DNA from: Gammaproteobacteria bacterium
Lineage (GTDB): Bacteria; Pseudomonadota; Gammaproteobacteria; Enterobacterales; Psychrobiaceae
DNA: 64,000 nt
Assembly: GCA_013214945.1 (NCBI GenBank)
Contig: JABSRT010000003.1
Span: forward strand, 186,001-250,000
Reading direction: 5' to 3'
The notes below the pieces were generated by a model. The model worked only from the letters and a program-made list of their open reading frames with translations, was not told where the DNA came from and ran no database searches. A program made the position numbers and the translations under genes. Shown here one piece after another: positions 1-64,000 of this stretch. Numbering within the stretch: position 1 is the stretch's first letter; each line of letters starts with the position of its first letter.

Positions 1-336
1 ATTTCGCTCTGGGGTAATAGTCATGCCGCCCAAAATAATATCACATTTATTGGTTTGCAATGCTGGGATGATCCCGTCCCATGCGGTATTTACAGGCACA
101 AATTTTACGCCAATAGAACGCGCCATATGTTTTGATAAGTCGATATCAAAACCAATAAAACGACCGTCTTTGGTTTTCATTTCAAAAGGCATGTAACCCG
201 CTTCGAAACAGACCTTTAATTCACCCGTATTGAGGATGTTCTCTAGTGCTGATTCGCCAGCAAAAGAGTAGGTTGCAGCTAACGAGCTGCATGAAAGAAC
301 CACACCTGCAGCAATGGTTTTCATGAACTTTTTCAT
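1..336 (-). CDS. Amino-acid-type ABC transporter periplasmic binding protein (N-terminal part)
   Basis: This is the first 112 codons of a family 3 solute-binding protein; the C-terminus lies beyond the left edge. The ATG is preceded on the minus strand by a GAGGAA ribosome site. Residues 1 to about 25 form a signal peptide with an Ala-rich cleavage region (SYSFAGES). The mature start shows the family pattern LNTGELKVCFEAGYMPFEM, followed by FIGFDIDLSKHMA and an ending in GGMTITPERN, the usual first lobe of polar amino acid binding proteins. The protein would act in the periplasm with an ABC permease not seen here. The ligand cannot be told from the fragment. Confidence 0.85.
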   Translation of the reverse strand, partial: MKKFMKTIAAGVVLSCSSLAATYSFAGESALENILNTGELKVCFEAGYMPFEMKTKDGRFIGFDIDLSKHMARSIGVKFVPVNTAWDGIIPALQTNKCDIILGGMTITPERN

Positions 337-879
337 AACATTCCTCATTATTAATTTATTTTTATTGATTGTATATTCAACAGCATCGTTGCTGTTGCAT
401 GCTAGGCTGGGTTAGCCTGAGCGGGCAAGAGTACCTTAATCAAGAACTACCTCACATACGGCTAAAGTCTTAGTATAAATTCAATAACTTACTCATCGGA
501 CGTGCACTACTTTGGTCGTGAAATATTAAGCGTTAAGCAAGGCCGTTATTATTTTCAACGCGGCAAGTGATAAGCACTCATATTGCGGTTAACAACTTAT
601 GTTGGTGCTCGGAGTTAGTCAGTTGGTGTTGACGTTACCATTGCTTAGTAAGTTGTATGAAATTTGTTAAATTTCATGACCTTAATATAAATTGTAATGT
701 TTGCATCTTCGGTTTTTATGTTAGTGTTGCCACTGATGTTGCTCAATGTCGGCGCAGTAATTTGGAAAATTAGCGCTTAGGCAGTTTTTGGCCCAGCACT
801 ATAGCAGCACCATTGCAGCAGCCACAGGCGCTGCACTTATTTAGTGCTCCAGAACAAAATGCACTAAACAAGCGCAAAC
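337..879. other. Non-coding gap between two minus-strand genes
   Basis: No convincing gene is seen in this 543-base stretch. It holds the upstream region of the binding-protein gene, a perfect inverted repeat at 657-677 (listed separately), and a short hairpin at 840-868 (8-bp arms TTTAGTGC/GCACTAAA) just beyond the stop of the PLP enzyme gene that could help end its transcript. Confidence 0.5.
657..677. repeat. Perfect inverted repeat, possible operator
   Basis: ATGAAATTT and AAATTTCAT flank a GTT centre, giving perfect 9-bp arms. It lies about 320 bases upstream of the binding-protein start, in AT-rich DNA. It could be a regulator site; nothing ties it to a particular protein. Confidence 0.3.
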
Positions 880-2106
880 TCATCTAAGCATTTCGGTTAA
901 CTCTTGGATCAAATCACTGGCGGCTTCCAAACCAATCGATAAACGAATAACGCCTTGACCGGCATAGCGCAGGTAATCGGCTTGTTGTTCTGGCGATAAT
1001 CGATAGGTCGCAGACATCAGTTCATCGGTTCGAATTAAAACCGCAAGGCTTCTCTGGTGGCCAATTGAAAAAGCATAATAAAATATCTTGGCCTCGGTCG
1101 AAAAACGCTGTTCAAGCAAATCCATATCATTGACTTGAAACACGATAACGCTGCCCGGTTGATCCATTTGTTTTTGAGCCAAATCGTATTGCGGATGAGA
1201 AGACAAACCAGGGTAGTTAACTTGGCTAACTCGCGGATGGTTTTCAAGCCAGGTTGCAATTTGATGGGCGGATTGGCACATCATATTCATGCGCGGATAA
1301 AGCGTTTCAATGCCGCGCATAATTAACCACGCATTATGCGGTGAAATTACTGCCCCGAGATATACGCCGGCTCTTGAACGAATTGACTCGATCAGTTTTT
1401 TTTCGCCAACCACACAGCCGCCTAACGCATCGCCATGACCATTGATGAATTTTGTTAATGAATGAATGACTAAATCGACCCCAAAATCAGCAGGACGAGT
1501 AATAACGGGTGTTGCAAACGTTGAGTCGACCGCCAATAAAATGTGTTGTGGTTTTAATAGGTCAGCAAGCGCCTGCAAGTCCGTGAGTCTTAATAGGGGG
1601 TTGCAGGGGGTTTCCGCAAAAACTAGCCGAGTATTAGGTTTTATTGCCGCAGCAACGTCAGCTATGTTTGACAGATTAACCGCGCTTACCTCAATCCCAA
1701 ATGAAGGCAAAATTTGTAATGCCAACTCATTGGTTGCCGCATAACAAACGTCGGCAATAATGAGATGATCACCGGATTTTAATAATGAGAAAAACACCGC
1801 TGAAATGGCCGCCATGCCCGATGCCGTTGCATAACCATCATCGCAATGTTCCAACGCCGCGACTCGTTGCTCTAATTGACGCACCGTTGGATTGGTCCAT
1901 CCGGCGTATGAAAAAGGCAATTGCGTTAAGTCGCCACAGCCATTAGCAGAGAAGCCGCCATCACCAGGGGTTAATTGATGATTAACCGACATCGATACAT
2001 TGGGGGAAATAGCTTGGGTATTAGGATCAAGCTGTAAGCCGGCATTAAGGGCTAATGTTTGTGGCTGATAATGATGAGGCTGAGCTTGAGCTTGAGATAT
2101 AGACAT
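880..2106 (-). CDS. Cys/Met metabolism PLP-dependent enzyme (cystathionine synthase/lyase or methionine lyase family)
   Basis: A 408-residue fold-type I PLP enzyme of the trans-sulfuration family. Visible landmarks are the NPT motif at 72-74, the SGMAAI turn near 96-101, the PLP aspartate in AVDSTFATP near 194, and the Schiff-base lysine K219 in SLTKFINGHGD. The GHGD after the lysine is like methionine gamma-lyase, but the catalytic Cys of that enzyme is replaced (CYAAT at 121-125). The motif usually read as Y-S/G-R before NPT is Y-A-G here, so the arginine that holds the partner subunit's PLP phosphate is missing. An Lrp-type regulator diverges from it and a homocysteine methyltransferase lies beyond, so a role in methionine or homocysteine turnover is likely. 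The exact reaction is not settled. Confidence 0.8.
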   Translation of the reverse strand: MSISQAQAQPHHYQPQTLALNAGLQLDPNTQAISPNVSMSVNHQLTPGDGGFSANGCGDLTQLPFSYAGWTNPTVRQLEQRVAALEHCDDGYATASGMAAISAVFFSLLKSGDHLIIADVCYAATNELALQILPSFGIEVSAVNLSNIADVAAAIKPNTRLVFAETPCNPLLRLTDLQALADLLKPQHILLAVDSTFATPVITRPADFGVDLVIHSLTKFINGHGDALGGCVVGEKKLIESIRSRAGVYLGAVISPHNAWLIMRGIETLYPRMNMMCQSAHQIATWLENHPRVSQVNYPGLSSHPQYDLAQKQMDQPGSVIVFQVNDMDLLEQRFSTEAKIFYYAFSIGHQRSLAVLIRTDELMSATYRLSPEQQADYLRYAGQGVIRLSIGLEAASDLIQELTEMLR

Positions 2107-2288
2107 AGTCGAATAACATTGAGCTTGAAATTAATGTCACTAGTATGGGGCTAAAACAAGGAGTATTCTCGTCAAAATAAAACAGATCTCAGGATCTTTT
2201 ATGCGTTATTATGGCGTTTTTGCAGAAAAACGGCAGGCACTGCTTAAGCTGTAAATTTACGCCAATGACATCAATATAAGATCCGCTC

Positions 2289-2753
2289 ATGATACTCGAC
2301 TCTTTTGACCTTAACATTCTCGACATTATTCAAAATGACTGCCGTTTACCGGCCGAAAAACTCGCCGAGCAAGTTGGCCTGTCCGCATCAGCGGTGCAAC
2401 GACGGTTAAAAAAATTAAGAGACGCTAAGGTTATCACCCAAGAAATTGCGGTGATCGATGCTCAATATACCGCGCACACGATTAGTTTTTTTGCTGGACT
2501 AGAAATAGAGCGAGACAATTATACCGCGTTAAGACAATTTAAGGCTTGGGCAGACGATAAGAAAAACATTCAACAAATTTATTACGTGACAGGCAGCGTT
2601 GACTTAATGGTGTTGGTAACCGCGCCGAGCGCACTTGAGTATGACGCTTTTATCGAGCAGTTAATGGCCGCCAATCCGTTGATAAAACGGGTGACGACCA
2701 ATGTAATACTCGATGCGCCAAAGAAAAGTTTTTATACCCCAACTAAGATATAA
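2289..2753 (+). CDS. Lrp/AsnC-family transcriptional regulator
   Basis: 154 residues with the standard two-part layout: an N-terminal helix-turn-helix (LDIIQNDCRLPAEKLAEQVG then LSASAVQRRLKKL, residues 10-45) and a C-terminal RAM/AsnC ligand domain ending in TTNVILDAPK. The start is an ATG shortly after the intergenic region shared with the divergent PLP enzyme. That arrangement matches amino-acid-sensing local regulators such as MdeR beside methionine lyase genes, so it probably controls the divergent gene in response to an amino acid. This target is inferred from position only. Confidence 0.88.
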   Translation: MILDSFDLNILDIIQNDCRLPAEKLAEQVGLSASAVQRRLKKLRDAKVITQEIAVIDAQYTAHTISFFAGLEIERDNYTALRQFKAWADDKKNIQQIYYVTGSVDLMVLVTAPSALEYDAFIEQLMAANPLIKRVTTNVILDAPKKSFYTPTKI

Positions 2754-2796
2754 AAAAGTAACTTGCAGCACACGGAGTTACATTAATAAGGGCTGC

Positions 2797-3711
2797 TTAA
2801 TCTTTTAAGCTTTGCGCAAGTTCCGCAATATATTCTGGACCAATGCCACAACAACCACCGATCAAGGTTGCGCCATTATCTATCCATTGTTGAGCCATTT
2901 TAGCATAAGCTAGTGGCGTGATATCTGCGCGTAACTCGTCTAAGCCGTCATTGGCTGTAGCATCTTTAGGTTGTGGAGGAAACGCATTGCCGTAGGCACC
3001 GAGCTTAATTGCTGGTGTACCACATTTAATTAAAGTCGCTTTAGCGACTATCAACGCTTCTTCAATTATTTCTGGCTGACTGCAGTTAAACAAAATGGCT
3101 TCAACACCGAGCTTAGTCATTGCTTCAACAGCATCAACAACTTTTTCACCAGAGCGCAGTAATGGCTGCTCTGTTTCTTCTGCATCTTCAATCGTAAAAG
3201 ACACCCAAATAGATTTTTCAACTTTTGAGCGTAGCTTAATTTGTTCGATAACTGCGGTGGCTTCTGAAATTAAACTCTGGGTTTCAAGCAACCAAAAATC
3301 TGCGTAGTTATCTAGTCCGGCAATCAGCGGTGATACAATTTCGGCGACGCGTTCAGGCACATAAAGATCTGCACGGTACGAGCCAAACAACGGAGGAATT
3401 GAACCGGCAACACGTACATTTTTAGCTGACTTTTTAGCGACAGCTTGTGCCACTTGGCCAGATGCTTCAATTAGCGCTAAACCACGTTTAGCAAATGCTT
3501 CTTCGCCAATATGAAAGGGCACCAGTGAATAACTATTGGTGGTAATAATGTCTGAGCCATTATCAATAAATGCCTGGTGCACCTCTGTAACAATCTCTGG
3601 TGCTTGCATCATGGCAAGTGCCGACCATTCTGGTTGCTTAAAGGGTGCGCCTCTTTTTTCTAACTCTCTGCCCATACCACCATCAAGAATGGTAATTTGA
3701 TTCTCATGCAT
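2797..3711 (-). CDS. mmuM: Homocysteine S-methyltransferase (MmuM-like)
   Basis: 304 residues, the length of stand-alone zinc-dependent homocysteine methyltransferases. The protein opens with ILDGGMGRELEKRG. It carries the first zinc cysteine in FNCSQPE (about residue 210) and the paired zinc cysteines in GGCCGIGPEYI at 287-288. Such enzymes move a methyl group from S-methylmethionine or S-adenosylmethionine to homocysteine, making methionine in the cytoplasm. It faces the Lrp-type regulator tail to tail and completes a small sulfur amino acid neighbourhood. The methyl donor cannot be read from sequence alone. Confidence 0.85.
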   Translation of the reverse strand: MHENQITILDGGMGRELEKRGAPFKQPEWSALAMMQAPEIVTEVHQAFIDNGSDIITTNSYSLVPFHIGEEAFAKRGLALIEASGQVAQAVAKKSAKNVRVAGSIPPLFGSYRADLYVPERVAEIVSPLIAGLDNYADFWLLETQSLISEATAVIEQIKLRSKVEKSIWVSFTIEDAEETEQPLLRSGEKVVDAVEAMTKLGVEAILFNCSQPEIIEEALIVAKATLIKCGTPAIKLGAYGNAFPPQPKDATANDGLDELRADITPLAYAKMAQQWIDNGATLIGGCCGIGPEYIAELAQSLKD

Positions 3712-3906
3712 AATAAACCTCGTAACTGGTCACAAACCGATAAAATAATGGCTGAACAATAATCGAAAATATGACTTGCTGCAATACCAAAAATGAATGA
3801 CATATTACTTGTAGTTATCGTTGATTTTTTTTACATAAAAATTAAAATATTGAAAATACAATTTTGGCCCTGCCATAATATCTTAGGCCAAGGCAGCACT
3901 AATTAA

Positions 3907-4311
3907 TCACAGTTTGCTATTGAGCCGCGGCCACTTTTTACTTGAAATATTGAGTAAGCGCAGAAACTTTGGACATTCCATATGATTAGTTTGCTTACAG
4001 GCGGCAGCATGGCGCAGGCCATCTCTCATCGCAATCATTTGTGATATTTGCTTATCAAGATCATCGGCTTTAGCTAACAGCAAATCACGATCAATTTCTA
4101 CGCCATCGGGTAGCAACATTTCACTTATCTCATCGAGCGATAAACCGACATTGCGCCCCAATGTTATTAAGGCGAGTGTGTCGATGACCTCTGGCGAATA
4201 ATAGCGCCTTAACCCATGGCGCCCGGCAGACTTTATCAGTCCTCTTTGTTCGTAGTATCGTAGTGTTGATGCGGGTAATCGAGCAATTTTAGCGACCTTT
4301 GCTATATCCAT
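3907..4311 (-). CDS. MerR-family transcriptional regulator
   Basis: 134 residues. The N-terminal winged helix is typical of MerR: MDIAKVAKIARLPASTLRYYEQRGLI is followed by an RRYYSPEVIDTL wing, then a dimerisation helix around residues 75-100. Two cysteines about six residues apart in the tail (ACKQTNHMEC) could bind a metal or sense a thiol or oxidant. The gene diverges from a methyltransferase gene, and the shared 83-bp gap holds a near-perfect dyad in a 19-bp promoter spacer, the hallmark of MerR-activated promoters. Activation of the methyltransferase and self-repression are therefore expected. Confidence 0.85.
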   Translation of the reverse strand: MDIAKVAKIARLPASTLRYYEQRGLIKSAGRHGLRRYYSPEVIDTLALITLGRNVGLSLDEISEMLLPDGVEIDRDLLLAKADDLDKQISQMIAMRDGLRHAAACKQTNHMECPKFLRLLNISSKKWPRLNSKL

Positions 4312-4321
4312 AAACTAGCCC

Positions 4322-4352
4322 TTGACTTAAAGTCGACTTGAAGTAGTAGCAT
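4322..4352 (+). promoter_or_regulatory. MerR-type promoter with over-long spacer and dyad operator
   Basis: A -35-like TTGACT (4322-4327) and -10-like TAGCAT (4347-4352) are separated by 19 bp, longer than the usual 17. An 18-of-20 dyad (ACTTAAAGTCGACTTGAAGT, 4325-4344) sits mostly in the spacer. This is the classical architecture in which MerR proteins twist the DNA to activate. It reads towards the methyltransferase at 4395. Confidence 0.6.
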
Positions 4353-4394
4353 AGACTGTATCATTAAATCATCATCGATAACGAGGAAACTAAG

Positions 4395-5015
4395 ATGTGG
4401 GATCAACGATATAGTACGCCTGAATATGCTTACGGAACCAAAGCGAACGACTTTTTAGTCGAAAACGTCACAACTATCCCTAAAGGTAAGGTGTTAAGTT
4501 TGGCTGAAGGTGAAGGGCGCAATGCGGTGTTTCTTGCGCAGCAGGGATACACAGTGACAGCGGTTGATGGATCTTTGGCCGGGATTGAAAAAGCGAAAAA
4601 GCTCGCAAAAATCAACAAGGTTGAAATTGAGTTTATTCATGCCGATTTAAATGACTATGAGCTTGGTGAAAATAAGTGGGACGCCATCATATCGATATTC
4701 TTTCCTTTGGCTTCAGCTCAACGCAGTAAACTCTATCAAAAAGTTGCCCGCGGATTAAAGACTAATGGGGTGTTTTTACTCGAAGCCTATACGCCTAAGC
4801 AAGTGGGTTTGGGTACTGGGGGCGGTAACTCTGTCGCCGTTATGCAATCGAAGCAATCATTAACCAATGAGCTTAAAGGCTTAGACTTTATCCATTTGGC
4901 TGAGATTGAGCGCAATGTGGTTGAGGGAATATACCATACGGGAGTTGGGGCGGTTATTCAGGCTATTGCTCAAAAGAACGAGCACAAGATGTTGGTAATT
5001 AAGCCACAATCTTAA
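4395..5015 (+). CDS. Class I SAM-dependent methyltransferase, MerR-controlled
   Basis: 206 residues. It opens with MWDQRYSTPEYAYGTKANDFL, the start typical of a small thiol/tellurite-type methyltransferase group (TehB/TPMT-like). The SAM-binding segment is VLSLAEGEGRNAVFLAQQG (about 33-51), with the acidic residue of strand 2 in VTAVDGS and a later FIHADL. The usual GxGxG loop is AEGEGRN, as in TehB-like proteins. An AGGAA-like site precedes the ATG. The MerR regulator next door suggests induction by a toxic compound that is then methylated. The substrate is unknown. Confidence 0.8.
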   Translation: MWDQRYSTPEYAYGTKANDFLVENVTTIPKGKVLSLAEGEGRNAVFLAQQGYTVTAVDGSLAGIEKAKKLAKINKVEIEFIHADLNDYELGENKWDAIISIFFPLASAQRSKLYQKVARGLKTNGVFLLEAYTPKQVGLGTGGGNSVAVMQSKQSLTNELKGLDFIHLAEIERNVVEGIYHTGVGAVIQAIAQKNEHKMLVIKPQS

Positions 5016-5021
5016 TTGTGG
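5004..5021 (+). terminator. Short hairpin at the methyltransferase stop
   Basis: CCACAAT-CTTA-ATTGTGG forms a 7-bp stem with a 4-base loop and overlaps the stop codon. It is followed only by a weak T-rich stretch, so terminator function is tentative. Confidence 0.4.
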
Positions 5022-5200
5022 TCTTGGTCTATTATCGCTTAAACTGCCACTGGTTAATTCAACATTTTTGTTGATAGAAATGAAAGGCTAGTTGATTCGG
5101 GATGACTGGCCGCGTTATTGAACCAATATCAGCTCGGTAAGCCGGGCATTAAGATTTAAATAAGTCATCTTTATGGCAGGAAAAATTACAGGGAAAATGA

Positions 5201-5800
5201 GTGAAAGATTTAACGAGCAATAACAATTTTCATGATCAAAGCTTCAATGGATTAAAATTTGGGCAACAGAGACTTGCAGGCAAAGAGTTTTATGATTGTA
5301 TCTTTAAGTCATGTGACTTTAGCGCCGCTGTTTTTTATAATTGTGAATTTAATAATTGCCAATTCATCGACTGTAATCTCAATAATTTAGAGGTCAATAA
5401 CGTTAAGTTTTCGGACGTTGAGTTTATCGACTGTAAAGTTATTGGGGTCAACTGGACAATGGCATACTGGCGAGGATTAGCCCTTAGTTCACCGTTAACA
5501 TTTAACCAATGCATGATTGATTCTTGTTCTTTTTATGGCTTAAATTTAGAGAAAATAGTCATTGCCGGCTGTCGCGCACATGATGTTGATTTTAGAGAAG
5601 CCAATTTGAAAGGGGCCAATTTTTCTGATACTGACTTAAGCCATAGCTTATTTAATAATACCAACCTTAGCGCTGCAAATTTCAATCAAGCTAAAAATTA
5701 CAACATTAATATCAAGAATAATACGGTTAAAAATGCCAGTTTTTGCCGCTATGAAGCGGTAAATTTGTTAACTTCGTTGGGTATTAACTTGATCGACTAA
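5201..5800 (+). CDS. Pentapeptide-repeat protein, Qnr/MfpA-like
   Basis: 199 residues built mostly of A(D/N)LxF-type repeats: F-x-x-C-x-F runs from about 28 to 85, a break around 85-105 (VNWTMAYWRG), then further repeats such as ANLKGANFSDTDLSHSLF to about 165. The tail LLTSLGINLID resembles the C-terminal helix of Qnr proteins (LLMERLGIAVIG in QnrB). The start is GTG after CAGGGAAAA; the ATG four bases earlier is out of frame. Qnr-type right-handed beta helices mimic DNA and shield gyrase and topoisomerase IV. That role is possible here but unproven, since many chromosomal pentapeptide proteins have no known function. Confidence 0.75.
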   Translation: MKDLTSNNNFHDQSFNGLKFGQQRLAGKEFYDCIFKSCDFSAAVFYNCEFNNCQFIDCNLNNLEVNNVKFSDVEFIDCKVIGVNWTMAYWRGLALSSPLTFNQCMIDSCSFYGLNLEKIVIAGCRAHDVDFREANLKGANFSDTDLSHSLFNNTNLSAANFNQAKNYNINIKNNTVKNASFCRYEAVNLLTSLGINLID

Positions 5801-5813
5801 CCTGTCACAACTT

Positions 5814-5835
5814 GCTAAGGTTAGCTAACCTTAGC
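5814..5835 (+). terminator. Perfect 22-bp palindrome after the pentapeptide gene
   Basis: GCTAAGGTTAG is followed directly by its reverse complement, then by GGTTAAATTTAA. It probably acts as a terminator or processing hairpin 14 bases past the stop. Confidence 0.5.
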
Positions 5836-5881
5836 GGTTAAATTTAACTTCAACCCCAATTCAAGATACCAAGGAAATTAG

Positions 5882-6265
5882 GTGCTTAAATCAATTCATC
5901 ATGCAGCAATAATTTGTTCCGATTACCAAGTGTCGAAGCACTTTTACGTGTCAATTCTTGGGCTGGAGCTTATTGCTGAAAACTATCGAGCAGAGCGCGA
6001 CTCATTTAAGCTTGATTTGAAATTACCCAATGGCGGTCAGGTCGAGTTGTTCTCTTTTACTAACTCACCGCAAAGACCCAGTTTCCCAGAAGCGTTAGGT
6101 TTGCGGCATTTGGCCTTTAATGTTGATAGTGTTGAAGCGGTTAGCGACTATCTCATGTCAAAAGGTATCGAGGTTGAACCGATTAGGGTTGACGAATACA
6201 CCAATAAAAAATTTACATTTTTTAGTGATCCTGACGGGCTACCATTAGAACTATATGAGCAATAA
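5882..6265 (+). CDS. VOC-family (glyoxalase/dioxygenase superfamily) protein, YaeR-like
   Basis: 127 residues, very close in pattern to E. coli YaeR: LKSIHHAAIICSDYQVSKHFY at the start, RAERDSFKLDLKLPNGGQVELFSF, then GLRHLAFNVD and FFSDPDGLPLELYEQ. Two beta-alpha-beta-beta-beta modules give the metal site His, Glu, His, Glu expected of the fold (HH near 6-7, VELF, GLRHLAF, PLELYE). The start is GTG preceded by AAGGAAATTAG. It is a cytoplasmic protein with no firmly assigned reaction. Confidence 0.85.
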   Translation: MLKSIHHAAIICSDYQVSKHFYVSILGLELIAENYRAERDSFKLDLKLPNGGQVELFSFTNSPQRPSFPEALGLRHLAFNVDSVEAVSDYLMSKGIEVEPIRVDEYTNKKFTFFSDPDGLPLELYEQ

Positions 6266-6332
6266 TTAAGATAAAAACTTATTTAACTAAAGATTAACTT
6301 AACTGTAAAAATAGTGACTAACGGGAGTATAA

Positions 6333-6722
6333 ATGATTACTGGCAGTTGCCTGTGCGGCAAAGTGAAATATGAAATCTCAGGACAAGTTGGCGATATAGT
6401 GCATTGCCATTGCAAAACATGCCGCAAAGCCCATGGCGCTGCATTTTCAAGTGTCGCTGCGGTTAAAGATATTGATTTTAAACTCTTTGGTAACAAGGCG
6501 CTAAGTTCATTCGAATCATCGGCTGGTAAAGTACGTTATTTTTGTGCCGGATGTGGCACGCAAATTTATGCCAAACGTCAAGCAACCGAACATATAATCT
6601 TGCGTTTAGGTTCACTCGATAGCGACCTAACAAGCAAAGAAAAGAACCATATTTGGGTCTCGCAAAAGGCCAGTTGGTATTTAATCAATAGTGATTTACC
6701 TCAGTGTGACGAATTTGAGTAA
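6333..6722 (+). CDS. GFA/CENP-V family zinc protein
   Basis: 129 residues with the zinc-binding pattern of the glutathione-dependent formaldehyde-activating family: GSCLCGKVKYEI (CxC), HCHCKTCRKAHGAAF (CxCxxC) and CAGCGTQIY (CxxC). GGGAG lies before the ATG. The family fold is certain. The enzymatic role is not, because most members are uncharacterised and true formaldehyde-glutathione activation is shown for few. A second family member lies at 35854-36261. Confidence 0.85.
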   Translation: MITGSCLCGKVKYEISGQVGDIVHCHCKTCRKAHGAAFSSVAAVKDIDFKLFGNKALSSFESSAGKVRYFCAGCGTQIYAKRQATEHIILRLGSLDSDLTSKEKNHIWVSQKASWYLINSDLPQCDEFE

Positions 6723-6767
6723 AGCTCATAGTTTGTCGTAGAACGCTGTATATTTTTGGAGAATTAA

Positions 6768-7103
6768 GTGGTCATTTGGCCTGCGATTATAAAATTAACG
6801 GACGACGACGAGTTACTCTATATTGCTGATCTCGCTCAATGGCATAGTGACGAAGATTTGCACTTTATAGGCTATGAACAACTGGACATGTTGATTGATA
6901 GCGCAGGGGCAATTCATTACCTTGATAAATGTAATAGTGATCGCTCACTACCTAATCCGACTGGAGAGTACATTGAGTTAGCGCGAGCAATTGACTTGGT
7001 TAAAGCTCACTTTTCATCGGTTGGTGCATGTTGCGCGGCTAAAATAACCGCGCGCTCTGTCGCCGACTTGGTTGATTGGGTTGGCCTTGATAACGACGCG
7101 TAA
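6768..7103 (+). CDS. Small conserved protein, DUF4144-like
   Basis: 111 residues starting at GTG after TTTTGGAGAATTAA. The opening VIWPAIIKLTDDDELLYIADLAQWHSD resembles the DUF4144 group known from marine gammaproteobacteria; I recall this resemblance and have not searched it. No signal peptide, membrane segment or catalytic motif is visible. It follows the GFA gene by 45 bases and may be co-transcribed. Function is unknown. Confidence 0.6.
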   Translation: MVIWPAIIKLTDDDELLYIADLAQWHSDEDLHFIGYEQLDMLIDSAGAIHYLDKCNSDRSLPNPTGEYIELARAIDLVKAHFSSVGACCAAKITARSVADLVDWVGLDNDA

Positions 7104-7133
7104 GCTACTTGTAACGATTGAATGTTATTAGCT

Positions 7134-8168
7134 CTAAAGACTTTCAGGCGTAATAATTTCAAAAGGTATGGTTCTTTGAATCGTAAACTCATTTGAATCT
7201 TGTTTAATGACGTCAATCATCGTTTTAACCAATAAATCGGACATCGGTGCCAGCGGATGGATCAACGTGGCGGTCACGATGCCAGCAGACAAATCTTGCA
7301 AGGTTTCTGGTCCGCTATCTCTGCAGATAAGCAGGATTTTTTTACGTCTTTTTTCGGGAATTTCGCGTAGCGCGCGAACCACACCCGAGATGCCGCCACC
7401 GAAAATTAAAATGCCAATTAAATCATCGGTGGTTGCTAGCAATTGTTTAACCATCTTATAAGCTTGCTCAGGGTTTTCATCGGTCGGGCGGCTATCTTCC
7501 ACGGTAAATTGAGGTGCATTTTCGCGGATATATGAGCGAAAACTCGCATCAGACACATCCTGACATTGGTAACGATGACTGCCAATAAACACCGCGATAC
7601 GCCCTGAGTTATTAACCATTTTTGTGATTAAATATGCTGCTGTTCTGCCTAGTTTCCAATTATCTGTGCCGACAAATGCGGCTCGTTCCGGCGCTGATTG
7701 GTCGGTTATATAAGCGACTACCGGCTTCTCCATTGCGGCTACTTCGCTAATGGCTTGACTAATTACTGGGTGATCGGGCGCAATAAGAGAAACAGCATCG
7801 CACTTTGTCGCCAGTGCTTTTAAATGATAGGCGAAATTTTCCGGAGTCAGCTCATCAACAAACTCAACTATCGGTTCAATAATTTCATCGCGGCGTCGAT
7901 GGCACGCTTTAACTATTTCTCGATTAATTAATTGATAGAGTGGGCGAGTCGATTGCTGCAGCAAAAAACCTAAGCGGTAGATCGGCGCCGCTTCGCGCAC
8001 ACGATATTCAATAGCACCCAAGCCATAAAAACCAATTTCTTCTGCTGCACTTTGCACACGTTGCATGGTGGCGTTGCGAACATTTTTCTGTCCACCTAAT
8101 AAACGATTAACTGTTGATACTGAAACACCTGCCGCTTCAGCTAAGTCGGTAATTGTTGGTCTTTTCAT
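7134..8168 (-). CDS. LacI-family transcriptional regulator of the adjacent catabolic island
   Basis: 344 residues from the ATG at 8168; a TTG two codons upstream (8174) is the alternative. The N-terminus is a LacI headpiece (ITDLAEAAGVSVSTVNRLLGG, with the hinge helix near 50). It is followed by a periplasmic-binding-like sensor domain of the type that binds sugars or polyols (GRTAAYLI, FIGSHRYQCQDVSDASF, GIVTATLIHP). It diverges from the transporter operon. A 67-bp element in the shared gap recurs before the second catabolic arm at 13160, so one regulator probably controls both. LacI proteins usually repress until a pathway sugar binds. Confidence 0.88.
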   Translation of the reverse strand: MKRPTITDLAEAAGVSVSTVNRLLGGQKNVRNATMQRVQSAAEEIGFYGLGAIEYRVREAAPIYRLGFLLQQSTRPLYQLINREIVKACHRRRDEIIEPIVEFVDELTPENFAYHLKALATKCDAVSLIAPDHPVISQAISEVAAMEKPVVAYITDQSAPERAAFVGTDNWKLGRTAAYLITKMVNNSGRIAVFIGSHRYQCQDVSDASFRSYIRENAPQFTVEDSRPTDENPEQAYKMVKQLLATTDDLIGILIFGGGISGVVRALREIPEKRRKKILLICRDSGPETLQDLSAGIVTATLIHPLAPMSDLLVKTMIDVIKQDSNEFTIQRTIPFEIITPESL

Positions 8169-8210
8169 CTTCAAAACTCTTTACTATTTATGTCATATTG
8201 AATGATACGT

Positions 8211-8277
8211 AATGATACGAAAACAACTATCTGTTGCTTTTAGTATTTCATATTTCGATTCGTTTGTGTATTTTTTA
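8211..8277 (+). promoter_or_regulatory. Shared control element, copy 1
   Basis: This 67-bp segment matches 12960-13026 at about 60 of 67 positions, although both lie between genes. It contains a dyad AAAACAAC-TATCT-GTTGCTTT (8220-8240) and an AT-rich tail ending in TTTGTGTATTTTTTA. It sits between the LacI gene and the transporter operon. It is best read as the promoter/operator recognised by the LacI regulator; that protein-DNA link is inferred. Confidence 0.65.
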
Positions 8278-8345
8278 TACCGAACTTAGAGAATCTTCCG
8301 ATTAGGTAGGTTTAATTATTTATATTGATGGAGAGGTAAATAACA

Positions 8346-9320
8346 ATGAAAAAAACGTATCGTTCCCTATTAAAACTAGCTGTTGCAGTCTTTGCTACTT
8401 GTGCCACCACAACCGTTATGTCGGCCAATATTTTTGTCGTGGGAGGCAAACCTGATGACCCTTTTTGGTCTACCGTGAAACGTGGTGCTGAGGCCGCGGG
8501 ACTCGTTGCAGAATCTCAAGGAGGATCTGTTACTTGGCTTGCCCCACAAAACTACGACAATTTAGGTATTGATGCTGCTGAATTGATCCGCCAAGCAATA
8601 TCACAAGATGCCGACGCTATTGTGGGACCAAACTGGTTACCTGATGCGATGGATCCTGCTTTCAAAGCGGTTGTTGATGCCGGCATTCCACTGATCATCT
8701 ATAACGCAGGCGGTTTGAAAGCGGCTGATCACTTAGGCGCGATGAACTACGTTGGCAGTGATGATTACAAGGCGGGAGTTGCCGCGGGTGAATATTTTTC
8801 TGCACATGACAAAAATAACCTGGTTTGTGTCAACACCTTGCCGGGCGCTGCCAATATCGAGGCGAACTGTAAAGGTATGATTGATGGTATTACCGCTAAA
8901 GGCGGTGTTGGGGCAACCTTACCATTACCAGCCACATCTTTTGGTAGCTCAACAGCGGTAGCGCAGGCCGTGAAAGCTTACCTTTTACGCCATCCAAAAG
9001 TGACGGGCATTTACACCATCGGCAACCTTGATGCTAACTCTTCAATCAACGGCATTATGCAGGCAGGAAAGGCTGGCAAAGTTGAAGTTGGCGGTTTAAA
9101 TATGGATGCAACTGTGCTCGCTAACATTAAGTCTGGCAAGCAACTTTTTGCGATAGACCAGCAAGGCTATCAGCAAGGTTTCCTCGCCGTTTCTATTCTT
9201 AACAGCTTCGTTAATTATGGTTTAACTGTACCAACTCGAGAAATATTGACCGGTCCGGGCATTATTGACGCTAAAAATGTTGATTTAACGATGCTTGGCG
9301 TCAAAAAAGGTATGCGCTAA
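8346..9320 (+). CDS. Sugar/inositol-type ABC transporter periplasmic binding protein
   Basis: 324 residues with a clear signal peptide (MKKTYRSLLKLAVAVFATCA...VMSANIF, about 27 residues). The mature part is a type I periplasmic binding protein of the ribose/xylose/inositol group: DDPFWSTVKRGAEAAG, NLGIDAAELIRQAISQDADAIV, VGSDDYKAGVAAGEYF. It follows a strong GGAGAGG site. It would capture the substrate and pass it to the permeases encoded downstream. The ligand is not readable, but the IolG-, IolH- and IolE-like genes nearby favour a cyclitol or keto-sugar derivative. Confidence 0.88.
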   Translation: MKKTYRSLLKLAVAVFATCATTTVMSANIFVVGGKPDDPFWSTVKRGAEAAGLVAESQGGSVTWLAPQNYDNLGIDAAELIRQAISQDADAIVGPNWLPDAMDPAFKAVVDAGIPLIIYNAGGLKAADHLGAMNYVGSDDYKAGVAAGEYFSAHDKNNLVCVNTLPGAANIEANCKGMIDGITAKGGVGATLPLPATSFGSSTAVAQAVKAYLLRHPKVTGIYTIGNLDANSSINGIMQAGKAGKVEVGGLNMDATVLANIKSGKQLFAIDQQGYQQGFLAVSILNSFVNYGLTVPTREILTGPGIIDAKNVDLTMLGVKKGMR

Positions 9321-9418
9321 TTAGTGCTTAAAGCATTGATGATTTATTCCTAAAGCGCTTGGTTGCACCCAGCGAGTGGCTTGGTGCAACCCTTTGCATA
9401 ATTTATTGAGGATAATTA

Positions 9419-10450
9419 ATGAGTACTCAAAGTTGTTCGACAGAAAATAGCAGTTTACTGCCTTCTTTTGGGCGGTTGGTCAGACGCCCTGAAGCGGGGT
9501 CGTTTATTGGTATGCTAGCCGTATTTCTGTTTTTTGTTTTTGCCGCGGGTGAGATATTTGTATCGCCGGCTGGTTTTTCCAGTTGGCTCAATATTGCCGC
9601 TGAGATAGGCATTGTTGCTCTGCCCATCGGTTTGTTAATGATTGCTGGAGAGTTAGATCTGTCAATAGGTGCTGTGATCCCAGCCTCTTCGTTAATGGTT
9701 GCCACAATCTCTGGACATTTCGGCTTGCCCGAAGGTGTCGGGATTATTGCCGCATTAAGCATGGGGCTATTGATTGGTTTTATTAATGGCTGGCTGGTGC
9801 TCAAGACTGAGCTGCCATCTTTGATCGTTACTATAGGCATGATGTTTTCTGTGATGGGCTTAACGCTTGGTTTGTCTGTTTTAATTACAGGTTCAACCAG
9901 TGCGTCAATAACACCTAGTGAGTTATCGCAATTTTTACTTGGTCAGTTTATTGGTGGAATGTTTCAGGTGACAATCTTGTGGTGGTTTGCTGCCATTATT
10001 GTCTTTGGTTACATTCTGCATGTATCACGCATTGGCAATTGGATTTTTGCACTTGGCGGCGATCGAGTCAGTGCTCGAAATGCGGGTATTCCGACCGAAA
10101 AATTAACCATTTCGCTCTTTATGATGAGCAGTTTAGCAGCATCTTTTGTTGGAATTTCTCAGGCGATGGTTTATCAAAGTGCCCAAGTGGCAGGGGGTCA
10201 AGCATTCATCTTTAACTCAATCATGTGCGTAGTTATAGGCGGGGTTGTACTCACTGGTGGCTTTGGCTCAGTGATTGGTGTGGTCTTTGGTACCATCACC
10301 TTCGCAATAGTCAATCAGGGGATTTACTTCACTGATCTGGATCCTAATATGGGCAGTATCATTATCGGTGCGCTTCTATTGATTGCTGTCGTTAGTAACG
10401 ACACTTTCCGCAAGATGGCTCTTAATTATTCTAATAAGAAAAAAAGTTGA
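9419..10450 (+). CDS. ABC transporter permease 1 (RbsC/CUT2 type)
   Basis: 343 residues, highly hydrophobic with about 8-10 membrane segments. It shows family motifs PIGLLMIAGELDLSIGAVIPAS near 70-92, NGWLVLKTELPSLIVTIG, a cytoplasmic coupling loop GDRVSARNAGIP, and VVLTGGFGSVIGV. It lies in the inner membrane and should pair with the second permease. It begins 98 bases after the binding-protein gene, behind a GAGGATAA site. Confidence 0.9.
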   Translation: MSTQSCSTENSSLLPSFGRLVRRPEAGSFIGMLAVFLFFVFAAGEIFVSPAGFSSWLNIAAEIGIVALPIGLLMIAGELDLSIGAVIPASSLMVATISGHFGLPEGVGIIAALSMGLLIGFINGWLVLKTELPSLIVTIGMMFSVMGLTLGLSVLITGSTSASITPSELSQFLLGQFIGGMFQVTILWWFAAIIVFGYILHVSRIGNWIFALGGDRVSARNAGIPTEKLTISLFMMSSLAASFVGISQAMVYQSAQVAGGQAFIFNSIMCVVIGGVVLTGGFGSVIGVVFGTITFAIVNQGIYFTDLDPNMGSIIIGALLLIAVVSNDTFRKMALNYSNKKKS

Positions 10451-10459
10451 GGCAGTGTG

Positions 10460-11476
10460 ATGAAAACATTAAATTTTACAAGTTTCATACAGAAACCTGC
10501 CGCAGGATCAGTTATTAGCTTTGTCGCTGTCATTGTCTTTTATGTCATCTTTGGTGGCGTTGAGTTAAGTAACTTATTTGGCGCGGCCAGTTGGGTTAAT
10601 TTTGCCGCTAATCTTGGTTTGATAGCTTTGCCTGTTGGTTTGTTGATGATTGCTGGTGAGTTAGATATATCGATAGGCGCGATGATCCCAGCGGGATCGA
10701 TGACGATTGCTGTTACATCTGGCCATTATGGATTACCGATTGAAGTTGGCATTTTCGCCACACTTGCGGTCGGGGTCATTGTCGGTTTAATTAACGGCAT
10801 ACTAACGGTACGGACATCAGTGCCTTCGCTGATTGTGACTTTGGGTACCCTAGTTGCGATGCAGGGTATTGTGTTGAGCGCCTCGGTATTATTGACCGGT
10901 AATGCAAGTGTGTCACTTGCTGCGCCAGACTGGGCAAAAGCGACGTTTGGTCAGCTGTTAGGTGGAAGCTACCAAATCATTATTGTTTGGTGGTTAGCGC
11001 TATCGCTACTTTATTACGTCGTAATGCACCACACGCGGATTGGCAATTGGATTTTTGCCATGGGTGGAGATAAGGAAAGTGCGAGAAACGCGGGCATTCC
11101 TACTCAAGGTTTAACTATTTGGTTATTTGTACTCTCGTCAACCAGTGCGGCATTTGTTGGTATGTGTGGTGCAATCTTGTTTAATTCTGCTCAAGTTTCT
11201 GGCGGTATGCTCTATATCTTTAACACGATAGTAGCCATTGTTGTTGGTGGCGTGATCCTTACTGGAGGGTTTGGTTCTGTATTAGGTATTTGTCTTGGCA
11301 CACTCACTTTTGCAGTCGTTAGCCAAGGAATTTATTTCACTGATATAGATAGAAATTGGTCGAGTCTGATCATTGGCGTGATGTTACTCGTTGCGGTGAT
11401 GATGAATAACCTCTTTAGAAAAATGGCGCTAATGAGCGCACCAAAACTCAAATTAACCAGCGAGGATAAATCATGA
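10460..11476 (+). CDS. ABC transporter permease 2 (RbsC/CUT2 type)
   Basis: 338 residues, clearly a paralogue of the preceding permease: LPVGLLMIAGELDISIGAMIPAGS, TRIGNWIFAMGGDKESARNAGIPT and VILTGGFGSVLG recur at matching places. I start it at the ATG at 10460, spaced well from TTGAGG; a GTG one codon earlier is possible. Two different permeases next to each other imply a heterodimeric channel, whereas most CUT2 systems use a homodimer. The last codons overlap the ATPase start by ATGA, so translation is coupled. Confidence 0.9.
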   Translation: MKTLNFTSFIQKPAAGSVISFVAVIVFYVIFGGVELSNLFGAASWVNFAANLGLIALPVGLLMIAGELDISIGAMIPAGSMTIAVTSGHYGLPIEVGIFATLAVGVIVGLINGILTVRTSVPSLIVTLGTLVAMQGIVLSASVLLTGNASVSLAAPDWAKATFGQLLGGSYQIIIVWWLALSLLYYVVMHHTRIGNWIFAMGGDKESARNAGIPTQGLTIWLFVLSSTSAAFVGMCGAILFNSAQVSGGMLYIFNTIVAIVVGGVILTGGFGSVLGICLGTLTFAVVSQGIYFTDIDRNWSSLIIGVMLLVAVMMNNLFRKMALMSAPKLKLTSEDKS

Positions 11477-12291
11477 CAACCCCTGTATTGGAATTACGTA
11501 ACGTCAATAAATCGTTTGGGCCTATCGATGTTCTGCACGATATTTCTCTTAAAGTGAGAGCCGGTGAGGTGTTATGTTTACTCGGTGATAACGGCGCCGG
11601 TAAATCGACCTTAATCAAAACATTGGCAGGTGTTCACAAACAAACGTCAGGACAAATACTGATGGACGGTGAAGAACTCATTTTTGACCGTCCAAAAGAT
11701 GCGGCTGATCGCGGTATTTCCACCGTGCATCAATTCGGTGGCACTTTTCCCTTAATGAGCATCGGGCGATCTTTTTTTGTTGGTGTTGAACCGGTTAAAA
11801 AGTTCGGGCCATTTTCATTTTTTGATCGCAAGACAGCCAACGAAACGGCGGTAAAAGCCGTGAGAGAGTTTGGGATCACCAGAATTGATGATGGCGATCG
11901 CTTGATTGGTGGCCTATCGGGGGGCGAGCGTCAATCTTTGGCAATCGCACGAGCTGTGCATTTTGGTGCCAGAGTTTTAATTCTCGATGAACCGACCGCA
12001 GCATTGGGCGTTAAAGAAGCCGCGCACGTACTTCGCATTGTTTTTGAAGCACGTAAACGTGGGTTAGCTATTATTTTCATTACCCACCAAGTGATGCATG
12101 CAATGACCGTAGGCGATCACTTTGCCGTGCTTATTCGCGGGGCATTGGCGGCTGATTTCAGAAAAGGTGAAAAAACCCGTGAAGAAATCACCGATCTTAT
12201 GGCTGGTGGTGAGGCAATGGCTGATCTAGAAAGCGAGATTAAAAGCTACCAACAATCGAATGACGAACCTCAAATCAAGGTGGCTCAGTAA
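11473..12291 (+). CDS. ABC transporter ATP-binding protein, single nucleotide-binding domain
   Basis: 272 residues with Walker A GDNGAGKST (38-46), the signature LSGGERQSLAIARA near 147 and Walker B VLILDEPTAAL near 170, followed by the H-loop ITHQ. Most CUT2 sugar ATPases are about 500 residues with two fused domains. This one has a single domain, like FrcA of the rhizobial fructose system, and would work as a homodimer. It overlaps the preceding permease gene by four bases (ATGA). A strong hairpin follows the stop and ends the transport operon. Confidence 0.9.
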   Translation: MTTPVLELRNVNKSFGPIDVLHDISLKVRAGEVLCLLGDNGAGKSTLIKTLAGVHKQTSGQILMDGEELIFDRPKDAADRGISTVHQFGGTFPLMSIGRSFFVGVEPVKKFGPFSFFDRKTANETAVKAVREFGITRIDDGDRLIGGLSGGERQSLAIARAVHFGARVLILDEPTAALGVKEAAHVLRIVFEARKRGLAIIFITHQVMHAMTVGDHFAVLIRGALAADFRKGEKTREEITDLMAGGEAMADLESEIKSYQQSNDEPQIKVAQ

Positions 12292-12295
12292 CAAA

Positions 12296-12326
12296 TTAAT
12301 CCGCCACTGGTTCAGTGGCGGATTAA
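12296..12326 (+). terminator. Long perfect hairpin after the transport operon
   Basis: TTAATCCGCCACTG and its exact reverse complement form a 14-bp stem closed by GTT, five bases past the ATPase stop. No long T-run follows, so it may stabilise or process the 3' end as well as terminate. Confidence 0.65.
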
Positions 12327-12959
12327 CCCTAGATCTATAAATGATGAGAGGCCAATGAAATATCCTTGGCGCCTCTCCTACACCGATATCTATTTGTGGT
12401 GAACTTACCTGACGCTAATGACATTGGCTATGCTGTATTAAAGTGTTGCCATTTGAACAGCAAGTCGCCGTAAATCCTGCCATGTTGCACAAGTCTGCTT
12501 TATCAAAAATTAACATTTTAAATTAGTTGTGAAGCTAACTACATTTAAGATGAACATAGCCAATGGCATTACGTTGCTACCTTTGTTTAGCGCTCTGAGC
12601 AGCACTCGGCAATAGCTTCTCGGTAATTGCTCCTGCATTGCCTAATTACGCTCGTCCATGGCTTAAAACACCTATTCAATGAACCCAACGCTTAAATAGC
12701 TGATAACTAAATCGCTGAGAGTTAAGGCGCGATGAACCACGTTGGCGCTGTTATTTATTTCGATTGCTGATGCACTTTTTATACGTCGCATATGCTGCAT
12801 CACGGCGCCGCTAATATCTGCTTTTCACTTAACGTTCGAATGATTTATTGGCTGGTTGATTTTTGATACCTAAATGGCTGTCACCTCAGCTATGTCAGCG
12901 ATTGGCGAGCTTGTTGTCTTCTAAACCCCTTATTATTCATATCATTATGAGTGATATTA
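12327..12959. other. Gene-free stretch with relic-like sequence
   Basis: No open reading frame worth calling. It contains a long-range inverted repeat (12416-12571). It also contains a 23-base stretch (12723-12745) matching the binding-protein gene at 8733-8755 at 22 positions, but interrupted by stop codons in that frame. It may be decayed DNA left by a former gene or duplication. Confidence 0.4.
12416..12571. repeat. Imperfect inverted repeat pair, about 155 bp overall
   Basis: TAATGACATTGGCTATG (12416-12432) pairs with CATAGCCAATGGCATTA (12555-12571) at 16 of 17 positions, and flanking bases partly extend the match. It could be the ends of a small MITE or a large RNA stem. It is unlike the ATACCAAT element family elsewhere in the window. 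Confidence 0.4.
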
Positions 12960-13026
12960 AATGACACGAAAACAACTATATGTTGCTTTTTGTGTTTCAT
13001 CTTTAGATTCATTTGTGTATTTTTTA
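12960..13026 (+). promoter_or_regulatory. Shared control element, copy 2
   Basis: About 60 of 67 bases match 8211-8277. The dyad is AAAACAAC-TATAT-GTTGCTTT (12969-12989). The element lies 134 bases before the IolH-like gene and gives the catabolic arm the same control as the transporter arm, most likely by the LacI protein encoded at 7134-8168. Confidence 0.65.
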
Positions 13027-13048
13027 ATCCGTAGTCACAAGGGGAGGG

Positions 13049-13105
13049 ATGTTGTTGAAGACGACCCTCGTGTCCGGTGACGCAAAAATAAGAGTTAAAA
13101 ACTAA
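13049..13105 (+). CDS. Possible 18-residue leader peptide
   Basis: An ATG directly behind AAGGGGAGGG opens an 18-codon frame (MLLKTTLVSGDAKIRVKN). It lies between the shared control element and the 14-bp tandem repeats, on the catabolic transcript. The ribosome site is strong but nearly abuts the ATG. Translation is uncertain, and it may only mark a purine-rich leader. Confidence 0.25.
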   Translation: MLLKTTLVSGDAKIRVKN

Positions 13106-13106
13106 C

Positions 13107-13147
13107 GCATTAAAACAATTGCATTAAAACAATTGCATTAAAACAAT
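13107..13147. repeat. 14-bp tandem repeat, three copies, in the 5' leader
   Basis: The unit GCATTAAAACAATT occurs three times head to tail (the last copy lacks one base) and ends immediately before the GGAG ribosome site of the IolH-like gene. Copy-number change here would alter leader length and perhaps expression. Confidence 0.8.
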
Positions 13148-13159
13148 GGAGTATGCCCA

Positions 13160-14059
13160 ATGAAAATATCCTTAGATCCTTACATGCATCGTCATTTATC
13201 GCTCGAAAAACTACCGTCTAAGGTTGCAGAGCTAGGTTATGACTGGATGGAACTTAGCCCTCGAGGTGATTTTTTAGAATGGTTCAAAGCGCCCCGCGTT
13301 TATCCGGATCGGATCAAGAAATTCAAAAAAGCGCTGTCAGATTCTAATGTCGGTATTTCTTCGTTATTACCGATGTATCGCTGGGCATCTAATGATGAAG
13401 AAGAACGTCAAGCGGCGGTAAAACACTGGAAACGTGCAATTGAGATTGCCGTTGAAATGGGCGTTGACACCATGAACTCAGAATTTGGTCGTGGTCCCCA
13501 TCCTGACAAAGGTGGCTGTTATTGCTGCCATACAGGCTCGTTGCTTGAAACTTGCGAAGACGCTTGGTGGCGCTCGATGGATGAACTAGTGCCTATTTTA
13601 GAACGTGAAGGCATTAATCTTAATATTGAACCGCATCCGGAAGATTGGGTAGAAACGTTACAGCCGTCGGTCGATTTAATCCGAACGGTTAACTCTAACA
13701 ACGTTAAATTTCTTTATTGCACCCCACACACCTTTTATTTCGGCGATGACACCGTAGCCATGTTACGTGAGTGCGCCGATGTTTTAGCGCACGTTCATAT
13801 TGCTGATACGTTTAATCACAAGGGCAGTTCTGGCTTGCGTTACATCGTTAACCCACCGGGTTCAACGGCGCGAGTACACCAGCATTTAAACATTGGACAG
13901 GGCGAAGTGCCTTGGGATGATTTTTACCGCACGCTTGGCGAAATTGGTTTTGACGGCATCATGACCGGTTGTGTGTTTGCGTGGGAAGAAAAAGCTGACG
14001 AAAGTGGCATTTTCATGCGCAACGAAATGCAGCGCTATGTTGATAAATATCTTAAGTAA
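13160..14059 (+). CDS. IolH-like TIM-barrel sugar phosphate isomerase/epimerase
   Basis: 299 residues of the xylose-isomerase-like TIM-barrel family, closest in pattern to IolH of actinobacterial inositol clusters: MKISLDPYMH, AVKHWKRAIEIAVEMGVDTMNSEF, INLNIEPHPEDW, SSGLRYIVNPPGSTARVHQHL and IGQGEVPWDDFYRTL. The usual D-x-GH metal motif is CTPHTF and the last metal glutamate is not obvious, as in IolH, so the chemistry differs from plain epimerases. It opens the catabolic arm and is followed 12 bases later by the IolG-like dehydrogenase. IolH function is poorly known. A role in inositol or keto-cyclitol turnover is inferred. Confidence 0.78.
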   Translation: MKISLDPYMHRHLSLEKLPSKVAELGYDWMELSPRGDFLEWFKAPRVYPDRIKKFKKALSDSNVGISSLLPMYRWASNDEEERQAAVKHWKRAIEIAVEMGVDTMNSEFGRGPHPDKGGCYCCHTGSLLETCEDAWWRSMDELVPILEREGINLNIEPHPEDWVETLQPSVDLIRTVNSNNVKFLYCTPHTFYFGDDTVAMLRECADVLAHVHIADTFNHKGSSGLRYIVNPPGSTARVHQHLNIGQGEVPWDDFYRTLGEIGFDGIMTGCVFAWEEKADESGIFMRNEMQRYVDKYLK

Positions 14060-14071
14060 TAAGGACTGAAC

Positions 14072-15070
14072 ATGACTTTAAGAGTTGGAGTTATTGGCAC
14101 GGGCATGATTGGTAAAGATCATATTCGCCGGTTAACACAGGTATTAAGCGGGGTAGAGGTTGTTGCAGTTCATGATATTGACCAGCAATCTGCTGCCGAT
14201 GCCGCGCCACAGGGGGCATCAGTTTTTGACTCTTTTGAGCAGCTTATCTGGTCAAAGCAGGTCGACGCTGTCGTTATATGTTCATGGGGCGGCGCGCATG
14301 AAGCGCAATTACTTGAGTGTATTGCGGCCGGTAAGCCGGTTTTTTGTGAGAAGCCGATGGTGATTTCACAAGAAGCAGCAATTAAGGTAATTAATGCGGA
14401 AGTCGCTCACGGTAAACGCTTAATTCAAGTTGGCTTTATGCGCCGTTTCGACGCTGATTATCGTCGCTTGAAACAAGTGATCGATGGCGGCAGTTTAGGT
14501 GCGCCGCTGATGTACCACTCGGTACATCGTAACGGTAGCGTGCCAGAAGGGCTGTATACCTCAGACATGCCGTTAAATGACACCTTGGTGCACGACGCTG
14601 ATATTTCACGCTGGTTATTATCAGACGAAATTACGGGAGTTGAAGTACGCAGTCCGCGCCGCTCTACACGTGGTAACGAGCTGCGCGACCCAACCATCGT
14701 GCTGTTGCATATGACCAGTGGCGCGATTGTCGATGTCGAAATTTCAGTCAACATTTCTTACGGTTATGACATTCGTGGTGAAGTGAGTTGTGAGCGTGGC
14801 GTTGCTGCATTACCAAACCGTCCGGCAACGGTGATTTCAGATCAACATGGTATTAGACAGCAGATCCCGACTGATTGGCGCGAACGCTTTATTGAAGCTT
14901 ACGATCAAGAGTTTAGAGAATGGATCACTGCCGCAGCAGCGGGTGGCGCAACAGGGCCAAGCGCATGGGACGGTTATGTATCAACCTCAACGGCAGACGC
15001 AGCATTACGCGCCGCCGCTAATGGTACTTACGAGTCACTTAACCTGATTGAAAAGCCAAAATTGTACTAA
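14072..15070 (+). CDS. IolG-like inositol 2-dehydrogenase family protein (Gfo/Idh/MocA)
   Basis: 332 residues. The Rossmann fold opens with [18 protein letters not shown], and the catalytic lysine is in EKP (93-95). The active-site pair D170 and H174 ([15 protein letters not shown]) matches the Asp/His pair of inositol dehydrogenase. The IolG-like signatures [15 protein letters not shown] and [10 protein letters not shown] are present. Inositol dehydrogenases oxidise myo-inositol with NAD to scyllo-inosose. The sequence fits that group better than general sugar dehydrogenases, but the stereoisomer used cannot be told. It is 12 bases downstream of the IolH-like gene. Confidence 0.82.
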
Positions 15071-15111
15071 CCGCTCGCTTAAATGAAGGTTAGTAATAAC
15101 AAAATAGCGCA

Positions 15112-15134
15112 GCTAACTCGCTAAATGAGTTAGC
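15112..15134 (+). other. Intercistronic hairpin
   Basis: GCTAACTC and GAGTTAGC form a perfect 8-bp stem with a 7-base loop in the 187-base gap between the IolG-like gene and the next TIM-barrel gene. There is no T-run, so it may be an RNA-stability or attenuation element. Confidence 0.45.
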
Positions 15135-15257
15135 AGATGCGGCTAATAAAACGATTAAACAAATGAATAACAGCATCAGAATAATTGAGTGCTTGCTAAT
15201 AAAATGCATTGTGCTTTCTCGTTGCTGTTGGGTGAATTATTAAATAAGGATTTAAAC

Positions 15258-16199
15258 ATGAAGTTGTCTATTTGTACGGATGTTATGGGCGATCTGCCAT
15301 TTATTGAGATGCTCGATAAGTGTGTTGAGTTAGGCGTTGAAGGCGTTGAAATGACTGGCGGCGGTTGGTCTAGTGCGCCGCACTTTCGCGCCGATGAATT
15401 ACTGGCAGACCGCGGCTTGCTAAGAGGTAAGCTGGCAGAGATAGAGGCGAGAGGCCTTAAAATTGCGGCGCTTAATTGCTCGGCAAATCCACTCGATCCC
15501 GGTGATATGGGCAAACGCCATCTTAAAGAAATGCAAGACACGATTCGTTTAGCCGGTGAAATTGGGGTTAACAAAATTGTCGCTATGTCTGGGCTACCTG
15601 AGGCGGCTCCGGGAGATATGGTGCCGAACTGGTTAGTTTACACCAAAAGTTGGCCGCAAGAGATGCCAGAGCGAGACCGTTATCAATGGGACGATCGCGC
15701 ATTTCCACTGTGGCATGACTTAGTAAAACTTGCGACTGAAGTTGGGGTTGAAAAATATGCGCTGGAAAATTTCTCAGCGATGTTGGTCTGGAATCCAGAA
15801 ACCTTATTCCGTTTACGTGACGAAGTAGGCCCAATGGTTGGCATGAATTTAGATCCTAGCCATTTATTTTGGAAAGGTGCATGTCCCATTGCTGCTGCTC
15901 GCGCATTAGGTGATGCAATTCACCATGTTCATGGCAAGGATACGCGTATCGAGCGCGGACTGGCTGATATTAACGGCTTGCTCGAACTGCGTGAAGTCAC
16001 CGATGTTAAAAATCGCAGCTGGAACTATGTTGCGGTTGGCGCTGGGCACGATGTGCAATGGTGGAAAGAGTTTTTCTCTGTCGTGGGTATGACGGGATAT
16101 AACGACTGGGTTTCGCTAGAAATGGAAGACTTTACGATGTCGACCGAAGCTGGAATACAGTCATCAATTGATGCGCTACAAGCCTCTATCATTCGCTGA
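15258..16199 (+). CDS. TIM-barrel sugar phosphate isomerase/epimerase family protein
   Basis: 313 residues from the ATG at 15258, which has an AAGGA site; an in-frame TTG at 15189 lacks one. The barrel carries a full metal set: ALENFSAM (Glu), NLDPSHLFW (Asp and His), HHVHGKDTR (His) and SLEMED (Glu). NCSANPLDPGD and MSGLPEAAPGDMVPNW are further fingerprints. It probably catalyses epimerisation, beta-elimination or hydration on a keto-sugar or keto-inositol made by one of the three dehydrogenases. It precedes the second Gfo/Idh/MocA gene by 39 bases. Confidence 0.82.
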   Translation: MKLSICTDVMGDLPFIEMLDKCVELGVEGVEMTGGGWSSAPHFRADELLADRGLLRGKLAEIEARGLKIAALNCSANPLDPGDMGKRHLKEMQDTIRLAGEIGVNKIVAMSGLPEAAPGDMVPNWLVYTKSWPQEMPERDRYQWDDRAFPLWHDLVKLATEVGVEKYALENFSAMLVWNPETLFRLRDEVGPMVGMNLDPSHLFWKGACPIAAARALGDAIHHVHGKDTRIERGLADINGLLELREVTDVKNRSWNYVAVGAGHDVQWWKEFFSVVGMTGYNDWVSLEMEDFTMSTEAGIQSSIDALQASIIR

Positions 16200-16238
16200 T
16201 AGCCGCTTTATTTATCAACAGCACAAAGGAAGTTAATT

Positions 16239-17261
16239 ATGCGGTTAGGACTCGTGGGTTACGGTGTGGGAGGGCGGTATTTTCATGCCCCCTTTATTAT
16301 GGCAGCAGCAGGTGTTGAGCTGGTTGGCATTGTCGCAAGAGCTGAAAAAACGATTGCGACGATTAGGGAAGATTTCCCCGATGTTCCTATTTATGCCAGT
16401 TTAAGTGACATGCTTGCGGCTGGGGTTGATATCGTCACTATTACCACCCCGCCACAAACGCGTAAAGCGTTGGTGCTGGAAGCGGCAAGCGCTGGCGTGC
16501 ATGTGATCGCTGATAAGCCTTTTGCACCAGATGCTCAAGGTGGTCGTGAGTTAGACCAAGCAGCGGCTGACGCTGGTATTACGCTGGGTGTTTTTCATAA
16601 TCGGCGTTACGACACTGATATCAAAACGCTAAAAAAGCTGATTGATACTGATCGGCTGGGAAAAATTTGGCGGGTTGATTCACGGATGGAGTTTGATGAT
16701 CCAAGCACGATTGAAGCTGGTGAATCTGGTGGCTTGTTACGCGATCTTGGCAGCCATTTAATTGATCAAATGCTGTGGTTGCTTGGGCCAGTACAGTCGG
16801 TGAGTGCGCAACTTGATTATGTCGAGTTACCGCAGGGAAATACAGTAGCAGGTTTTACTATAACCCTTATTCATAGCAGTGGTGTTCACTCTCATTTATC
16901 GGCGAGCAAGCTCAATTATATTGAGCAGCGAGAGCTTCGAGTTTACGCCGATCACGGCAGCTACGTTTCAAATTATACCGATGTGCAAGCTCAGGCTATT
17001 TTTTGTGGCATGAAACCCGCTGCTAATCCCGCAAGCTGGGGTTACGAACTTGAGCAAAACTGGGGCACGTTAGCCACGGCCGCAGGCAAAGAAAAAATCC
17101 CTTCGGCGCAAGGGTGTTATCACGACTATTATAGCCAATTTGCAGCCGCAGTAAAAAGTGGTGACAAACCGCCTGTAACCGCGGTTGAGGCAGTAGCAAC
17201 ATTAGCCGTTATTGATGCTGCTTACCTCAGCGCAAAAACCGCTCAAACAATTGAACTGTAA
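16239..17261 (+). CDS. Gfo/Idh/MocA-family oxidoreductase 2
   Basis: 340 residues. Rossmann start RLGLVGYGVGGRYFHAPF; the catalytic lysine sits in DKP (92-94, IADKPFAPD), a common variant of EKP. The C-terminal domain has GGLLRDLGSHLIDQMLWLLGP. This pattern is typical of YdgJ/scyllo-inositol-type dehydrogenases. The likely role is a second NAD(P)-dependent redox step on a cyclitol or keto-sugar. An AAGGAAG site precedes the ATG. It lies in the catabolic operon. Confidence 0.83.
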   Translation: MRLGLVGYGVGGRYFHAPFIMAAAGVELVGIVARAEKTIATIREDFPDVPIYASLSDMLAAGVDIVTITTPPQTRKALVLEAASAGVHVIADKPFAPDAQGGRELDQAAADAGITLGVFHNRRYDTDIKTLKKLIDTDRLGKIWRVDSRMEFDDPSTIEAGESGGLLRDLGSHLIDQMLWLLGPVQSVSAQLDYVELPQGNTVAGFTITLIHSSGVHSHLSASKLNYIEQRELRVYADHGSYVSNYTDVQAQAIFCGMKPAANPASWGYELEQNWGTLATAAGKEKIPSAQGCYHDYYSQFAAAVKSGDKPPVTAVEAVATLAVIDAAYLSAKTAQTIEL

Positions 17262-17322
17262 TTCCATAAGTAAGTAATAAATAAACCAATCAAATAACAA
17301 CAAAATTATAAGGATTTTTATT

Positions 17323-18498
17323 ATGTTAAACGGTGAACGCAAAATTAGTCGTCCTTTACGCTGGGGCATGGTCGGTGGCGGTCGTACGGGGCAGGTCGGT
17401 TATAAACATCGCTCTGGCGCATTACGCGATAATACGGCTTATAAATTAGTTGCGGCGGCTTTTGATTTGGACGCTCAGCGCGGCAAAGAATTTGGGATTG
17501 AGCTAGGCATGGACAGTGAACGCCTTTACCCTGATTACCAAACGCTACTTAGCGCAGAGGCTAATCGCGATGATGGCGTTGAAGTGATATCTATTGCGAC
17601 GCCTAACTTCACTCACTTTGAAATTACCATGGCGGCGCTTGAATGTGGCATTCATGTTATTTGTGAAAAGCCGCTATTTTTCACCGTCGAAGAATGTCTC
17701 GAAGTGGAAAAGCTCGCTAACCAAAAAGGGTTAATTGTTGGGGTGACTTACGGGTTTTCTGGTCATCCGTTGGTTCATCAAATGGCTGCGATGGTTAAAA
17801 AGGGCATGTTGGGCGATATTCGGATTGTTGATTTGCAATATACCCATGGGTTTAATGCCGGTGATGATGTTGATGCGCCGGAAGCAATGCGATGGCGCAC
17901 CAACCCTGCTACTTCGGGCCCAACCTTTGTGTTAGGTGATATCGGTACCCACCTTTATTACCTATCTGAATTAGTGGTGCCTGAGCTTAAGGTTAAAAAA
18001 CTGTTGTGCGATCGCCAAGCGTTTATTAAGTCGCGTGCGCCGCTTGAAGACAACGCCTATGTCATCTCTCATTATGATACTGGCGCAGTTAGCCGCCTGT
18101 GGGTATCGTCAGTTAATGCTGGCAACATGGGCAGTCAGCGTTATCGCTTTGTTGGTACTAAAGCGTCGGTGGAATGGTCAGACGCTCATCCTGATCAGCT
18201 GGCCTATGAAATTCAAGGTCAGCCGCCGCAAATATTGCATCATGGCATGCCTTATCTTGAAGCCGAAAGCCTTGCTTGCGATCGAATGGGGGCATTGCAC
18301 ACCGAAGGGTTGGCTGATAGCTGGGCCAATATGTATCTGTGGATAGCTCAAGCGATTGATGCCAAGAACCGAGGTGACGACGCTTTCCTTAAAACGCATC
18401 ACTATCCGGGGATTAAAGCGGGAACCGAGGGCGTTCGCTGGCTGGAAAATTGTGTGCGCTCAGCGGATAACGGCTCTGTGTGGGTTGATTTCGAATAG
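17323..18498 (+). CDS. Gfo/Idh/MocA-family oxidoreductase 3
   Basis: 391 residues, longer than its two neighbours. The start WGMVGGGRTGQVGYKHRSGA and the stretch around residues 57-77 (GKEFGIELGMDSERLYPDY) belong to a distinct subgroup often found beside TIM-barrel genes in proteobacterial sugar islands. EKP is at 115-117; GPTFVLGDIGTHLYYLSEL gives the dimer/active-site helix. AAGGA lies before the ATG. It could be the dehydrogenase or the reductase of an oxidation-elimination-reduction route. The substrate is unknown. Confidence 0.83.
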   Translation: MLNGERKISRPLRWGMVGGGRTGQVGYKHRSGALRDNTAYKLVAAAFDLDAQRGKEFGIELGMDSERLYPDYQTLLSAEANRDDGVEVISIATPNFTHFEITMAALECGIHVICEKPLFFTVEECLEVEKLANQKGLIVGVTYGFSGHPLVHQMAAMVKKGMLGDIRIVDLQYTHGFNAGDDVDAPEAMRWRTNPATSGPTFVLGDIGTHLYYLSELVVPELKVKKLLCDRQAFIKSRAPLEDNAYVISHYDTGAVSRLWVSSVNAGNMGSQRYRFVGTKASVEWSDAHPDQLAYEIQGQPPQILHHGMPYLEAESLACDRMGALHTEGLADSWANMYLWIAQAIDAKNRGDDAFLKTHHYPGIKAGTEGVRWLENCVRSADNGSVWVDFE

Positions 18499-18552
18499 GC
18501 GAATAGGGCGAGTAAGTTATTAGCCGCGCCTTGCAAGCACTCGCTTGTTTGG

Positions 18553-18578
18553 TGCAGCTATAAGGCCCTATAGCTGCA
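18553..18578 (+). other. Intercistronic hairpin
   Basis: TGCAGCTATA and TATAGCTGCA make a perfect 10-bp stem with loop AGGCCC, between the third dehydrogenase and the IolE-like gene. No T-run follows. It may set relative expression of the last gene. Confidence 0.5.
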
Positions 18579-18632
18579 ATCGTGGTCATTAGTTACTCAG
18601 CGATTGCAGCATTACAAATTAGGACAATAACG

Positions 18633-19559
18633 ATGAGCATAAAAATTACCAGCGCGCCATGTTGCTGGGGGGTCGATGATCCTAAAAACCCACATTTACC
18701 ACCATGGCAGCGCGTATTAGAAGAAGCTGCTACTGCCGGTTATAAAGGCATTGAGTTAGGGCCATATGGTTATTTACCGCTTGATCCTGAGGTTGTTAGC
18801 CAAGCACTAACCAAACACGATATTCAAATTGTCGCAGGCACGATTTTTGATAATTTGGTTGATCCAAAAAACCTAGATAACTTGCTGCAACAAACCCGAG
18901 ATATTTGTGCGTTGCTAACCCAATTACCGCCGTTGCCGCTCGATCCTGACAAATCCCAAGCGCCACCTTATTTAGTGATTATCGATTGGGGCCACCCCGA
19001 ACGAGACAAGTGTGCTGGTCGACCTGAGCAAGCGCCGCGTTTATCGCCTAAGTTGTGGCAACAGATGATCGCGCATATAAAAGTAATCGCCACCTTAGCT
19101 TGGCAAGAGTTTGGGGTACGCGCGGTTATTCATCCACATGCTGGTGGTTACATTGAATATGCCGACGAAATTCGTCAGCTTGCTAAAGATATACCGCACA
19201 ATATCGCCGGCCTGTGTTTAGATACGGGTCATCTTTATTACTCTAAGATGGATCCTGAGGCGTGGTTAGTTGAGTTTGCTTCGCGCTTAGATTATATCCA
19301 TTTCAAAGATATCGACTTGGTTAAGTATCAACAGGCGATGGACAATCAACTGGCATTTTTTGACGCCGTTGCCACGGGGGTGATGTGCCCGATTGGTCAG
19401 GGTGTTATTAACTACCGGGCTATTCACACCATATTGGATGAGATTAACTATCGTGGTTATATCACCGTTGAGCAAGAGCGTGACCCGCGCGATGTTGAAA
19501 CTAGTTTGCAAGATGTCACCCAAAGTCGCCGTTTTCTGAGCAGTGTTGGCTTTGGTTAG
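18633..19559 (+). CDS. IolE-like TIM-barrel protein (inosose dehydratase family)
   Basis: 308 residues from the ATG at 18633, preceded by TAGGAC; an upstream in-frame GTG (18582) would add 17 atypical residues. The pattern follows inosose dehydratase: APCCWGVDDPKNP, GYKGIELGPYGYLP, AVIHPHAGGYIEYADEI (Glu), LCLDTGHLYYSKMDP (Asp/His), DYIHFKDID (His) and YITVEQERDP (Glu). The family dehydrates 2-keto-myo-inositol using a divalent metal. As the last gene of the island it suggests a keto-cyclitol intermediate, or a related keto-sugar dehydration. Confidence 0.8.
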   Translation: MSIKITSAPCCWGVDDPKNPHLPPWQRVLEEAATAGYKGIELGPYGYLPLDPEVVSQALTKHDIQIVAGTIFDNLVDPKNLDNLLQQTRDICALLTQLPPLPLDPDKSQAPPYLVIIDWGHPERDKCAGRPEQAPRLSPKLWQQMIAHIKVIATLAWQEFGVRAVIHPHAGGYIEYADEIRQLAKDIPHNIAGLCLDTGHLYYSKMDPEAWLVEFASRLDYIHFKDIDLVKYQQAMDNQLAFFDAVATGVMCPIGQGVINYRAIHTILDEINYRGYITVEQERDPRDVETSLQDVTQSRRFLSSVGFG

Positions 19560-19714
19560 AAGCTCTCGGTTAAAAGCTTTTGTTTGCGGCATCTCCGATA
19601 AAGTCATTTTTAGTCCTGAATTTTTGTCTGCCGCGAGTAATCTGCAATTTAATATCATCGAGCAAGTAACAGCTATACTTATCAAGCATTTATTTGATAA
19701 GTGAAGAATACAAG

Positions 19715-19822
19715 TTGATAAATAAAATTATTAAAGGCTTTTTAATACTTGCTGGCGTATTATTTTTGTTAGTTAATCCGGTTATTTCAGTCATATTCTT
19801 TGCGTTAGCTTATTTCATATAA
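19715..19822 (+). CDS. Small hydrophobic membrane protein
   Basis: A 35-codon frame read from a TTG at 19715; an in-frame TTG at 19694 would add seven polar residues. It encodes a lysine-containing start (INKIIKG) followed by about 27 hydrophobic residues (FLILAGVLFLLVNPVISVIF and on to FALAYFI), ending at TAA. That is a short N-in tail plus one or two membrane spans. No clear ribosome site is seen. The composition argues for a real small membrane protein in an otherwise empty 417-base gap. No function can be assigned. Confidence 0.4.
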   Translation: MINKIIKGFLILAGVLFLLVNPVISVIFFALAYFI

Positions 19823-19976
19823 AACTACTGACCGACCGCTTAATATCCTAGATGTTTAAAAAAACAGCTAGGTAAAAAATGCTTTGAGAATAAGATTTAG
19901 CTGGCGTTAGTTGTTCCCGTCGATAGGGCGGTGTTACTATTGCACTACACTTTTTAAGATTTGAGTATCACAAACA

Positions 19977-20315
19977 ATGAATGAATTAGAAATAACCGAC
20001 GTCGTTATCGGTGATGGTAAAGCAGCGGTTAAAGGGGCATTAATTACCACTCAATATCGCGGTTTTTTACAAGATGGCACCCAGTTTGATTCATCTTATG
20101 ATCGCGGTAAGGCGTTTCAGTGTGTTATCGGTACTGGACGCGTTATTAAGGGTTGGGACCAAGGCTTAATGGGCATGAAAGTTGGCGGCAAGCGTAAGTT
20201 GTTTGTGCCTGCTCATCTGGCTTATGGTGAACGACAAATTGGTAAGATTATCAGCCCAAATTCAGATTTAAGTTTTGAAATAGAACTATTAGAAGTGCTA
20301 ACCCGCGACGATTAA
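19977..20315 (+). CDS. FKBP-type peptidyl-prolyl isomerase
   Basis: 112 residues covering a single FKBP domain: VKGALITTQYRGFLQDGTQFDSSYDRGKAFQ, then IGTGRVIKGWDQGLMGMKVGGKRKLFVPAHLAYGE and an ending in SFEIELLEV. Most FK506-pocket aromatic and aspartate residues (Y, F, D, W, Y) are in place. No signal peptide, so it is cytoplasmic. The length fits the small FkpB-like or eukaryote-like single-domain forms. A strong terminator follows. Confidence 0.9.
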   Translation: MNELEITDVVIGDGKAAVKGALITTQYRGFLQDGTQFDSSYDRGKAFQCVIGTGRVIKGWDQGLMGMKVGGKRKLFVPAHLAYGERQIGKIISPNSDLSFEIELLEVLTRDD

Positions 20316-20328
20316 TCGCGGTTTAATA

Positions 20329-20379
20329 AAAAGATTGGTTAATGTTTTACCTTAACGATACGGCGATAACCAATCTTTT
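20329..20379 (+). terminator. Terminator after the FKBP gene
   Basis: AAAAGATTGGTTA pairs with TAACCAATCTTTT (13-bp stem, 25-base loop). The symmetrical A and T tracts suit termination from either side. Confidence 0.65.
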
Positions 20380-20530
20380 ATCTTGTTCAACTTTTTTTGC
20401 TCAGATTATCTTGCTCAGAATATCTTGTTCATATTATCAAGTACCGAACGCTAGTTAATGCCACTTATTGTTCGCGCCCGATCTCAGACGTTGTTTAGAC
20501 AGATCCTAATACCAATCACCCAAGAACAAG

Positions 20531-21988
20531 TTAGCCCAATTGTGCTGATGCTGACATTACATCCAGTAACTTATTTAATCCATCACCCATTTCATCGGGT
20601 GAATCCCCACAAAAACCAAGAATAAAGCCATTGTAGTTAAGCTTGCGGATTGTTGAGTCCGACAGTGCGACTAACGCTAATCCTGCCTCTTTTGCCCGTA
20701 GGGATATTTCAACATCGCTGAGGCCTTGGTTAAGATGAAATACGAGCTGCATACCCGCAGGATGATCTTGGACTTGGCCATAGCGGCTAAACTTTTGATT
20801 GAGTTCATCGACCAGAAACTTTCTTCGTTCGCTGTATATTTTTCTAATCCGCCTGAGATGACGATAATAATCACCATCATCGATAAATTGCGCCAGTGCT
20901 TGCTGGGGCATTAATCCGGCCTTTAAGCCATAGTTGTCCATGGTTTGGCGGATGGGATCGACTAATGCACGGGGCACGATAAGATAACCCAGTCTTAAGG
21001 TGTTAGAAAATACCTTTGAAAAGCTCCCAATGTATAGGGTTCGATTTAAATTGTCTAAAGCCGCCATGGCAGGAATAGGGCGGCCAGCATAGCGAAACTC
21101 GCTATCGTAATCGTCTTCAATGATCCAACCGTTGTTGTCATTTGCCCAATGAATAAACTCCCTGCGTCGTTGCGGCGACATCACCCCACCGAGCGGGTAT
21201 TGATGTGACGGGGTAAGCACCACCATACGTGGATTTTCTTGTGGGTTAGGTAATTGAGCACCCTGTTGATCAATATCTAAAAATACCGGACCCAACCCTT
21301 GATTGGTGACAATACGCGTAATTGGTACGTAGCCAGGATCTTCTATGCCAACAAACTCACCTGTTTTACCCAGAGTACGAAAGCAGATAGTTAACGCGTC
21401 AGTTGCGCCTGCTGTCACGATAATTTGGTGTGGCGACACCTCAAACCCGCGCCATTGCTTAACATAATTTGCTATCGCTTGGCGTAGGGGCAAATTACCA
21501 AAAGTGCCTGCGCCCGTTAACATGGCTTGCGGGTTGGTTCTGCATACTCTGGCCATGGTTTTAGCCCAATGGCGATACGGGAAAAGGCGCATGTCAGGTT
21601 GGCTTGGCGCAAGCGGAATTAGCGGTGGGACTGATTCTACTGTAGGCACATTATCTGTCACTATTGCCTCAGTAACTACTACCTCCGTCACTATTTCCTC
21701 GGTAATTATTGCCGAACTCAGCTCAACCGAGCCAGTTGCGCAGAGTGTATAACCGGCACCTTGATGTCCTTTTAAATAGCCTTCTGAGACGAGTTGCTCG
21801 TAGGCCGTTACTACGGTTGAGCGAGACACGTTAATTTGTTCTGCTAATACGCGTGTGGCAGGTAAGGTCGACCCTAGCTTTAAAACACCAGTGTGAGCTT
21901 GTTTTCGGACTGCCTGACATATTTGTTCAAAGATAGCAGTCTTGCGGGATCGGTCGATCGCCAGCAGCAAGTCAGATGTATTAATCAT
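20531..21988 (-). CDS. MocR-type regulator (GntR helix-turn-helix plus aminotransferase domain)
   Basis: 485 residues. Residues 15-80 are a GntR winged helix (FEQICQAVRKQA, LPATRVLAEQINVSRSTVV, YEQLVSEGYLKG). A Val/Thr-rich linker leads into a fold-type I aminotransferase domain with ATDALTICFRTLG, the PLP tyrosine region GIEDPGYVPI and lysine in GSFSKVFSNTLRLGY. MocR proteins use PLP or a PLP-amino acid adduct as signal. It diverges from a PaiB-like gene, a common pairing, so it probably regulates that gene. Confidence 0.88.
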   Translation of the reverse strand: MINTSDLLLAIDRSRKTAIFEQICQAVRKQAHTGVLKLGSTLPATRVLAEQINVSRSTVVTAYEQLVSEGYLKGHQGAGYTLCATGSVELSSAIITEEIVTEVVVTEAIVTDNVPTVESVPPLIPLAPSQPDMRLFPYRHWAKTMARVCRTNPQAMLTGAGTFGNLPLRQAIANYVKQWRGFEVSPHQIIVTAGATDALTICFRTLGKTGEFVGIEDPGYVPITRIVTNQGLGPVFLDIDQQGAQLPNPQENPRMVVLTPSHQYPLGGVMSPQRRREFIHWANDNNGWIIEDDYDSEFRYAGRPIPAMAALDNLNRTLYIGSFSKVFSNTLRLGYLIVPRALVDPIRQTMDNYGLKAGLMPQQALAQFIDDGDYYRHLRRIRKIYSERRKFLVDELNQKFSRYGQVQDHPAGMQLVFHLNQGLSDVEISLRAKEAGLALVALSDSTIRKLNYNGFILGFCGDSPDEMGDGLNKLLDVMSASAQLG

Positions 21989-22153
21989 ATTGTATTAACC
22001 ATATTGCACTACCTAAATTGGTATGCTCATTTGTTACATAATTGGATCTTATAAAAGTACCAGCAACATAGCAAACTCGGCCATAACAAGTAAGGATTTA
22101 TGCCATTTTGGCACTAACGACAGCCATATTAAGTATGATTGCGAGGACAAAAG

Positions 22154-22798
22154 ATGTTTCAACCACCAATTTTTCGTGAAGAGCGGGTCGAGATTTTACA
22201 GCAAATGATTCAGGCACACCCGTTTGCAACTTTGATTACTATGCAACAAGGCCAGATAGTTGCCGATCATATTCCGTTGCTGATTGATCCTAACTTATCA
22301 ACTCAGGGAACTCTGCGTGGCCACATCGCACGGGGCAACCCCATCGCAAGAAAGCTCGACCAAACCATTGAGGTACTGGTGACGTTTAACGGACCGCATC
22401 ACTACATTACTCCGTCTTGGTATCAATCGAAAAAAGAGCATGGCAAAGTGGTGCCAACTTACAATTATATTGTGGTTCATGCGCGGGGTAAGATTAAGCT
22501 TCATCAAGATAGCAACTGGCTGCTTGAACATTTGAACGAGTTAACCAATCGACATGAAAAAGGTCGCCAAGATCCTTGGACAATATCTGATGCGCCCGAG
22601 GACTTTATTGCCAATCAACTGCGGGGTATCACTGGCATTGAAATTGAAATAACCAGCTTACAGGGCACTTGGAAAGTAAGCCAAAACAAGACGGCAGCTG
22701 ATAATAATGGGGTTTGTAGCGGGCTGAAATCACAATCAGGCCAAGCGGCGCATGCGATGGCTGTTTGTGTCGATGCACGCCAAAATAAGCAAGGGTAG
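22154..22798 (+). CDS. PaiB-like FMN-binding protein
   Basis: 214 residues from the ATG at 22154, which has a GAGGA site; a TTG at 22139 is less likely. Pattern MFQPPIFREERVEILQQMI, GQIVADHIPLLID, LRGHIARGNPIARKL, FNGPHHYITPSWY and VPTYNYIVVHARG are hallmarks of the PaiB split-barrel family. Despite the annotation as negative transcriptional regulator, members look like flavin-binding enzymes. It sits next to a divergent MocR regulator, which likely controls it. Confidence 0.87.
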   Translation: MFQPPIFREERVEILQQMIQAHPFATLITMQQGQIVADHIPLLIDPNLSTQGTLRGHIARGNPIARKLDQTIEVLVTFNGPHHYITPSWYQSKKEHGKVVPTYNYIVVHARGKIKLHQDSNWLLEHLNELTNRHEKGRQDPWTISDAPEDFIANQLRGITGIEIEITSLQGTWKVSQNKTAADNNGVCSGLKSQSGQAAHAMAVCVDARQNKQG

Positions 22799-22978
22799 TA
22801 TCTGCGTGTTAGTCTCTACATTACCGCTGTAATCGTTGAGATTGAGCCCACGTAAAATTGTGCTAATGTGTACTTAATGTTGTAGTTAAGCTCAGCAACC
22901 ATGATAAAAATCGCTAACAGGTTTATAGCTTTAAATCTGTTAATAACAGAGTTTCGGTTGGTTAATGATTAAAGTTTT

Positions 22979-24259
22979 ATGCCTGCTTATTATAAGTGTG
23001 AGGAGAATACGACCATCATTGAGATTAAAGAGCAATCACAGCTGATGCGTTTGCGCCGACTTGCGCTGGCCGCGCAAGGTTTGTTGCATGCTCAGCCATA
23101 TGGGCGAGGCTTGGCGGGTGCTCGCCAAGCGATAAACCACCTAGGTTATGTCCAAATAGACACGATATCTGTGGTGGAACGAGCGCATCATCATGTTTTC
23201 CACTCCAGAGTCCCCAAATTTACCCCTGCAATGACGAATCAATTATTGCTCGATGGCGATATTTTTGAATATTGGGCACATGCGGCGGCTTTTTTACCTA
23301 TTACTGATTTTCGCTTTTCTTTACCTTATAAACACGCAATTAAAAGTGGCCAAACCCATTGGTATAAAACCAGTGATCGCAAGTTGATGGCTGAGCTGTT
23401 GGCGCGTATTAGGCTTGATGGTCCGCTACGCTCTCGAGATGTTGAAACAAACACCATCAAAGGCGCTGGCTGGTGGGACTGGAAGCCGGCCAAAAAGGCG
23501 CTCGAACAACTCTATATGGAAGGCGACCTTATGGTTTGTAGTCGCGCAGGTTTTCAAAAAACATATGACTTAACCGAGCGTGTGTTGCCAACTGGCGTCA
23601 ATTATCAAATGCCCAGCATGCAAGAGTTTGCCACGCACCTTGTTGATCAACAGTTACGCTGTCATGGACTTGTATCACTAAAGGGACTGACCTATTTACG
23701 CCGAAATTCGCAGCTTCGCCATGCCGTTAAAGTATTGATTAACGAAAGGTTGGCGCAGGGCGATTTAGAGCAAGTACAGCTGAGCAGCGGCGAGGTATTT
23801 ATTTTGGCAACGGGGGCGCTTGAGCATCAGTTGCCCCGCTTAAACAACCGATTGTTAATTCTTTCGCCATTTGACAACAGTGTCATTCAGCGCGAGCGGC
23901 TTAAGGCCTTGTTTCAATATGACTATCAGATCGAGTGTTATGTGCCAGCGGCCAAGCGTCAGTATGGTTATTTTTGTTTGCCACTACTTTTTCGTGGCCA
24001 ATTTATTGGCCGGATGGATTGCAAAGCCCATCGTAAAATCAGCCAGTTGGAAATAAGATCATTGCATTTTGAACCAAACACATTTAAACAAGACCAGTTT
24101 GAACCGGATCAGTTTGATGTCGAGCGAGTTCTTGCAGCCTTGGCTGTGGCCATTACTGATTTTTGCGTGTTTGTGCAATGCGACTCAGTGATTGTGAGTC
24201 AAGTTACTCCCAAACAGTTAACCGAAGATGTGCGGCGCGCGCTAAAAGCGCTTGGCTGA
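22979..24259 (+). CDS. YcaQ/AlkX-family DNA glycosylase (crosslink repair)
   Basis: About 426 residues of the HTH_42 family (YcaQ, also called AlkX). The catalytic Gln-x-Asp motif is QID at 59-61 in GYVQIDTISVVERAHHHV, followed by FEYWAHAAAFLP and a winged-helix region. The family removes N7-linked adducts and opens interstrand crosslinks. The ATG at 22979 has little ribosome site, while a GAGGAG lies 16-21 bases downstream, so a rare start near 23012 is possible. It is not in an obvious operon. Confidence 0.85.
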   Translation: MPAYYKCEENTTIIEIKEQSQLMRLRRLALAAQGLLHAQPYGRGLAGARQAINHLGYVQIDTISVVERAHHHVFHSRVPKFTPAMTNQLLLDGDIFEYWAHAAAFLPITDFRFSLPYKHAIKSGQTHWYKTSDRKLMAELLARIRLDGPLRSRDVETNTIKGAGWWDWKPAKKALEQLYMEGDLMVCSRAGFQKTYDLTERVLPTGVNYQMPSMQEFATHLVDQQLRCHGLVSLKGLTYLRRNSQLRHAVKVLINERLAQGDLEQVQLSSGEVFILATGALEHQLPRLNNRLLILSPFDNSVIQRERLKALFQYDYQIECYVPAAKRQYGYFCLPLLFRGQFIGRMDCKAHRKISQLEIRSLHFEPNTFKQDQFEPDQFDVERVLAALAVAITDFCVFVQCDSVIVSQVTPKQLTEDVRRALKALG

Positions 24260-24312
24260 CATGTTCTGACAAAGCTATAATGGCGCTGATGAACATTATT
24301 AGGTAAATACAA

Positions 24313-25251
24313 TTGATACAAGATCGCGCTAACCAAATGGTTATTTTCGATACGCTGGTGCAAACAGGCAGCTTTACCAGCGCTGCCCATAGTTTAGGTG
24401 TCTCGGTTTCTCATGTTAGCAAACAGCTGAAATGTTTAGAGCAAGGCTTGAATGTAAAATTAGTGCAGCGTTCAACCCGCAGTTTTATTTTAACGGATGC
24501 CGGACAACAGTTTGCCCTTTACTGCGCTAAAGTGGTCAATCAGGTTGAAGAAGCTGAAACCATGATGGCCAATTTGCAACAACAGGTCTCGGGCACGTTG
24601 CGGCTTGGCGTGTCGCAATCTTTCGGTACGCTACATATCATTCCGGCGATTGAACAATTTCGTCAGCAGTACCCACAGCTACGTGTTGAAGTGAGTTTGT
24701 TCGACCATACTGCCAATATGATTGAAGAAGGATTAGACCTGTGGTTAACCAATATTGAAAATTTGCCCGATGGTTATGTCGCGCAGCGCCTAACCGCGAC
24801 TAATTTTGTGGTTGCTGCAGCGCCAGAGTATTTAATTAAGCACGCGGCGCCAACCAAACCGCAAGATCTTGAGCAGCACAATTGTTTAATCTATAAAAAC
24901 CGCGAGCGAAATTATAGCAGCTGGGCCTTTAAAAATGGTGAGCAAGAGATAGCTGTTAACGTTAATGGCGATTACCGGGTTGATCTGGCCGAAGCCATTC
25001 GCGACGCCGCGATATCGGGTTGGGGCATTGCCTATTTAGCCACTTATTTGATAACCGATGAGTTTAAAACGGGTAAGTTAATTCAGTTACTGCCACAATG
25101 GCAGGCCAGCCAGGTGATGCGTTTTTATGCGGTTTATCCTAGTCGTAAGCACCTGCCTAAGAAAACGAGTGTCGCGATTAAATTTTTCAAAGCCTACCTG
25201 GGTGAACCTGCTTATTGGGATAAGGCGTTAGTCTCACAAATTAAAATATAA
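24313..25251 (+). CDS. LysR-family transcriptional regulator
   Basis: 312 residues: N-terminal LysR helix-turn-helix (MVIFDTLVQTGSFTSAAHSL, VSVSHVSKQLKCLEQGLNVKL, QRSTRSFILTDAGQQF), then a periplasmic-binding-like effector domain. TTG at 24313 fits the normal family length; an in-frame ATG eight codons on is the alternative. Pattern ends like the DsdC/AaeR-type transcription factors without a clear ligand. The nearest target is uncertain, since the nucleoside transporter downstream is separated by a strong hairpin. Confidence 0.87.
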   Translation: MIQDRANQMVIFDTLVQTGSFTSAAHSLGVSVSHVSKQLKCLEQGLNVKLVQRSTRSFILTDAGQQFALYCAKVVNQVEEAETMMANLQQQVSGTLRLGVSQSFGTLHIIPAIEQFRQQYPQLRVEVSLFDHTANMIEEGLDLWLTNIENLPDGYVAQRLTATNFVVAAAPEYLIKHAAPTKPQDLEQHNCLIYKNRERNYSSWAFKNGEQEIAVNVNGDYRVDLAEAIRDAAISGWGIAYLATYLITDEFKTGKLIQLLPQWQASQVMRFYAVYPSRKHLPKKTSVAIKFFKAYLGEPAYWDKALVSQIKI

Positions 25252-25265
25252 CTACTTATCTTTAT

Positions 25266-25307
25266 CTGAAGAATGATTATTTCCATATGGAAATAATCGT
25301 TCTTCAG
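25266..25307 (+). terminator. Long hairpin after the LysR gene
   Basis: CTGAAGAATGATTATTTCC pairs with its complement (one mismatch in 19) around an ATAT loop. It overlaps the false upstream start of the following transporter ORF, which supports the shorter transporter start at 25464. Confidence 0.65.
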
Positions 25308-25463
25308 CTCACTAATAACTCCTTTAAAAACACCAACCTAAACGACAGCGATCTAACGCTGTTGACGCACCGCAACAATCAGTTAACTTGTGGCGGTTGC
25401 TGTCATAAAACGGGGTCATTACAATGCGCGCCTTTAATACTTTATAATATACAGGTTCGCTTC

Positions 25464-26663
25464 ATGACATCTATATTTGGCATCATCGCCATTTTATTTA
25501 CGGCATTTATTTGCTCTAAAGACCGACGCAATATTCCAGTGCGTACTGTTGTTGGCGCTTTTGCGTTGCAAATTGGTTTTGCGTTATTAGTTTTGTACGT
25601 ACCTGCTGGTAAAGAAGCGCTCAACAGTTTTAGCGGTGGCGTTTCTAATGTCATTAATTATGGCCAAGAAGGCATTAATTTCTTATTCGGCGGCTTAACC
25701 GCTGGTGGTTTTGTTTTTGCGATTAATGTGCTGTGTACTATCATCTTTTTCTCAGCCCTAATCTCGGGGTTATACCATATCGGTTTAATGCCTAAAGTCA
25801 TTAACGTTATTGGTGGTTTTTTACAAAAATTATTGGGCACCGGTCGTGCCGAATCACTGTCTGCTACCGCCAATATTTTTGTCGGACTAGTGGAAGCGCC
25901 ATTAGTTGTAAAACCCTATCTTAAAGGCATGAGTGATTCACAATTCTTTGCGGTAATGACTTGTGGTTTAGCCTCGGTTGCTGGTGGTACCTTGGTTGGT
26001 TATTCGATGTTAGGTGTTGATATGCAATTTTTAATTGCCGCTTCATTCATGTCGGCACCTGCTGGTTTGTTGATGGCAAAATTATTATTTCCGCCGTCGC
26101 TTGATGATAACAACGACGAAGCAAGCTCAACGGTAGAAATGCCACGCGCGACTAACGTGGTTGAAGCTTTGGCCGATGGTGCAATTTCTGGATTAAAACT
26201 TGCTGTTACCATTGGTGCTACCTTGCTTGCTTTTGTCAGTGTTATTGCTTTGCTTAATGGCATGTTAGGCGGTATTGGTAACTGGTTTGGTATTGCGCTT
26301 AGCTTCGAGCTAATTCTTGGATACGCCTTTGCGCCAGTCGCTTGGTTAATTGGTGTACCGTGGCATGAAGCGATAACTGCTGGTGCATTGATTGGCAATA
26401 AAATTATGGTCAATGAGTTTGTTGCATTCATCAACTTAATGGAAGTTAAAGATCAGTTAAGTGAACATTCAATTGCGATCATTACTTTTGCGTTATGTGG
26501 TTTTGCTAATATTAGTACCATGGCGATATTGATTGGTGGTTTAGGCAGTATGGTGCCGGAGCGTCGTGAGTTTATTTCTCGCCACGGTTTTAGAGCGATC
26601 TTTGCTGGCGTGTTAGCGAACCTAATGAGCGCCGCGATTGCTGGACTGATATTGAGTCTGTAA
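25464..26663 (+). CDS. Concentrative nucleoside transporter (NupC/CNT family)
   Basis: 399 residues from ATG 25464. The frame is open upstream to 25287, but that part is polar, crosses a terminator hairpin and is not conserved in type. Family features: FIGIIAILFTAFICSKDRRNI-like start (here FGIIAILFTAF), GQEGINFLFGGL, NIFVGLVEAPLVVKPYL, MTCGLASVAGGTLVGY, IGNKIMVNEFVAF and CGFANISTMAILIGGLG. The 8-10 membrane spans carry nucleosides inward with Na+ or H+. A strong terminator follows. Confidence 0.9.
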   Translation: MTSIFGIIAILFTAFICSKDRRNIPVRTVVGAFALQIGFALLVLYVPAGKEALNSFSGGVSNVINYGQEGINFLFGGLTAGGFVFAINVLCTIIFFSALISGLYHIGLMPKVINVIGGFLQKLLGTGRAESLSATANIFVGLVEAPLVVKPYLKGMSDSQFFAVMTCGLASVAGGTLVGYSMLGVDMQFLIAASFMSAPAGLLMAKLLFPPSLDDNNDEASSTVEMPRATNVVEALADGAISGLKLAVTIGATLLAFVSVIALLNGMLGGIGNWFGIALSFELILGYAFAPVAWLIGVPWHEAITAGALIGNKIMVNEFVAFINLMEVKDQLSEHSIAIITFALCGFANISTMAILIGGLGSMVPERREFISRHGFRAIFAGVLANLMSAAIAGLILSL

Positions 26664-26697
26664 TGCCGTGTTAGCGCAGTGCTAGTAACTCAGTTTT

Positions 26698-26721
26698 AAA
26701 AGCTCCTTCGGGAGCTTTTTT
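26698..26721 (+). terminator. Rho-independent terminator of the nucleoside transporter
   Basis: AAAAGCTCC-TTCG-GGAGCTTTTTT: GC-rich stem with a TTCG tetraloop and a T-run, 35 bases after the stop. Confidence 0.92.
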
Positions 26722-26820
26722 GTTGTCGGGCCATGAATATTTATTCAATGCGTTAATTGTTGAAAGTCTGGTGCAACTCAATTATATTTTTCACTATGAA
26801 AATTTGGACTGAGAGCGTTA

Positions 26821-27303
26821 ATGATTAAGGCATATTTGTTTGATTGGGGCGACACGTTAATGGTCGATTTTCCTAATGCGACAGGAAAAATGTGTGACTG
26901 GCATAAGGTTGAAGCAGTTAATGGGGCGCAAGAAGCCTTAACACTGTTGGTTCAAGACACCCCAATTTATATCGCGACCGGCGCGGCTGACTCAACTGAG
27001 TTAGAGATTAAATTAGCCTTTGAGCGGGTTGGTTTAAGCCAGTACATTGCGGGTTATTTTTGTCAGGCTAATGTGGGTTGCTCCAAAGGCAGTTCTGAAT
27101 TTCTTGAAACTATCCTAAGCAAACTTAAGCTGCCGGCGATAAATGTCGTCATGGTTGGTGATAATTATGACAAAGACATTAAACCTGCGCTAGCGGTTGG
27201 CATTAAACCCATATGGCTAACCTCGGATAAAGCTGGGCTTAACTCACGACCAATTTCAGGTGATGTGCGAGTTATTAATCGATTAAGTGCATTGTTGCAA
27301 TAA
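26821..27303 (+). CDS. HAD-superfamily hydrolase
   Basis: 160 residues. Motif I is FDWGDTLM (Asp8 and Asp11, a D-x-G-D arrangement), motif II the threonine of YIATGAAD, motif III a lysine near 95 (CSKGSSEF) and motif IV MVGDNYDKDIKPAL. These give the full phosphohydrolase set without a large cap. The substrate could be a small phosphorylated metabolite. The GAGAG before ATG supports the start. Confidence 0.85.
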   Translation: MIKAYLFDWGDTLMVDFPNATGKMCDWHKVEAVNGAQEALTLLVQDTPIYIATGAADSTELEIKLAFERVGLSQYIAGYFCQANVGCSKGSSEFLETILSKLKLPAINVVMVGDNYDKDIKPALAVGIKPIWLTSDKAGLNSRPISGDVRVINRLSALLQ

Positions 27304-27392
27304 TATGACTCTTATTAGTTAAGATTAGTTGAGGTTCGTTTTAGTAACGACAAGAGATCATTTAAGTACTGGGGTTGGTATAGCCTAAGATG

Positions 27393-28142
27393 ATGAAGCA
27401 GAAAGATATGCTAATAACGCGACTTAAGAGTGACCTTAAGCGTGTAAGTACCCTTGAAAAAGCGCGAGCAAGTCGCCGCTATTTCCCAAGCTCAACTAAT
27501 TGCATTGGCGCTACGGCGACCGACATCACAATGATCATTGCCAACTTTCAATCGCAATACTCAAGCCTAAGTGCCGATGACTATCTTTGTTTAACTCAGG
27601 ATTTACTCAGCCAAGCCCAGTTTAGTGAAGAGGTTTTGTTGGCCTTTGGCTTAATTAATAAATTTGTTAAGAAAAATTACGATGATGACTTATTACTACG
27701 CTTTGAATTCTGGCTAGAAAACTATGCCAGCAACTGGTCACATGTTGATGATTTGTGCATCAAAACAATTTACCAATTTTTGATGGCACGGCCGTATTTG
27801 ATCGAGCAAACTCAACACTGGGCACATTCAAATGTGTCGTGGTGCCGCCGGGCGAGCAATGTGGTATGGGTGAAGTTTATTGCTAGAAAAATAGGTCAAT
27901 CGACGTATTATTTAGATAAAGAACTGGTGTTTAAAAATTGTGACTTACTGATTACAGATGATGATAACTATGTTCAAAAAAGTGTTGGATGGCTGCTTAA
28001 AGTCACTTCAGTACAACATCAGGGCGCTGTTATTGAGTATATTCAGCGTAATTGTCATCAAATGGAACGTGCAACAATCAGGTATGCTATTGAAAAAATG
28101 GATTCTGATACGCGGCAATGGTTGCTAGCGGCCACCAAATGA
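27393..28142 (+). CDS. DNA alkylation repair protein, AlkD-like
   Basis: 249 residues (250 from the adjacent ATG at 27390). It is all-helical with HEAT-like repeats typical of AlkD: KFVKKNYDDDLLLRFEFWLE, NYASNWSHVDDLCIKTI, WAHSNVSWCRRASNVVWV, KSVGWLLKV and ERATIRYAIEKMD. AlkD glycosylases remove bulky or cationic N-alkyl purines without base flipping; the catalytic Trp/Asp pair seems present (NWSHVDD, W at the WCRRA end). It adds to the alkylation-repair genes of this region. Confidence 0.85.
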   Translation: MKQKDMLITRLKSDLKRVSTLEKARASRRYFPSSTNCIGATATDITMIIANFQSQYSSLSADDYLCLTQDLLSQAQFSEEVLLAFGLINKFVKKNYDDDLLLRFEFWLENYASNWSHVDDLCIKTIYQFLMARPYLIEQTQHWAHSNVSWCRRASNVVWVKFIARKIGQSTYYLDKELVFKNCDLLITDDDNYVQKSVGWLLKVTSVQHQGAVIEYIQRNCHQMERATIRYAIEKMDSDTRQWLLAATK

Positions 28143-28221
28143 TGCAATTGAACTTGTCTTAATACAGGCAAATAGTTCATGTCTAATTCGATAAATGTCA
28201 TTAATTTAAGAAGGATTAATT

Positions 28222-28581
28222 ATGTCGCGTAACGAAAAAATAAATTATGTTGAATTTCCCGCCCAAAATATTGCGGCGACCAAGCAGTTTTTCGAACAAG
28301 CTTTTGGCTGGACGTTTGAGGACTTTGGCCCTGATTACACCGCGTTTACCGATCAAGGAATTGACGGTGGTTTTTATCGTTCAGATCTTACCGCGACAAC
28401 CGCTCAAGGTACGGCGTTATTAGTGCTGTTAAGTAACAATTTAGCGCAAACTCAAACCAATGTGGAAGCGGCAGGTGGCAAGATTTTGCAGGAAATTTTT
28501 TCGTTTCCTGGCGGTCGTCGTTTTCATTTTATTGAACCCAGTGGTAATGAGCTGGCGGTGTGGCAAAAAGACCGCAGCTAA
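28222..28581 (+). CDS. VOC-family protein
   Basis: 119 residues of the glyoxalase/bleomycin-resistance fold: NYVEFPAQNIAATKQFFEQAFGW, FTDQGIDGGFYR, LLVLLSNNLAQTQTNVEAAGG and FPGGRRFHFIEPSGNELAVWQ. The GFA-neighbouring VOC at 5882 is a different subgroup. AAGGA lies before the ATG. It is probably a small enzyme or binding protein; substrate unknown. Confidence 0.82.
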   Translation: MSRNEKINYVEFPAQNIAATKQFFEQAFGWTFEDFGPDYTAFTDQGIDGGFYRSDLTATTAQGTALLVLLSNNLAQTQTNVEAAGGKILQEIFSFPGGRRFHFIEPSGNELAVWQKDRS

Positions 28582-28739
28582 CACTAATTGCAATGCACTT
28601 GTCGTTGCTGATACTTGGTTCGGGGTATATATTGTTGATGTTAGTATTTTACGGAGCCAGTTGTTTGACTGGCTGACTTATGGCGGGTTTGATCTTCGTG
28701 AGTCATCGTGATGTCACCGTTGAACTGTCGGGAGTTATT

Positions 28740-29180
28740 ATGAATGCTATAAATCATCGAGTTGGGATCAACGCTTCACCTGAAAAAATATATCAAGCAT
28801 TAACAACCGATGCTGGGTTGTCGTCATGGTGGACTAATGACATTTCTGGCGCAGGTGACGTCGGTTCAATTATTGAGTTTCGTTTTAACGGCGGCGGGCC
28901 TGACTTTTCAGTGATTGAACTTATCCCAAATAAAATCGTGCGCTGGCAACATCACGGAAATATACCTGAGGCCTGGATGGGCACTGAAATATTATTTCAA
29001 TTGCAGGTTGAAGATAAGCAGACCTTTGTCAGGTTTAGCCACACAAACTGGCAGGAAACGTCAGACTTTATGGCCCATTGCAGCACGAAGTGGGCCGTCT
29101 TCTTACTTAGTCTTAAAGACGCCCTAGAAACCGACCGCGGCCGACCATTTCCTGACGATATACCAATAGACCATAACTGA
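28740..29180 (+). CDS. SRPBCC/AHSA1-like START-domain protein
   Basis: 146 residues from ATG 28740, with a GGGAG site; an ATG 20 codons upstream has poor context. The pattern NAINHRVGINASPEKIYQALTTDAGLSSWWTN, IVRWQHHG, FVRFSHTNWQETSDFM and WAVFLLSLKDALE matches the ligand-binding AHSA1 group. These bind hydrophobic molecules. It follows a VOC gene, a frequent pairing in signal/stress gene sets, but no role can be named. Confidence 0.85.
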   Translation: MNAINHRVGINASPEKIYQALTTDAGLSSWWTNDISGAGDVGSIIEFRFNGGGPDFSVIELIPNKIVRWQHHGNIPEAWMGTEILFQLQVEDKQTFVRFSHTNWQETSDFMAHCSTKWAVFLLSLKDALETDRGRPFPDDIPIDHN

Positions 29181-29254
29181 GTTTTAAATAGTTATTGTTG
29201 GAAATGGCATCGTGGTCATCAATAGGTGTAATACGAAGCAAAAGTGTCTTTTAG

Positions 29255-29276
29255 ATCGTTATGAATTAGTAACGAT
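29255..29276. promoter_or_regulatory. Inverted repeat upstream of the FIST chemoreceptor
   Basis: ATCGTTA and TAACGAT are perfect 7-bp arms eight bases apart, followed by a -10-like TATAAT at 29294-29299. It may be an operator for the downstream gene. Confidence 0.35.
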
Positions 29277-29466
29277 ATTCCTTTCTAGTGGGCTATAATC
29301 AAGCGTAATAAATTGGTGGGTCAATAGATGCTAGTCTTTCGATGTTGATTCGCTGTATCAAGCGTTGTAAGTCATAAGATTTATAGTATAAAAATATTTT
29401 ATGGTTAGATGGTTTTGTTGGGTCGAAAGGCTAATCCATTTAATTTTTCAGTTAAAGAGGCAGCAA

Positions 29467-31488
29467 ATGTTTTCATATTTTTCAAAAAAACATTTTAATG
29501 AACAGGTTAATATTCCTGAAATTCGTATTCTTCATTCAAAAACGTCTCGATTAGCCAATGAGCTAAAAGAATGGTTACACGCAGCAGGTGAACTGGCGCT
29601 AGTGATTGCTTACATTAGCCCTCATAATGATTTTAAAAGCACCTGCCAAACTATTGAAAAATTGTTACAAAGTACCAAATCAGGTACTCAATTTTTCGCA
29701 GTTAGCACCGCAGGTGAACTGTGCCAAGTGCCAGAGTCAACACAGTCGCTATACTGTAAAGCTGATAGTCAATGGGATGGAGTTGTATTGCAATCTTTTG
29801 ATCGGCGACTACTTAGTGAGGTAAAGATTGTTAGCGTTCCTCTTCATAATGACGACATTAAGCAGGGACAAGTTAAAATCACACCTGAGCAACGGGTTAA
29901 TAAAATTGCTAACTCGATAAAACAAATTTCTTTACCATTTGCAATTAATCATCACGATACAGTTGGTCTTACCTTTATCGACGGACTCAGTGCATCGGAG
30001 TCGTTTTTCAGTGAAGCCGTTTATCAAAGTCGTAAATTCCCCTGTCACTTTATTGGTGGTTCTGCCGGCGGGAAGTTGGATTTTCAAAATACATTCATTT
30101 TTGACGGTCAAAAAATTCAACAAAATCATGCTGTGATTGCTTTTTTAAAAATTAATCCTGATTATCGTTACGGTATTTTTACTTCACATAATTTGAAAAG
30201 ACAAAATGTCTCTTTTCTTATTACTGAAGCGAATCAGGAGCAGCGTTGGGTCAGTTCGGTTTTGACCAAAGACAATCAAGTTGTTTCTTTTATCGAAGCG
30301 TTGAAAAGCTATTTTAAAGTAACCGAAGATCAGGCACTCGAACAGACCTTAGTTGATTACAGTTTTGCCATCGATATCGAAGGTCAGCTGTTTATTCGCA
30401 GTATATCTGGCTTTGATTTTATTAATGACCGAATTTCATTTTTTTGTGACTTGGCTATGGGGGAAGAGCTGTTTTTGGTTAAGCGAGAAAGCATCGCCGC
30501 CTGTACTGAGCGAGACTTTAAAGAATTTATGGGGTCAAAATCGCATTCGAAAGTCGTTGGTGGTGTACTAAATGATTGTATTTTAAGGCGTCTAAATAAC
30601 CAAAGCGATTTAGCGGCAGTCCGCTGTTTTGATAATATCCCGGTGGCAGGATTTTCAACTTTTGGAGAGCTCTACGGGGTTAATGTCAACCAAACATTAA
30701 CCGCATTGTTTTTCTTTAAACCGGAAAATGTGGCTAAATTCTCTGATTATTCGGTTGATTTTTTTGCGGTGCTTTATGCGCAGTTCAAAAATTACACCAC
30801 AGAGCGAAAGTTAAAACAAAGTGAAATTGTTAGCAAGCTCCGTAAAGATGTGATTGAGCAACTAGAAGTTTATCAAGTTGTGATGCCTCAATTGAAAGAT
30901 AGCTTGGCTGAAATAGAAACGAATATTATCAATATTGGGGAGCAGGTCGCCCAACTCGGTGAGTCCTTAACTGGGCATCTGGGGCAGGTGGAGTCCTTGT
31001 TGTTAATGAATCAGAGCATGCAACCCAAGGCATTGACGCTCAATACTAATACCGAGAGTATTAAAGGCATTTTAAATGCAATTAAAAAAATTGCTGAGCA
31101 AACAAACTTGCTGGCGCTTAATGCTGCTATTGAAGCCGCTAGAGCTGGCGAACAGGGGCGTGGTTTCGCCGTGGTAGCTGATGAAGTACGAAAGCTGGCG
31201 TTTAATACCCAAGAATCGTTAGAACGAACCAATGTCTCAATTGGCGAATTGGTTGAGAATGTTGATGAAATTTCGGGATTAATTGCAGACAATAGTTTGT
31301 CTGGCAATGAATTTGCAGACAGCACCGAACAATTTAATACTCGACTTTCAGAAGTTTCACAAGACATTCGCATAGCCAGCGATGTTATCGTGGCCGCTGT
31401 ATCTTCTTTAAAGCAAAGCAGCGCGTTGTCAGACACTGTTAACGAGCAGATTAAAACCTTACAAAAGATCAATAAGATGTTGGGCTGA
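29467..31488 (+). CDS. Soluble FIST-domain methyl-accepting chemotaxis protein
   Basis: 673 residues from ATG 29467, six bases past GAGG; the upstream ATG (29401) adds a non-homologous stretch. Residues about 25-230 are a FIST_N sensor ([49 protein letters not shown]), 235-400 a FIST_C domain ([38 protein letters not shown]), and 440-673 a coiled-coil signalling part with the MCP hairpin tip [20 protein letters not shown] then [20 protein letters not shown]. No membrane span is present, so it is a cytoplasmic receptor that would bind small ligands (amino acids are proposed for FIST) and steer CheA. Confidence 0.9.
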
Positions 31489-31501
31489 TTTAAACCTTCT
31501 T

Positions 31502-31535
31502 GATTTTAAAACGGTATTAATACCGTTTTAAAATC
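31502..31535. terminator. Perfect 34-bp palindromic bidirectional terminator
   Basis: GATTTTAAAACGGTATT is followed directly by its reverse complement. It lies between the convergent chemoreceptor and TetR genes. Its right half also encodes the last codons (ILKRY) of the TetR protein. A/T tracts serve both directions. Confidence 0.8.
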
Positions 31536-32059
31536 TCAATACACTTACCAGCTGCCGTAGGGTCGTGAGCGACATAAGCTGAGGTAATAACTCCCTCTTT
31601 CATAATGCAAATTGCATCAAGCAACAGCGAGTTTGTGTTCGTCATGTGTTGGGCGATAACTTGACGTATATGGTGTTTATGTTCGCGGCAGTAGACAGAT
31701 ATAGCACAATTTTGGTCGCTAAACTCTGCTGCGGTATTAATAAAGAAACAGCCGCGAAAACTACCAAGTTTAGGATCGGCATTACTAAACCAATCTTCTA
31801 ATGCCGTAAATAAACGAAAAATAACATCTTGATCTGAACAGGCACCCTGCAGTTTGGCGGTTAACCATTCAATAAATAACCGGTGACGTTGCTCAAGCGT
31901 CGCTATAGTTAATGCTTCTTTACTTTCAAAGTGATTATAAAGTGTCTTTTTTGCCACCCCTGACACTTTTAGTATTTCGTTTATTCCGATCGTATTAACA
32001 CCTTTCTGGTAGAAAAGTTCCAAAGCTGTATCGATTAATAGTTGGCGCTTTTGTGTCAT
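31517..32059 (-). CDS. TetR/AcrR-family regulator
   Basis: 180 residues. TetR headpiece: TALELFYQKGVNTIGINEILKVSGVAKKTLYNHFESKEAL. The C-terminal ligand domain carries GCFFINTAAEF, as in AcrR-like sensors. It diverges from an HPP membrane protein gene. Two matching 16-bp sites lie between them, so it should repress both genes until its ligand binds. The ligand is unknown. Confidence 0.88.
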   Translation of the reverse strand: MTQKRQLLIDTALELFYQKGVNTIGINEILKVSGVAKKTLYNHFESKEALTIATLEQRHRLFIEWLTAKLQGACSDQDVIFRLFTALEDWFSNADPKLGSFRGCFFINTAAEFSDQNCAISVYCREHKHHIRQVIAQHMTNTNSLLLDAICIMKEGVITSAYVAHDPTAAGKCIEILKRY

Positions 32060-32094
32060 TTTTATCTCCGAGTAAGTCGTTATATTGACAAAGG

Positions 32095-32138
32095 TAGACC
32101 GATTTGTCTATAGTGATTCATGTAGACAGACTGGTCTT
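32095..32138. promoter_or_regulatory. Paired TetR-type operators
   Basis: TAGACCGATTTGTCTA (32095-32110) and TAGACAGACTGGTCTT (32123-32138) are two forms of the same AGAC-N6/8-GTCT half-site layout, centres 28 bp apart. They sit between the TetR gene and the HPP gene, as expected for auto- and divergent repression. Confidence 0.65.
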
Positions 32139-32160
32139 CTTTTATTTTGGGGTGATGTAG

Positions 32161-32613
32161 ATGAACAAATTTTTACTGGCGTTAGCTGCTGGGGCTGGTG
32201 CTTCAATTGCTATCGGCTTACTCGCATACTTAGATGCTGCTTTTGTTAACCAGACATTGCTAATGGCACCATTTGGAGCGACTGCTGTCATTGTATTTGG
32301 GTTGCCAGCTAGTCCTTTAGCGCAGCCAAAAAATGTGATCTTAGGTCATTTGATAACTGCTTTTGTTGGCTTGTTTTTTGTGCAAGCGTTTGAAGTGTCT
32401 CCGCTGACACTGGCTTTAGCCACTGGAACCGGAGTCAGTGCTATGTTGATATCAAAAACAACTCACCCGCCTGCAGGCGCTAATCCGCTATTAATTATGT
32501 TATCGGGACAAAGTTTGGGCTGGGGCTACTTGGTGACGCCTGTGTTAATCGGCGCTGTTGTTATAGTTTTAGTTGGTAAAGCTATGCAAAAATTGCAACA
32601 GAAACTGGAGTAA
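32161..32613 (+). CDS. HPP-family membrane protein
   Basis: 150 residues with four to five hydrophobic spans (5-25, 34-52, 62-85, 90-105, 122-140). The family motif is present: the loop KTTHPPAGANPLLIML gives it its name, and LLMAPFGATAVIVFGLP lies before it. HPP domains are inner-membrane proteins; plant and cyanobacterial members transport nitrite, but bacterial roles are mostly open. The TetR repressor gene diverges from it, so it is probably an inducible transporter. Confidence 0.88.
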   Translation: MNKFLLALAAGAGASIAIGLLAYLDAAFVNQTLLMAPFGATAVIVFGLPASPLAQPKNVILGHLITAFVGLFFVQAFEVSPLTLALATGTGVSAMLISKTTHPPAGANPLLIMLSGQSLGWGYLVTPVLIGAVVIVLVGKAMQKLQQKLE

Positions 32614-32740
32614 TGGAATTGGTATAACAATGGTGCAAACTAGAAATGGTTAGCAGATATTTAGCACCTCGATTTGTTCAATAAATTATTGTAGGCTTGG
32701 CTTAAGCAGATAACGAGATTGATGTTAGGCCTACTATATC

Positions 32741-32758
32741 CTCAGCCTCAGCCTCAGC
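32741..32758. repeat. Short CTCAGC microsatellite
   Basis: Three exact copies of CTCAGC lie in the gap before the hydrolase gene. No role is evident. Confidence 0.7.
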
Positions 32759-32843
32759 CATGGCTCTGGTCGATAAATTACTATAGCCTAAGCGCACTAG
32801 CTTGCAGACACGAACCCAAACATATTAACTGAAGTAGTAATAC

Positions 32844-33695
32844 ATGAACCAAAAGTTTCGAAAGTTAGCTATATTTGTCCCGATCACAGTCGCAATTTAT
32901 TTGACGATTGCCACTGTGCTGATCTTAGCGGGGAAGCCCAAAGCACCAGACGTAACTCAGAGTGGCATAAATATTAGCGAAATGTTTTTTGATTATTCAG
33001 GCCTGCCTCAATTACAAAGTTATGTTGCGAGAGATCAGACTCGTTTGACTTATCGGCATTATCCGGCGACATCAGACAAAATTGTTATTTTAATTCATGG
33101 CTCGGGTTGGCATAGTCAGCAATTTTTACCCTTAGCCAATTTCATCAGTTCGCAGGGACTGGCACAGGTTTATACGCCTGATTTACGCGGGCATGGCGCG
33201 AGCCCGAAAAGGCGGGGAGATATTGACTATATTGGTCAATTTGAACATGACCTAGCCGATTTTATTGGGGTGATTAAGCAAGAACACCCAAATGCGATGC
33301 TGGTGATTGGCGGGCATTCATCAGGTGGCGGTTTAGCTATTCGTTTTGCTGGCGGTGAATATGGTGCATTAGCTGATGCTTATGTGCTGTTAGCGCCGTT
33401 TGTTTATTACAATGCACCGACGACTCGCCCGAACGCTGGTGGTTGGGCGCAGCCTTATACCTCATTTGCTCCGCGTAATTATGAACACGATCTCAGTGCG
33501 ATGACTCAACCGCTATTCGTGGTTGCTGGTACCGCCGATGAAACGATGTTTGCTCAGCAATATGAAGCGGTCATTTCTAAATACGCTGATGTTGAGGTTA
33601 AGCTATTACCCGATGTTACGCATATGGGCGTAGTGGTTGGGACCAAGGTGCAACCAGTTATTGGTAAGTGGTTGCAACAGCTTCAAAAATATTAG
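32844..33695 (+). CDS. Alpha/beta hydrolase, membrane-anchored
   Basis: 283 residues. An N-terminal hydrophobic segment (about 8-28) looks like an uncleaved anchor or signal. Then comes an alpha/beta hydrolase core: oxyanion loop HGSGWHSQQF, PDLRGHGASPKRRGDIDYIGQ, the nucleophile Ser in GGHSSGGGLAIRF, an Asp in VVAGTADETMF, and the His in DVTHMG. This is the monoglyceride-lipase/esterase-like pattern, active site on the periplasmic side. The substrate is unknown. Confidence 0.85.
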   Translation: MNQKFRKLAIFVPITVAIYLTIATVLILAGKPKAPDVTQSGINISEMFFDYSGLPQLQSYVARDQTRLTYRHYPATSDKIVILIHGSGWHSQQFLPLANFISSQGLAQVYTPDLRGHGASPKRRGDIDYIGQFEHDLADFIGVIKQEHPNAMLVIGGHSSGGGLAIRFAGGEYGALADAYVLLAPFVYYNAPTTRPNAGGWAQPYTSFAPRNYEHDLSAMTQPLFVVAGTADETMFAQQYEAVISKYADVEVKLLPDVTHMGVVVGTKVQPVIGKWLQQLQKY

Positions 33696-33787
33696 CGAGT
33701 TATTTTATAATTAATCCATTAATCAGCTAAGGTGTATGGGGGCGAAATATTTAAGCCATTGCTGTTATTAGTACTCTCCAGCAATAG

Positions 33788-33820
33788 ACTGAAACTGAAA
33801 CTGAAACTGAAACTGAAACT
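33788..33820. repeat. GAAACT hexanucleotide tandem repeat
   Basis: About five and a half copies of GAAACT lie 160 bases before the next gene. The copies are exact, so copy number could vary between strains. The stretch from 33696 to 33982 otherwise shows no gene. Confidence 0.85.
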
Positions 33821-33982
33821 TTAGCTGTGGCTAATGGAGAGTTCTAACTCGTACATCGACTCAATTCCGATTTGTACATATTGCCAATGCCATTAGAGAA
33901 CACTTGCTATATGTGTAAAGTTCTTCGGTGAAAACGTTCAAATAGTAGCAGCACTGGCTGCCTTGATATGTTGGGAGGCATA

Positions 33983-34753
33983 ATGAAAAAAAGAATGCTA
34001 CTTTGTATTATTTCATTGTTGTGGATGAAAGGAGTTTTAGCGCAACAATGCGAAATACTTAAGGTTGGCGGGGCTAAGAGTTGGCGGCCTGTGTCCTATA
34101 TCAATAGCCAAACCCTTGAAGCAGACGGCATAGCAAATGATGTCGTCAGAATGATTGGAAAAAAGTTGGGCATCCCCGTTACCATTAATCTCGACTTCCC
34201 TTGGAAGCGCATGCTGCACAATTTAACTGTGGGTGATTTGGATATAAATTCTGCGCTGTATTGGAATAAAAACCGGGCCGAAGTCTATCGATATACTGTG
34301 CCATATTTTGTTAACGAAATAAGAGTATTTGTGCGCAAGGGCACTGAATTTTCTTTTGATAGGTTTGAAGATTTAATTGGACGTACCGGCGGGGTTCCAG
34401 CTGGTGGTAGCTTTGGTGAGAAATTCGATAGTTTTGCTCAGGATCATCAATTAAAGCTGATTGGAATCGAAACTGAAAAGCAAGGAATTGGTATGCTGCT
34501 GTTAGGGCGAACGGATTATTACCTTAAAGATTATCTCGATGGGATGACTTACATTAAAAATCATGGGCTCGAGAATGACATTGTGGCATTAGCCCATCCG
34601 GTATCGACAGAATTAGTGTATTTTGCGCTGTCACGTCAATCGCCTTGTGTTCATCTGGTGCCGCGCATTAACAAAATCATCAATCAAGTCAAACAAGATG
34701 GCACACTTAACGCCATTATTGATAAATACATCAAAACAAAAATTCCGCACTAA
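33983..34753 (+). CDS. Periplasmic amino-acid-type binding protein (SBP family 3)
   Basis: 256 residues from ATG 33983, four bases past GGGAGG; another ATG at 33968 is less good. A signal peptide (MKKRMLLCIISLLWMKGVLA) precedes QQCEILKVGGAKSWRPVSY. Family 3 patterns include YFVNEIRVFVRKG and GIGMLLLGRTDYYLKDYLDGM. Many such stand-alone proteins in marine gammaproteobacteria are relatives of ABC binding domains without transporters and act as sensors. No permease lies beside it. Confidence 0.83.
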   Translation: MKKRMLLCIISLLWMKGVLAQQCEILKVGGAKSWRPVSYINSQTLEADGIANDVVRMIGKKLGIPVTINLDFPWKRMLHNLTVGDLDINSALYWNKNRAEVYRYTVPYFVNEIRVFVRKGTEFSFDRFEDLIGRTGGVPAGGSFGEKFDSFAQDHQLKLIGIETEKQGIGMLLLGRTDYYLKDYLDGMTYIKNHGLENDIVALAHPVSTELVYFALSRQSPCVHLVPRINKIINQVKQDGTLNAIIDKYIKTKIPH

Positions 34754-34810
34754 ACGTATCTAAAATCAGTTGCCTAATGCATTTGTCTTATGACGAAAGC
34801 AGGAGAGTCG

Positions 34811-34918
34811 ATGGGTTTTATAGTATATATAAAAACTCTAGAACGAGTGATGCTTCTCGTCAAGTTGGCTAGGGGAAATCATATGTGCAGCCAACGAGCT
34901 TATTTTAAGGGCTTGTAA
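34811..34918 (+). CDS. Possible 35-residue small protein
   Basis: ATG 34811 follows AGGAG by five bases and opens a 35-codon frame (MGFIVYIKTLERVMLLVKLA, then a basic tail) ending in TAA. It lies in an otherwise gene-free 317-base gap before the NYN gene. The good ribosome site is the main support; composition is plausible but not distinctive. It could also be chance. Confidence 0.3.
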   Translation: MGFIVYIKTLERVMLLVKLARGNHMCSQRAYFKGL

Positions 34919-35070
34919 TATCTGCTTGATCCTAGCGCTTTTTACATTTTTTAGACTATAGTTTTTCAGTATTGCTAGAAATTATCGAGCGATAGTTACC
35001 ATCAGATCAATTCATTTTGAAATTTTGTTGCGACATAACTTTTTGTTGTGGCTTAACTTAAGGATACTAC

Positions 35071-35787
35071 GTGCCTGATAATGACAATTTAAAATTAGCG
35101 GTATTAATTGACGCCGACAATGCCCAAGCGTCGGTGTGTTCAGAATTGCTTGCTGAAATTGCTAAGTATGGGGTCGCTAGCGTAAAGCGAGCATATGGTG
35201 ACTGGACCACGCCCAACCTTAAAAGCTGGAAAGAATATCTGCATAAACATGCGATTCAACCGATTCAGCAATTTCGTTATACCGTGGGCAAAAATTCAAG
35301 TGATTCGTCCTTAATCATCGATGCGATGGATTTATTACATGAAGGCCGACTCGATGGTTTTTGCTTAATTTCTTCTGATAGCGACTTTACCCGCTTAGCC
35401 ACCAGAATTAGGGAGGCAGGATTGCTGGTGTATGGTTTTGGTGAAAAGAAAACCCCGCAATCTTTTATTTCAGGCTGCGATAAATTTATTTTTACTGAAA
35501 TTTTACGGCACAATCCTGAGCAAGATGAGTCTACTAACGAAGACTTAAAATCTATGGTCATCAGCGCTATTTCGGCGGTATCGAAAGATGATGGTTGGGC
35601 GAGTGTTGGTGGTTATATGATTAAAAACAATCCTTCTTTTGATTCTCGAAATTATGGCTATATCAAAATGGGAAAATTAATAAAGTCATTAGGTTATGTT
35701 GATTTTAAGGATAAAAACTTTACCGACGGTTCAAATAACGTCCATATTTATGTGAGAATTTTATCACCATTACAGATGGAAGTTTAA
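35071..35787 (+). CDS. NYN (PIN-like nuclease) domain protein with C-terminal OST-HTH/LOTUS domain
   Basis: 238 residues from GTG 35071 after AAGGATA. Residues 8-150 form a NYN domain: AVLIDADNAQASVCS, VKRAYGDWTTPNLKSW, VGKNSSDSSLIIDAMDLLHEG and LISSDSDFTRLATRIREAG, with the Asp set needed for a metal-dependent nuclease. Residues about 160-235 resemble a LOTUS domain (VSKDDGWASVGGYMIKNNPS, YIKMGKLIKSLGYVDFK). Similar pairings occur in eukaryotic MARF1 and in bacterial LabA/DUF88 proteins. RNA cleavage is expected but not shown. Confidence 0.88.
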   Translation: MPDNDNLKLAVLIDADNAQASVCSELLAEIAKYGVASVKRAYGDWTTPNLKSWKEYLHKHAIQPIQQFRYTVGKNSSDSSLIIDAMDLLHEGRLDGFCLISSDSDFTRLATRIREAGLLVYGFGEKKTPQSFISGCDKFIFTEILRHNPEQDESTNEDLKSMVISAISAVSKDDGWASVGGYMIKNNPSFDSRNYGYIKMGKLIKSLGYVDFKDKNFTDGSNNVHIYVRILSPLQMEV

Positions 35788-35853
35788 ATTACAGCTGTTA
35801 TCTTAGGCAATAACTATCTTGAGCTAAGCTCTATCGATAAAAATGGAGTGATA

Positions 35854-36261
35854 ATGGAAAAACTTACCGGTTCTTGTTTATGTGGCACCATAAAATACCA
35901 AGTGACAAATCTTAATCCGAAAATGGGGCATTGCCACTGCTCAATGTGTCGTAAGTTTCATGGTGCTGCTTTTGCCACCTTTGGTGAAGTCGCAATAGAG
36001 GACTTTCGTTGGTTAACCGGTGAATCAGCCCTTAAAGTTTTTATTGCCGCTAATGGCACTGTCCGTAAATTTTGTGGCCAATGCGGTGCTAGCTTAATTT
36101 TCAAATCAAAGAATGACCAAGGAACTACGGTCGAATTTACTTTAGGCACGCTCGACAGTGACATTAGCCAGCATCCTGATAGCCATATTTTTGTGGGTTC
36201 TAAAGCTAATTGGTTTGAAATTAGTGACGATCTGCCACAGTTTAATCAAGGGCGCGATTAA
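35854..36261 (+). CDS. GFA/CENP-V family zinc protein (second copy)
   Basis: 135 residues from the ATG at 35854, six bases past GGAG; a GTG two codons upstream is possible. Zinc motifs SCLCGTIKYQV, HCHCSMCRKFHGAAFATF and CGQCGASL match the family and the protein at 6333-6722, from which it is clearly divergent. It precedes a VOC gene, as the other copy follows one, so the pairing GFA plus VOC recurs in this window. The reaction is unknown. Confidence 0.85.
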   Translation: MEKLTGSCLCGTIKYQVTNLNPKMGHCHCSMCRKFHGAAFATFGEVAIEDFRWLTGESALKVFIAANGTVRKFCGQCGASLIFKSKNDQGTTVEFTLGTLDSDISQHPDSHIFVGSKANWFEISDDLPQFNQGRD

Positions 36262-36359
36262 GCCGAACATTACTCGGGCATTTCATTGCTGCACGGTATA
36301 ATACCTGTTTGGGTCTTGTATGTTAGACCATTTGTATTCGCCAAAAATTGGAATTAGTG

Positions 36360-36752
36360 ATGAAACAATCGATTGTACATGTGGCAATAGTAGTGAAAGA
36401 TTATGATGAAGCAATTGATTTTTATGTTAATAAATTAAAATTCACCTTAGTAGAAGATACCTACCAACCTGAGCAAGACAAACGCTGGGTGGTTGTCGCA
36501 CCACCGGGATCAAATGGCGTAAGTTTGTTGCTGGCTAAAGCGTCAAAACCTCAGCAGCAGGACTTTGTCGGTAATCAAACCGGAGGTCGGGTCTTTTTGT
36601 TTTTAAATACAGATGACTTCTGGCGTGATTATCATCGAATGGTGGCAGAGAATATTGTGTTTGTTAGACCACCGAAAGAACAGGATTATGGCACGGTGGC
36701 CGTTTTTGAAGATCTTTACGGCAATATGTGGGACTTATTACAATTGAATTAG
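36360..36752 (+). CDS. VOC-family protein (glyoxalase/bleomycin-resistance fold)
   Basis: 130 residues from ATG 36360; in-frame GTG 36357 and TTG 36348 are alternatives. Pattern VHVAIVVKDYDEAIDFYVNKLKF, DKRWVVVAPPGSNGVSLLLAKA, GGRVFLFLNTDDFW and YGTVAVFEDLYGNMWDLLQ is typical of small VOC proteins, with His, Glu and Glu likely metal ligands. It is cytoplasmic. The substrate is unknown. Confidence 0.85.
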   Translation: MKQSIVHVAIVVKDYDEAIDFYVNKLKFTLVEDTYQPEQDKRWVVVAPPGSNGVSLLLAKASKPQQQDFVGNQTGGRVFLFLNTDDFWRDYHRMVAENIVFVRPPKEQDYGTVAVFEDLYGNMWDLLQLN

Positions 36753-36769
36753 CACGGCCATTTTTTTTG

Positions 36770-37300
36770 TCAGCTTAAAAACTCGGTTTTTTGTTGGCGA
36801 GAGCTAATGGTATTGTTAAGTTGTGATATGTCAGCAGTTTGCTTTACTGCAATGCCTTCGTGTTTTAGTAACCATAACTTACGCTCGATACCACCGGCAT
36901 AGCCCGTTAATTTACCGCTACTTGAGATAACTCGATGACAGGGCACAATAATACTAATTGGGTTTCTGCCATTAGCGCCACCGACAGCTCGCACCGCATT
37001 TGGATTACCGATCATCTTAGCAATATCAAGGTATGATCTGCTGGTACCAAAGGGTATTTGGGTCAAACAGGCCCAAATGGATTGTTGAAATAAACTCCCT
37101 TGTAAGTCGAGTGGCAATTGGAAATCTTGCCGCTGGTGATTAAAATATTGCTGCAGCTGAGTTTTACAACGAGCAGTGAGGGCGTTGGCATTCATTGCTT
37201 GGTGTTGTGAGCCGCAAAAAATCACTTGAGTGATGCCAAGTTCAGATGCTTGAATTTCAAGAGTCCCTAATGGGCTGTCGAGGTAATCAATAAAGTGCAT
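36770..37300 (-). CDS. ogt: Methylated-DNA--cysteine methyltransferase (Ogt)
   Basis: 176 residues from the ATG at 37300, whose A is shared with the preceding gene's TAA (TAATG), so translation is coupled. The acceptor motif is IIVPCHRVI, preceded by GNPNAVRAVGGANGRNP and followed by GYAGGIERKLWLL, the full Ogt/AGT pattern. The protein takes O6-methylguanine methyl groups onto Cys once. The open frame upstream of 37300 overlaps the alkA-like gene and is not needed. Confidence 0.92.
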   Translation of the reverse strand: MHFIDYLDSPLGTLEIQASELGITQVIFCGSQHQAMNANALTARCKTQLQQYFNHQRQDFQLPLDLQGSLFQQSIWACLTQIPFGTSRSYLDIAKMIGNPNAVRAVGGANGRNPISIIVPCHRVISSSGKLTGYAGGIERKLWLLKHEGIAVKQTADISQLNNTISSRQQKTEFLS

Positions 37301-38715
37301 TATTGGCTCCATAATTGAAACGTTAAATAACTGCGCCACGGGCTAGCTAGCTCTGAGGCAAAAGAGTTGGTGGTTTGATCGTTAGCTTTTTGTAGCGCTT
37401 TTTTTATGCCTAAATCACCAGCCAAGAATATATCAGGATCGCTTAAACCGCGCATTTTGGCATAATCAACCGTCCAAGGCCCAATGCCTTTTAGGTCTAA
37501 CCACGGTTGTGGATTGTCAGGCTGTTGATGCGTGAGATAATGTTGGGCTAAGTTGCGCAAGGCTTGTTTGCGCGATTGCGGCATTTTAAAGAATTCTAGT
37601 TCACTATTAGCAATTGCCTCGGGAGTCGGAAATAATCGCTTACTCTCTGATGAATGACCATTGCCAAGCTTAATTTCTTGACCTAATTGGCTGACTAATT
37701 GAATCACTAAATTTCGCGCAGCGGTTACTGATATGTGTTGGCCTAAAATGGCGCGGATCCCTGCTTCAAACATGGTCCAAATTCCGGGTAGTCGTAAGCC
37801 TGTTGTTAGTGGAAAGTAGGGGCCGATACTTCTATTTAAGTCTTGTTCAACGGCTTGGGCGTCTAAGTTCAAATCTAAAACTCGGCGAATGTTCGTCACA
37901 ATGGCTTTAAGGTTATTGATATTATTTAAGTCAAGAGTGACGTCGAATCGGTGCTTATCAGCAACGTGGCATGCATGAAAAGATCCGACTGTACCCGCCC
38001 AATTAAATGTTCGTCCGTAGCCGTGATCATCACAACACTCTAGTTGCTCAATTGCACGGGCACTTAAAAACTTATGCATTGCGTCCCAGTTATAGGGTGG
38101 CCGATAATATAGTTTGAGCATCAGGGTATTTGTGGGCGTAGCAGGGTTGCTTTTTCTCACTTGTGACGGGGTTAAGTGCAGCTGTGAGACAAAGTAATCG
38201 TTGAACCGGCGAATGCTAGCGAAACCACTGGCCAATGCAATCTCACTAATGGGTAAGTTCGTTTGGTGTAATAACTGTTTGGCAAACAAACATTGCTGAT
38301 AAAGGGCGTAAGCTTTGGGTGAAATGCCGAGGTGGCTGTTAAATAGTTGACGTAAGTAGCGATCGCTAATGCCTAAGCGCGTGGCCAAATCTGGCAATGA
38401 GCCTTGTTGTAACGCGCCGTTGTCGATCAAACTCAACGCTCTGCTGAGGGTAGTTTCTACCCCGAGCCAGGCCCAAGAACCCGGCGCGCTTTCTGGCCTG
38501 CAACGTAAACATGGCCGATAACCGGCATTAGCGGCGGCACTGGCCGTGAAAAAATATTGAACATTTTTTTCATGCGGTGGCGTGGCCGGACAAATACAAC
38601 GGCAGTAAATTTTGGTGGTTGTTACCGCGGTAAAAAAGCGACCGTCAAAACGAGGATCGCGTGCCAATCTTGCTTTATGGCAGATACTGTCGGTTAGGCT
38701 GGTTTTAGTTAACAT
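37300..38715 (-). CDS. Ada-type regulator domain fused to AlkA DNA glycosylase
   Basis: 471 residues in three parts. Residues 15-80 are an Ada zinc/methyl-acceptor domain (FFTAVTTTKIYCRCICPATP, with GYRPCLRCRPE supplying the last two cysteines). Residues about 85-190 hold AraC-type helices (LATRLGISDRYLRQLFNSHLGISPKAY, ALASGFASIRRFNDYF). From about 200 it is an AlkA-type HhH-GPD glycosylase (ILGQHISVTAARNLV, and KGIGPWTVDYAKMRGL, which carries the catalytic Asp region and the hairpin). It removes N3-alkyl purines and may sense methyl phosphotriesters to activate its own operon, with coupled ogt downstream. Confidence 0.9.
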   Translation of the reverse strand: MLTKTSLTDSICHKARLARDPRFDGRFFTAVTTTKIYCRCICPATPPHEKNVQYFFTASAAANAGYRPCLRCRPESAPGSWAWLGVETTLSRALSLIDNGALQQGSLPDLATRLGISDRYLRQLFNSHLGISPKAYALYQQCLFAKQLLHQTNLPISEIALASGFASIRRFNDYFVSQLHLTPSQVRKSNPATPTNTLMLKLYYRPPYNWDAMHKFLSARAIEQLECCDDHGYGRTFNWAGTVGSFHACHVADKHRFDVTLDLNNINNLKAIVTNIRRVLDLNLDAQAVEQDLNRSIGPYFPLTTGLRLPGIWTMFEAGIRAILGQHISVTAARNLVIQLVSQLGQEIKLGNGHSSESKRLFPTPEAIANSELEFFKMPQSRKQALRNLAQHYLTHQQPDNPQPWLDLKGIGPWTVDYAKMRGLSDPDIFLAGDLGIKKALQKANDQTTNSFASELASPWRSYLTFQLWSQ

Positions 38716-38949
38716 CAGGGCTCGTTATTATGGCGATTGCTCTAACCATAATATAACGCTTAAGCTGAAATATTCTAGCCAGATCCGGAACTCAAGAGTA
38801 TTTATATCCATGTTTAGAGTAAATACGACGACAGGTTAGGGCTATTTTTAGCCACTTAAGCGCGTTCAATGCATATTCAAATGAGTGATATTTATGGTAA
38901 AGTTCCTTTTATAAATTAGCATTTTATTCACTTAGCCAATGGATTTTTC

Positions 38950-39600
38950 ATGAAAGTCGTTTCAATAAATATTGCTCAGCCGACCCTAGTCGAGTATCTG
39001 GGAAAGCAGGTATCGACCGGGATTTTTAAACAGGCAGTTAAGCACCGGGTATATGTTGATAAGGTCAATATGGCTGGAGATGGCCAAGCTGATCTTATTC
39101 ACCATGGTGGCACGCATAAAGCGGTTTATGGTTTTTCATCAGACCATTACAGCTATTGGCGAGAAACTTTGGACCGGCCGGAATTAAGCTATGGTGTTTT
39201 TGGTGAAAATTTAACGATAAGTTCATTGTCTGAAGCGCAACTTTGCATTGGTGACCAGTTAGTTATCGGCGATACGGTATTAGAAGTCAGTCAGCCTCGG
39301 GTTCCTTGTTTTAAATTAGGCATTGCGTTAGACAATAAGAAAATTCCCAATTTGTTTACTAAAAGCTATGCAACTGGCATATATTTTCGCGTGATAAAAC
39401 AAGGCTATATCTCGCCAGAAGATCTTGTGATAGTAAACAAAACAGTCAGTAAAACGGTTTCGGTCCAGGCGCTGTTTCGGGCTTACTACGATCGTAGTTA
39501 TGCCGATGCAATAGCGGTATTAACAATAGCCGCTGACATTAAAGCGTTAGCACCAGAGTGGCACGAAAAAGTACTTAAAAAATTGGCGAAAAAACAATGA
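38950..39600 (+). CDS. MOSC domain protein (YiiM-like)
   Basis: 216 residues, with the MOSC pattern: STGIFKQAVKHRVYVDKVNMAGDGQADLIHHGG, AVYGFSSDHYSYWRE, YGVFGENLTISSL and EVSQPRVPCFKLG, including the conserved cysteine. YiiM acts in detoxification of N-hydroxylated compounds with a molybdenum cofactor; I infer a like role. It overlaps the next gene by four bases (ATGA). Confidence 0.87.
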   Translation: MKVVSINIAQPTLVEYLGKQVSTGIFKQAVKHRVYVDKVNMAGDGQADLIHHGGTHKAVYGFSSDHYSYWRETLDRPELSYGVFGENLTISSLSEAQLCIGDQLVIGDTVLEVSQPRVPCFKLGIALDNKKIPNLFTKSYATGIYFRVIKQGYISPEDLVIVNKTVSKTVSVQALFRAYYDRSYADAIAVLTIAADIKALAPEWHEKVLKKLAKKQ

Positions 39601-40064
39601 CACCAGCAATTTTAGTCGCAAAAAAACAAAAAATAAGTTACATCGTTCATGAATATTCGCACGATAGTGCAAGTCAGTCATATGGTTTGGAAGCGGCTCA
39701 AAAACTCAATATCGCACACCAGCAGATTTTTAAAACCTTAGTGGTTAGTCTTGATGAAAAACAGCTGGCGGTTGCGATAGTGCCTGTTGTGATGAAACTG
39801 AATATGAAAAGTTTAGCCAAAGCGGCAGGGGCAAAAAAAGCAGTAATGGCAGCGCCTGCCGACGTTGAACGCGCCACGGGTTATGTGCTCGGTGGTGTTA
39901 GCCCGCTAGGACAGAAAAAGCGCTTGAAAACATTTATCGATAGTTCTGCGCAAGACTATGCCACTATTTATGTCAGCGCCGGGCGCCGAGGTCTTGATAT
40001 CGAATTAAACCCAACCGATTTAAACGCATTGGTGCAGGGGACTTTCTGCCAATTAGCATTATAG
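39597..40064 (+). CDS. ybaK: Cys-tRNA(Pro)/Cys-tRNA(Cys) deacylase (YbaK-like)
   Basis: 155 residues, the YbaK/EbsC size. Pattern YIVHEYSHDSASQSYGLEAAQKLN, IFKTLVVSLDEKQLAVAIVPV, KAAGAKKAVMAAPADVERATGYVLGGVSPLGQK is typical. The enzyme clears Cys mischarged on tRNA-Pro. The ATG overlaps the MOSC stop codon, implying coupled translation with an unrelated neighbour. Confidence 0.92.
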   Translation: MTPAILVAKKQKISYIVHEYSHDSASQSYGLEAAQKLNIAHQQIFKTLVVSLDEKQLAVAIVPVVMKLNMKSLAKAAGAKKAVMAAPADVERATGYVLGGVSPLGQKKRLKTFIDSSAQDYATIYVSAGRRGLDIELNPTDLNALVQGTFCQLAL

Positions 40065-40091
40065 TTTTAATGAATTCTAGGAGCTAAACTT

Positions 40092-40448
40092 ATGACAGCA
40101 GCCAACTATCCAATTAATAACCATCTTAATTATCATGCCCATCTTTATTTTGACCAAGCGAGTTTGACCCAAGCGATAGACTTGAGTGAGCGTGCTGGCG
40201 CGCTGTTTAACCTAAAGATTGGCCGGGTACATCAAAAGTTGGTTGGGCCACATTTAATGTGGAGTTGTCAAATTAGCTTTACCAATAATGACTTTGATAG
40301 TTTTATAAAATGGCTAGATCAGCATCGCAATGGCTTAAGTATTTTTGTTCATGGAGTCACTGGTGATGATTTTATAGATCACACCAAATATGCTTATTGG
40401 CTGGGTGCGTGTGTGGAATTGAATTTGTCTATTTTTGAGAAGAAATAG
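40092..40448 (+). CDS. DOPA 4,5-dioxygenase family protein
   Basis: 118 residues with the family pattern: NYHAHLYFDQASLTQAIDL, FNLKIGRVHQKLVGPHLMW, LSIFVHGVTGDDFIDHTKYAYWLG. The histidine-rich motifs are those of the small DODA-like enzymes of fungi and bacteria that cleave catechol rings of DOPA. Whether DOPA is the substrate here is unknown. A ribosome site AGGAGC precedes the ATG. Confidence 0.85.
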   Translation: MTAANYPINNHLNYHAHLYFDQASLTQAIDLSERAGALFNLKIGRVHQKLVGPHLMWSCQISFTNNDFDSFIKWLDQHRNGLSIFVHGVTGDDFIDHTKYAYWLGACVELNLSIFEKK

Positions 40449-40475
40449 ATTTTAGTGAGCAATTGGAATTAAACA

Positions 40476-40509
40476 AACTGGCTTGGTCATTGATAGCACC
40501 AAGCCAGTT
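40476..40509. terminator. Bidirectional terminator between DODA-like and aspC genes
   Basis: AACTGGCTTGG and CCAAGCCAGTT make a perfect 11-bp stem with a 12-base loop. The genes converge on it. On the minus strand the stem is followed by TTGTTT. Confidence 0.78.
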
Positions 40510-40518
40510 ATTAAGTCG

Positions 40519-41709
40519 TTATAAAACGGCAGCTATTGCTTTACATAACGCGTCCATGTTGTGGGTTGTCATGCCAGCAACACTGATACGGCCAGAACCA
40601 ACAATATAAACAGCATGGGTTGTTTTTAGGGTCTCAACTTGTGCTTTGTTTAAGCCAGAGAATGAAAACATGCCATTTTGAGCGCTAATAAAAGAGAAAT
40701 CGCCAGTAGCTCCATAAGTTTTTAACGTTTCAACAAACAGCAGGCGCATCTGGTGAATACGTTGACGCATTTGCGTAACTTCATCGTGCCACTCTTGCGT
40801 TAATTGTGAATCATTTAAAATGGTAGTAACGACAGCCGCACCATGTGATGGTGGGTTAGAGTAGTTAGCACGAATAATTGACTTTATTTGGCTAAAGGCA
40901 GACGTCGCTGTCGCATTGTCTTGCGCAACTAAAGTTAGTGCACCAACGCGCTCATTATAAAGACCGAAGTTTTTAGAGAACGAGCTAGCAACCAGTAATT
41001 CTGTGTTTTGTGCTGCATATACGCGTAAACCATGAGCATCTTCTTCGATACCAGCGCCAAAACCCTGATATGCAAAATCAAATAACGCTAAAAACTGTTG
41101 CTTGCTGCCAAGATCTGCAATTTGTTGCCACTGCTCCGGTGTTGGATCGATACCGGTAGGGTTGTGACAACAACCATGTAGCAATACGGCATCTTCACTG
41201 GTCGCTTGTGATAATGACTTTAACATGCCATCGAAGTCTATAGACTTGGTTTGTGCATTGTAGTAATCGTATTCCACGACTTCTAAGCCAGCTGTTTTAA
41301 AAACATTGCCATGGTTAGCCCACGTTGGGTTACTAACCCAAATGCGCTTAATGCCAAGTTGTCCGACAAGGAAATCAGCAGCAATGCGTAAAGCGCCGGT
41401 GCCACCAGGTGCTTGCGCAGTAATTGCTCGTTGCTCGGAGATAATTGAGTTGTCAGCGCCAAATAATAGTGCTTGAACACATTTAGCGTAAGCCGCGTTG
41501 CCTTCAATGCTTAAATAAGACTTGGTTTTCTCATTTTCGAGTAAAATAGCTTCCGCTTTTTTTACACAGTTTAATACCGGAGTTTGGCCAGCGTCTGTTT
41601 TGTAAATGCCGACACCAAGATTGATTTTATGTGCGCGAGCATCATTCTTAAAGGTTTCGGTTAAACCAAGAATTGGATCTGCTGGTGCCATTTTTACCGC
41701 TTCAAACAT
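40519..41709 (-). CDS. aspC: Aromatic/aspartate aminotransferase
   Basis: 396 residues of the class I aspartate/tyrosine aminotransferase family: [20 protein letters not shown], the long glycine-rich [36 protein letters not shown] and the PLP lysine in [17 protein letters not shown]. The N-terminal start and length fit AspC. It makes or consumes aspartate with glutamate/2-oxoglutarate. AspC and TyrB are hard to separate by reading, so the symbol is a family-level call. The transcript ends at the shared hairpin. Confidence 0.9.
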
Positions 41710-41824
41710 GAAAATTTCCCAAATGATAGGTTGAATAACAAAAAGATGTATACAGTGTGCTATTTATACCATGAGTTACTGATAAACGGTATCAATAGCT
41801 GGCGCTGAAACGCGTTTTATTGCG

Positions 41825-42616
41825 CTATTTATCAGGTAAGAAAGCTTGGGTCATGCCCAATAGATAATACTTGAACAAGCCTAACCATTCATGCATACCA
41901 TACTCAATTAAATAGAGCTTTTTAACTAAACTTGGTTGAGTAAACCATTGCGGTGATTTACCTACTTTATATTCGACCGGAAAAGGCGTGATGGTGATAG
42001 CTTGTTGTTTAAATACACCAACAGCACGTGGCATATGAGCCGCGGAGGTAATTAGCAAGCTATGACTGAGTTGTTGCTTTAATAAAATGGTCTTGGCTTG
42101 GCGGGCATTATCATAGGTATCTTTAGAGTCGTCGTTGATAAAGACCATTGCCGGGGGGGAATCAGCTAGCGATAACAACATCTCAAGCGTGTGAGATTCA
42201 CGATAACTCTTGTTATTTTGACGCAACTGTCCACCGACAAAAATTAATGGCACTTTTAGTTTTTTTGCTAAATCTACTGCGGCAATGATGCGGCCATTGT
42301 GTTGGCCAAATCCGCTGTAAGGGAATAGATGACTTTGTTTTCTTTGCTGGCCGCCGCCTAATACGATAATAGAATCGACGCCTCGTAACGAGGTTGGCGG
42401 CGAAATATGCTGTTCCAACGTGCCTAAAATGAGATGCTCAACCGGGCTAAATGTAAAAATTAGCAGCAGCAGAGTCACACTAACACTAAGCTTGTGGCTT
42501 AATTGGGGCTTAGGCTTTAAAATAACCAGCGAAAACAGCAGTATTAAGAGCAAAAAGTGGCTCGGTGCTAAGATAAACCACAGTGCTTTGCCAAATAGAT
42601 AGATAAATTGATCCAT
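41825..42616 (-). CDS. elyC: ElyC/YdcF-family envelope protein (DUF218)
   Basis: 263 residues with two N-terminal membrane spans (about 8-28 and 36-56) and a soluble DUF218 domain (IIVLGGGQQRKQSHLFPYSG, LAKKLKVPLIFVGGQLRQN, SKDTYDNARQAKTILLKQ, LLITSAAHMPRAVGVF) that sits in the periplasm. E. coli ElyC (259 residues) matches the layout and is needed for envelope integrity in the cold and peptidoglycan lipid carrier use. Identity is by pattern. Confidence 0.83.
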   Translation of the reverse strand: MDQFIYLFGKALWFILAPSHFLLLILLFSLVILKPKPQLSHKLSVSVTLLLLIFTFSPVEHLILGTLEQHISPPTSLRGVDSIIVLGGGQQRKQSHLFPYSGFGQHNGRIIAAVDLAKKLKVPLIFVGGQLRQNNKSYRESHTLEMLLSLADSPPAMVFINDDSKDTYDNARQAKTILLKQQLSHSLLITSAAHMPRAVGVFKQQAITITPFPVEYKVGKSPQWFTQPSLVKKLYLIEYGMHEWLGLFKYYLLGMTQAFLPDK

Positions 42617-42923
42617 GTTTACCTTTATTTATTTTCAGGGTATGTTTTAAGCTGTAACAGTATGTTTCAGTGTAATTGTTTTAACGATAAGTACAATGAT
42701 GAGCAGACAATACTAAATTACCATCTAAACTAAATGGATCTTAGTGAATAACTCTAGTGTTGATCGTTATATTTAGTGAATTACGATACTTAAAACTGCT
42801 TTGTGCTTAAAATGTCAGCGTTGAAATGTTAGTTCTGAGTCGTTAAGCTTCAATTCAGGGCGAAGTTGCTTTAATGCATCACTATAAATACTAACTACAG
42901 CTAGTTTTAACAACATATAGAAA

Positions 42924-42955
42924 GAGATAGCTAAAAAAATCAATATAGTTATCTC
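42924..42955 (+). other. 5' leader stem-loop of the OmpA-like gene
   Basis: GAGATAGCTA pairs with TAGTTATCTC (10 bp, one G-T) across a 12-base A-rich loop, about 30 bases before the start codon in a long, otherwise gene-free 370-base region (42617-42986). Leader stems are known to stabilise ompA mRNA, and this may do the same. Confidence 0.5.
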
Positions 42956-42986
42956 AGAGTTTATTTTTATTTACAAGGACAATGTT

Positions 42987-44027
42987 ATGAAGACATTAAA
43001 AACTACACGCACTATTTTAACCCCAATTGCCGTAGGCATCCTGTTAGCATCAACGTCAGTAATGGCTCAACAAACCGACGTTGAAAAAGGCTGGTACATT
43101 CAAGCCGATGCTGGTCAAGCTAAAAGCTACGGTCGAGAGGGCATCTTCGACACCAATGAGTTGTCGTACAAACGTCGTGCTTGGAAAGCTAGCACCGGTT
43201 ATCGTTTTAGTAATCAAATCGCGTTAGCGCTTAATTACACCGATTTAGGTGTGGTTGAAGACTATGACAGTCGTTCAGCTCTTGAATCGATTGGCGGCAG
43301 AGCTTATGGTGCCTCAGCAATCTATAATATCCCACTGTCTAACAGTGTAAATGCTCATGCAAAATTTGGTCTGGCACATTTTAGTGGCCGTAAAAACCGC
43401 TTGATTGATGGTACTGGTGAGTATACTGGGCAGCATGCTACTGACGATAACTCTGACAATGGCGCGTTTTACGGCGTTGGCATGTCATTTGATGTTTCAA
43501 CAAATACCTCATTAATGCTTGAATGGGAACGTTATGACTTTGACACTGTAACTGATGTTGTTTCAGCGGGTTTACGTTATACCTTTGGTGCTATTCCTGC
43601 TCCAGTTGCTGTTGTTGCACCGGTAATTATTGCAGCTGCTCCAGCACCTAAGCCGGCTCCTGTGCCAGCACCTGTACCTGTTGTTGTATTAAAGCCATTA
43701 CAAGTTAATGTTTATTTTGATAATGACAGCAGCGCATTAACGACTGAGGCGTTAGACATTTTAGCCAACGCCCAACGTGAGTTGGACAGCGATCGGGTTG
43801 AATCAATTAATGTTAGTGGTTTTGCGTCAGCCGTTGGTAATGTCGATTATAACCAAGCTTTATCTGAGCGCCGCGCTGCAGTAGTAGTACAGCACATTAA
43901 AGCGAACTGGAACCTTAATAACAGTGATGTTAAAGTAGTTTCTCACGGTGAAGAAAGTTTGATTAACGATGATGTGGCGAACAACTCTCGCGATCGTCGC
44001 GTGATGGTAAAAATTAGCTTTAACTAA
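42987..44027 (+). CDS. OmpA-family outer membrane protein
   Basis: 346 residues. A signal peptide (about 28 residues, ending SVMAQQT) precedes a roughly 170-residue eight-stranded beta barrel (WYIQADAGQAKSYG, YGVGMSF, aromatic strand ends, SAGLRYTFG). A Pro/Ala/Val hinge of about 35 residues (PAPKPAPVPAPVPVV) follows. From about 235 an OmpA C-terminal domain (VYFDNDSSALTTEALDIL, ERRAAVVVQHI, SRDRRVMVKI) binds peptidoglycan. It anchors the outer membrane to the wall. AAGGA precedes the ATG. A terminator follows. Confidence 0.9.
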   Translation: MKTLKTTRTILTPIAVGILLASTSVMAQQTDVEKGWYIQADAGQAKSYGREGIFDTNELSYKRRAWKASTGYRFSNQIALALNYTDLGVVEDYDSRSALESIGGRAYGASAIYNIPLSNSVNAHAKFGLAHFSGRKNRLIDGTGEYTGQHATDDNSDNGAFYGVGMSFDVSTNTSLMLEWERYDFDTVTDVVSAGLRYTFGAIPAPVAVVAPVIIAAAPAPKPAPVPAPVPVVVLKPLQVNVYFDNDSSALTTEALDILANAQRELDSDRVESINVSGFASAVGNVDYNQALSERRAAVVVQHIKANWNLNNSDVKVVSHGEESLINDDVANNSRDRRVMVKISFN

Positions 44028-44052
44028 GTTTAGCTAACGACTATCGTTTAAG

Positions 44053-44081
44053 AAAAGCCCATCCTTATGATGGGTTTTTTT
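44053..44081 (+). terminator. Rho-independent terminator of the OmpA-like gene
   Basis: GCCCATC-CTTAT-GATGGG with a following T-run, just after the stop codon. Confidence 0.9.
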
Positions 44082-44232
44082 ATGGCCGCTATTTAGTGGC
44101 TATTATGCTCTTCACGCAACCGAAAAATTTATTGATTTATCGAGCATCTAGGTCATTGGAGTATTGTCAATTGTACGTAAATAAGAGATCATGACTCATA
44201 ATTTATGTTCAGTGTTTTATTTTGAGGGTCTA

Positions 44233-45900
44233 ATGAGCCAAGAAGCCGTAAAAGTAACCAATTTTATTCGAAATATTATTGATAAAGACTTAGCCAGTGG
44301 CAAGCATACCAGTGTAGTGACACGTTTCCCGCCAGAGCCTAATGGCTATCTGCATATTGGTCACGCCAAGTCTATTTGTCTCAACTTTGGGATTGGTCAT
44401 GACTATCAAGGGCAAACAAATTTGCGCTTTGATGATACCAACCCGTTAAAAGAAGATATCGATTTCGTAAACTCGATTAAAGAAGACGTTTCATGGCTTG
44501 GTTTTAAGTGGCAGGGTGACATTCGTTATAGCTCGGATAACTTCGAAGCACTTTACGGCTTTGCTGTTGAGTTAATTAATAATGGTAAAGCTTTTGTTTG
44601 TGATCTTAATGCCGAAGAAATGCGAGAGTATCGTGGCACCTTGACCAAACCTGGCAAGCCTAGCCCCGCGCGTGAACGCAGTGTTGAAGAAAATTTAGAC
44701 TTGTTTAGTCGGATGCGTAACGGCGAATTTGCTGAAGGTCAATATAGCCTACGCGCAAAAATTGACATGGCATCACCTAATATCAAAATGCGCGATCCAA
44801 TCCTTTATCGGATCCGCTTTGTTGAGCACCATCAGACAGGTGATAAGTGGTGTATTTACCCGATGTATGATTTTACCCATTGTATTTCTGATGCGTTGGA
44901 AAATATCACTCATTCATTGTGTACCTTAGAATTTGAAGATCATCGTCCTCTTTATGACTGGGTCTTGGACAATATTTCACTTGAATGTCACCCGCAACAA
45001 ATTGAGTTTTCGCGACTAAATCTAGAATATACCGTAATGTCTAAGCGCAAGTTGGCGACAATGGTAGAGAACAATTTAGTGGATGGCTGGAACGATCCGC
45101 GCATGCCAACGATTGCTGGTTTACGTCGTCGTGGTTATACGTCGCAATCGATCGTTGAATTTTGTAAAAGAATTGGCGTGACCAAACAAGAAAACACCAT
45201 TGAAATGGGCGCGTTAGAAAGCTGTATTCGTGAAGACTTAGACAGTCGCGCACCACGTGCGATGGCGGTATTAGATCCGATTAAACTGATTATCGAAAAC
45301 TACCCAGCAGATCAAGTTGAGCAGCTTAATGCGCCTAATCATCCAAAAGATGAGGCAATGGGTTCGCGGATTGTGCCGTTCACGCGTGAAGTTTACATTG
45401 ACCGCAGTGATTTTAGAGAAGAAGCCAATAAAAAGTATAAGCGCTTAGTCATTGATAAAGAAGTTCGGTTACGTAATGGTTATGTGATTAAAGCATTACG
45501 CTGTGATAAAAATGAAGCTGGCGAAATTACCACTATTTATTGTAGCTACGATCCTGAAACCTTAGGTAAAAAACCGAGTGATGGTCGCAGTGTTAAAGGT
45601 GTTATTCATTGGGTGAGTGCTTCAGAAGGTATTCGAGCGCAAGTACGAGTTTATGATCGTTTGTTCAATGTGGTAAATCCTGCTGCCGCTGAAGATTTTG
45701 AATCGGTGTTAAACCCGCAGTCATTGGTTGTGTTCCCAGATGCGATCGTTGAGCCTTCATTAGTTACTGCTCAAGCCGAAATGGCATACCAATTTGAACG
45801 TGAAGGGTATTTCTGTGCTGATAGCCAAGACAGCAGTGCTGAACATTTAGTCTTTAACCGTACAGTTGGGCTGCGTGATTCATGGACTAACTCGCAGTAG
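44233..45900 (+). CDS. glnS: Glutaminyl-tRNA synthetase
   Basis: 555 residues from ATG 44233, preceded by GAGGG; the frame is open back to 44191 but lacks typical sequence there. Class I signatures: HIGH as [16 protein letters not shown], and KMSKS as MSKRKL. The catalytic fold includes [16 protein letters not shown] and [15 protein letters not shown], and a C-terminal beta-barrel anticodon domain. It charges tRNA-Gln in the cytoplasm. A hairpin terminator follows. Confidence 0.97.
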
Positions 45901-45921
45901 TAGTCAAAATCGCGTTGTAAA

Positions 45922-45954
45922 CCTAGTGACAAATACTGTTTGTCACTAGGTTTT
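45922..45954 (+). terminator. glnS terminator
   Basis: CCTAGTGACAAA and TTTGTCACTAGG make a perfect 12-bp stem with loop TACTG, followed by TTTTA. Confidence 0.9.
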
Positions 45955-46090
45955 ATACCAATTACAATTTAATAATTGATCACTTTTGCTAGTTTAAATC
46001 AACAATAAGGCTACCGCGTCCTGCTCGCGCCTTGTTCTTGCTAATTTCCCCCGGTGCACAACAAGACCACATCTTTAATGAAAATGGTAT
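45955..46090. mobile_element. MITE-like element, copy A (136 bp, internally shortened)
   Basis: Starts with ATACCAATT and ends with AATGGTAT. It shares AAATCAACAATAA, GCGCCTTGTTCTTG and GCACAACAAGA blocks with copy D at 57609, but lacks the central GCTAGCTA palindrome. It lies between glnS and the OhrR-like gene. No transposase is encoded. Confidence 0.7.
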
Positions 46091-46138
46091 TATTCATCAT
46101 TTTTTAACTTCAAATAAAAATTCGAATATCATCACTAA

Positions 46139-46576
46139 TCAATCTATTGACTGCAGCAGTTGGCTTAATAACCCTTTTAATTGCTGAGCCTGATCGAGAT
46201 CTAACTTTGACTTTTTAAACAGCTGCTCTGGAATACAAGCCAGTTGTTGTTTTAAAGCCCAGCCGTTGTGAGTTAAATGAATATTGACTAATCGTTCGTC
46301 AGCCTGATTTCGAATACGGCTAACGATATTAGCTTGTTCCATTCTTTTTAGCAGTGGCGTTAAGGTATTACTATTTAGTAATGCTTGCTGACCAATAGCT
46401 TTGACACTAATGCCATCATTTTGCCATAAAATCATTAGCACAATATATTGTGGGTAGGTTAAACCATGCTGTTCCAGTAAAGGCTGATATAAACGCGTCA
46501 CTAAACGCGAGGCAGCGTAAAGCGGAAAACACAGCTGCTGATCTAATTGTTGGTAGTGATCATTGGAAGCCGACAT
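46139..46576 (-). CDS. MarR/OhrR-like peroxide-sensing regulator
   Basis: 145 residues of the MarR family. The opening LDQQLCFPLYAASRLVTRLYQPLL matches OhrR, whose single reactive Cys (C16 here, LCFPLY) is oxidised by organic hydroperoxides. A winged helix follows (ISVKAIGQQALLNSNTLTPLLKRME, VNIHLTHNG). It lies 6 bases downstream of the glutathione peroxidase gene on the same strand, so it is co-transcribed and likely controls that operon. The usual partner ohr is absent here. Confidence 0.85.
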   Translation of the reverse strand: MSASNDHYQQLDQQLCFPLYAASRLVTRLYQPLLEQHGLTYPQYIVLMILWQNDGISVKAIGQQALLNSNTLTPLLKRMEQANIVSRIRNQADERLVNIHLTHNGWALKQQLACIPEQLFKKSKLDLDQAQQLKGLLSQLLQSID

Positions 46577-46582
46577 TGATCT

Positions 46583-47062
46583 TTATCCCAAGGCTTTTAG
46601 GATATGTGACTCGAGCGCGGCGGGTTTGCTAATAGGAGCAAAACGTTTAATTGGCTGACCATCACGGCCGATTAAAAATTTTGTGAAATTCCATTTTATA
46701 CTACGGCCAAATATTCCCGGTAGCGCGCAGGTTAAAAATTGATAAACAGGATGAGCATCGGCGCCATTGACATCGATTTTATCAAACATCTGAAACTCAA
46801 CACCGTAATTTAGCAAACATCCTTGTGATATTTGGCTGCTGTCTCCAGGCTCCTGCTCTTTAAATTGATTACAAGGAAAGCCTAAAATGATTAATCCTTG
46901 TGCTTGATATTTTTTATGCAAGGCTTGTAGTCCTTCATATTGAGGTGTTAACCCGCACTTACTTGCGGTATTAACAATGAGTACTACTTTGCCTTGATAT
47001 TGATTCATATCAATATTTTTTTGTTGCAGGCTGGTGGCTGATAATTGATAAAAAGGTTGCAT
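46583..47062 (-). CDS. Glutathione peroxidase family (thiol peroxidase type)
   Basis: 159 residues. The catalytic Cys C36 replaces selenocysteine (VNTASKCGLTPQYEGL), FPCNQF supplies C64, and WNFTKFLIGRDG the conserved Trp/Asn. Bacterial members of this kind (BtuE-like) often use thioredoxin rather than glutathione. It reduces peroxides in the cytoplasm. The pairing with an OhrR-like sensor gives a compact peroxide response operon. Confidence 0.92.
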   Translation of the reverse strand: MQPFYQLSATSLQQKNIDMNQYQGKVVLIVNTASKCGLTPQYEGLQALHKKYQAQGLIILGFPCNQFKEQEPGDSSQISQGCLLNYGVEFQMFDKIDVNGADAHPVYQFLTCALPGIFGRSIKWNFTKFLIGRDGQPIKRFAPISKPAALESHILKALG

Positions 47063-47330
47063 GCTTGGCTCCGTAAATTAAGTCTTCCTTGATTGTATCG
47101 CGCGCGATTTAATGTGGCAATGAGTCATCTAAAATGGCGCAAGTTATCAGCAAAAATATTTCTAATATAAGTCAGGCAGCGGCGACATTTTTAACTACAA
47201 TTATTGTGATATAGATGAATAAACAATATGAAAATGGAATTAGTTCAGTTGTGATTCAGTACTGGTGTGTTTTAATGATGATTATCGATACGAGACGAAT
47301 TAATACGAGCTAATGCTAGGATCATTCGTT

Positions 47331-47489
47331 ATACCAATTACATTAAATTTATGATCTGGTTGTGCGTAGAGAGAATTAATTTAGACAAGGCGCTCGATTG
47401 AGCAATAGCTAGCTATTGGGAATGAGAGCAACGCCCGATTAATTGATTTTATCAAGCTCAGGTGATCAGTTAATTAATGGGATTGGTAT
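47331..47489. mobile_element. MITE-like element, copy B (159 bp, opposite orientation)
   Basis: ATACCAATTACATTAAATT at one end and ATTGGTAT at the other, with central CAATAGCTAGCTATTG. Its reverse complement closely matches copy C at 57078-57236. It occupies most of the gap before the small protein gene at 47509. The remaining bases from 47063 show no gene. Confidence 0.85.
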
Positions 47490-47508
47490 TAAGCCAAGGG
47501 GAATAGGA

Positions 47509-47697
47509 ATGGAAAAAGTAAAACAGATCTTAAAAAACGACCAAACTAATCATTTGGCTGATCAGGTTCTGGAATTTGAAAAAACGATGCCGAGAACTAA
47601 AAAGTCGTCAGCTAACTCGAGCCAATCAGTTGGCAATAAAAAAGCGACTGCTGATATTGATGTTGTCACGACATCTTACATTCGCGGTTATAACTAA
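47509..47697 (+). CDS. Small hydrophilic protein of unknown function
   Basis: 62 residues from the ATG at 47509, which follows GAATAGGA; the frame extends back to 47443 only through MITE DNA. The sequence is charged (MEKVKQILKND then a Ser/Thr/Lys-rich middle and VTTSYIRGYN at the end), with no membrane span. It might be a short regulatory or nucleic-acid-binding protein. I do not recognise a family. Confidence 0.5.
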   Translation: MEKVKQILKNDQTNHLADQVLEFEKTMPRTKKSSANSSQSVGNKKATADIDVVTTSYIRGYN

Positions 47698-47906
47698 ATT
47701 ATTGTGCCACAAATGACGGTATTATTCTGTTCGTTTGTGGTGGTTAGTATTTTTATAAACACTCATCCATGGGGTAATTCTACCCTGATTTTATAGAGCT
47801 GTTCTTATCTTAAGCGTTTGATTATCGGTTGACACGACATATATATTATTGCTTATTCGGGTTACAATCACGCGGTATTCTAATTTAACTAATTTTCGGA
47901 GTTTGC

Positions 47907-48926
47907 GTGACTAATCATTTTGACGGTCAGGATTTTCTTTCATTTAGTCGCCACCACGAGTGGAGTATTGAACAGGCTTTTAACTTTTCATTAGACAATG
48001 GTACCCAGGTTGAAGTTTGGGATACTGGTGTTATCGCATTTACACCTGCACAAGTGACCACTTGTGATGTTATTTTATCAAGTGGTATTCATGGTAATGA
48101 AACAGCGCCGATTGAAATTTGTAATGACTTTATTAATCAGATCCTCGATGGCACCCTTGAGCTAGCGACTAGAGTGCTGTTTATCTTTGGTAATCCAGCA
48201 TCCATGAATATTGGCCTGCGCTTTGTCCAAGAAAATATGAATCGTTTGTTTAATGGCGCTCATTCAATGCCATCTGGCTTAACCAATCACGAACGTATTC
48301 GCGCCAAAAAATTAGAGCAATACGTTGCTCGTTTTTATCAAGGTCAACCTGAGTCTAATGAGCGCATTCATTACGACTTGCATACCGCAATTCGTGGCTC
48401 TAAAAATGAAAAATTTGCGGTGTATCCATTTTTGCATGGTGAAAAACACAATACCCGCCAGTTACAGATTTTAGCAGCCTGCGGTGTCAGCACTATTTTA
48501 CTGTCAAATGCGCCAACGACAACATTCAGTTATTTTTCGTCGATTAACTTTGCGGCGCATGCCTTTACGGTTGAATTAGGTAAGGTTCGTCCATTTGGTG
48601 AAAACGATATGACCCGATTTATCGAAGTTAAACAAACATTAAAAGCGATGTTATCAGGTCAAGACATGCAATTGATTGATTACTGCGAGCAAGATTTTAA
48701 TCTATTTAAGGTTTGTCGCGCTATTGATAAGCATCATGATGATTTCGAGTTCCACTTTGCTGATGATGTTGTTAATTTCACCAGTTTCCCGATCGGTTTT
48801 AAATTAGCAACGCAAGGTGAGCTTGAGTACAAGGTTGAGCACAAAGGCGAGGCGATTGTCTTTCCTAATGCCAATGTTGCTAATGGTAACCGCGCTGTGT
48901 TGATGGTTGTACCAACCAGCTTGTAA
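47907..48926 (+). CDS. astE: Succinylglutamate desuccinylase (AstE)
   Basis: 339 residues from GTG 47907, five bases past CGGAG. Zinc carboxypeptidase-like pattern: ILSSGIHGNETAPIEIC (His and Glu zinc ligands), FIFGNPASMN, RIHYDLHTAIRGSKNEKFAVYP (the third His), VELGKVRPFG. It frees glutamate from N-succinylglutamate as the last step of the AST arginine degradation pathway. The rest of the ast genes are not adjacent. Confidence 0.92.
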   Translation: MTNHFDGQDFLSFSRHHEWSIEQAFNFSLDNGTQVEVWDTGVIAFTPAQVTTCDVILSSGIHGNETAPIEICNDFINQILDGTLELATRVLFIFGNPASMNIGLRFVQENMNRLFNGAHSMPSGLTNHERIRAKKLEQYVARFYQGQPESNERIHYDLHTAIRGSKNEKFAVYPFLHGEKHNTRQLQILAACGVSTILLSNAPTTTFSYFSSINFAAHAFTVELGKVRPFGENDMTRFIEVKQTLKAMLSGQDMQLIDYCEQDFNLFKVCRAIDKHHDDFEFHFADDVVNFTSFPIGFKLATQGELEYKVEHKGEAIVFPNANVANGNRAVLMVVPTSL

Positions 48927-48971
48927 AACAATTGGTATAACAGTATTACCCTTGATGTGATCGTCAATTTA

Positions 48972-49003
48972 ACAGGTCTGTAAATATTTAATTACAGATC
49001 TGT
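48972..49003 (+). terminator. Probable astE terminator hairpin
   Basis: ACAGGTCTGTAA pairs with TTACAGATCTGT (12-bp stem, one G-T), 45 bases after the stop. A clear T-run is lacking. The rest of the gap to 49250 contains a leader for the bkd operon and no gene. Confidence 0.55.
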
Positions 49004-49250
49004 CCTATCTCTCGTTACAAATCTCTGCTCAAACTCCTGCTAAATATTGTCTCTATCTTTACGTAAAGGTAAAGTATCTGAACTCTAAGTCGTGTTATGT
49101 TAGTTAAAACACCACTTAATCATGATTAATAATAAATAACTCATGCCGCTGTCGGTATCGCACCAGCGCTGTAAATGTGCAGTACGATGACATAAGTTAC
49201 TCGGCTTAACAAATCGAGTAACCGGCGCGACGAGACATAAAAGGATCATC

Positions 49251-50435
49251 ATGAATCGACCTGAACAACAGTCGGATAACATCGTTCATCAGCCATATTT
49301 TGTGGATGCTGATGCGCTGGTTATTCCGGTCTTAAAAGTTTTGCAACAAGACGGCACCTTGTATGCTAGAGCCGCAATGCCTGAGATTGATAAGGCACTG
49401 GCATTAAAGATATACGATACCATGGTGTTTACGCGAGTACTCGATGAACGCATGGTGGCATCGCAGCGACAAGGGCGTATTAGTTTTTACATGACCTGTA
49501 AAGGCGAGGAAGCCTCGATCATTGGTAGCGCGGCAGGGCTGTCAGATCATGACATGATTATGGCTCAGTATCGTGAGCAGGGCGCGTTAGCATTTCGTGG
49601 CTTTAGCATTGAAAACTTTATGAATCAGATGTTTGCAAATGCCAAAGATTTGGGTAAAGGTCGGCAAATGCCGATTCATTATGGTTCAAAAGAACTCAAC
49701 TACATGACTATTTCGTCACCGTTGGCCACTCAAATCCCTCAGGCGACGGGTTATGCCTATGGTCAAAAGTTGCAAGGTATCAACGCCTTAACTATGTGTT
49801 ATTTTGGCGAGGGCGCTGCATCTGAAGGTGATTTTCATGCCGGATTAAACATGGCAGCGGTATTAAAATCACCGACTATCTTTTATTGCCGTAATAACGG
49901 CTATGCGATTTCAACCTCAACCGAAGATCAGTATGCTGGTGACGGCATTGCACCACGCGGGGTTAGTTACGGCATTAATACAATTCGGGTCGATGGTAAC
50001 GATTGTTTAGCGGTGTTGTTAGCGACTCAGCAAGCGCGTAAGTATGCGCTTGAACATCATAAACCGGTTTTAATTGAAGCGATGAGTTATCGTTTAGGTG
50101 CTCATTCTACCTCGGATGATCCAAGCGGTTACCGCTCTAAAGAAGAAGAAGCGCTGTGGGAAGAGATTGATGGCGTATTACGGTTTAAAACTTGGCTTGA
50201 GCTGCAAGGCTGGTGGGATCAAGCGCAAGAGGAAGCATTATACGAGAAATACCGCGCCCAAATTTTAGCGCAATTAAAAGTGTCAGAAAAAGAACCAACG
50301 CCAATGTTAGTCGAATTGGTCAGCGATGTTTACAGTGATATTCCAAAGCACTTGCAGCAACAGTTAACACAATTACGTTCACACCTTGCAAAGTATCCGC
50401 AATCTTACCCTACCACCTCGGGAGAGCAGCATTAA
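49251..50435 (+). CDS. bkdA1: Branched-chain 2-oxoacid dehydrogenase E1 alpha
   Basis: 394 residues with a thiamine diphosphate site [15 protein letters not shown] then [11 protein letters not shown], and the branched-chain-type signature [20 protein letters not shown]. It decarboxylates the keto acids of valine, leucine and isoleucine with the E1 beta partner. The stop codon shares one base (TAATG) with the E1 beta start, so the two chains are made together. Confidence 0.93.
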
Positions 50436-51412
50436 TGGCACAAATGAATTTACTACGCGCAATTAATGATGCGCTTGACATTGCGATGGCGGCTAACGAA
50501 CGGGTATTATGTTTTGGTGAAGATGTTGGTCATTTTGGTGGGGTCTTTCGCTCAACCAGTGGCTTACAAGACAAGTACGGCAAAGACCGCTGTTTTAATA
50601 CACCGCTAACAGAGCAGGGTATTATAGGCTTTGCAAATGGCTTGGCTGCTCAAGGGGCTGTACCTATTGCAGAAATCCAATTCGCGGATTATATTTTCCC
50701 GGCCTTTGACCAAATCGTTAATGAAACGGCTAAGTTTCGCTACCGCAGTGGTAATGAATTTAATGTTGGATCATTAGTTATTCGTACTCCTTATGGCGGT
50801 GGTATTGCTGGTGGTTTATATCATTCACAATCACCTGAAGCTTATTTCACTGGCACGCCAGGGCTAAAAATTGTGGTGCCTCGTAATCCTTATCAAGCCA
50901 AAGGTTTGTTACTGGCGGCGATAAACGATGATAACCCAGTGATCTTTTTTGAGCCGAAACGACTTTACCGCGCTTCGGTTGGTGAAGTACCAGAACAAGC
51001 CTATGAAATACCACTTGGCGAGGCGGAAGTAGTCAGCGAGGGTAGTGATATTACGTTGCTTGGCTGGGGCGCTCAAATGGAAGTTATCGAGCAAGCGATG
51101 ACATTAGCGACCAATGATGGCATCTCTTGTGAATTGATCGATCTTCGAACCCTACTACCTTGGGATGTTGAAACCGTCGTAAAATCAGTGACAAAAACTG
51201 GCCGGTTATTGATAAGCCATGAAGCGCCGTTAACCGGTGGCTTTGCGGGTGAAATAGCTGCGACGATTCAGCAGGAATGTTTCTTACACCTTGAATCGCC
51301 AATTAGCCGTGTCTGTGGATTAGATACCCCTTATCCATTAGTTCAAGAAAAAGAATACTGTGCTGATCAATTAAAAATTTATGAAGCGATCAAACGTACT
51401 GTAAATTTCTAA
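50435..51412 (+). CDS. bkdA2: Branched-chain 2-oxoacid dehydrogenase E1 beta
   Basis: 325 residues of the transketolase-like E1 beta group: [79 protein letters not shown] and an ending with [16 protein letters not shown]. It forms a heterotetramer with E1 alpha and completes the thiamine site. It overlaps that gene by one base. Confidence 0.93.
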
Positions 51413-51510
51413 ATCACGGTAATAGCATTTTTGTGGAGCAGACAATAGCTCCACTTAATACAGTTTAAGAGCCACGTATGTCGCTCAAATAGTGTTAAGG
51501 AACAGGCACA

Positions 51511-53097
51511 ATGGCACAAGATTTTTTATTGCCCGATATTGGCGAAGGTATTATTGAATGTGAACTAGTCGAGTGGCTAGTTGCAGAAGGCGAGACAGTA
51601 AAAGAAGATCAGCCAGTGGCTGATGTCATGACTGATAAAGCATTAGTACAAATTCCATCAATGCACGACGGGGTAGTGACTCGCCTTTATTACAACAAAG
51701 GCGATATTGCAAAGGTTCATGCGCCATTGTTTGCCATAGAGCCCACTGTGCCGGTCGAGCAAGTAACGGCGGTTATTACACCATCGATCATTGATAACAA
51801 GGTCGAGGTCGCAGCAGAGCTTATAAAACACTTTGTTTTACCCGATATCGGTGAAGGCATTGTTGAGTGTGAAGTCGTGGATTGGCTGGTGGCCGTTGGT
51901 GATAGCATTGTAGAAGATCAACCCATCGTTGATGTGATGACCGACAAAGCGCTGGTGCAAATTCCCGCCATGGAAGCTGGGGTTATCACCCAACTATTTT
52001 GTAAAAAGGGCAGTGTGGCTCAAGTACACGCCCCGTTGTTTAGCTACCAAGTCGCAGCCGTAGCAACAACAACAACAGAAACACTAGTCACCGTTAAGGA
52101 TAATCTCGGATCAGACGTTGTCAGTCAGCCTGAGACAGGTGCAAGAGTTGATCGCACTGCTAATAACAAAAAAGCGATTGCTAGCCCCGCAGTACGCCGA
52201 GTTGCCCGCGAGTTGAATATTGATTTAAGCCAAGTGAATGGTTCGGGTAAAAACGGGCGAATATATAAAGACGATGTGATTAGCTTTAATCAAACAGACA
52301 ATCAAGTTGTTGAAAACGTAGCGCCAGTGATTATAGATGCACCCGCGCCCGCGTCAGATAACAACACTGCAAGCATGGCAACCGATTTCGAAGTATCGAC
52401 AGTGGAGCCATTAAAAGGCATTAAAGCAGCAATGGCGCGTCAAATGGTGGCGTCAGTATCGACTATTCCGCATTTCACTTATTGCGAAGAAATTGACATG
52501 ACCGAGTTGGTTGCTTTGCGGGCTAAACTTAAGGAATCATATCAGGCGCAAGGGGTTAAGCTGACGATGATGCCATTTTTCATTAAGGCGATGTCATTAG
52601 CGATTAATCAATTCCCTATTCTCAATAGCCAATTAAATGATGCGGCAGATCAAATTCGTTATTTTTCTAACCATAACATTGGTATGGCGGTAGATAGTAA
52701 AATTGGTTTATTAGTCCCAAATATTAAACAGGTTCAAAACTTGTCTATTATTGACGTGGCCAATGAAGTCACTCGACTAACCGATGCTGCGCGAATAGGG
52801 CGTTTAACCCAACCGGATTTACGGGGTGGCACGATCACAATCTCTAATATTGGTGCTTTAGGCGGTACCATTGCTACGCCAATTATTAACAAGCCAGAAG
52901 TGGCTATTGTGGCGTTAGGGAAACTGCAAACGTTGCCGCGCTTTGATGCTAATGGCCAAGTGGAAGCGCGCAAGATAATGCAAGTGAGTTGGTCTGGCGA
53001 TCATCGAGTGATTGATGGAGCAACAATTGCTCGGTTCTGTAATTTATGGAAGTCATACCTAGAGGATCCCGCGTCAATGTTGATGGCCATGAGTTAA
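51511..53097 (+). CDS. bkdB: Branched-chain 2-oxoacid dehydrogenase E2 (two lipoyl domains)
   Basis: 528 residues: two lipoyl domains in tandem (lysines K43 and about K146, each in MTDKALVQIP), a Pro/Ala-poor linker, a peripheral-subunit binding domain (ASPAVRRVARELNIDLSQVN near 230) and a C-terminal acyltransferase core ending with HRVIDGATIARF, the catalytic His/Asp. It passes the acyl group from lipoamide to CoA. No E3 gene lies here, so a shared dihydrolipoamide dehydrogenase must serve. Confidence 0.93.
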   Translation: MAQDFLLPDIGEGIIECELVEWLVAEGETVKEDQPVADVMTDKALVQIPSMHDGVVTRLYYNKGDIAKVHAPLFAIEPTVPVEQVTAVITPSIIDNKVEVAAELIKHFVLPDIGEGIVECEVVDWLVAVGDSIVEDQPIVDVMTDKALVQIPAMEAGVITQLFCKKGSVAQVHAPLFSYQVAAVATTTTETLVTVKDNLGSDVVSQPETGARVDRTANNKKAIASPAVRRVARELNIDLSQVNGSGKNGRIYKDDVISFNQTDNQVVENVAPVIIDAPAPASDNNTASMATDFEVSTVEPLKGIKAAMARQMVASVSTIPHFTYCEEIDMTELVALRAKLKESYQAQGVKLTMMPFFIKAMSLAINQFPILNSQLNDAADQIRYFSNHNIGMAVDSKIGLLVPNIKQVQNLSIIDVANEVTRLTDAARIGRLTQPDLRGGTITISNIGALGGTIATPIINKPEVAIVALGKLQTLPRFDANGQVEARKIMQVSWSGDHRVIDGATIARFCNLWKSYLEDPASMLMAMS

Positions 53098-53120
53098 TTA
53101 AAATAGTCATTGAGAGATAA

Positions 53121-53150
53121 AAATCACCGAATTAGGTGATTTTTTTTTTG
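53121..53150 (+). terminator. bkd operon terminator
   Basis: AAATCACC-GAATTA-GGTGATTT followed by a long T-run. Confidence 0.92.
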
Positions 53151-53192
53151 GCTGGAGTATGATAATTAACAATTAAACAACGAAATCAGCTT

Positions 53193-53927
53193 ATGTTTTA
53201 TCGACCTGCATTTAATAATCATCGAGTATTACCCCCAGCGAACTGGCATGAGCTGGCGCAAGGGCAGTGGCTACTCGACCAAGTAAATGAGCAATTAACC
53301 CCGTGGTGGCCGAGAATTTTTGGTTATCATCTACTTAAATTAGGCTCGTTAAGCCATACCATTGATACATCGGCCTGTAACATTAGCCATCAAGTGAGTG
53401 TTTCACCATTATTTGGGACCAATGTTGTGGCCGACATTGCTCGATTACCTTTTTCTGAATCGAGCGTTGATGCCTGCTTGTTAAGCTTGTCGCTTAACTA
53501 CCACCATAATCCACATCAAGTTTTACGAGAAGTTAATCGGGTAACCGTGGCCGGAGGCCATGTCATTATCATCGGTTTAAATCCGCTCAGCCCACTAGGG
53601 CTGGCACGATTTAGCCCGCCACTCAGTCATAAGTACCCTTATAATGGCCGGTTCTTTACCCAGTCACGGGTTAAAGACTGGTTAGGTGTATTGGGCTATC
53701 AGGTGATTGCTGAGCAAAAGGCGATTTACTCAAGTTTGATGATGAAACCAAGCCGAACTTATTATCTGCAGCAATTGATGGCGCATAATGTCCCGCAGAT
53801 AGGGTCTTTTTATCTCATTTTGGCCAAAAAATTAGTGCGACCATTAACTCCAGTAAAACCACGTTGGAAGTTAAAACCCAAATCAGTCTTGTCACCCGTT
53901 GTCACGATGCAAAATGATAATGCCTAA
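53193..53927 (+). CDS. SAM-dependent methyltransferase (YafS-like)
   Basis: 244 residues. The SAM fold is class I, with an unusual N-terminus (WHELAQGQWLLDQVNEQLTPWWPRIFG) typical of the YafS group, and later ADIARLPFSESSVDACLLSLSLNYHH and VTVAGGHVIIIGLNPLSP. E. coli keeps yafS beside rnhA and dnaQ; here dnaQ follows by 133 bases and rnhA is absent. The substrate is not known. Confidence 0.83.
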   Translation: MFYRPAFNNHRVLPPANWHELAQGQWLLDQVNEQLTPWWPRIFGYHLLKLGSLSHTIDTSACNISHQVSVSPLFGTNVVADIARLPFSESSVDACLLSLSLNYHHNPHQVLREVNRVTVAGGHVIIIGLNPLSPLGLARFSPPLSHKYPYNGRFFTQSRVKDWLGVLGYQVIAEQKAIYSSLMMKPSRTYYLQQLMAHNVPQIGSFYLILAKKLVRPLTPVKPRWKLKPKSVLSPVVTMQNDNA

Positions 53928-54060
53928 CATCAACCTGCCATAGTTTTAGCGATATTTACTCGCCCACGTTGTCGCAACTGCTACTTATTATGTTTGCGCG
54001 TCGACGCCAACTTGTTACTATACAATTAATCATTATTTACATATTTTAAAGAGTCTTTCG

Positions 54061-54795
54061 ATGGCGTTACAAACTTATAATCGTCAGGTTGTGTTAGATA
54101 CCGAAACAACGGGTATGAACCAAGCTGGTGGAGCGATTCACCTTGACCATAAAATCATTGAAATTGGCTGTGTTGAAGTCGTCAATCGTCGGTTAACGGG
54201 GCGTCATTATCATGTCTATCTTAATCCGGGGCGTTTAGTCGATGAAGAGGCATTTAAAGTTCACGGCATTAGCGATGAGTTTTTACGTGATAAACCACGA
54301 TTTGGTGATATAGCCCAAGAGTTTATTGAGTTTATCGAAGGCGCTGAACTGATAATTCATAATGCACCCTTTGATGTTTCGTTTATGGATTATGAGTTTG
54401 GCTTGCTGGGCAGTGGCATTCCTAAAACGGCCGACATGAGCGGGATCCTTGATACGCTAGTGATGGCTAAGCAGATCCATCCAGGTCAGCGTAATAGCCT
54501 CGACGCGTTATGTAAGCGCTATGCTATCGATAACTCTTCACGTGAATTACACGGCGCATTATTAGATGCTGAGATCCTCGCCGAAGTATATTTAACGATG
54601 ACAGGTGGCCAAACTGCCTTTAACTTGTCACTGGCGCAAGATAACGGTTTAGCAGGCAATGGCAGTTCCGGCATCGATCCTGCATTAGTATTATCGGTGA
54701 TCAAAGCATCAGCTGCAGAACTTGAAGCACATCAATCACGACTCAATATTGTTAAGGATGCTGGTGGCAGTTGTTTGTGGCTACCTAATCAGTAA
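54061..54795 (+). CDS. dnaQ: DNA polymerase III epsilon subunit (proofreading exonuclease)
   Basis: 244 residues. DEDDh exonuclease: D13 and E15 in VVLDTETTGMN, IIHNAPFDVSFMDYEF, and HGALLDAEILAEVYL with the last His and Asp. The C-terminal polymerase-binding tail is present. It proofreads replication in complex with the alpha subunit. Confidence 0.95.
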   Translation: MALQTYNRQVVLDTETTGMNQAGGAIHLDHKIIEIGCVEVVNRRLTGRHYHVYLNPGRLVDEEAFKVHGISDEFLRDKPRFGDIAQEFIEFIEGAELIIHNAPFDVSFMDYEFGLLGSGIPKTADMSGILDTLVMAKQIHPGQRNSLDALCKRYAIDNSSRELHGALLDAEILAEVYLTMTGGQTAFNLSLAQDNGLAGNGSSGIDPALVLSVIKASAAELEAHQSRLNIVKDAGGSCLWLPNQ

Positions 54796-54839
54796 ATCGT
54801 TGCACTTAGACTAACACTGAATTTTTTCAGGGAGAAAAT

Positions 54840-56165
54840 GTGAATAGAATAAGGCTAGGTAAACGACTGGGGCGGTTAGCATGCTTAATGGTGCTAAGTA
54901 CTGTATTGGCTGCACCAACCTTGGCGGTGCAGCATACCAGTGAAGAAACATCATTGCAGCAGACCCAGAAGTTACGGTTGTTATCTAATCGATTTCGAGT
55001 TGACCAGGCGATCGATAAAATTGTGTTTATTATCGACCGGGTGCCAGAGTCTGCGCCTATTATCTTAGTTCAGCCTGACGGCAGTAAACTTTATGCCAAC
55101 CGCGAACATGATAATGTAAAATGGATGGACGGCAATGCTGGGGACATGATCGAAATTACTCAACCTCAGATTGGCCCTTGGCAAATTATTGGTGATATCT
55201 TGCCGAGCAGTGAAATAAGGTTAGCGACCTCGCTCCATCTTGTTGTTAATCCGATCCCCACTGAATTATTTTTTGGTGAAAAAATAAAATTAACCTCGTC
55301 ATTAAAATTTAATAATAGGTTATTAAAAATTGGTCAGGTTGATGATCTAATTACCCATGAAGTGTATTTACGCAGTTCTGACAATCCACAACATAGTAAC
55401 TTTGGCGCTGGCACTTTTATCATTGGCGACTTTATTGATAATGGCTTGGGCTTAGATGCTCGTTCTGGCGATGGGGTGTTTACCGGCCGACTTAATCTCG
55501 ATAAGCCAATTGGTCATTATGAGTTATTAGTTAGGGTTGGTAATAAAGTCTTTGAACGCGAATATAAACAAGCGTTACTGCTACGGACTCAGCCTATTGC
55601 AGTCGACTTATTAACGGCGGCGATCAACGGTCAATATACCCTCAGGTTTATCGCTAATGCCAAAGTAGCGAACCTCGATAAAATGTTGTTGCAGATTAAA
55701 GTGAAAAACCCAGATGATACGACTAAGCATTACAGTATCAATGGGGTGGTCGCGAACCATTTATTTAAATTACCCGAAATTGAAACCCCTGGGCGTTATA
55801 AAATTGATATTGATGTTTTTGGCAGTACGGTTGATGGCCGGGACTTCGCTTTTTCTCTGAAACAACTAAAGGTTAAAATTGTTGCTTTGCCTACCAAGGC
55901 AGCTAAAAAGGCGTTGGCCCTATTTGATAGTGAGCAAGAGACGGCATTTGAACAGAAACTAAAGCGTAAAGCACGCGCCAAGGAGCGCCAAGCCGAGGAC
56001 GATACAACAACCTTGATAATCATTGCTATTATGGTCAATGTAATTGTATTGACGGTCGGTGCGTTAATTATGTTTTTAGTCTTCAGGAAAAAGAAGCCGA
56101 AAAAGCCTAAAGAGCCGAAAAAGCCAAAAGAAGATAAGAAAAAAGAGGATGGCAAGAAAAAATGA
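54840..56165 (+). CDS. TIGR03503-like membrane protein
   Basis: 441 residues from GTG 54840 after CAGGGAGAAAAT; an ATG two bases earlier runs into a stop. An N-terminal signal segment (about 15-30) precedes a long beta-rich periplasmic region (VRVGNKVFEREYKQALLLRT, LDARSGDGVFTGRL). One membrane helix follows near 395-418 ([20 protein letters not shown]), then a Lys/Pro/Glu-rich cytoplasmic tail. This matches a conserved family found beside dnaQ in vibrios and alteromonads. No function is established. Confidence 0.8.
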   Translation: MNRIRLGKRLGRLACLMVLSTVLAAPTLAVQHTSEETSLQQTQKLRLLSNRFRVDQAIDKIVFIIDRVPESAPIILVQPDGSKLYANREHDNVKWMDGNAGDMIEITQPQIGPWQIIGDILPSSEIRLATSLHLVVNPIPTELFFGEKIKLTSSLKFNNRLLKIGQVDDLITHEVYLRSSDNPQHSNFGAGTFIIGDFIDNGLGLDARSGDGVFTGRLNLDKPIGHYELLVRVGNKVFEREYKQALLLRTQPIAVDLLTAAINGQYTLRFIANAKVANLDKMLLQIKVKNPDDTTKHYSINGVVANHLFKLPEIETPGRYKIDIDVFGSTVDGRDFAFSLKQLKVKIVALPTKAAKKALALFDSEQETAFEQKLKRKARAKERQAEDDTTTLIIIAIMVNVIVLTVGALIMFLVFRKKKPKKPKEPKKPKEDKKKEDGKKK

Positions 56166-56288
56166 TCGGCTAATTCGCCAGTCAATATTGTTTAGACGCT
56201 TTTTTCATCTGCTTAGCGTTGAAATTTAATCACTTTGATGCAAAAGTGGTCGGTCAGACAAAAAAACGTGTTTGTAAGAAAAAACAGG

Positions 56289-56317
56289 TTGACGAACTAG
56301 GGGGGGAGCCGTATTAT
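56289..56317 (+). promoter_or_regulatory. Strong sigma-70 promoter of the tRNA operon
   Basis: TTGACG, 17 bp, TATTAT, followed by a GC-rich discriminator (CAGCCCCGC). This is typical of stable-RNA promoters under stringent control. The leader to 56435 shows several small hairpins, probably for RNase processing. Confidence 0.8.
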
Positions 56318-56435
56318 CAGCCCCGCAAACAACGAGACGGATTCGAAAGAAGAAGTCTTCGCTAAGTTAAGAATATATTCGAGGTCGTAAGACCGGTTCT
56401 TAACTAACACTAACTTGTTAGGGTTAAGCGACAAC

Positions 56436-56512
56436 GGAGCGGTAGTTCAGTTGGTTAGAATACCGGCCTGTCACGCCGGGGGTCGCGAGTTCGAGTCTCG
56501 TCCGTTCCGCCA
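56436..56512 (+). tRNA. tRNA-Asp (GTC)
   Basis: 77 bases with a full cloverleaf: acceptor GGAGCGG/CCGTTCC, anticodon GTC in CCTGTCACG, TTCGAGTC T-loop and encoded CCA. Confidence 0.97.
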
Positions 56513-56562
56513 ACGCTGTTTGTACAATGTAATAACTTAGATAGCTTTATCATAATTAATAT

Positions 56563-56638
56563 GGGGCTATAGCTCAGCTGGGAGAGCACCTGCCTTGCAC
56601 GCAGGGGGTCTGCGGTTCGATCCCGCATAGCTCCACCA
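56563..56638 (+). tRNA. tRNA-Ala (TGC)
   Basis: 76 bases; acceptor GGGGCTA/TAGCTCC, anticodon TGC in CTTGCAC, GTTCGATC T-loop and encoded CCA. Confidence 0.97.
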
Positions 56639-56652
56639 TATTAATTACCTGT

Positions 56653-56728
56653 GTCCCCTTCGTCTAGTGGCCTAGGACACCGCCCTTTCACGGCGGTAAC
56701 AGGGGTTCGAAACCCCTAGGGGACGCCA
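56653..56728 (+). tRNA. tRNA-Glu (TTC)
   Basis: 76 bases; acceptor GTCCCCT/AGGGGAC, anticodon TTC in CTTTCAC, GTTCGAAAC T-loop and encoded CCA. It is the last member of the array. Confidence 0.97.
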
Positions 56729-56840
56729 CTTTTTTGCGTCAAGTTACATCCTGATAAAACATTCCTTGCTTTAAATTAAACTATTTCTAATAAAACCCCC
56801 CTTAGAACTCTATCTGTTTTACCTGATCTCTTTTAAAATC

Positions 56841-56861
56841 AAAACAAAACAAAACAAAACA
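56841..56861. repeat. AAAAC tandem repeat
   Basis: Four copies of AAAAC just beyond the tRNA array, in otherwise gene-free DNA. Confidence 0.75.
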
Positions 56862-56910
56862 ATACTTTCTGATGATCTTCTTTTTTTATGAGCTAATTTC
56901 TGATGTCCTA

Positions 56911-57076
56911 ATAGTAATCCCCGTTAGATGATGATCACTTGTGCTTGATAAAACCATTTAGCCGGTCTGTTTCCGTTCCCATGAGTTAGTATTCCTGCAT
57001 TGCCCTAAGTCGAGATATGTGTCTAAATTGATTTTCTCTACGCACAACTAGGTCATAAATTTAATGTAATTGGTAT
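56911..57076. mobile_element. MITE-like element, copy C1 (diverged left half)
   Basis: The last 56 bases (57021-57076) are identical to 57181-57236. The left half (for example GTGCTTGATAAAACCATTT) is a diverged form of the next element. It ends with ATTGGTAT and is followed one base later by copy C2, making a tandem pair. Confidence 0.7.
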
Positions 57077-57077
57077 A

Positions 57078-57236
57078 ATACCAATCCCATTAATTAAGTG
57101 ATTACCTGAGCTTGATAAAATCCATTCATTCGGCGTTGCTCTCACTCCTAATAGCTAGCTATTACTCAATCGAGCGCCTTGTCTAAATTGATTTTCTCTA
57201 CGCACAACTAGGTCATAAATTTAATGTAATTGGTAT
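57078..57236. mobile_element. MITE-like element, copy C2 (159 bp)
   Basis: ATACCAAT to ATTGGTAT with central AATAGCTAGCTATT. It is a near match, in reverse, to copy B at 47331-47489. It lies between the tRNA array and iscX. Confidence 0.85.
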
Positions 57237-57297
57237 AAACATTTATCGGTTATAATCGAGCTAAACTCAGCTGTGATTTAATTGAAACGAGGTAAGC

Positions 57298-57498
57298 ATG
57301 AAATTACATTGGACAGATTCACTAGATATTGCATTAGACCTGATAGAAGCACATCCCGACGTTGATCCCACCCAATTGCACTTTACTCAATTGATGCAAT
57401 GGATCCTCGCTTTAGAAAATTTCGATGATGATCCTAAACATTGTGGTGAAAGAGTGCTTGAAGCAGTTCAGCTAGCATGGATAAGTGAAGTAGATTAG
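57298..57498 (+). CDS. iscX: Iron-sulfur assembly protein IscX
   Basis: 66 residues matching IscX (YfhJ) along its length: LHWTDSLDIALDLIEAHPDVDP, LHFTQLMQWILALENFDDDP, ERVLEAVQLAWISE. IscX binds IscS and iron and tunes cluster assembly. It normally ends the isc operon, but here it stands alone between MITE copies and fadE. ACGAGGTAAGC precedes the ATG. Confidence 0.92.
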   Translation: MKLHWTDSLDIALDLIEAHPDVDPTQLHFTQLMQWILALENFDDDPKHCGERVLEAVQLAWISEVD

Positions 57499-57608
57499 TC
57501 ATTTTATACGAACTACATTAAGTAGCGAAGTGTTGTGGCACCTCGCTACCTGATATCAGTAGCTGTTAACGAGAGTAAAAACCGATTTATTTAAGTGGCA
57601 CTGGTGTT

Positions 57609-57767
57609 ATACCAATTACATTTAACAATTGACCACCTGTGCTGGTTTAAATCAACAATAACTGCGTACCTCTCAATCCCAATAGCTAGCTATTGGTCAT
57701 TCGAGCGCCTTGTTCTTGAAAATTTCCCCTGCGCACAACAAGATCATATCTTTAATGCAATTGGTAT
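57609..57767. mobile_element. MITE-like element, copy D (159 bp)
   Basis: ATACCAATT to ATTGGTAT, central CAATAGCTAGCTATTG, related over its length to copy A and in its right half to C. Its end overlaps the last 24 bases of the fadE reading frame (57744-57767). Confidence 0.82.
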
Positions 57768-60188
57768 TATTTGTAATTCTTCAGGGGCAAAATCATCGAC
57801 GTTAATTGCCGCTAAACGGCCAACCTCAGTCACCCGTAGGTGTTGGGCTTCTTCTTCATCGATACAGCCAAGTGCTAAAGCACGATCGGCTAACTTATCC
57901 AAAAAGATTAATGGCTCTTTTTTCCCGGTTGCTTGGGATATCTTTTGTAATATTTTTTCAGCCACTAATATATCTCGCAAGGTCTGCTCTTGCACCCCGA
58001 CCGGGTTATTTTCATTGGCGGATAAATACTGACCATAACCGAGCCTGTCGCGGCTTAAGCTCGGGCTTTGAATTAACTGCGCTACTTCTTGATCTAGTGC
58101 GTCGTAGGTCGTTACTAAGGTTATTCCCGTAGGGTAGAGCACCCAACGCAATATTTTACCAAGCAGTGGCGCGGGGAAATTACGTAATAGCTCATCGAGC
58201 GCGGTTTGTGCTTTAAATAACGAATCACGTACCGCCCAGTGCACTAAGGGTAAATCTTGTTGTTGGCGGCCTTCGTCATTAAAGCGCTTAAGCGTGGCAG
58301 AGCATAAATAAAGTTGGCTTAAAATATCACCTAAGCGCGCCGAGATGCGTTCTTTACGTTTTAACTCGCCGCCCAAGACGGCCATCGAGATATCAGATAA
58401 AAAGGCTAAATTAGCTGAAAAGCGATTCATGTGCTGATAATAACGCTTGGTTTCATCGTTAAATGGCGAGTTTGAGAATCGACTATTAGTGATGCCGAGC
58501 CAAAAACTGCGACAAAAGTTACTGACAGCAAAACCAATGTGACCAAAGACCGCGTGATCAAATTTCTCAAGGGCTTCACGTTCGTCGGTCAGTTGCGCCG
58601 CATCTAATTCAGCCAAGACATAAGGGTGGCATCGAATGGCGCCCTGACCATAAATAATTAACGAGCGGGTTAAAATATTAGCGCCTTCAACGGTAATGGC
58701 AATCGGAGCACCTTGATAACCGCGACCAATATAATTGTTAGGGCCCAGACAAATGCCTTTGCCACCGTGTATATCCATTGCATCAATGACACAGCGTTGC
58801 ATCCGATCGGTTAAATGGTATTTTACGATGGCTGATACCACCGACGGTTTTTCACCTAAATCGATAGCACCTGTGGTCATGGTGGTCACTGCATCCATTA
58901 GATAGGCATTGCCACCAAGGCGTGCCAGTGGTTCTTCAACGCCTTCCATTTTACCAATCGGTATTTTAAATTGACGGCGGATCCTGCTATATGCTCCTGT
59001 GGCAATCGCCAAAGTTTTTATCGCACCCGTCGAGTTAGCAGGTAAGGTAATGCCGCGACCAACCGATAAACACTCCACGAGCATTTGCCAGCCACGCCCG
59101 GCCATTTCTGGGCCACCAATAATAAAATCGAGTGGGAAAAACACATCGTCACCAGATGTCGGACCGTTTTGAAACGGAATGTTTAACGGCAAATGACGCC
59201 GGCCAATGTTGACCCCGTCAATATCGGTTGGAATCAGCGCACAGGTTATACCCAGTTCAGGTTTACCACCAAGCAAGCCGTCTGGATCGCGTAACTTAAA
59301 CGCTAGGCCTAATACCGTAGCAACGGGCGCAAGCGTGATATAGCGCTTGTTCCACGTTATTTTCATCCCGAGTATTTCTTCGCCTTGCCAGTCTCCTTTG
59401 CACACGATGCCATAATCGGGAATAGCACCCGCGTCGGAACCCGCTTCAGGGCTTGTGAGTGCAAAACAGGGTATTTCTTGACCGCTGGCTAGACGCGGCA
59501 AATAATGATCTTTTTGGGCTTGGGTGCCATAGTGTTGTAATAATTCACCTGGCCCTAATGAATTGGGCACACCGACGGTGGATGCTAATACGGTACTAAT
59601 GCCAGACAATTTTTGTAATACCCGCGATTGGGCATAAGCTGAAAACTCTAGGCCCCCATATTGCTGCTTAATAATCATCGCAAAAAAGCCATTATCTTTA
59701 AGATATAGCCATAACTCGGGCGATAAATCAGCGTCTTGGTGGCATACCTGATGATCGTTAACCATTGAACAAGCCACTTCAACCGGGCCATCAAGAAAAG
59801 CTTGCTCTTCAGGCGTTAAGCGAGGGGCAGGGTAATTATGCATTTTGTGCCAATTGGGTGCGCCGCGAAACAAATCGGCTTCCCACCAAGTCGTACCTGC
59901 GTCTAATGCCTCTTTTTCTGTCTGTGACATTTCAGGCATTATAGTACGGTACAATTTGAGCATGTGACGACTCAAATACTGCTGGCGTAAGGTTTTAGTG
60001 TTTATCACCACCGCTAACGCAATGTAGATGACTAAAAGTAAATTGGCGGCAATGCCCATGAGTGACAACAAGACTAAATATGCGCCAATCGCCAAGGTAA
60101 AAGTAATTAAAGATGCACGTTTATAGGCAAAAAAACCAACAGCGAAGATAAAAATAACGACTAACAAAAGCATAGACACAGCAATCAC
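57744..60188 (-). CDS. fadE: Acyl-CoA dehydrogenase FadE
   Basis: 814 residues of the long FadE type. Two to three membrane spans at the N-terminus (about 1-65), then the acyl-CoA dehydrogenase core ([54 protein letters not shown]-type helix, [22 protein letters not shown]). A C-terminal extension ends [20 protein letters not shown]. It oxidises fatty acyl-CoA at the start of beta-oxidation, at the inner membrane. The last seven codons and the stop come from a MITE-like element. Confidence 0.93.
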
Positions 60189-60373
60189 CTGATTATTTTG
60201 AAAGGTATATATCTATTTTTATACTAGTTAACAGCGCTTGTCGACAACTATGCAATGAGTTGTTTGATTATATAATGAACGGCTATTTGACGGTTTAATG
60301 AGGTGATTTGGGCAAGGTTGAATCGCTGGACCCAGTGTTAAGAAAAAATTCGGGGTGGGAGATAGCATAAAAT

Positions 60374-60401
60374 TCGCCTATGCGCTAAACGACATAGGCG
60401 A
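60374..60401 (-). terminator. cmoAB terminator
   Basis: TCGCCTATG and CATAGGCGA form a 9-bp stem with a 10-base loop. On the minus strand it is followed by ATTTTAT, 14 bases past the cmoB stop. Confidence 0.78.
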
Positions 60402-60414
60402 GGGAATAACAAGC

Positions 60415-61400
60415 TTAATCGGCTTCGTGATAGGCTTTGTTGGCAATAATGACTGCACGTTTGGGCGCTGGGTGCCCCTCAATTGTTTTAGATGGATCGT
60501 TCGGATCTAAGAAATCGCTCAGAGATTCATACTCCATCCACGGCGTCGCACGTTGCTCGTCGGTGGTCGTTACAGAACAATCAACCATTCGTACGTTGTC
60601 AAAACCGGCTTTTTCAAGCCACAATATTAATGCAGCAACACTGGGTAAAAACCACACATTGTTCATCTTGCCATAGCGACCAGACGGCACTAGTACTTGG
60701 TTTTCGTCACCATCAATTACCAAGGTTTCTAATACAAGTTCACCACCATCTCGTAACTGATCCTTGAGCGCAATAATATGATCGATCGGTGAACGGCGAT
60801 GGTATAACACGCCCATTGAAAACACGGTATCGAACGATTTTAAGGGCGGCAACTGCTCAATACCAAGCGGTAGCAGGTGGGCGCGTTGGTCGTTATTGGC
60901 GAGCTGACGCACAATTTCAAACTGAAATAAGAATAAAGTAGATGGGTCAATGCCAACTGCAAGTTTAGCGTCATCGCCAACCATGCGCCACAAGTGATAA
61001 CCACTGCCACAGCCAACATCAAGAATAGTACGGTTGGTCAGCGGGGTAATGTGTGAACGTAATCGTTGCCATTTCCAGTCACTGCGCCATTCGGTATCAA
61101 TTTCAATGCCGTGTAAATTGAACGGACCTTTACGCCAAGGACTAAATATTTTTAATAGCGACTGCATTTTTTTTAGTTCGCCACTGGCCATTGGCACACT
61201 GTTGCTAATTGACACTTGCTCACTAAAATCAATTTGATCGGCGCCAGTGGTTGGCAGTTTATTTAGTACTTTTGACCATTTATCAAATTGGCCGTGTTGG
61301 TGTTCTTGGTGCCATTTGGCCAGTTGAGCCGGTAATATTTCAAGCCAGTGACTTAATTGGTTTTTGGCGATTATTTGATAAAAATTACTAAAATCAATCA

Positions 61401-61401
<1 letters not shown>
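60415..61401 (-). CDS. cmoB: tRNA U34 carboxymethyltransferase CmoB
   Basis: 328 residues with the CmoB pattern: [52 protein letters not shown] (SAM-like site), [20 protein letters not shown]. It transfers the carboxymethyl group of Cx-SAM to hydroxyuridine 34 of tRNAs. Its ATG overlaps the cmoA stop (TAATG). Confidence 0.96.
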
Positions 61402-62557
<1,156 letters not shown>

Positions 62558-64000
62558 ATGCGCAGTCATTATTGCGGTGAGCTAAATGAATCACAAATTG
62601 GTCAGGAAGTTGAACTTGTCGGTTGGGTTAACCGTTGTCGCGATCTCGGTGGAGTAATATTCCTAGATCTTCGCGATCGTGAAGGTGTCATTCAGGTTGT
62701 ATATGATCCAGACTTGAAAGAAGTATTCGAATTAGCAAACAGCTTACGTGCTGAATTTTGTGTTTCGATCAAAGGCCTAGTTCGTGCACGTCCTGAAGGT
62801 CAAATTAACAAAGACATGGGCACTGGTGGTGTAGAAGTTCTTGGTAAAGAACTCACTATTATTAACCGTAGTGAGCCGTTACCTTTAACGCTTGATGATC
62901 ATCAGAATAATTCAGAAGAGCAGCGTCTTAAATATCGCTACCTTGATCTGCGTCGCCCTGAAATGACTGAACGTTTAATTTTCCGTTCTAAAGTCACTGG
63001 TTTTGTTCGTCGTTTCCTAGAAGACAATGGTTTCTTAGATATTGAAACGCCAATTCTGACCAAAGCAACGCCTGAAGGCGCGCGTGATTATTTAGTGCCA
63101 AGTCGTACGCATAAAGGTAAATTCTTTGCCTTGCCACAGTCTCCGCAGTTGTTTAAGCAATTGTTAATGATGTCTGGCATGGATCGTTATTACCAAATCG
63201 TACGCTGTTTCCGTGATGAAGATTTACGTGCTGACCGTCAGCCTGAATTTACTCAAATTGATATCGAAACATCGTTTATGACATCGACTCAGGTGATGGC
63301 TAAAACTGAAGAATTAGTGCGTGATTTGTTCAAAGAAATGCTTAGCGTTGACCTAGGTCAGTTCCCAACCATGACTTACGCGGATGCAATGCGTCGTTTT
63401 GGTTCTGATAAGCCAGATCTACGTAACCCGTTAGAGCTAATTGACGTTGCTGACTTATTAAAAGACGTAGAGTTTAAAGTATTCTCAGCCCCTGCTAACG
63501 ATCCTAAAGGTCGTGTTGCGGTATTATGTGTGCCGGGTGGCGCAAAATTAAGCCGTAAGAACATTGATGATTACGGTAAATATGCCGGCATCTACGGTGC
63601 TAAAGGTCTAGCTTGGATGAAGGTTAACGACATCGACGCTGGCATGGACGGTTTACAATCGCCAATCTTGAAGTTCTTAAACGAAGAAGTTGTCACGGCA
63701 TTGCTTGCTCGTTGTAACGCAAAATCTGGCGACATCATTTTATTCGGCGCTGATAGCAATACAGTAGTAACTGATTCTTTAGGCGCGCTACGTCTTAAAG
63801 TTGGTGAAGACTTTAACTTGAATTCTGGCGACTGGAAGCCATTATGGGTTGTTGATTTCCCAATGTTTGAAGAAGTTGAAGGCGGCCTACACGCTATTCA
63901 TCACCCGTTTACTGCCCCTGTTGACATGACACCTGAAGAACTTGAAGCCAATCCTATTGGCGCGATTTCAGATGCTTACGATATGGTATTAAATGGTTGT
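62558..64000 (+). CDS. aspS: Aspartyl-tRNA synthetase (N-terminal 481 residues)
   Basis: Partial at the right edge; about 110 residues are missing. An OB-fold anticodon domain ([40 protein letters not shown]) is followed by the class II core: [32 protein letters not shown] and [20 protein letters not shown] (motif 2). It carries the bacterial GAD insert. AGGAAG precedes the ATG. It charges tRNA-Asp. Confidence 0.97.

Follow-up and report, generated by a model that had tools for sequence, protein, structure and literature searches.

Which substrates are served by a LacI-controlled gene island that combines three Gfo/Idh/MocA dehydrogenases with three TIM-barrel proteins and carries no iolA, iolB, iolC or iolD? 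The island occupies positions 7134-19559 of the window, by which we mean the whole 64,000-nucleotide stretch analysed, from a gammaproteobacterium of the family Psychrobiaceae. A preliminary description had proposed a cyclitol or keto-sugar pathway that either interconverts inositol isomers or opens a glycoside or anhydrosugar, with a substrate and product unlike those of standard inositol use. All 11 genes are open and in the order described in our ORF reading of the window, and a Pfam scan of 10 of them found the expected domains over cut-off in each, T3 being covered by an NCBIfam scan only. The gene set described previously was borne out: besides LacI and the ABC transporter, which is of CUT2 type, there are three dehydrogenases (G1-G3) and as many TIM barrels (T1-T3). 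The absence of IolA/B/C/D from the island was likewise confirmed: iolB, iolC, iolD and iolA-type queries gave no match in the window at E 0.01, and a search for iolC remnants 3' of T3 gave no match at the same threshold.

The LacI-family regulator of the operon (7134-8174, reverse strand; PF00356 and PF13407) is 51-69% identical in most syntenic operons and 35-37% identical in four loci (L044, L055, L059 and L107). On the forward strand lie a periplasmic substrate-binding protein of CUT2 type (8346-9320; PF13407), ABC permeases A (9419-10450) and B (10457-11476), which both carry PF02653 and are 52% identical to each other, and a single-domain ABC ATPase (11473-12291; PF00005) with 77-91% identity in syntenic operons. 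Judged by sequence, the binding protein is a distant relative of the rhizopine-binding protein, scoring 164 bits against the rhizopine SBP model NF052284 (cut-off 420), and its sole PDB match at E 1e-20 was 4ru1. When the lacI/binding-protein intervals of the window and 26 relatives were scanned for a common LacI operator, taken as an 18-nt palindrome with at most two mismatches, the interval of the window yielded none, and no shared one was noticed among the relatives.

An 868-bp gap (12292-13159) precedes T1; in 30 relatives the median length of the corresponding interval is 72.5 bp. No ORF of 150 aa occurs in the gap, and a search of it against the eleven island proteins gave nothing below E 0.05. 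Within the gap lies a degraded copy (12856-13031; 176 nt, 76% identical) of 8107-8282, the two forming direct repeat D1. The partner at 8107-8282 covers the start of lacI (68 bases) and, in the 171-base interval that separates lacI from the binding-protein gene, 108 bases of the promoter region, and the copy could possibly provide a second promoter for the enzyme genes.

G1 (14072-15070, forward strand) is an IolG-like putative NAD-type myo/D-chiro-inositol dehydrogenase. It stays under both IolG cut-offs (NF052679, 380.5 bits of 540; TIGR04380, 205.9 of 355), matches an inositol 2-/D-chiro-inositol dehydrogenase in the PDB at E 9e-89, and carries the catalytic K94/D170/H174 together with GFMRRFD and YGY motifs. 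The K94/D170/H174, GFM.R and Y.Y positions are invariant in all 26 rows at a minimum of 60% identity, and all 33 G1-type rows retain the second motif V Tyr; the catalytic Asp is changed to Asn in nine of the 33 G1-type neighbours of T2, while G1 of the window keeps it. Applying the motif classes given in an excerpt of PMC9603128, G1 falls by motif into the myo/D-chiro class. The YGY motif also occurs in IolG-type proteins on C6, C8, C16 and C18 of the same genome, so it argues only against a scyllo-type G1 and not for D-chiro, and its use as proof of D-chiro specificity was dropped.

The nearest PDB entry to G2 (16239-17261, forward strand) is YvaA (E 4e-43), which we take to be IolW. G2 reaches 176 bits against NF008607 (cut-off 330), has the K/D/H catalytic triad and carries Ala-Arg at the cofactor site, where, in the passages of PMC9603128 consulted, a small neutral residue followed by Arg is the IolW-type rule for NADP; G2 is probably an NADP-linked scyllo-inositol dehydrogenase. 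G3 (17323-18498, forward strand), a 391-aa NAD-type dehydrogenase, has K116/D206/H210 invariant in 57 of 57 rows. It is close to PDB 7d5m/7d5n and 3dty (512 and 489 bits, respectively), the latter presumably a Pseudomonas syringae protein. G1, G2, T3 and the binding protein all score under the curated cut-offs of the models that they resemble, and no NCBIfam model matched G3 or T2 well.

T1 (13160-14059, forward strand; PF01261) is an IolH-type TIM barrel without two of the four metal ligands: among 48 rows (the window plus matches in relatives' loci at 38% identity or more) the beta-6 Asp is missing from all, and Glu appears in none at the four beta-8 positions inspected. Its IolH name comes from context and the preliminary description, no IolH model having matched; its predicted structure has a pLDDT of 77. 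T2 (15258-16199, forward strand; PF01261; model pLDDT 93.8) carries all four presumed metal ligands, in line with the one metal-complete TIM barrel noted earlier; these residues (E170, D199, H225 and E290), whose roles we assume by the D-tagatose 3-epimerase type, are invariant in all 53 rows, window included. The start of T2 is most likely 15258 rather than 15189, because relatives align from MKL.... In a fold search with the T2 model, the nearest functionally named structure was the 2-hydroxy-3-keto-glucal hydratase AtHYD (8ro4; TM 0.80-0.81/0.75, 14-15% identity), with isomerases, epimerases, a dehydratase and IolE close behind. Structure matches of T1 and T2 did not discriminate between isomerase and hydratase. 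We infer that T2 is a keto-inositol (inosose) isomerase, although the odds are about even between isomerase or epimerase on one side and eliminase or hydratase on the other. A literature search turned up no account of the T2/G3 pair acting on inositols; the yfiH of PMC5743806 is that of E. coli (YfiH/PgeF), another protein.

T3 (18633-19559, forward strand) starts at about 18633 by our reading of the alignment, not at 18582 as in the ORF list. It scores 147.8 bits against the IolE model TIGR04379, missing the curated cut-off of 290, and forms its own clade in the tree (support 100/100), sister to IolE and closest to T3 of Neobacillus and Halomonas. H184, D214, H240 and E297, presumably metal ligands as in IolE, are invariant in 25 of 25 rows, and T3 is proposed to be an inosose dehydratase.

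Outside the island, the same genome encodes iolC (406 bits), iolD (950) and iolE (418) on C8 and iolB (367) on C6, all over cut-off, together with two iolA-type (MMSDH) genes over cut-off; of its several IolG-type proteins, three pass a cut-off. A true IolE over cut-off therefore coexists with T3, and inositol-type genes occur at at least five loci (C3, C6, C8, C16 and C18). According to the preliminary description, complete iolABCD elsewhere plus clean induction by myo-inositol would indicate an ordinary split inositol operon; complete iolABCD was found, which is the genomic half of that statement. In a genus sample of nine genomes, iolD was present in two and T2 in one, and the flanking gene at 20531-21988 was present in one at E 1e-80. 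The operon was probably acquired horizontally.

Similar gene orders were found in many alpha- and some gammaproteobacteria, with homologous operons in Rhodobacteraceae, Rhizobiales and Hahella. Among 34 operon-type loci, three of which end within 3.4 kb of the start of T2, iolC and iolD lie downstream in 22 and were not seen in nine. G3 and T3 occur together in 21 of these loci, G3 only in three (all Rhizobium), T3 only in none and neither in 10; in Halomonas and Neobacillus, too, T3 has a G3 paralogue as its neighbour. The T2 family (E 1e-70) was detected in 14 of 398 genomes of the phylum (six close, >500 bits, and eight more distant), all 14 of which have iolD, compared with 79 of 398 overall. 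With our own genome excluded, the association holds in 13/13 genomes (Fisher 2.8e-10) and 7/7 genera (6.9e-5), and for close T2 only in 5/5 genomes (2.6e-4) and 3/3 genera (0.018), these Fisher values overstating independence because the genomes and loci are related. iolD was over cut-off in 48 of 50 genomes with T2 loci; two lactobacilli bear T2 without iolD. T2 recurs next to one dehydrogenase in other genomes, such as on Pantoea, Klebsiella and Priestia plasmids, where a sugar porter accompanies the pair and no iol gene is annotated in view.

Compared with the canonical iol operon (Bacillus subtilis iolABCDEFGHIJ; Pseudomonas and Salmonella clusters), the island shares IolG-, IolH- and IolE-type proteins, and its product is expected to enter IolD/B/C/A. 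Unlike that operon, it has no iolA/B/C/D, its T3 belongs to a sister clade of IolE, and it adds T2, G2, G3 and a LacI regulator with a CUT2 transporter. Closer counterparts are found on Sinorhizobium meliloti Ak57 pSymB, Paracoccus pantotrophus pPAN2, Thioclava p3 and R. leguminosarum pRL10, which carry lacI, binding protein, permease(s), ATPase, T1 and T2 in the order of the island, with T1 53-84% and T2 84-88% identical. These plasmid operons run on into iolC and iolD, unlike the island, where G3 follows G2; pRL10 is without G1 and T3, and Thioclava p3 without G3 and T3. In Bacillus spizizenii (locus L108), which we take to correspond to B. subtilis YfiG/YfiH/YfiI (not E. coli YfiH/PgeF), a sugar porter adjoins homologues of T2 (61%) and G3 (63%), but the transporter is of another type and no G1, T1 or T3 homologue is in view. 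By operon content only, Corynebacterium glutamicum oxiC-cg3390-oxiD-oxiE is also comparable, since a putative sugar phosphate isomerase is encoded there alongside dehydrogenases; in the excerpted text, OxiD acts on myo- and D-chiro-inositol and OxiE mainly on scyllo-inositol, OxiC being inactive on all three (PMC9603128).

At the sequence level, the island combines enzymes of the inositol pathway with a CUT2-type ABC importer and a regulator of the LacI family, and the remaining pathway genes are at other loci of the genome. It most probably acts in the inositol pathway, is very likely to feed IolD in trans, and is likely to be an accessory inositol operon feeding the standard pathway. The cyclitol pathway with several inositol dehydrogenases suggested earlier is supported in this respect; the suggested departure from the standard product is not, given iolCDEB and two iolA-type genes elsewhere and iolC/iolD downstream in most operon-type loci. 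The importer would take up an inositol isomer or derivative, which G1 and G3 (NAD) may oxidise to a keto-inositol (inosose), while G2 (NADP) would act between scyllo-inositol and scyllo-inosose. T2 would then move the keto group to give 2-keto-myo-inositol; in B. subtilis, IolI shifts the keto group for D-chiro-inositol. Dehydration of an inosose by T3 would yield a trihydroxycyclohexanedione, and IolD, IolB, IolC (fused aldolase) and IolA from the other loci would complete the breakdown. We somewhat favour a substrate other than plain myo-inositol, that is, a non-myo isomer or a derivative, and only tentatively suggest D-chiro-inositol or its methyl ether as the main one. C. glutamicum without the isomerase-like cg3390 grew on D-chiro-inositol with iolG or oxiD, as stated in the consulted part of PMC9603128, so a TIM barrel cannot be taken for the D-chiro isomerase just because it sits in an operon of this kind.

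It is rather unlikely, though the most serious alternative, that the island is an ordinary split myo-inositol operon, a second and redundant set for plain myo-inositol with ABC uptake. The class of G1, the canonical iol genes elsewhere and the downstream iolC/iolD of relatives would all fit, as would the closeness of G3 to 3dty, the P. syringae B728a iol cluster having two iolG copies with iolH between them in the section consulted (PMC11065229). However, several IolG-type proteins and an over-cut-off IolE are already encoded elsewhere in the genome, the known pathway for myo-inositol does not need T2 or T3, and T2 occurs with one dehydrogenase and a sugar porter on the plasmids mentioned above.

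Less probable still is an oxidation/elimination branch, in which an O-methyl-inositol or inositol glycoside would first be oxidised by G1 or G3, and the resulting keto compound would then lose its methanol or sugar through T2 or T3 to become the IolD substrate directly. The resemblance of T2 to AtHYD points this way, but fold similarity is weak evidence in a superfamily where isomerases, epimerases, a dehydratase and IolE score close. MocD- and MocE-like genes directly 3' of T2 in one locus (L070) are also consistent with it, as is the Jiella locus, where T2 (42% identical) has an annotated MocE nearby together with what we read as MocD and MocF genes; such MocD/E-like genes, however, were found in only one of 79 loci (L040-L118), and methanol elimination is unnecessary where an oxidative demethylase is present. 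In the portion of PMC5789663 consulted, no component of Mimosa root exudate reached a higher concentration than pinitol, and the exudate raised iol, mocDEF-like and mocB-like genes in Rhizobium mesoamericanum, the induced moc genes being read by those authors as rhizopine catabolism. We consider it doubtful, more so than the general scheme, that G3, T2 and T3 form an undescribed branch in which O-methyl-inositols such as pinitol are oxidised and lose methanol to give the IolD substrate without demethylase or IolE.

Rhizopine (methyl-scyllo-inosamine) catabolism is highly improbable and was rejected, since the binding protein, despite its resemblance to the SBP model, misses that cut-off, and the MocD/E/F-like proteins of Jiella, searched against the window, matched nothing at E 0.01. 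Slightly less probable again is the anhydrosugar or glycoside option of the preliminary description, which shares the superfamily mix of levoglucosan/3-keto-glucoside pathways (LgdA/B/C; AtHYD) and the T2 fold and was rejected on family scores, G1, G2 and G3 reaching only 38, 53 and 77 bits against the levoglucosan dehydrogenase model NF052479 (cut-off 650) and falling likewise far under the glycoside and disaccharide 3-dehydrogenase cut-offs, with T2 linked to iolD.

Returning to an accessory operon that feeds the standard inositol pathway, some of the island enzymes belong to a widespread side branch of that pathway, T2- and G3-type genes being spread over bacteria as far apart as Bacillus, Clostridium, rhizobia and marine groups. 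On the annotated plasmids inspected, T2 is labelled only as sugar phosphate isomerase/epimerase and G3 only as Gfo/Idh/MocA oxidoreductase. Their tie to iolD allows a substrate class to be predicted, and tested, for proteins with such vague labels, and gives a way to approach which inositols (including methyl-inositols) are within reach of plant and marine bacteria.

All eleven genes that the preliminary description had placed at 7134-19559 were found in the order it gave: lacI, a binding-protein gene, two permease genes (52% mutual identity), an ATPase gene, and the six enzyme genes T1 (TIM barrel, from 13160), G1 (dehydrogenase, from 14072), T2 (TIM barrel, from 15258), G2 and G3 (dehydrogenases, from 16239 and 17323) and T3 (TIM barrel, from 18633). 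The starts of T2 and T3 probably lie 69 and 51 bases inside the listed ORFs, respectively. A Pfam scan assigned LacI, periplasmic-binding, BPD_transp_2, ABC, xylose-isomerase-like TIM-barrel and GFO_IDH_MocA domains, the T3 domain being taken from NCBIfam. Upstream of the island, a 199 aa pentapeptide-repeat-like protein was identified by eye at 5201-5800.

The T2 scan gave at least 79 loci. Among the matches listed, the order lacI / binding protein-permease(s)-ATPase-T1-(G1)-(G3)-T2-(G2)-(T3) is shared by Rhodobacteraceae, Rhizobiales and Hahella, where identities to T1 and T2 reach 91%. Of 34 operon-type loci, 22 carry iolC and iolD downstream of T2, three (L046, L068 and L075) end too early to judge, and in nine (L054, L057, L060, L065, L066, L070, L073, L076 and L121) iolC/iolD were not seen, L070 having iolB. 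On four annotated plasmids the operon runs on into iolC and iolD, and on a fifth (L121) it does not. In relatives T2 is often followed directly by a small gene whose annotation is putative quinol monooxygenase, or by a gene related to it (L121 12192-12485, among other loci); it had no match in the window at E 0.01. In a sample of 398 phylum genomes, searched with both queries (T2 family at E 1e-70), iolD occurred in 79 and the T2 family in 14, all 14 of which have iolD. Leaving out our own genome (13/13) gave a Fisher value of 2.8e-10, and counting by genus (7/7 versus 56/211) 6.9e-5, although the genomes are related and these values are therefore not clean probabilities. Close T2 proteins (>500 bits) account for six of the 14, our own genome included, the other eight scoring like the paralogue on contig C16 or lower; restricted to close T2, iolD was present in 5/5 genomes (2.6e-4) and 3/3 genera (0.018). 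Likewise, 48 of 50 T2-bearing genomes taken from the 79 loci, among the matches listed, have iolD above cut-off, the exceptions being two lactobacilli (L098 and L118), suggesting that T2, few cases aside, accompanies the inositol pathway.

The absence of iolA, iolB, iolC and iolD from the island is made good elsewhere in the genome. Contig C8 carries iolD, iolC with a fused aldolase domain and iolE, all above cut-off, and an IolG-type gene below its own (318 vs 355 bits); C6 carries iolB and IolG above cut-off, and two MMSDH (IolA-type) genes also exceed theirs, indicating that the steps lacking a gene in the island are encoded at other loci. On C16 and C18, IolG genes above cut-off (myo/D-chiro-type on C18) adjoin paralogues of T2 (40%) and T1 (59%), respectively. 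The C16 locus (L031) is a second inositol-type cluster, with LacI, binding protein, permeases and ATPase around that pair. The IolG-type gene of C8, relatives of which adjoin T2 in Halomonas and Marinobacterium, has beside it a tandem pair of CUT2 binding-protein genes (L033 11891-12865 and 13534 onward; 94% identical). Gene content, synteny and iolD linkage were observed directly. The island is a real and coherent feature, and genomic evidence makes the inositol assignment firm, though not the choice of isomer; of the cyclitol or anhydrosugar pathway first proposed, the inositol side holds and the anhydrosugar system falls away.

In the proposed route, the island transporter would take up an inositol, G1/G3 would oxidise it, T2 would shift the keto group and T3 would dehydrate the product, with IolD/B/C/A completing the pathway in trans. 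G1 contains the catalytic triad and, in its NAD site, an Asp; it also carries GFMRRFD and YGY motifs, which PMC9603128 reports in enzymes active on myo- and D-chiro-inositol and inactive on the scyllo isomer. In a control comparison, YGY is also present in the IolG-type proteins of C6, C8, C16 and C18, so it does not single out D-chiro. Asn replaces the catalytic Asp in 9/33 G1-type neighbours of T2. G2 is nearest to YvaA (IolW), and its cofactor site shows the Ala-Arg signature typical of NADP enzymes. G3, its triad invariant in 57/57 rows, matched PDB 7d5m/7d5n (512 bits; presumably an inositol dehydrogenase homologue of Azotobacter vinelandii, labelled only 'Oxidoreductase' in the database) and 3dty (489 bits).

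The T2 model (pLDDT 93.8) matched best to 2zds (enzyme function not given) and 8ro4 (AtHYD, a 2-hydroxy-3-keto-glucal hydratase); next came isomerases, epimerases, a dehydratase and IolE, a mixture in which the fold cannot discriminate between an isomerase and a hydratase. Two metal ligands are missing from T1 in 48/48 rows; the T1 model (pLDDT 77) comes closest to D-tagatose 3-epimerase, and IolI ranks 30th. T3 keeps its metal residues (25/25 rows). It forms a clade separate from IolE (support 100/100, long branches flagged), accompanies G3 across 34 loci (both in 21, G3 alone in three, T3 alone in none, neither in ten; the split L121 copy scored as present) and lies within 10 kb of a true IolE in Halomonas ventosae; T3 therefore probably acts on an inosose other than that of IolE, or in another branch.

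Oxidation of myo- or scyllo-inositol yields 2-keto-myo-inositol, for which no isomerase is needed. D-chiro-inositol use in Bacillus subtilis does require one, as described in PMC9603128, and T2 recurs as a pair with one dehydrogenase in iolD-bearing genomes; together these points form the main argument for a non-myo substrate. Against this, the same paper reports that Corynebacterium glutamicum lacking cg3390, the TIM-barrel gene of its oxi operon, still grew on D-chiro-inositol. Counting paralogues, the fetched loci contain 100 T2-type places: in 58 of them a G3-type dehydrogenase lies no more than 700 bases away on the same strand, in 32 a G1-type one, and in ten neither; a sugar porter accompanies several. 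Methyl-inositols are possible substrates. In a Maritimibacter MAG, MocD- and MocE-like genes lie directly 3' of T2 (L070 11176-12688), hinting at an O-methyl-inositol substrate there.

The ATPase gene and T1 are separated by 868 bases that contain no listed gene; the median is 72.5 bases in 30 relatives among the matches listed, and about 1,200 in L044 and L107, where G2 sits between. Within this gap, 12856-13031 is a copy of 8107-8282 (repeat search; 76% identity, blastn E 8e-31), a segment that takes in the initial 68 bases of lacI plus 108 bases of the 171-base spacer separating it from the binding-protein gene. A duplicated promoter may therefore drive the enzyme genes. The stretch 12423-12564 shares 72% identity with DNA adjoining iolE on C8 (L033 2912-3076), and blastn at E 0.01 found no other copy in the fetched loci from L031 upward. 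Directly 5' of T1, 13098-13147 holds a repeat in three copies with 14-base spacing.

T2 is present in 1/9 genomes of the genus sample (iolD in 2/9) and 2/197 of the order sample. Among the matches listed, its relatives at 85-91% identity come mainly from alphaproteobacteria but also from Hahella, Marinobacterium, Zobellella and Halomonas, and the island was likely acquired horizontally. It also looks like a mosaic, since the transporter, T1, G1 and T2 are nearest to alphaproteobacteria and Hahella, and T3 to Neobacillus and Halomonas; Agrobacterium, Ensifer and Halomonas are about equally near for G3.
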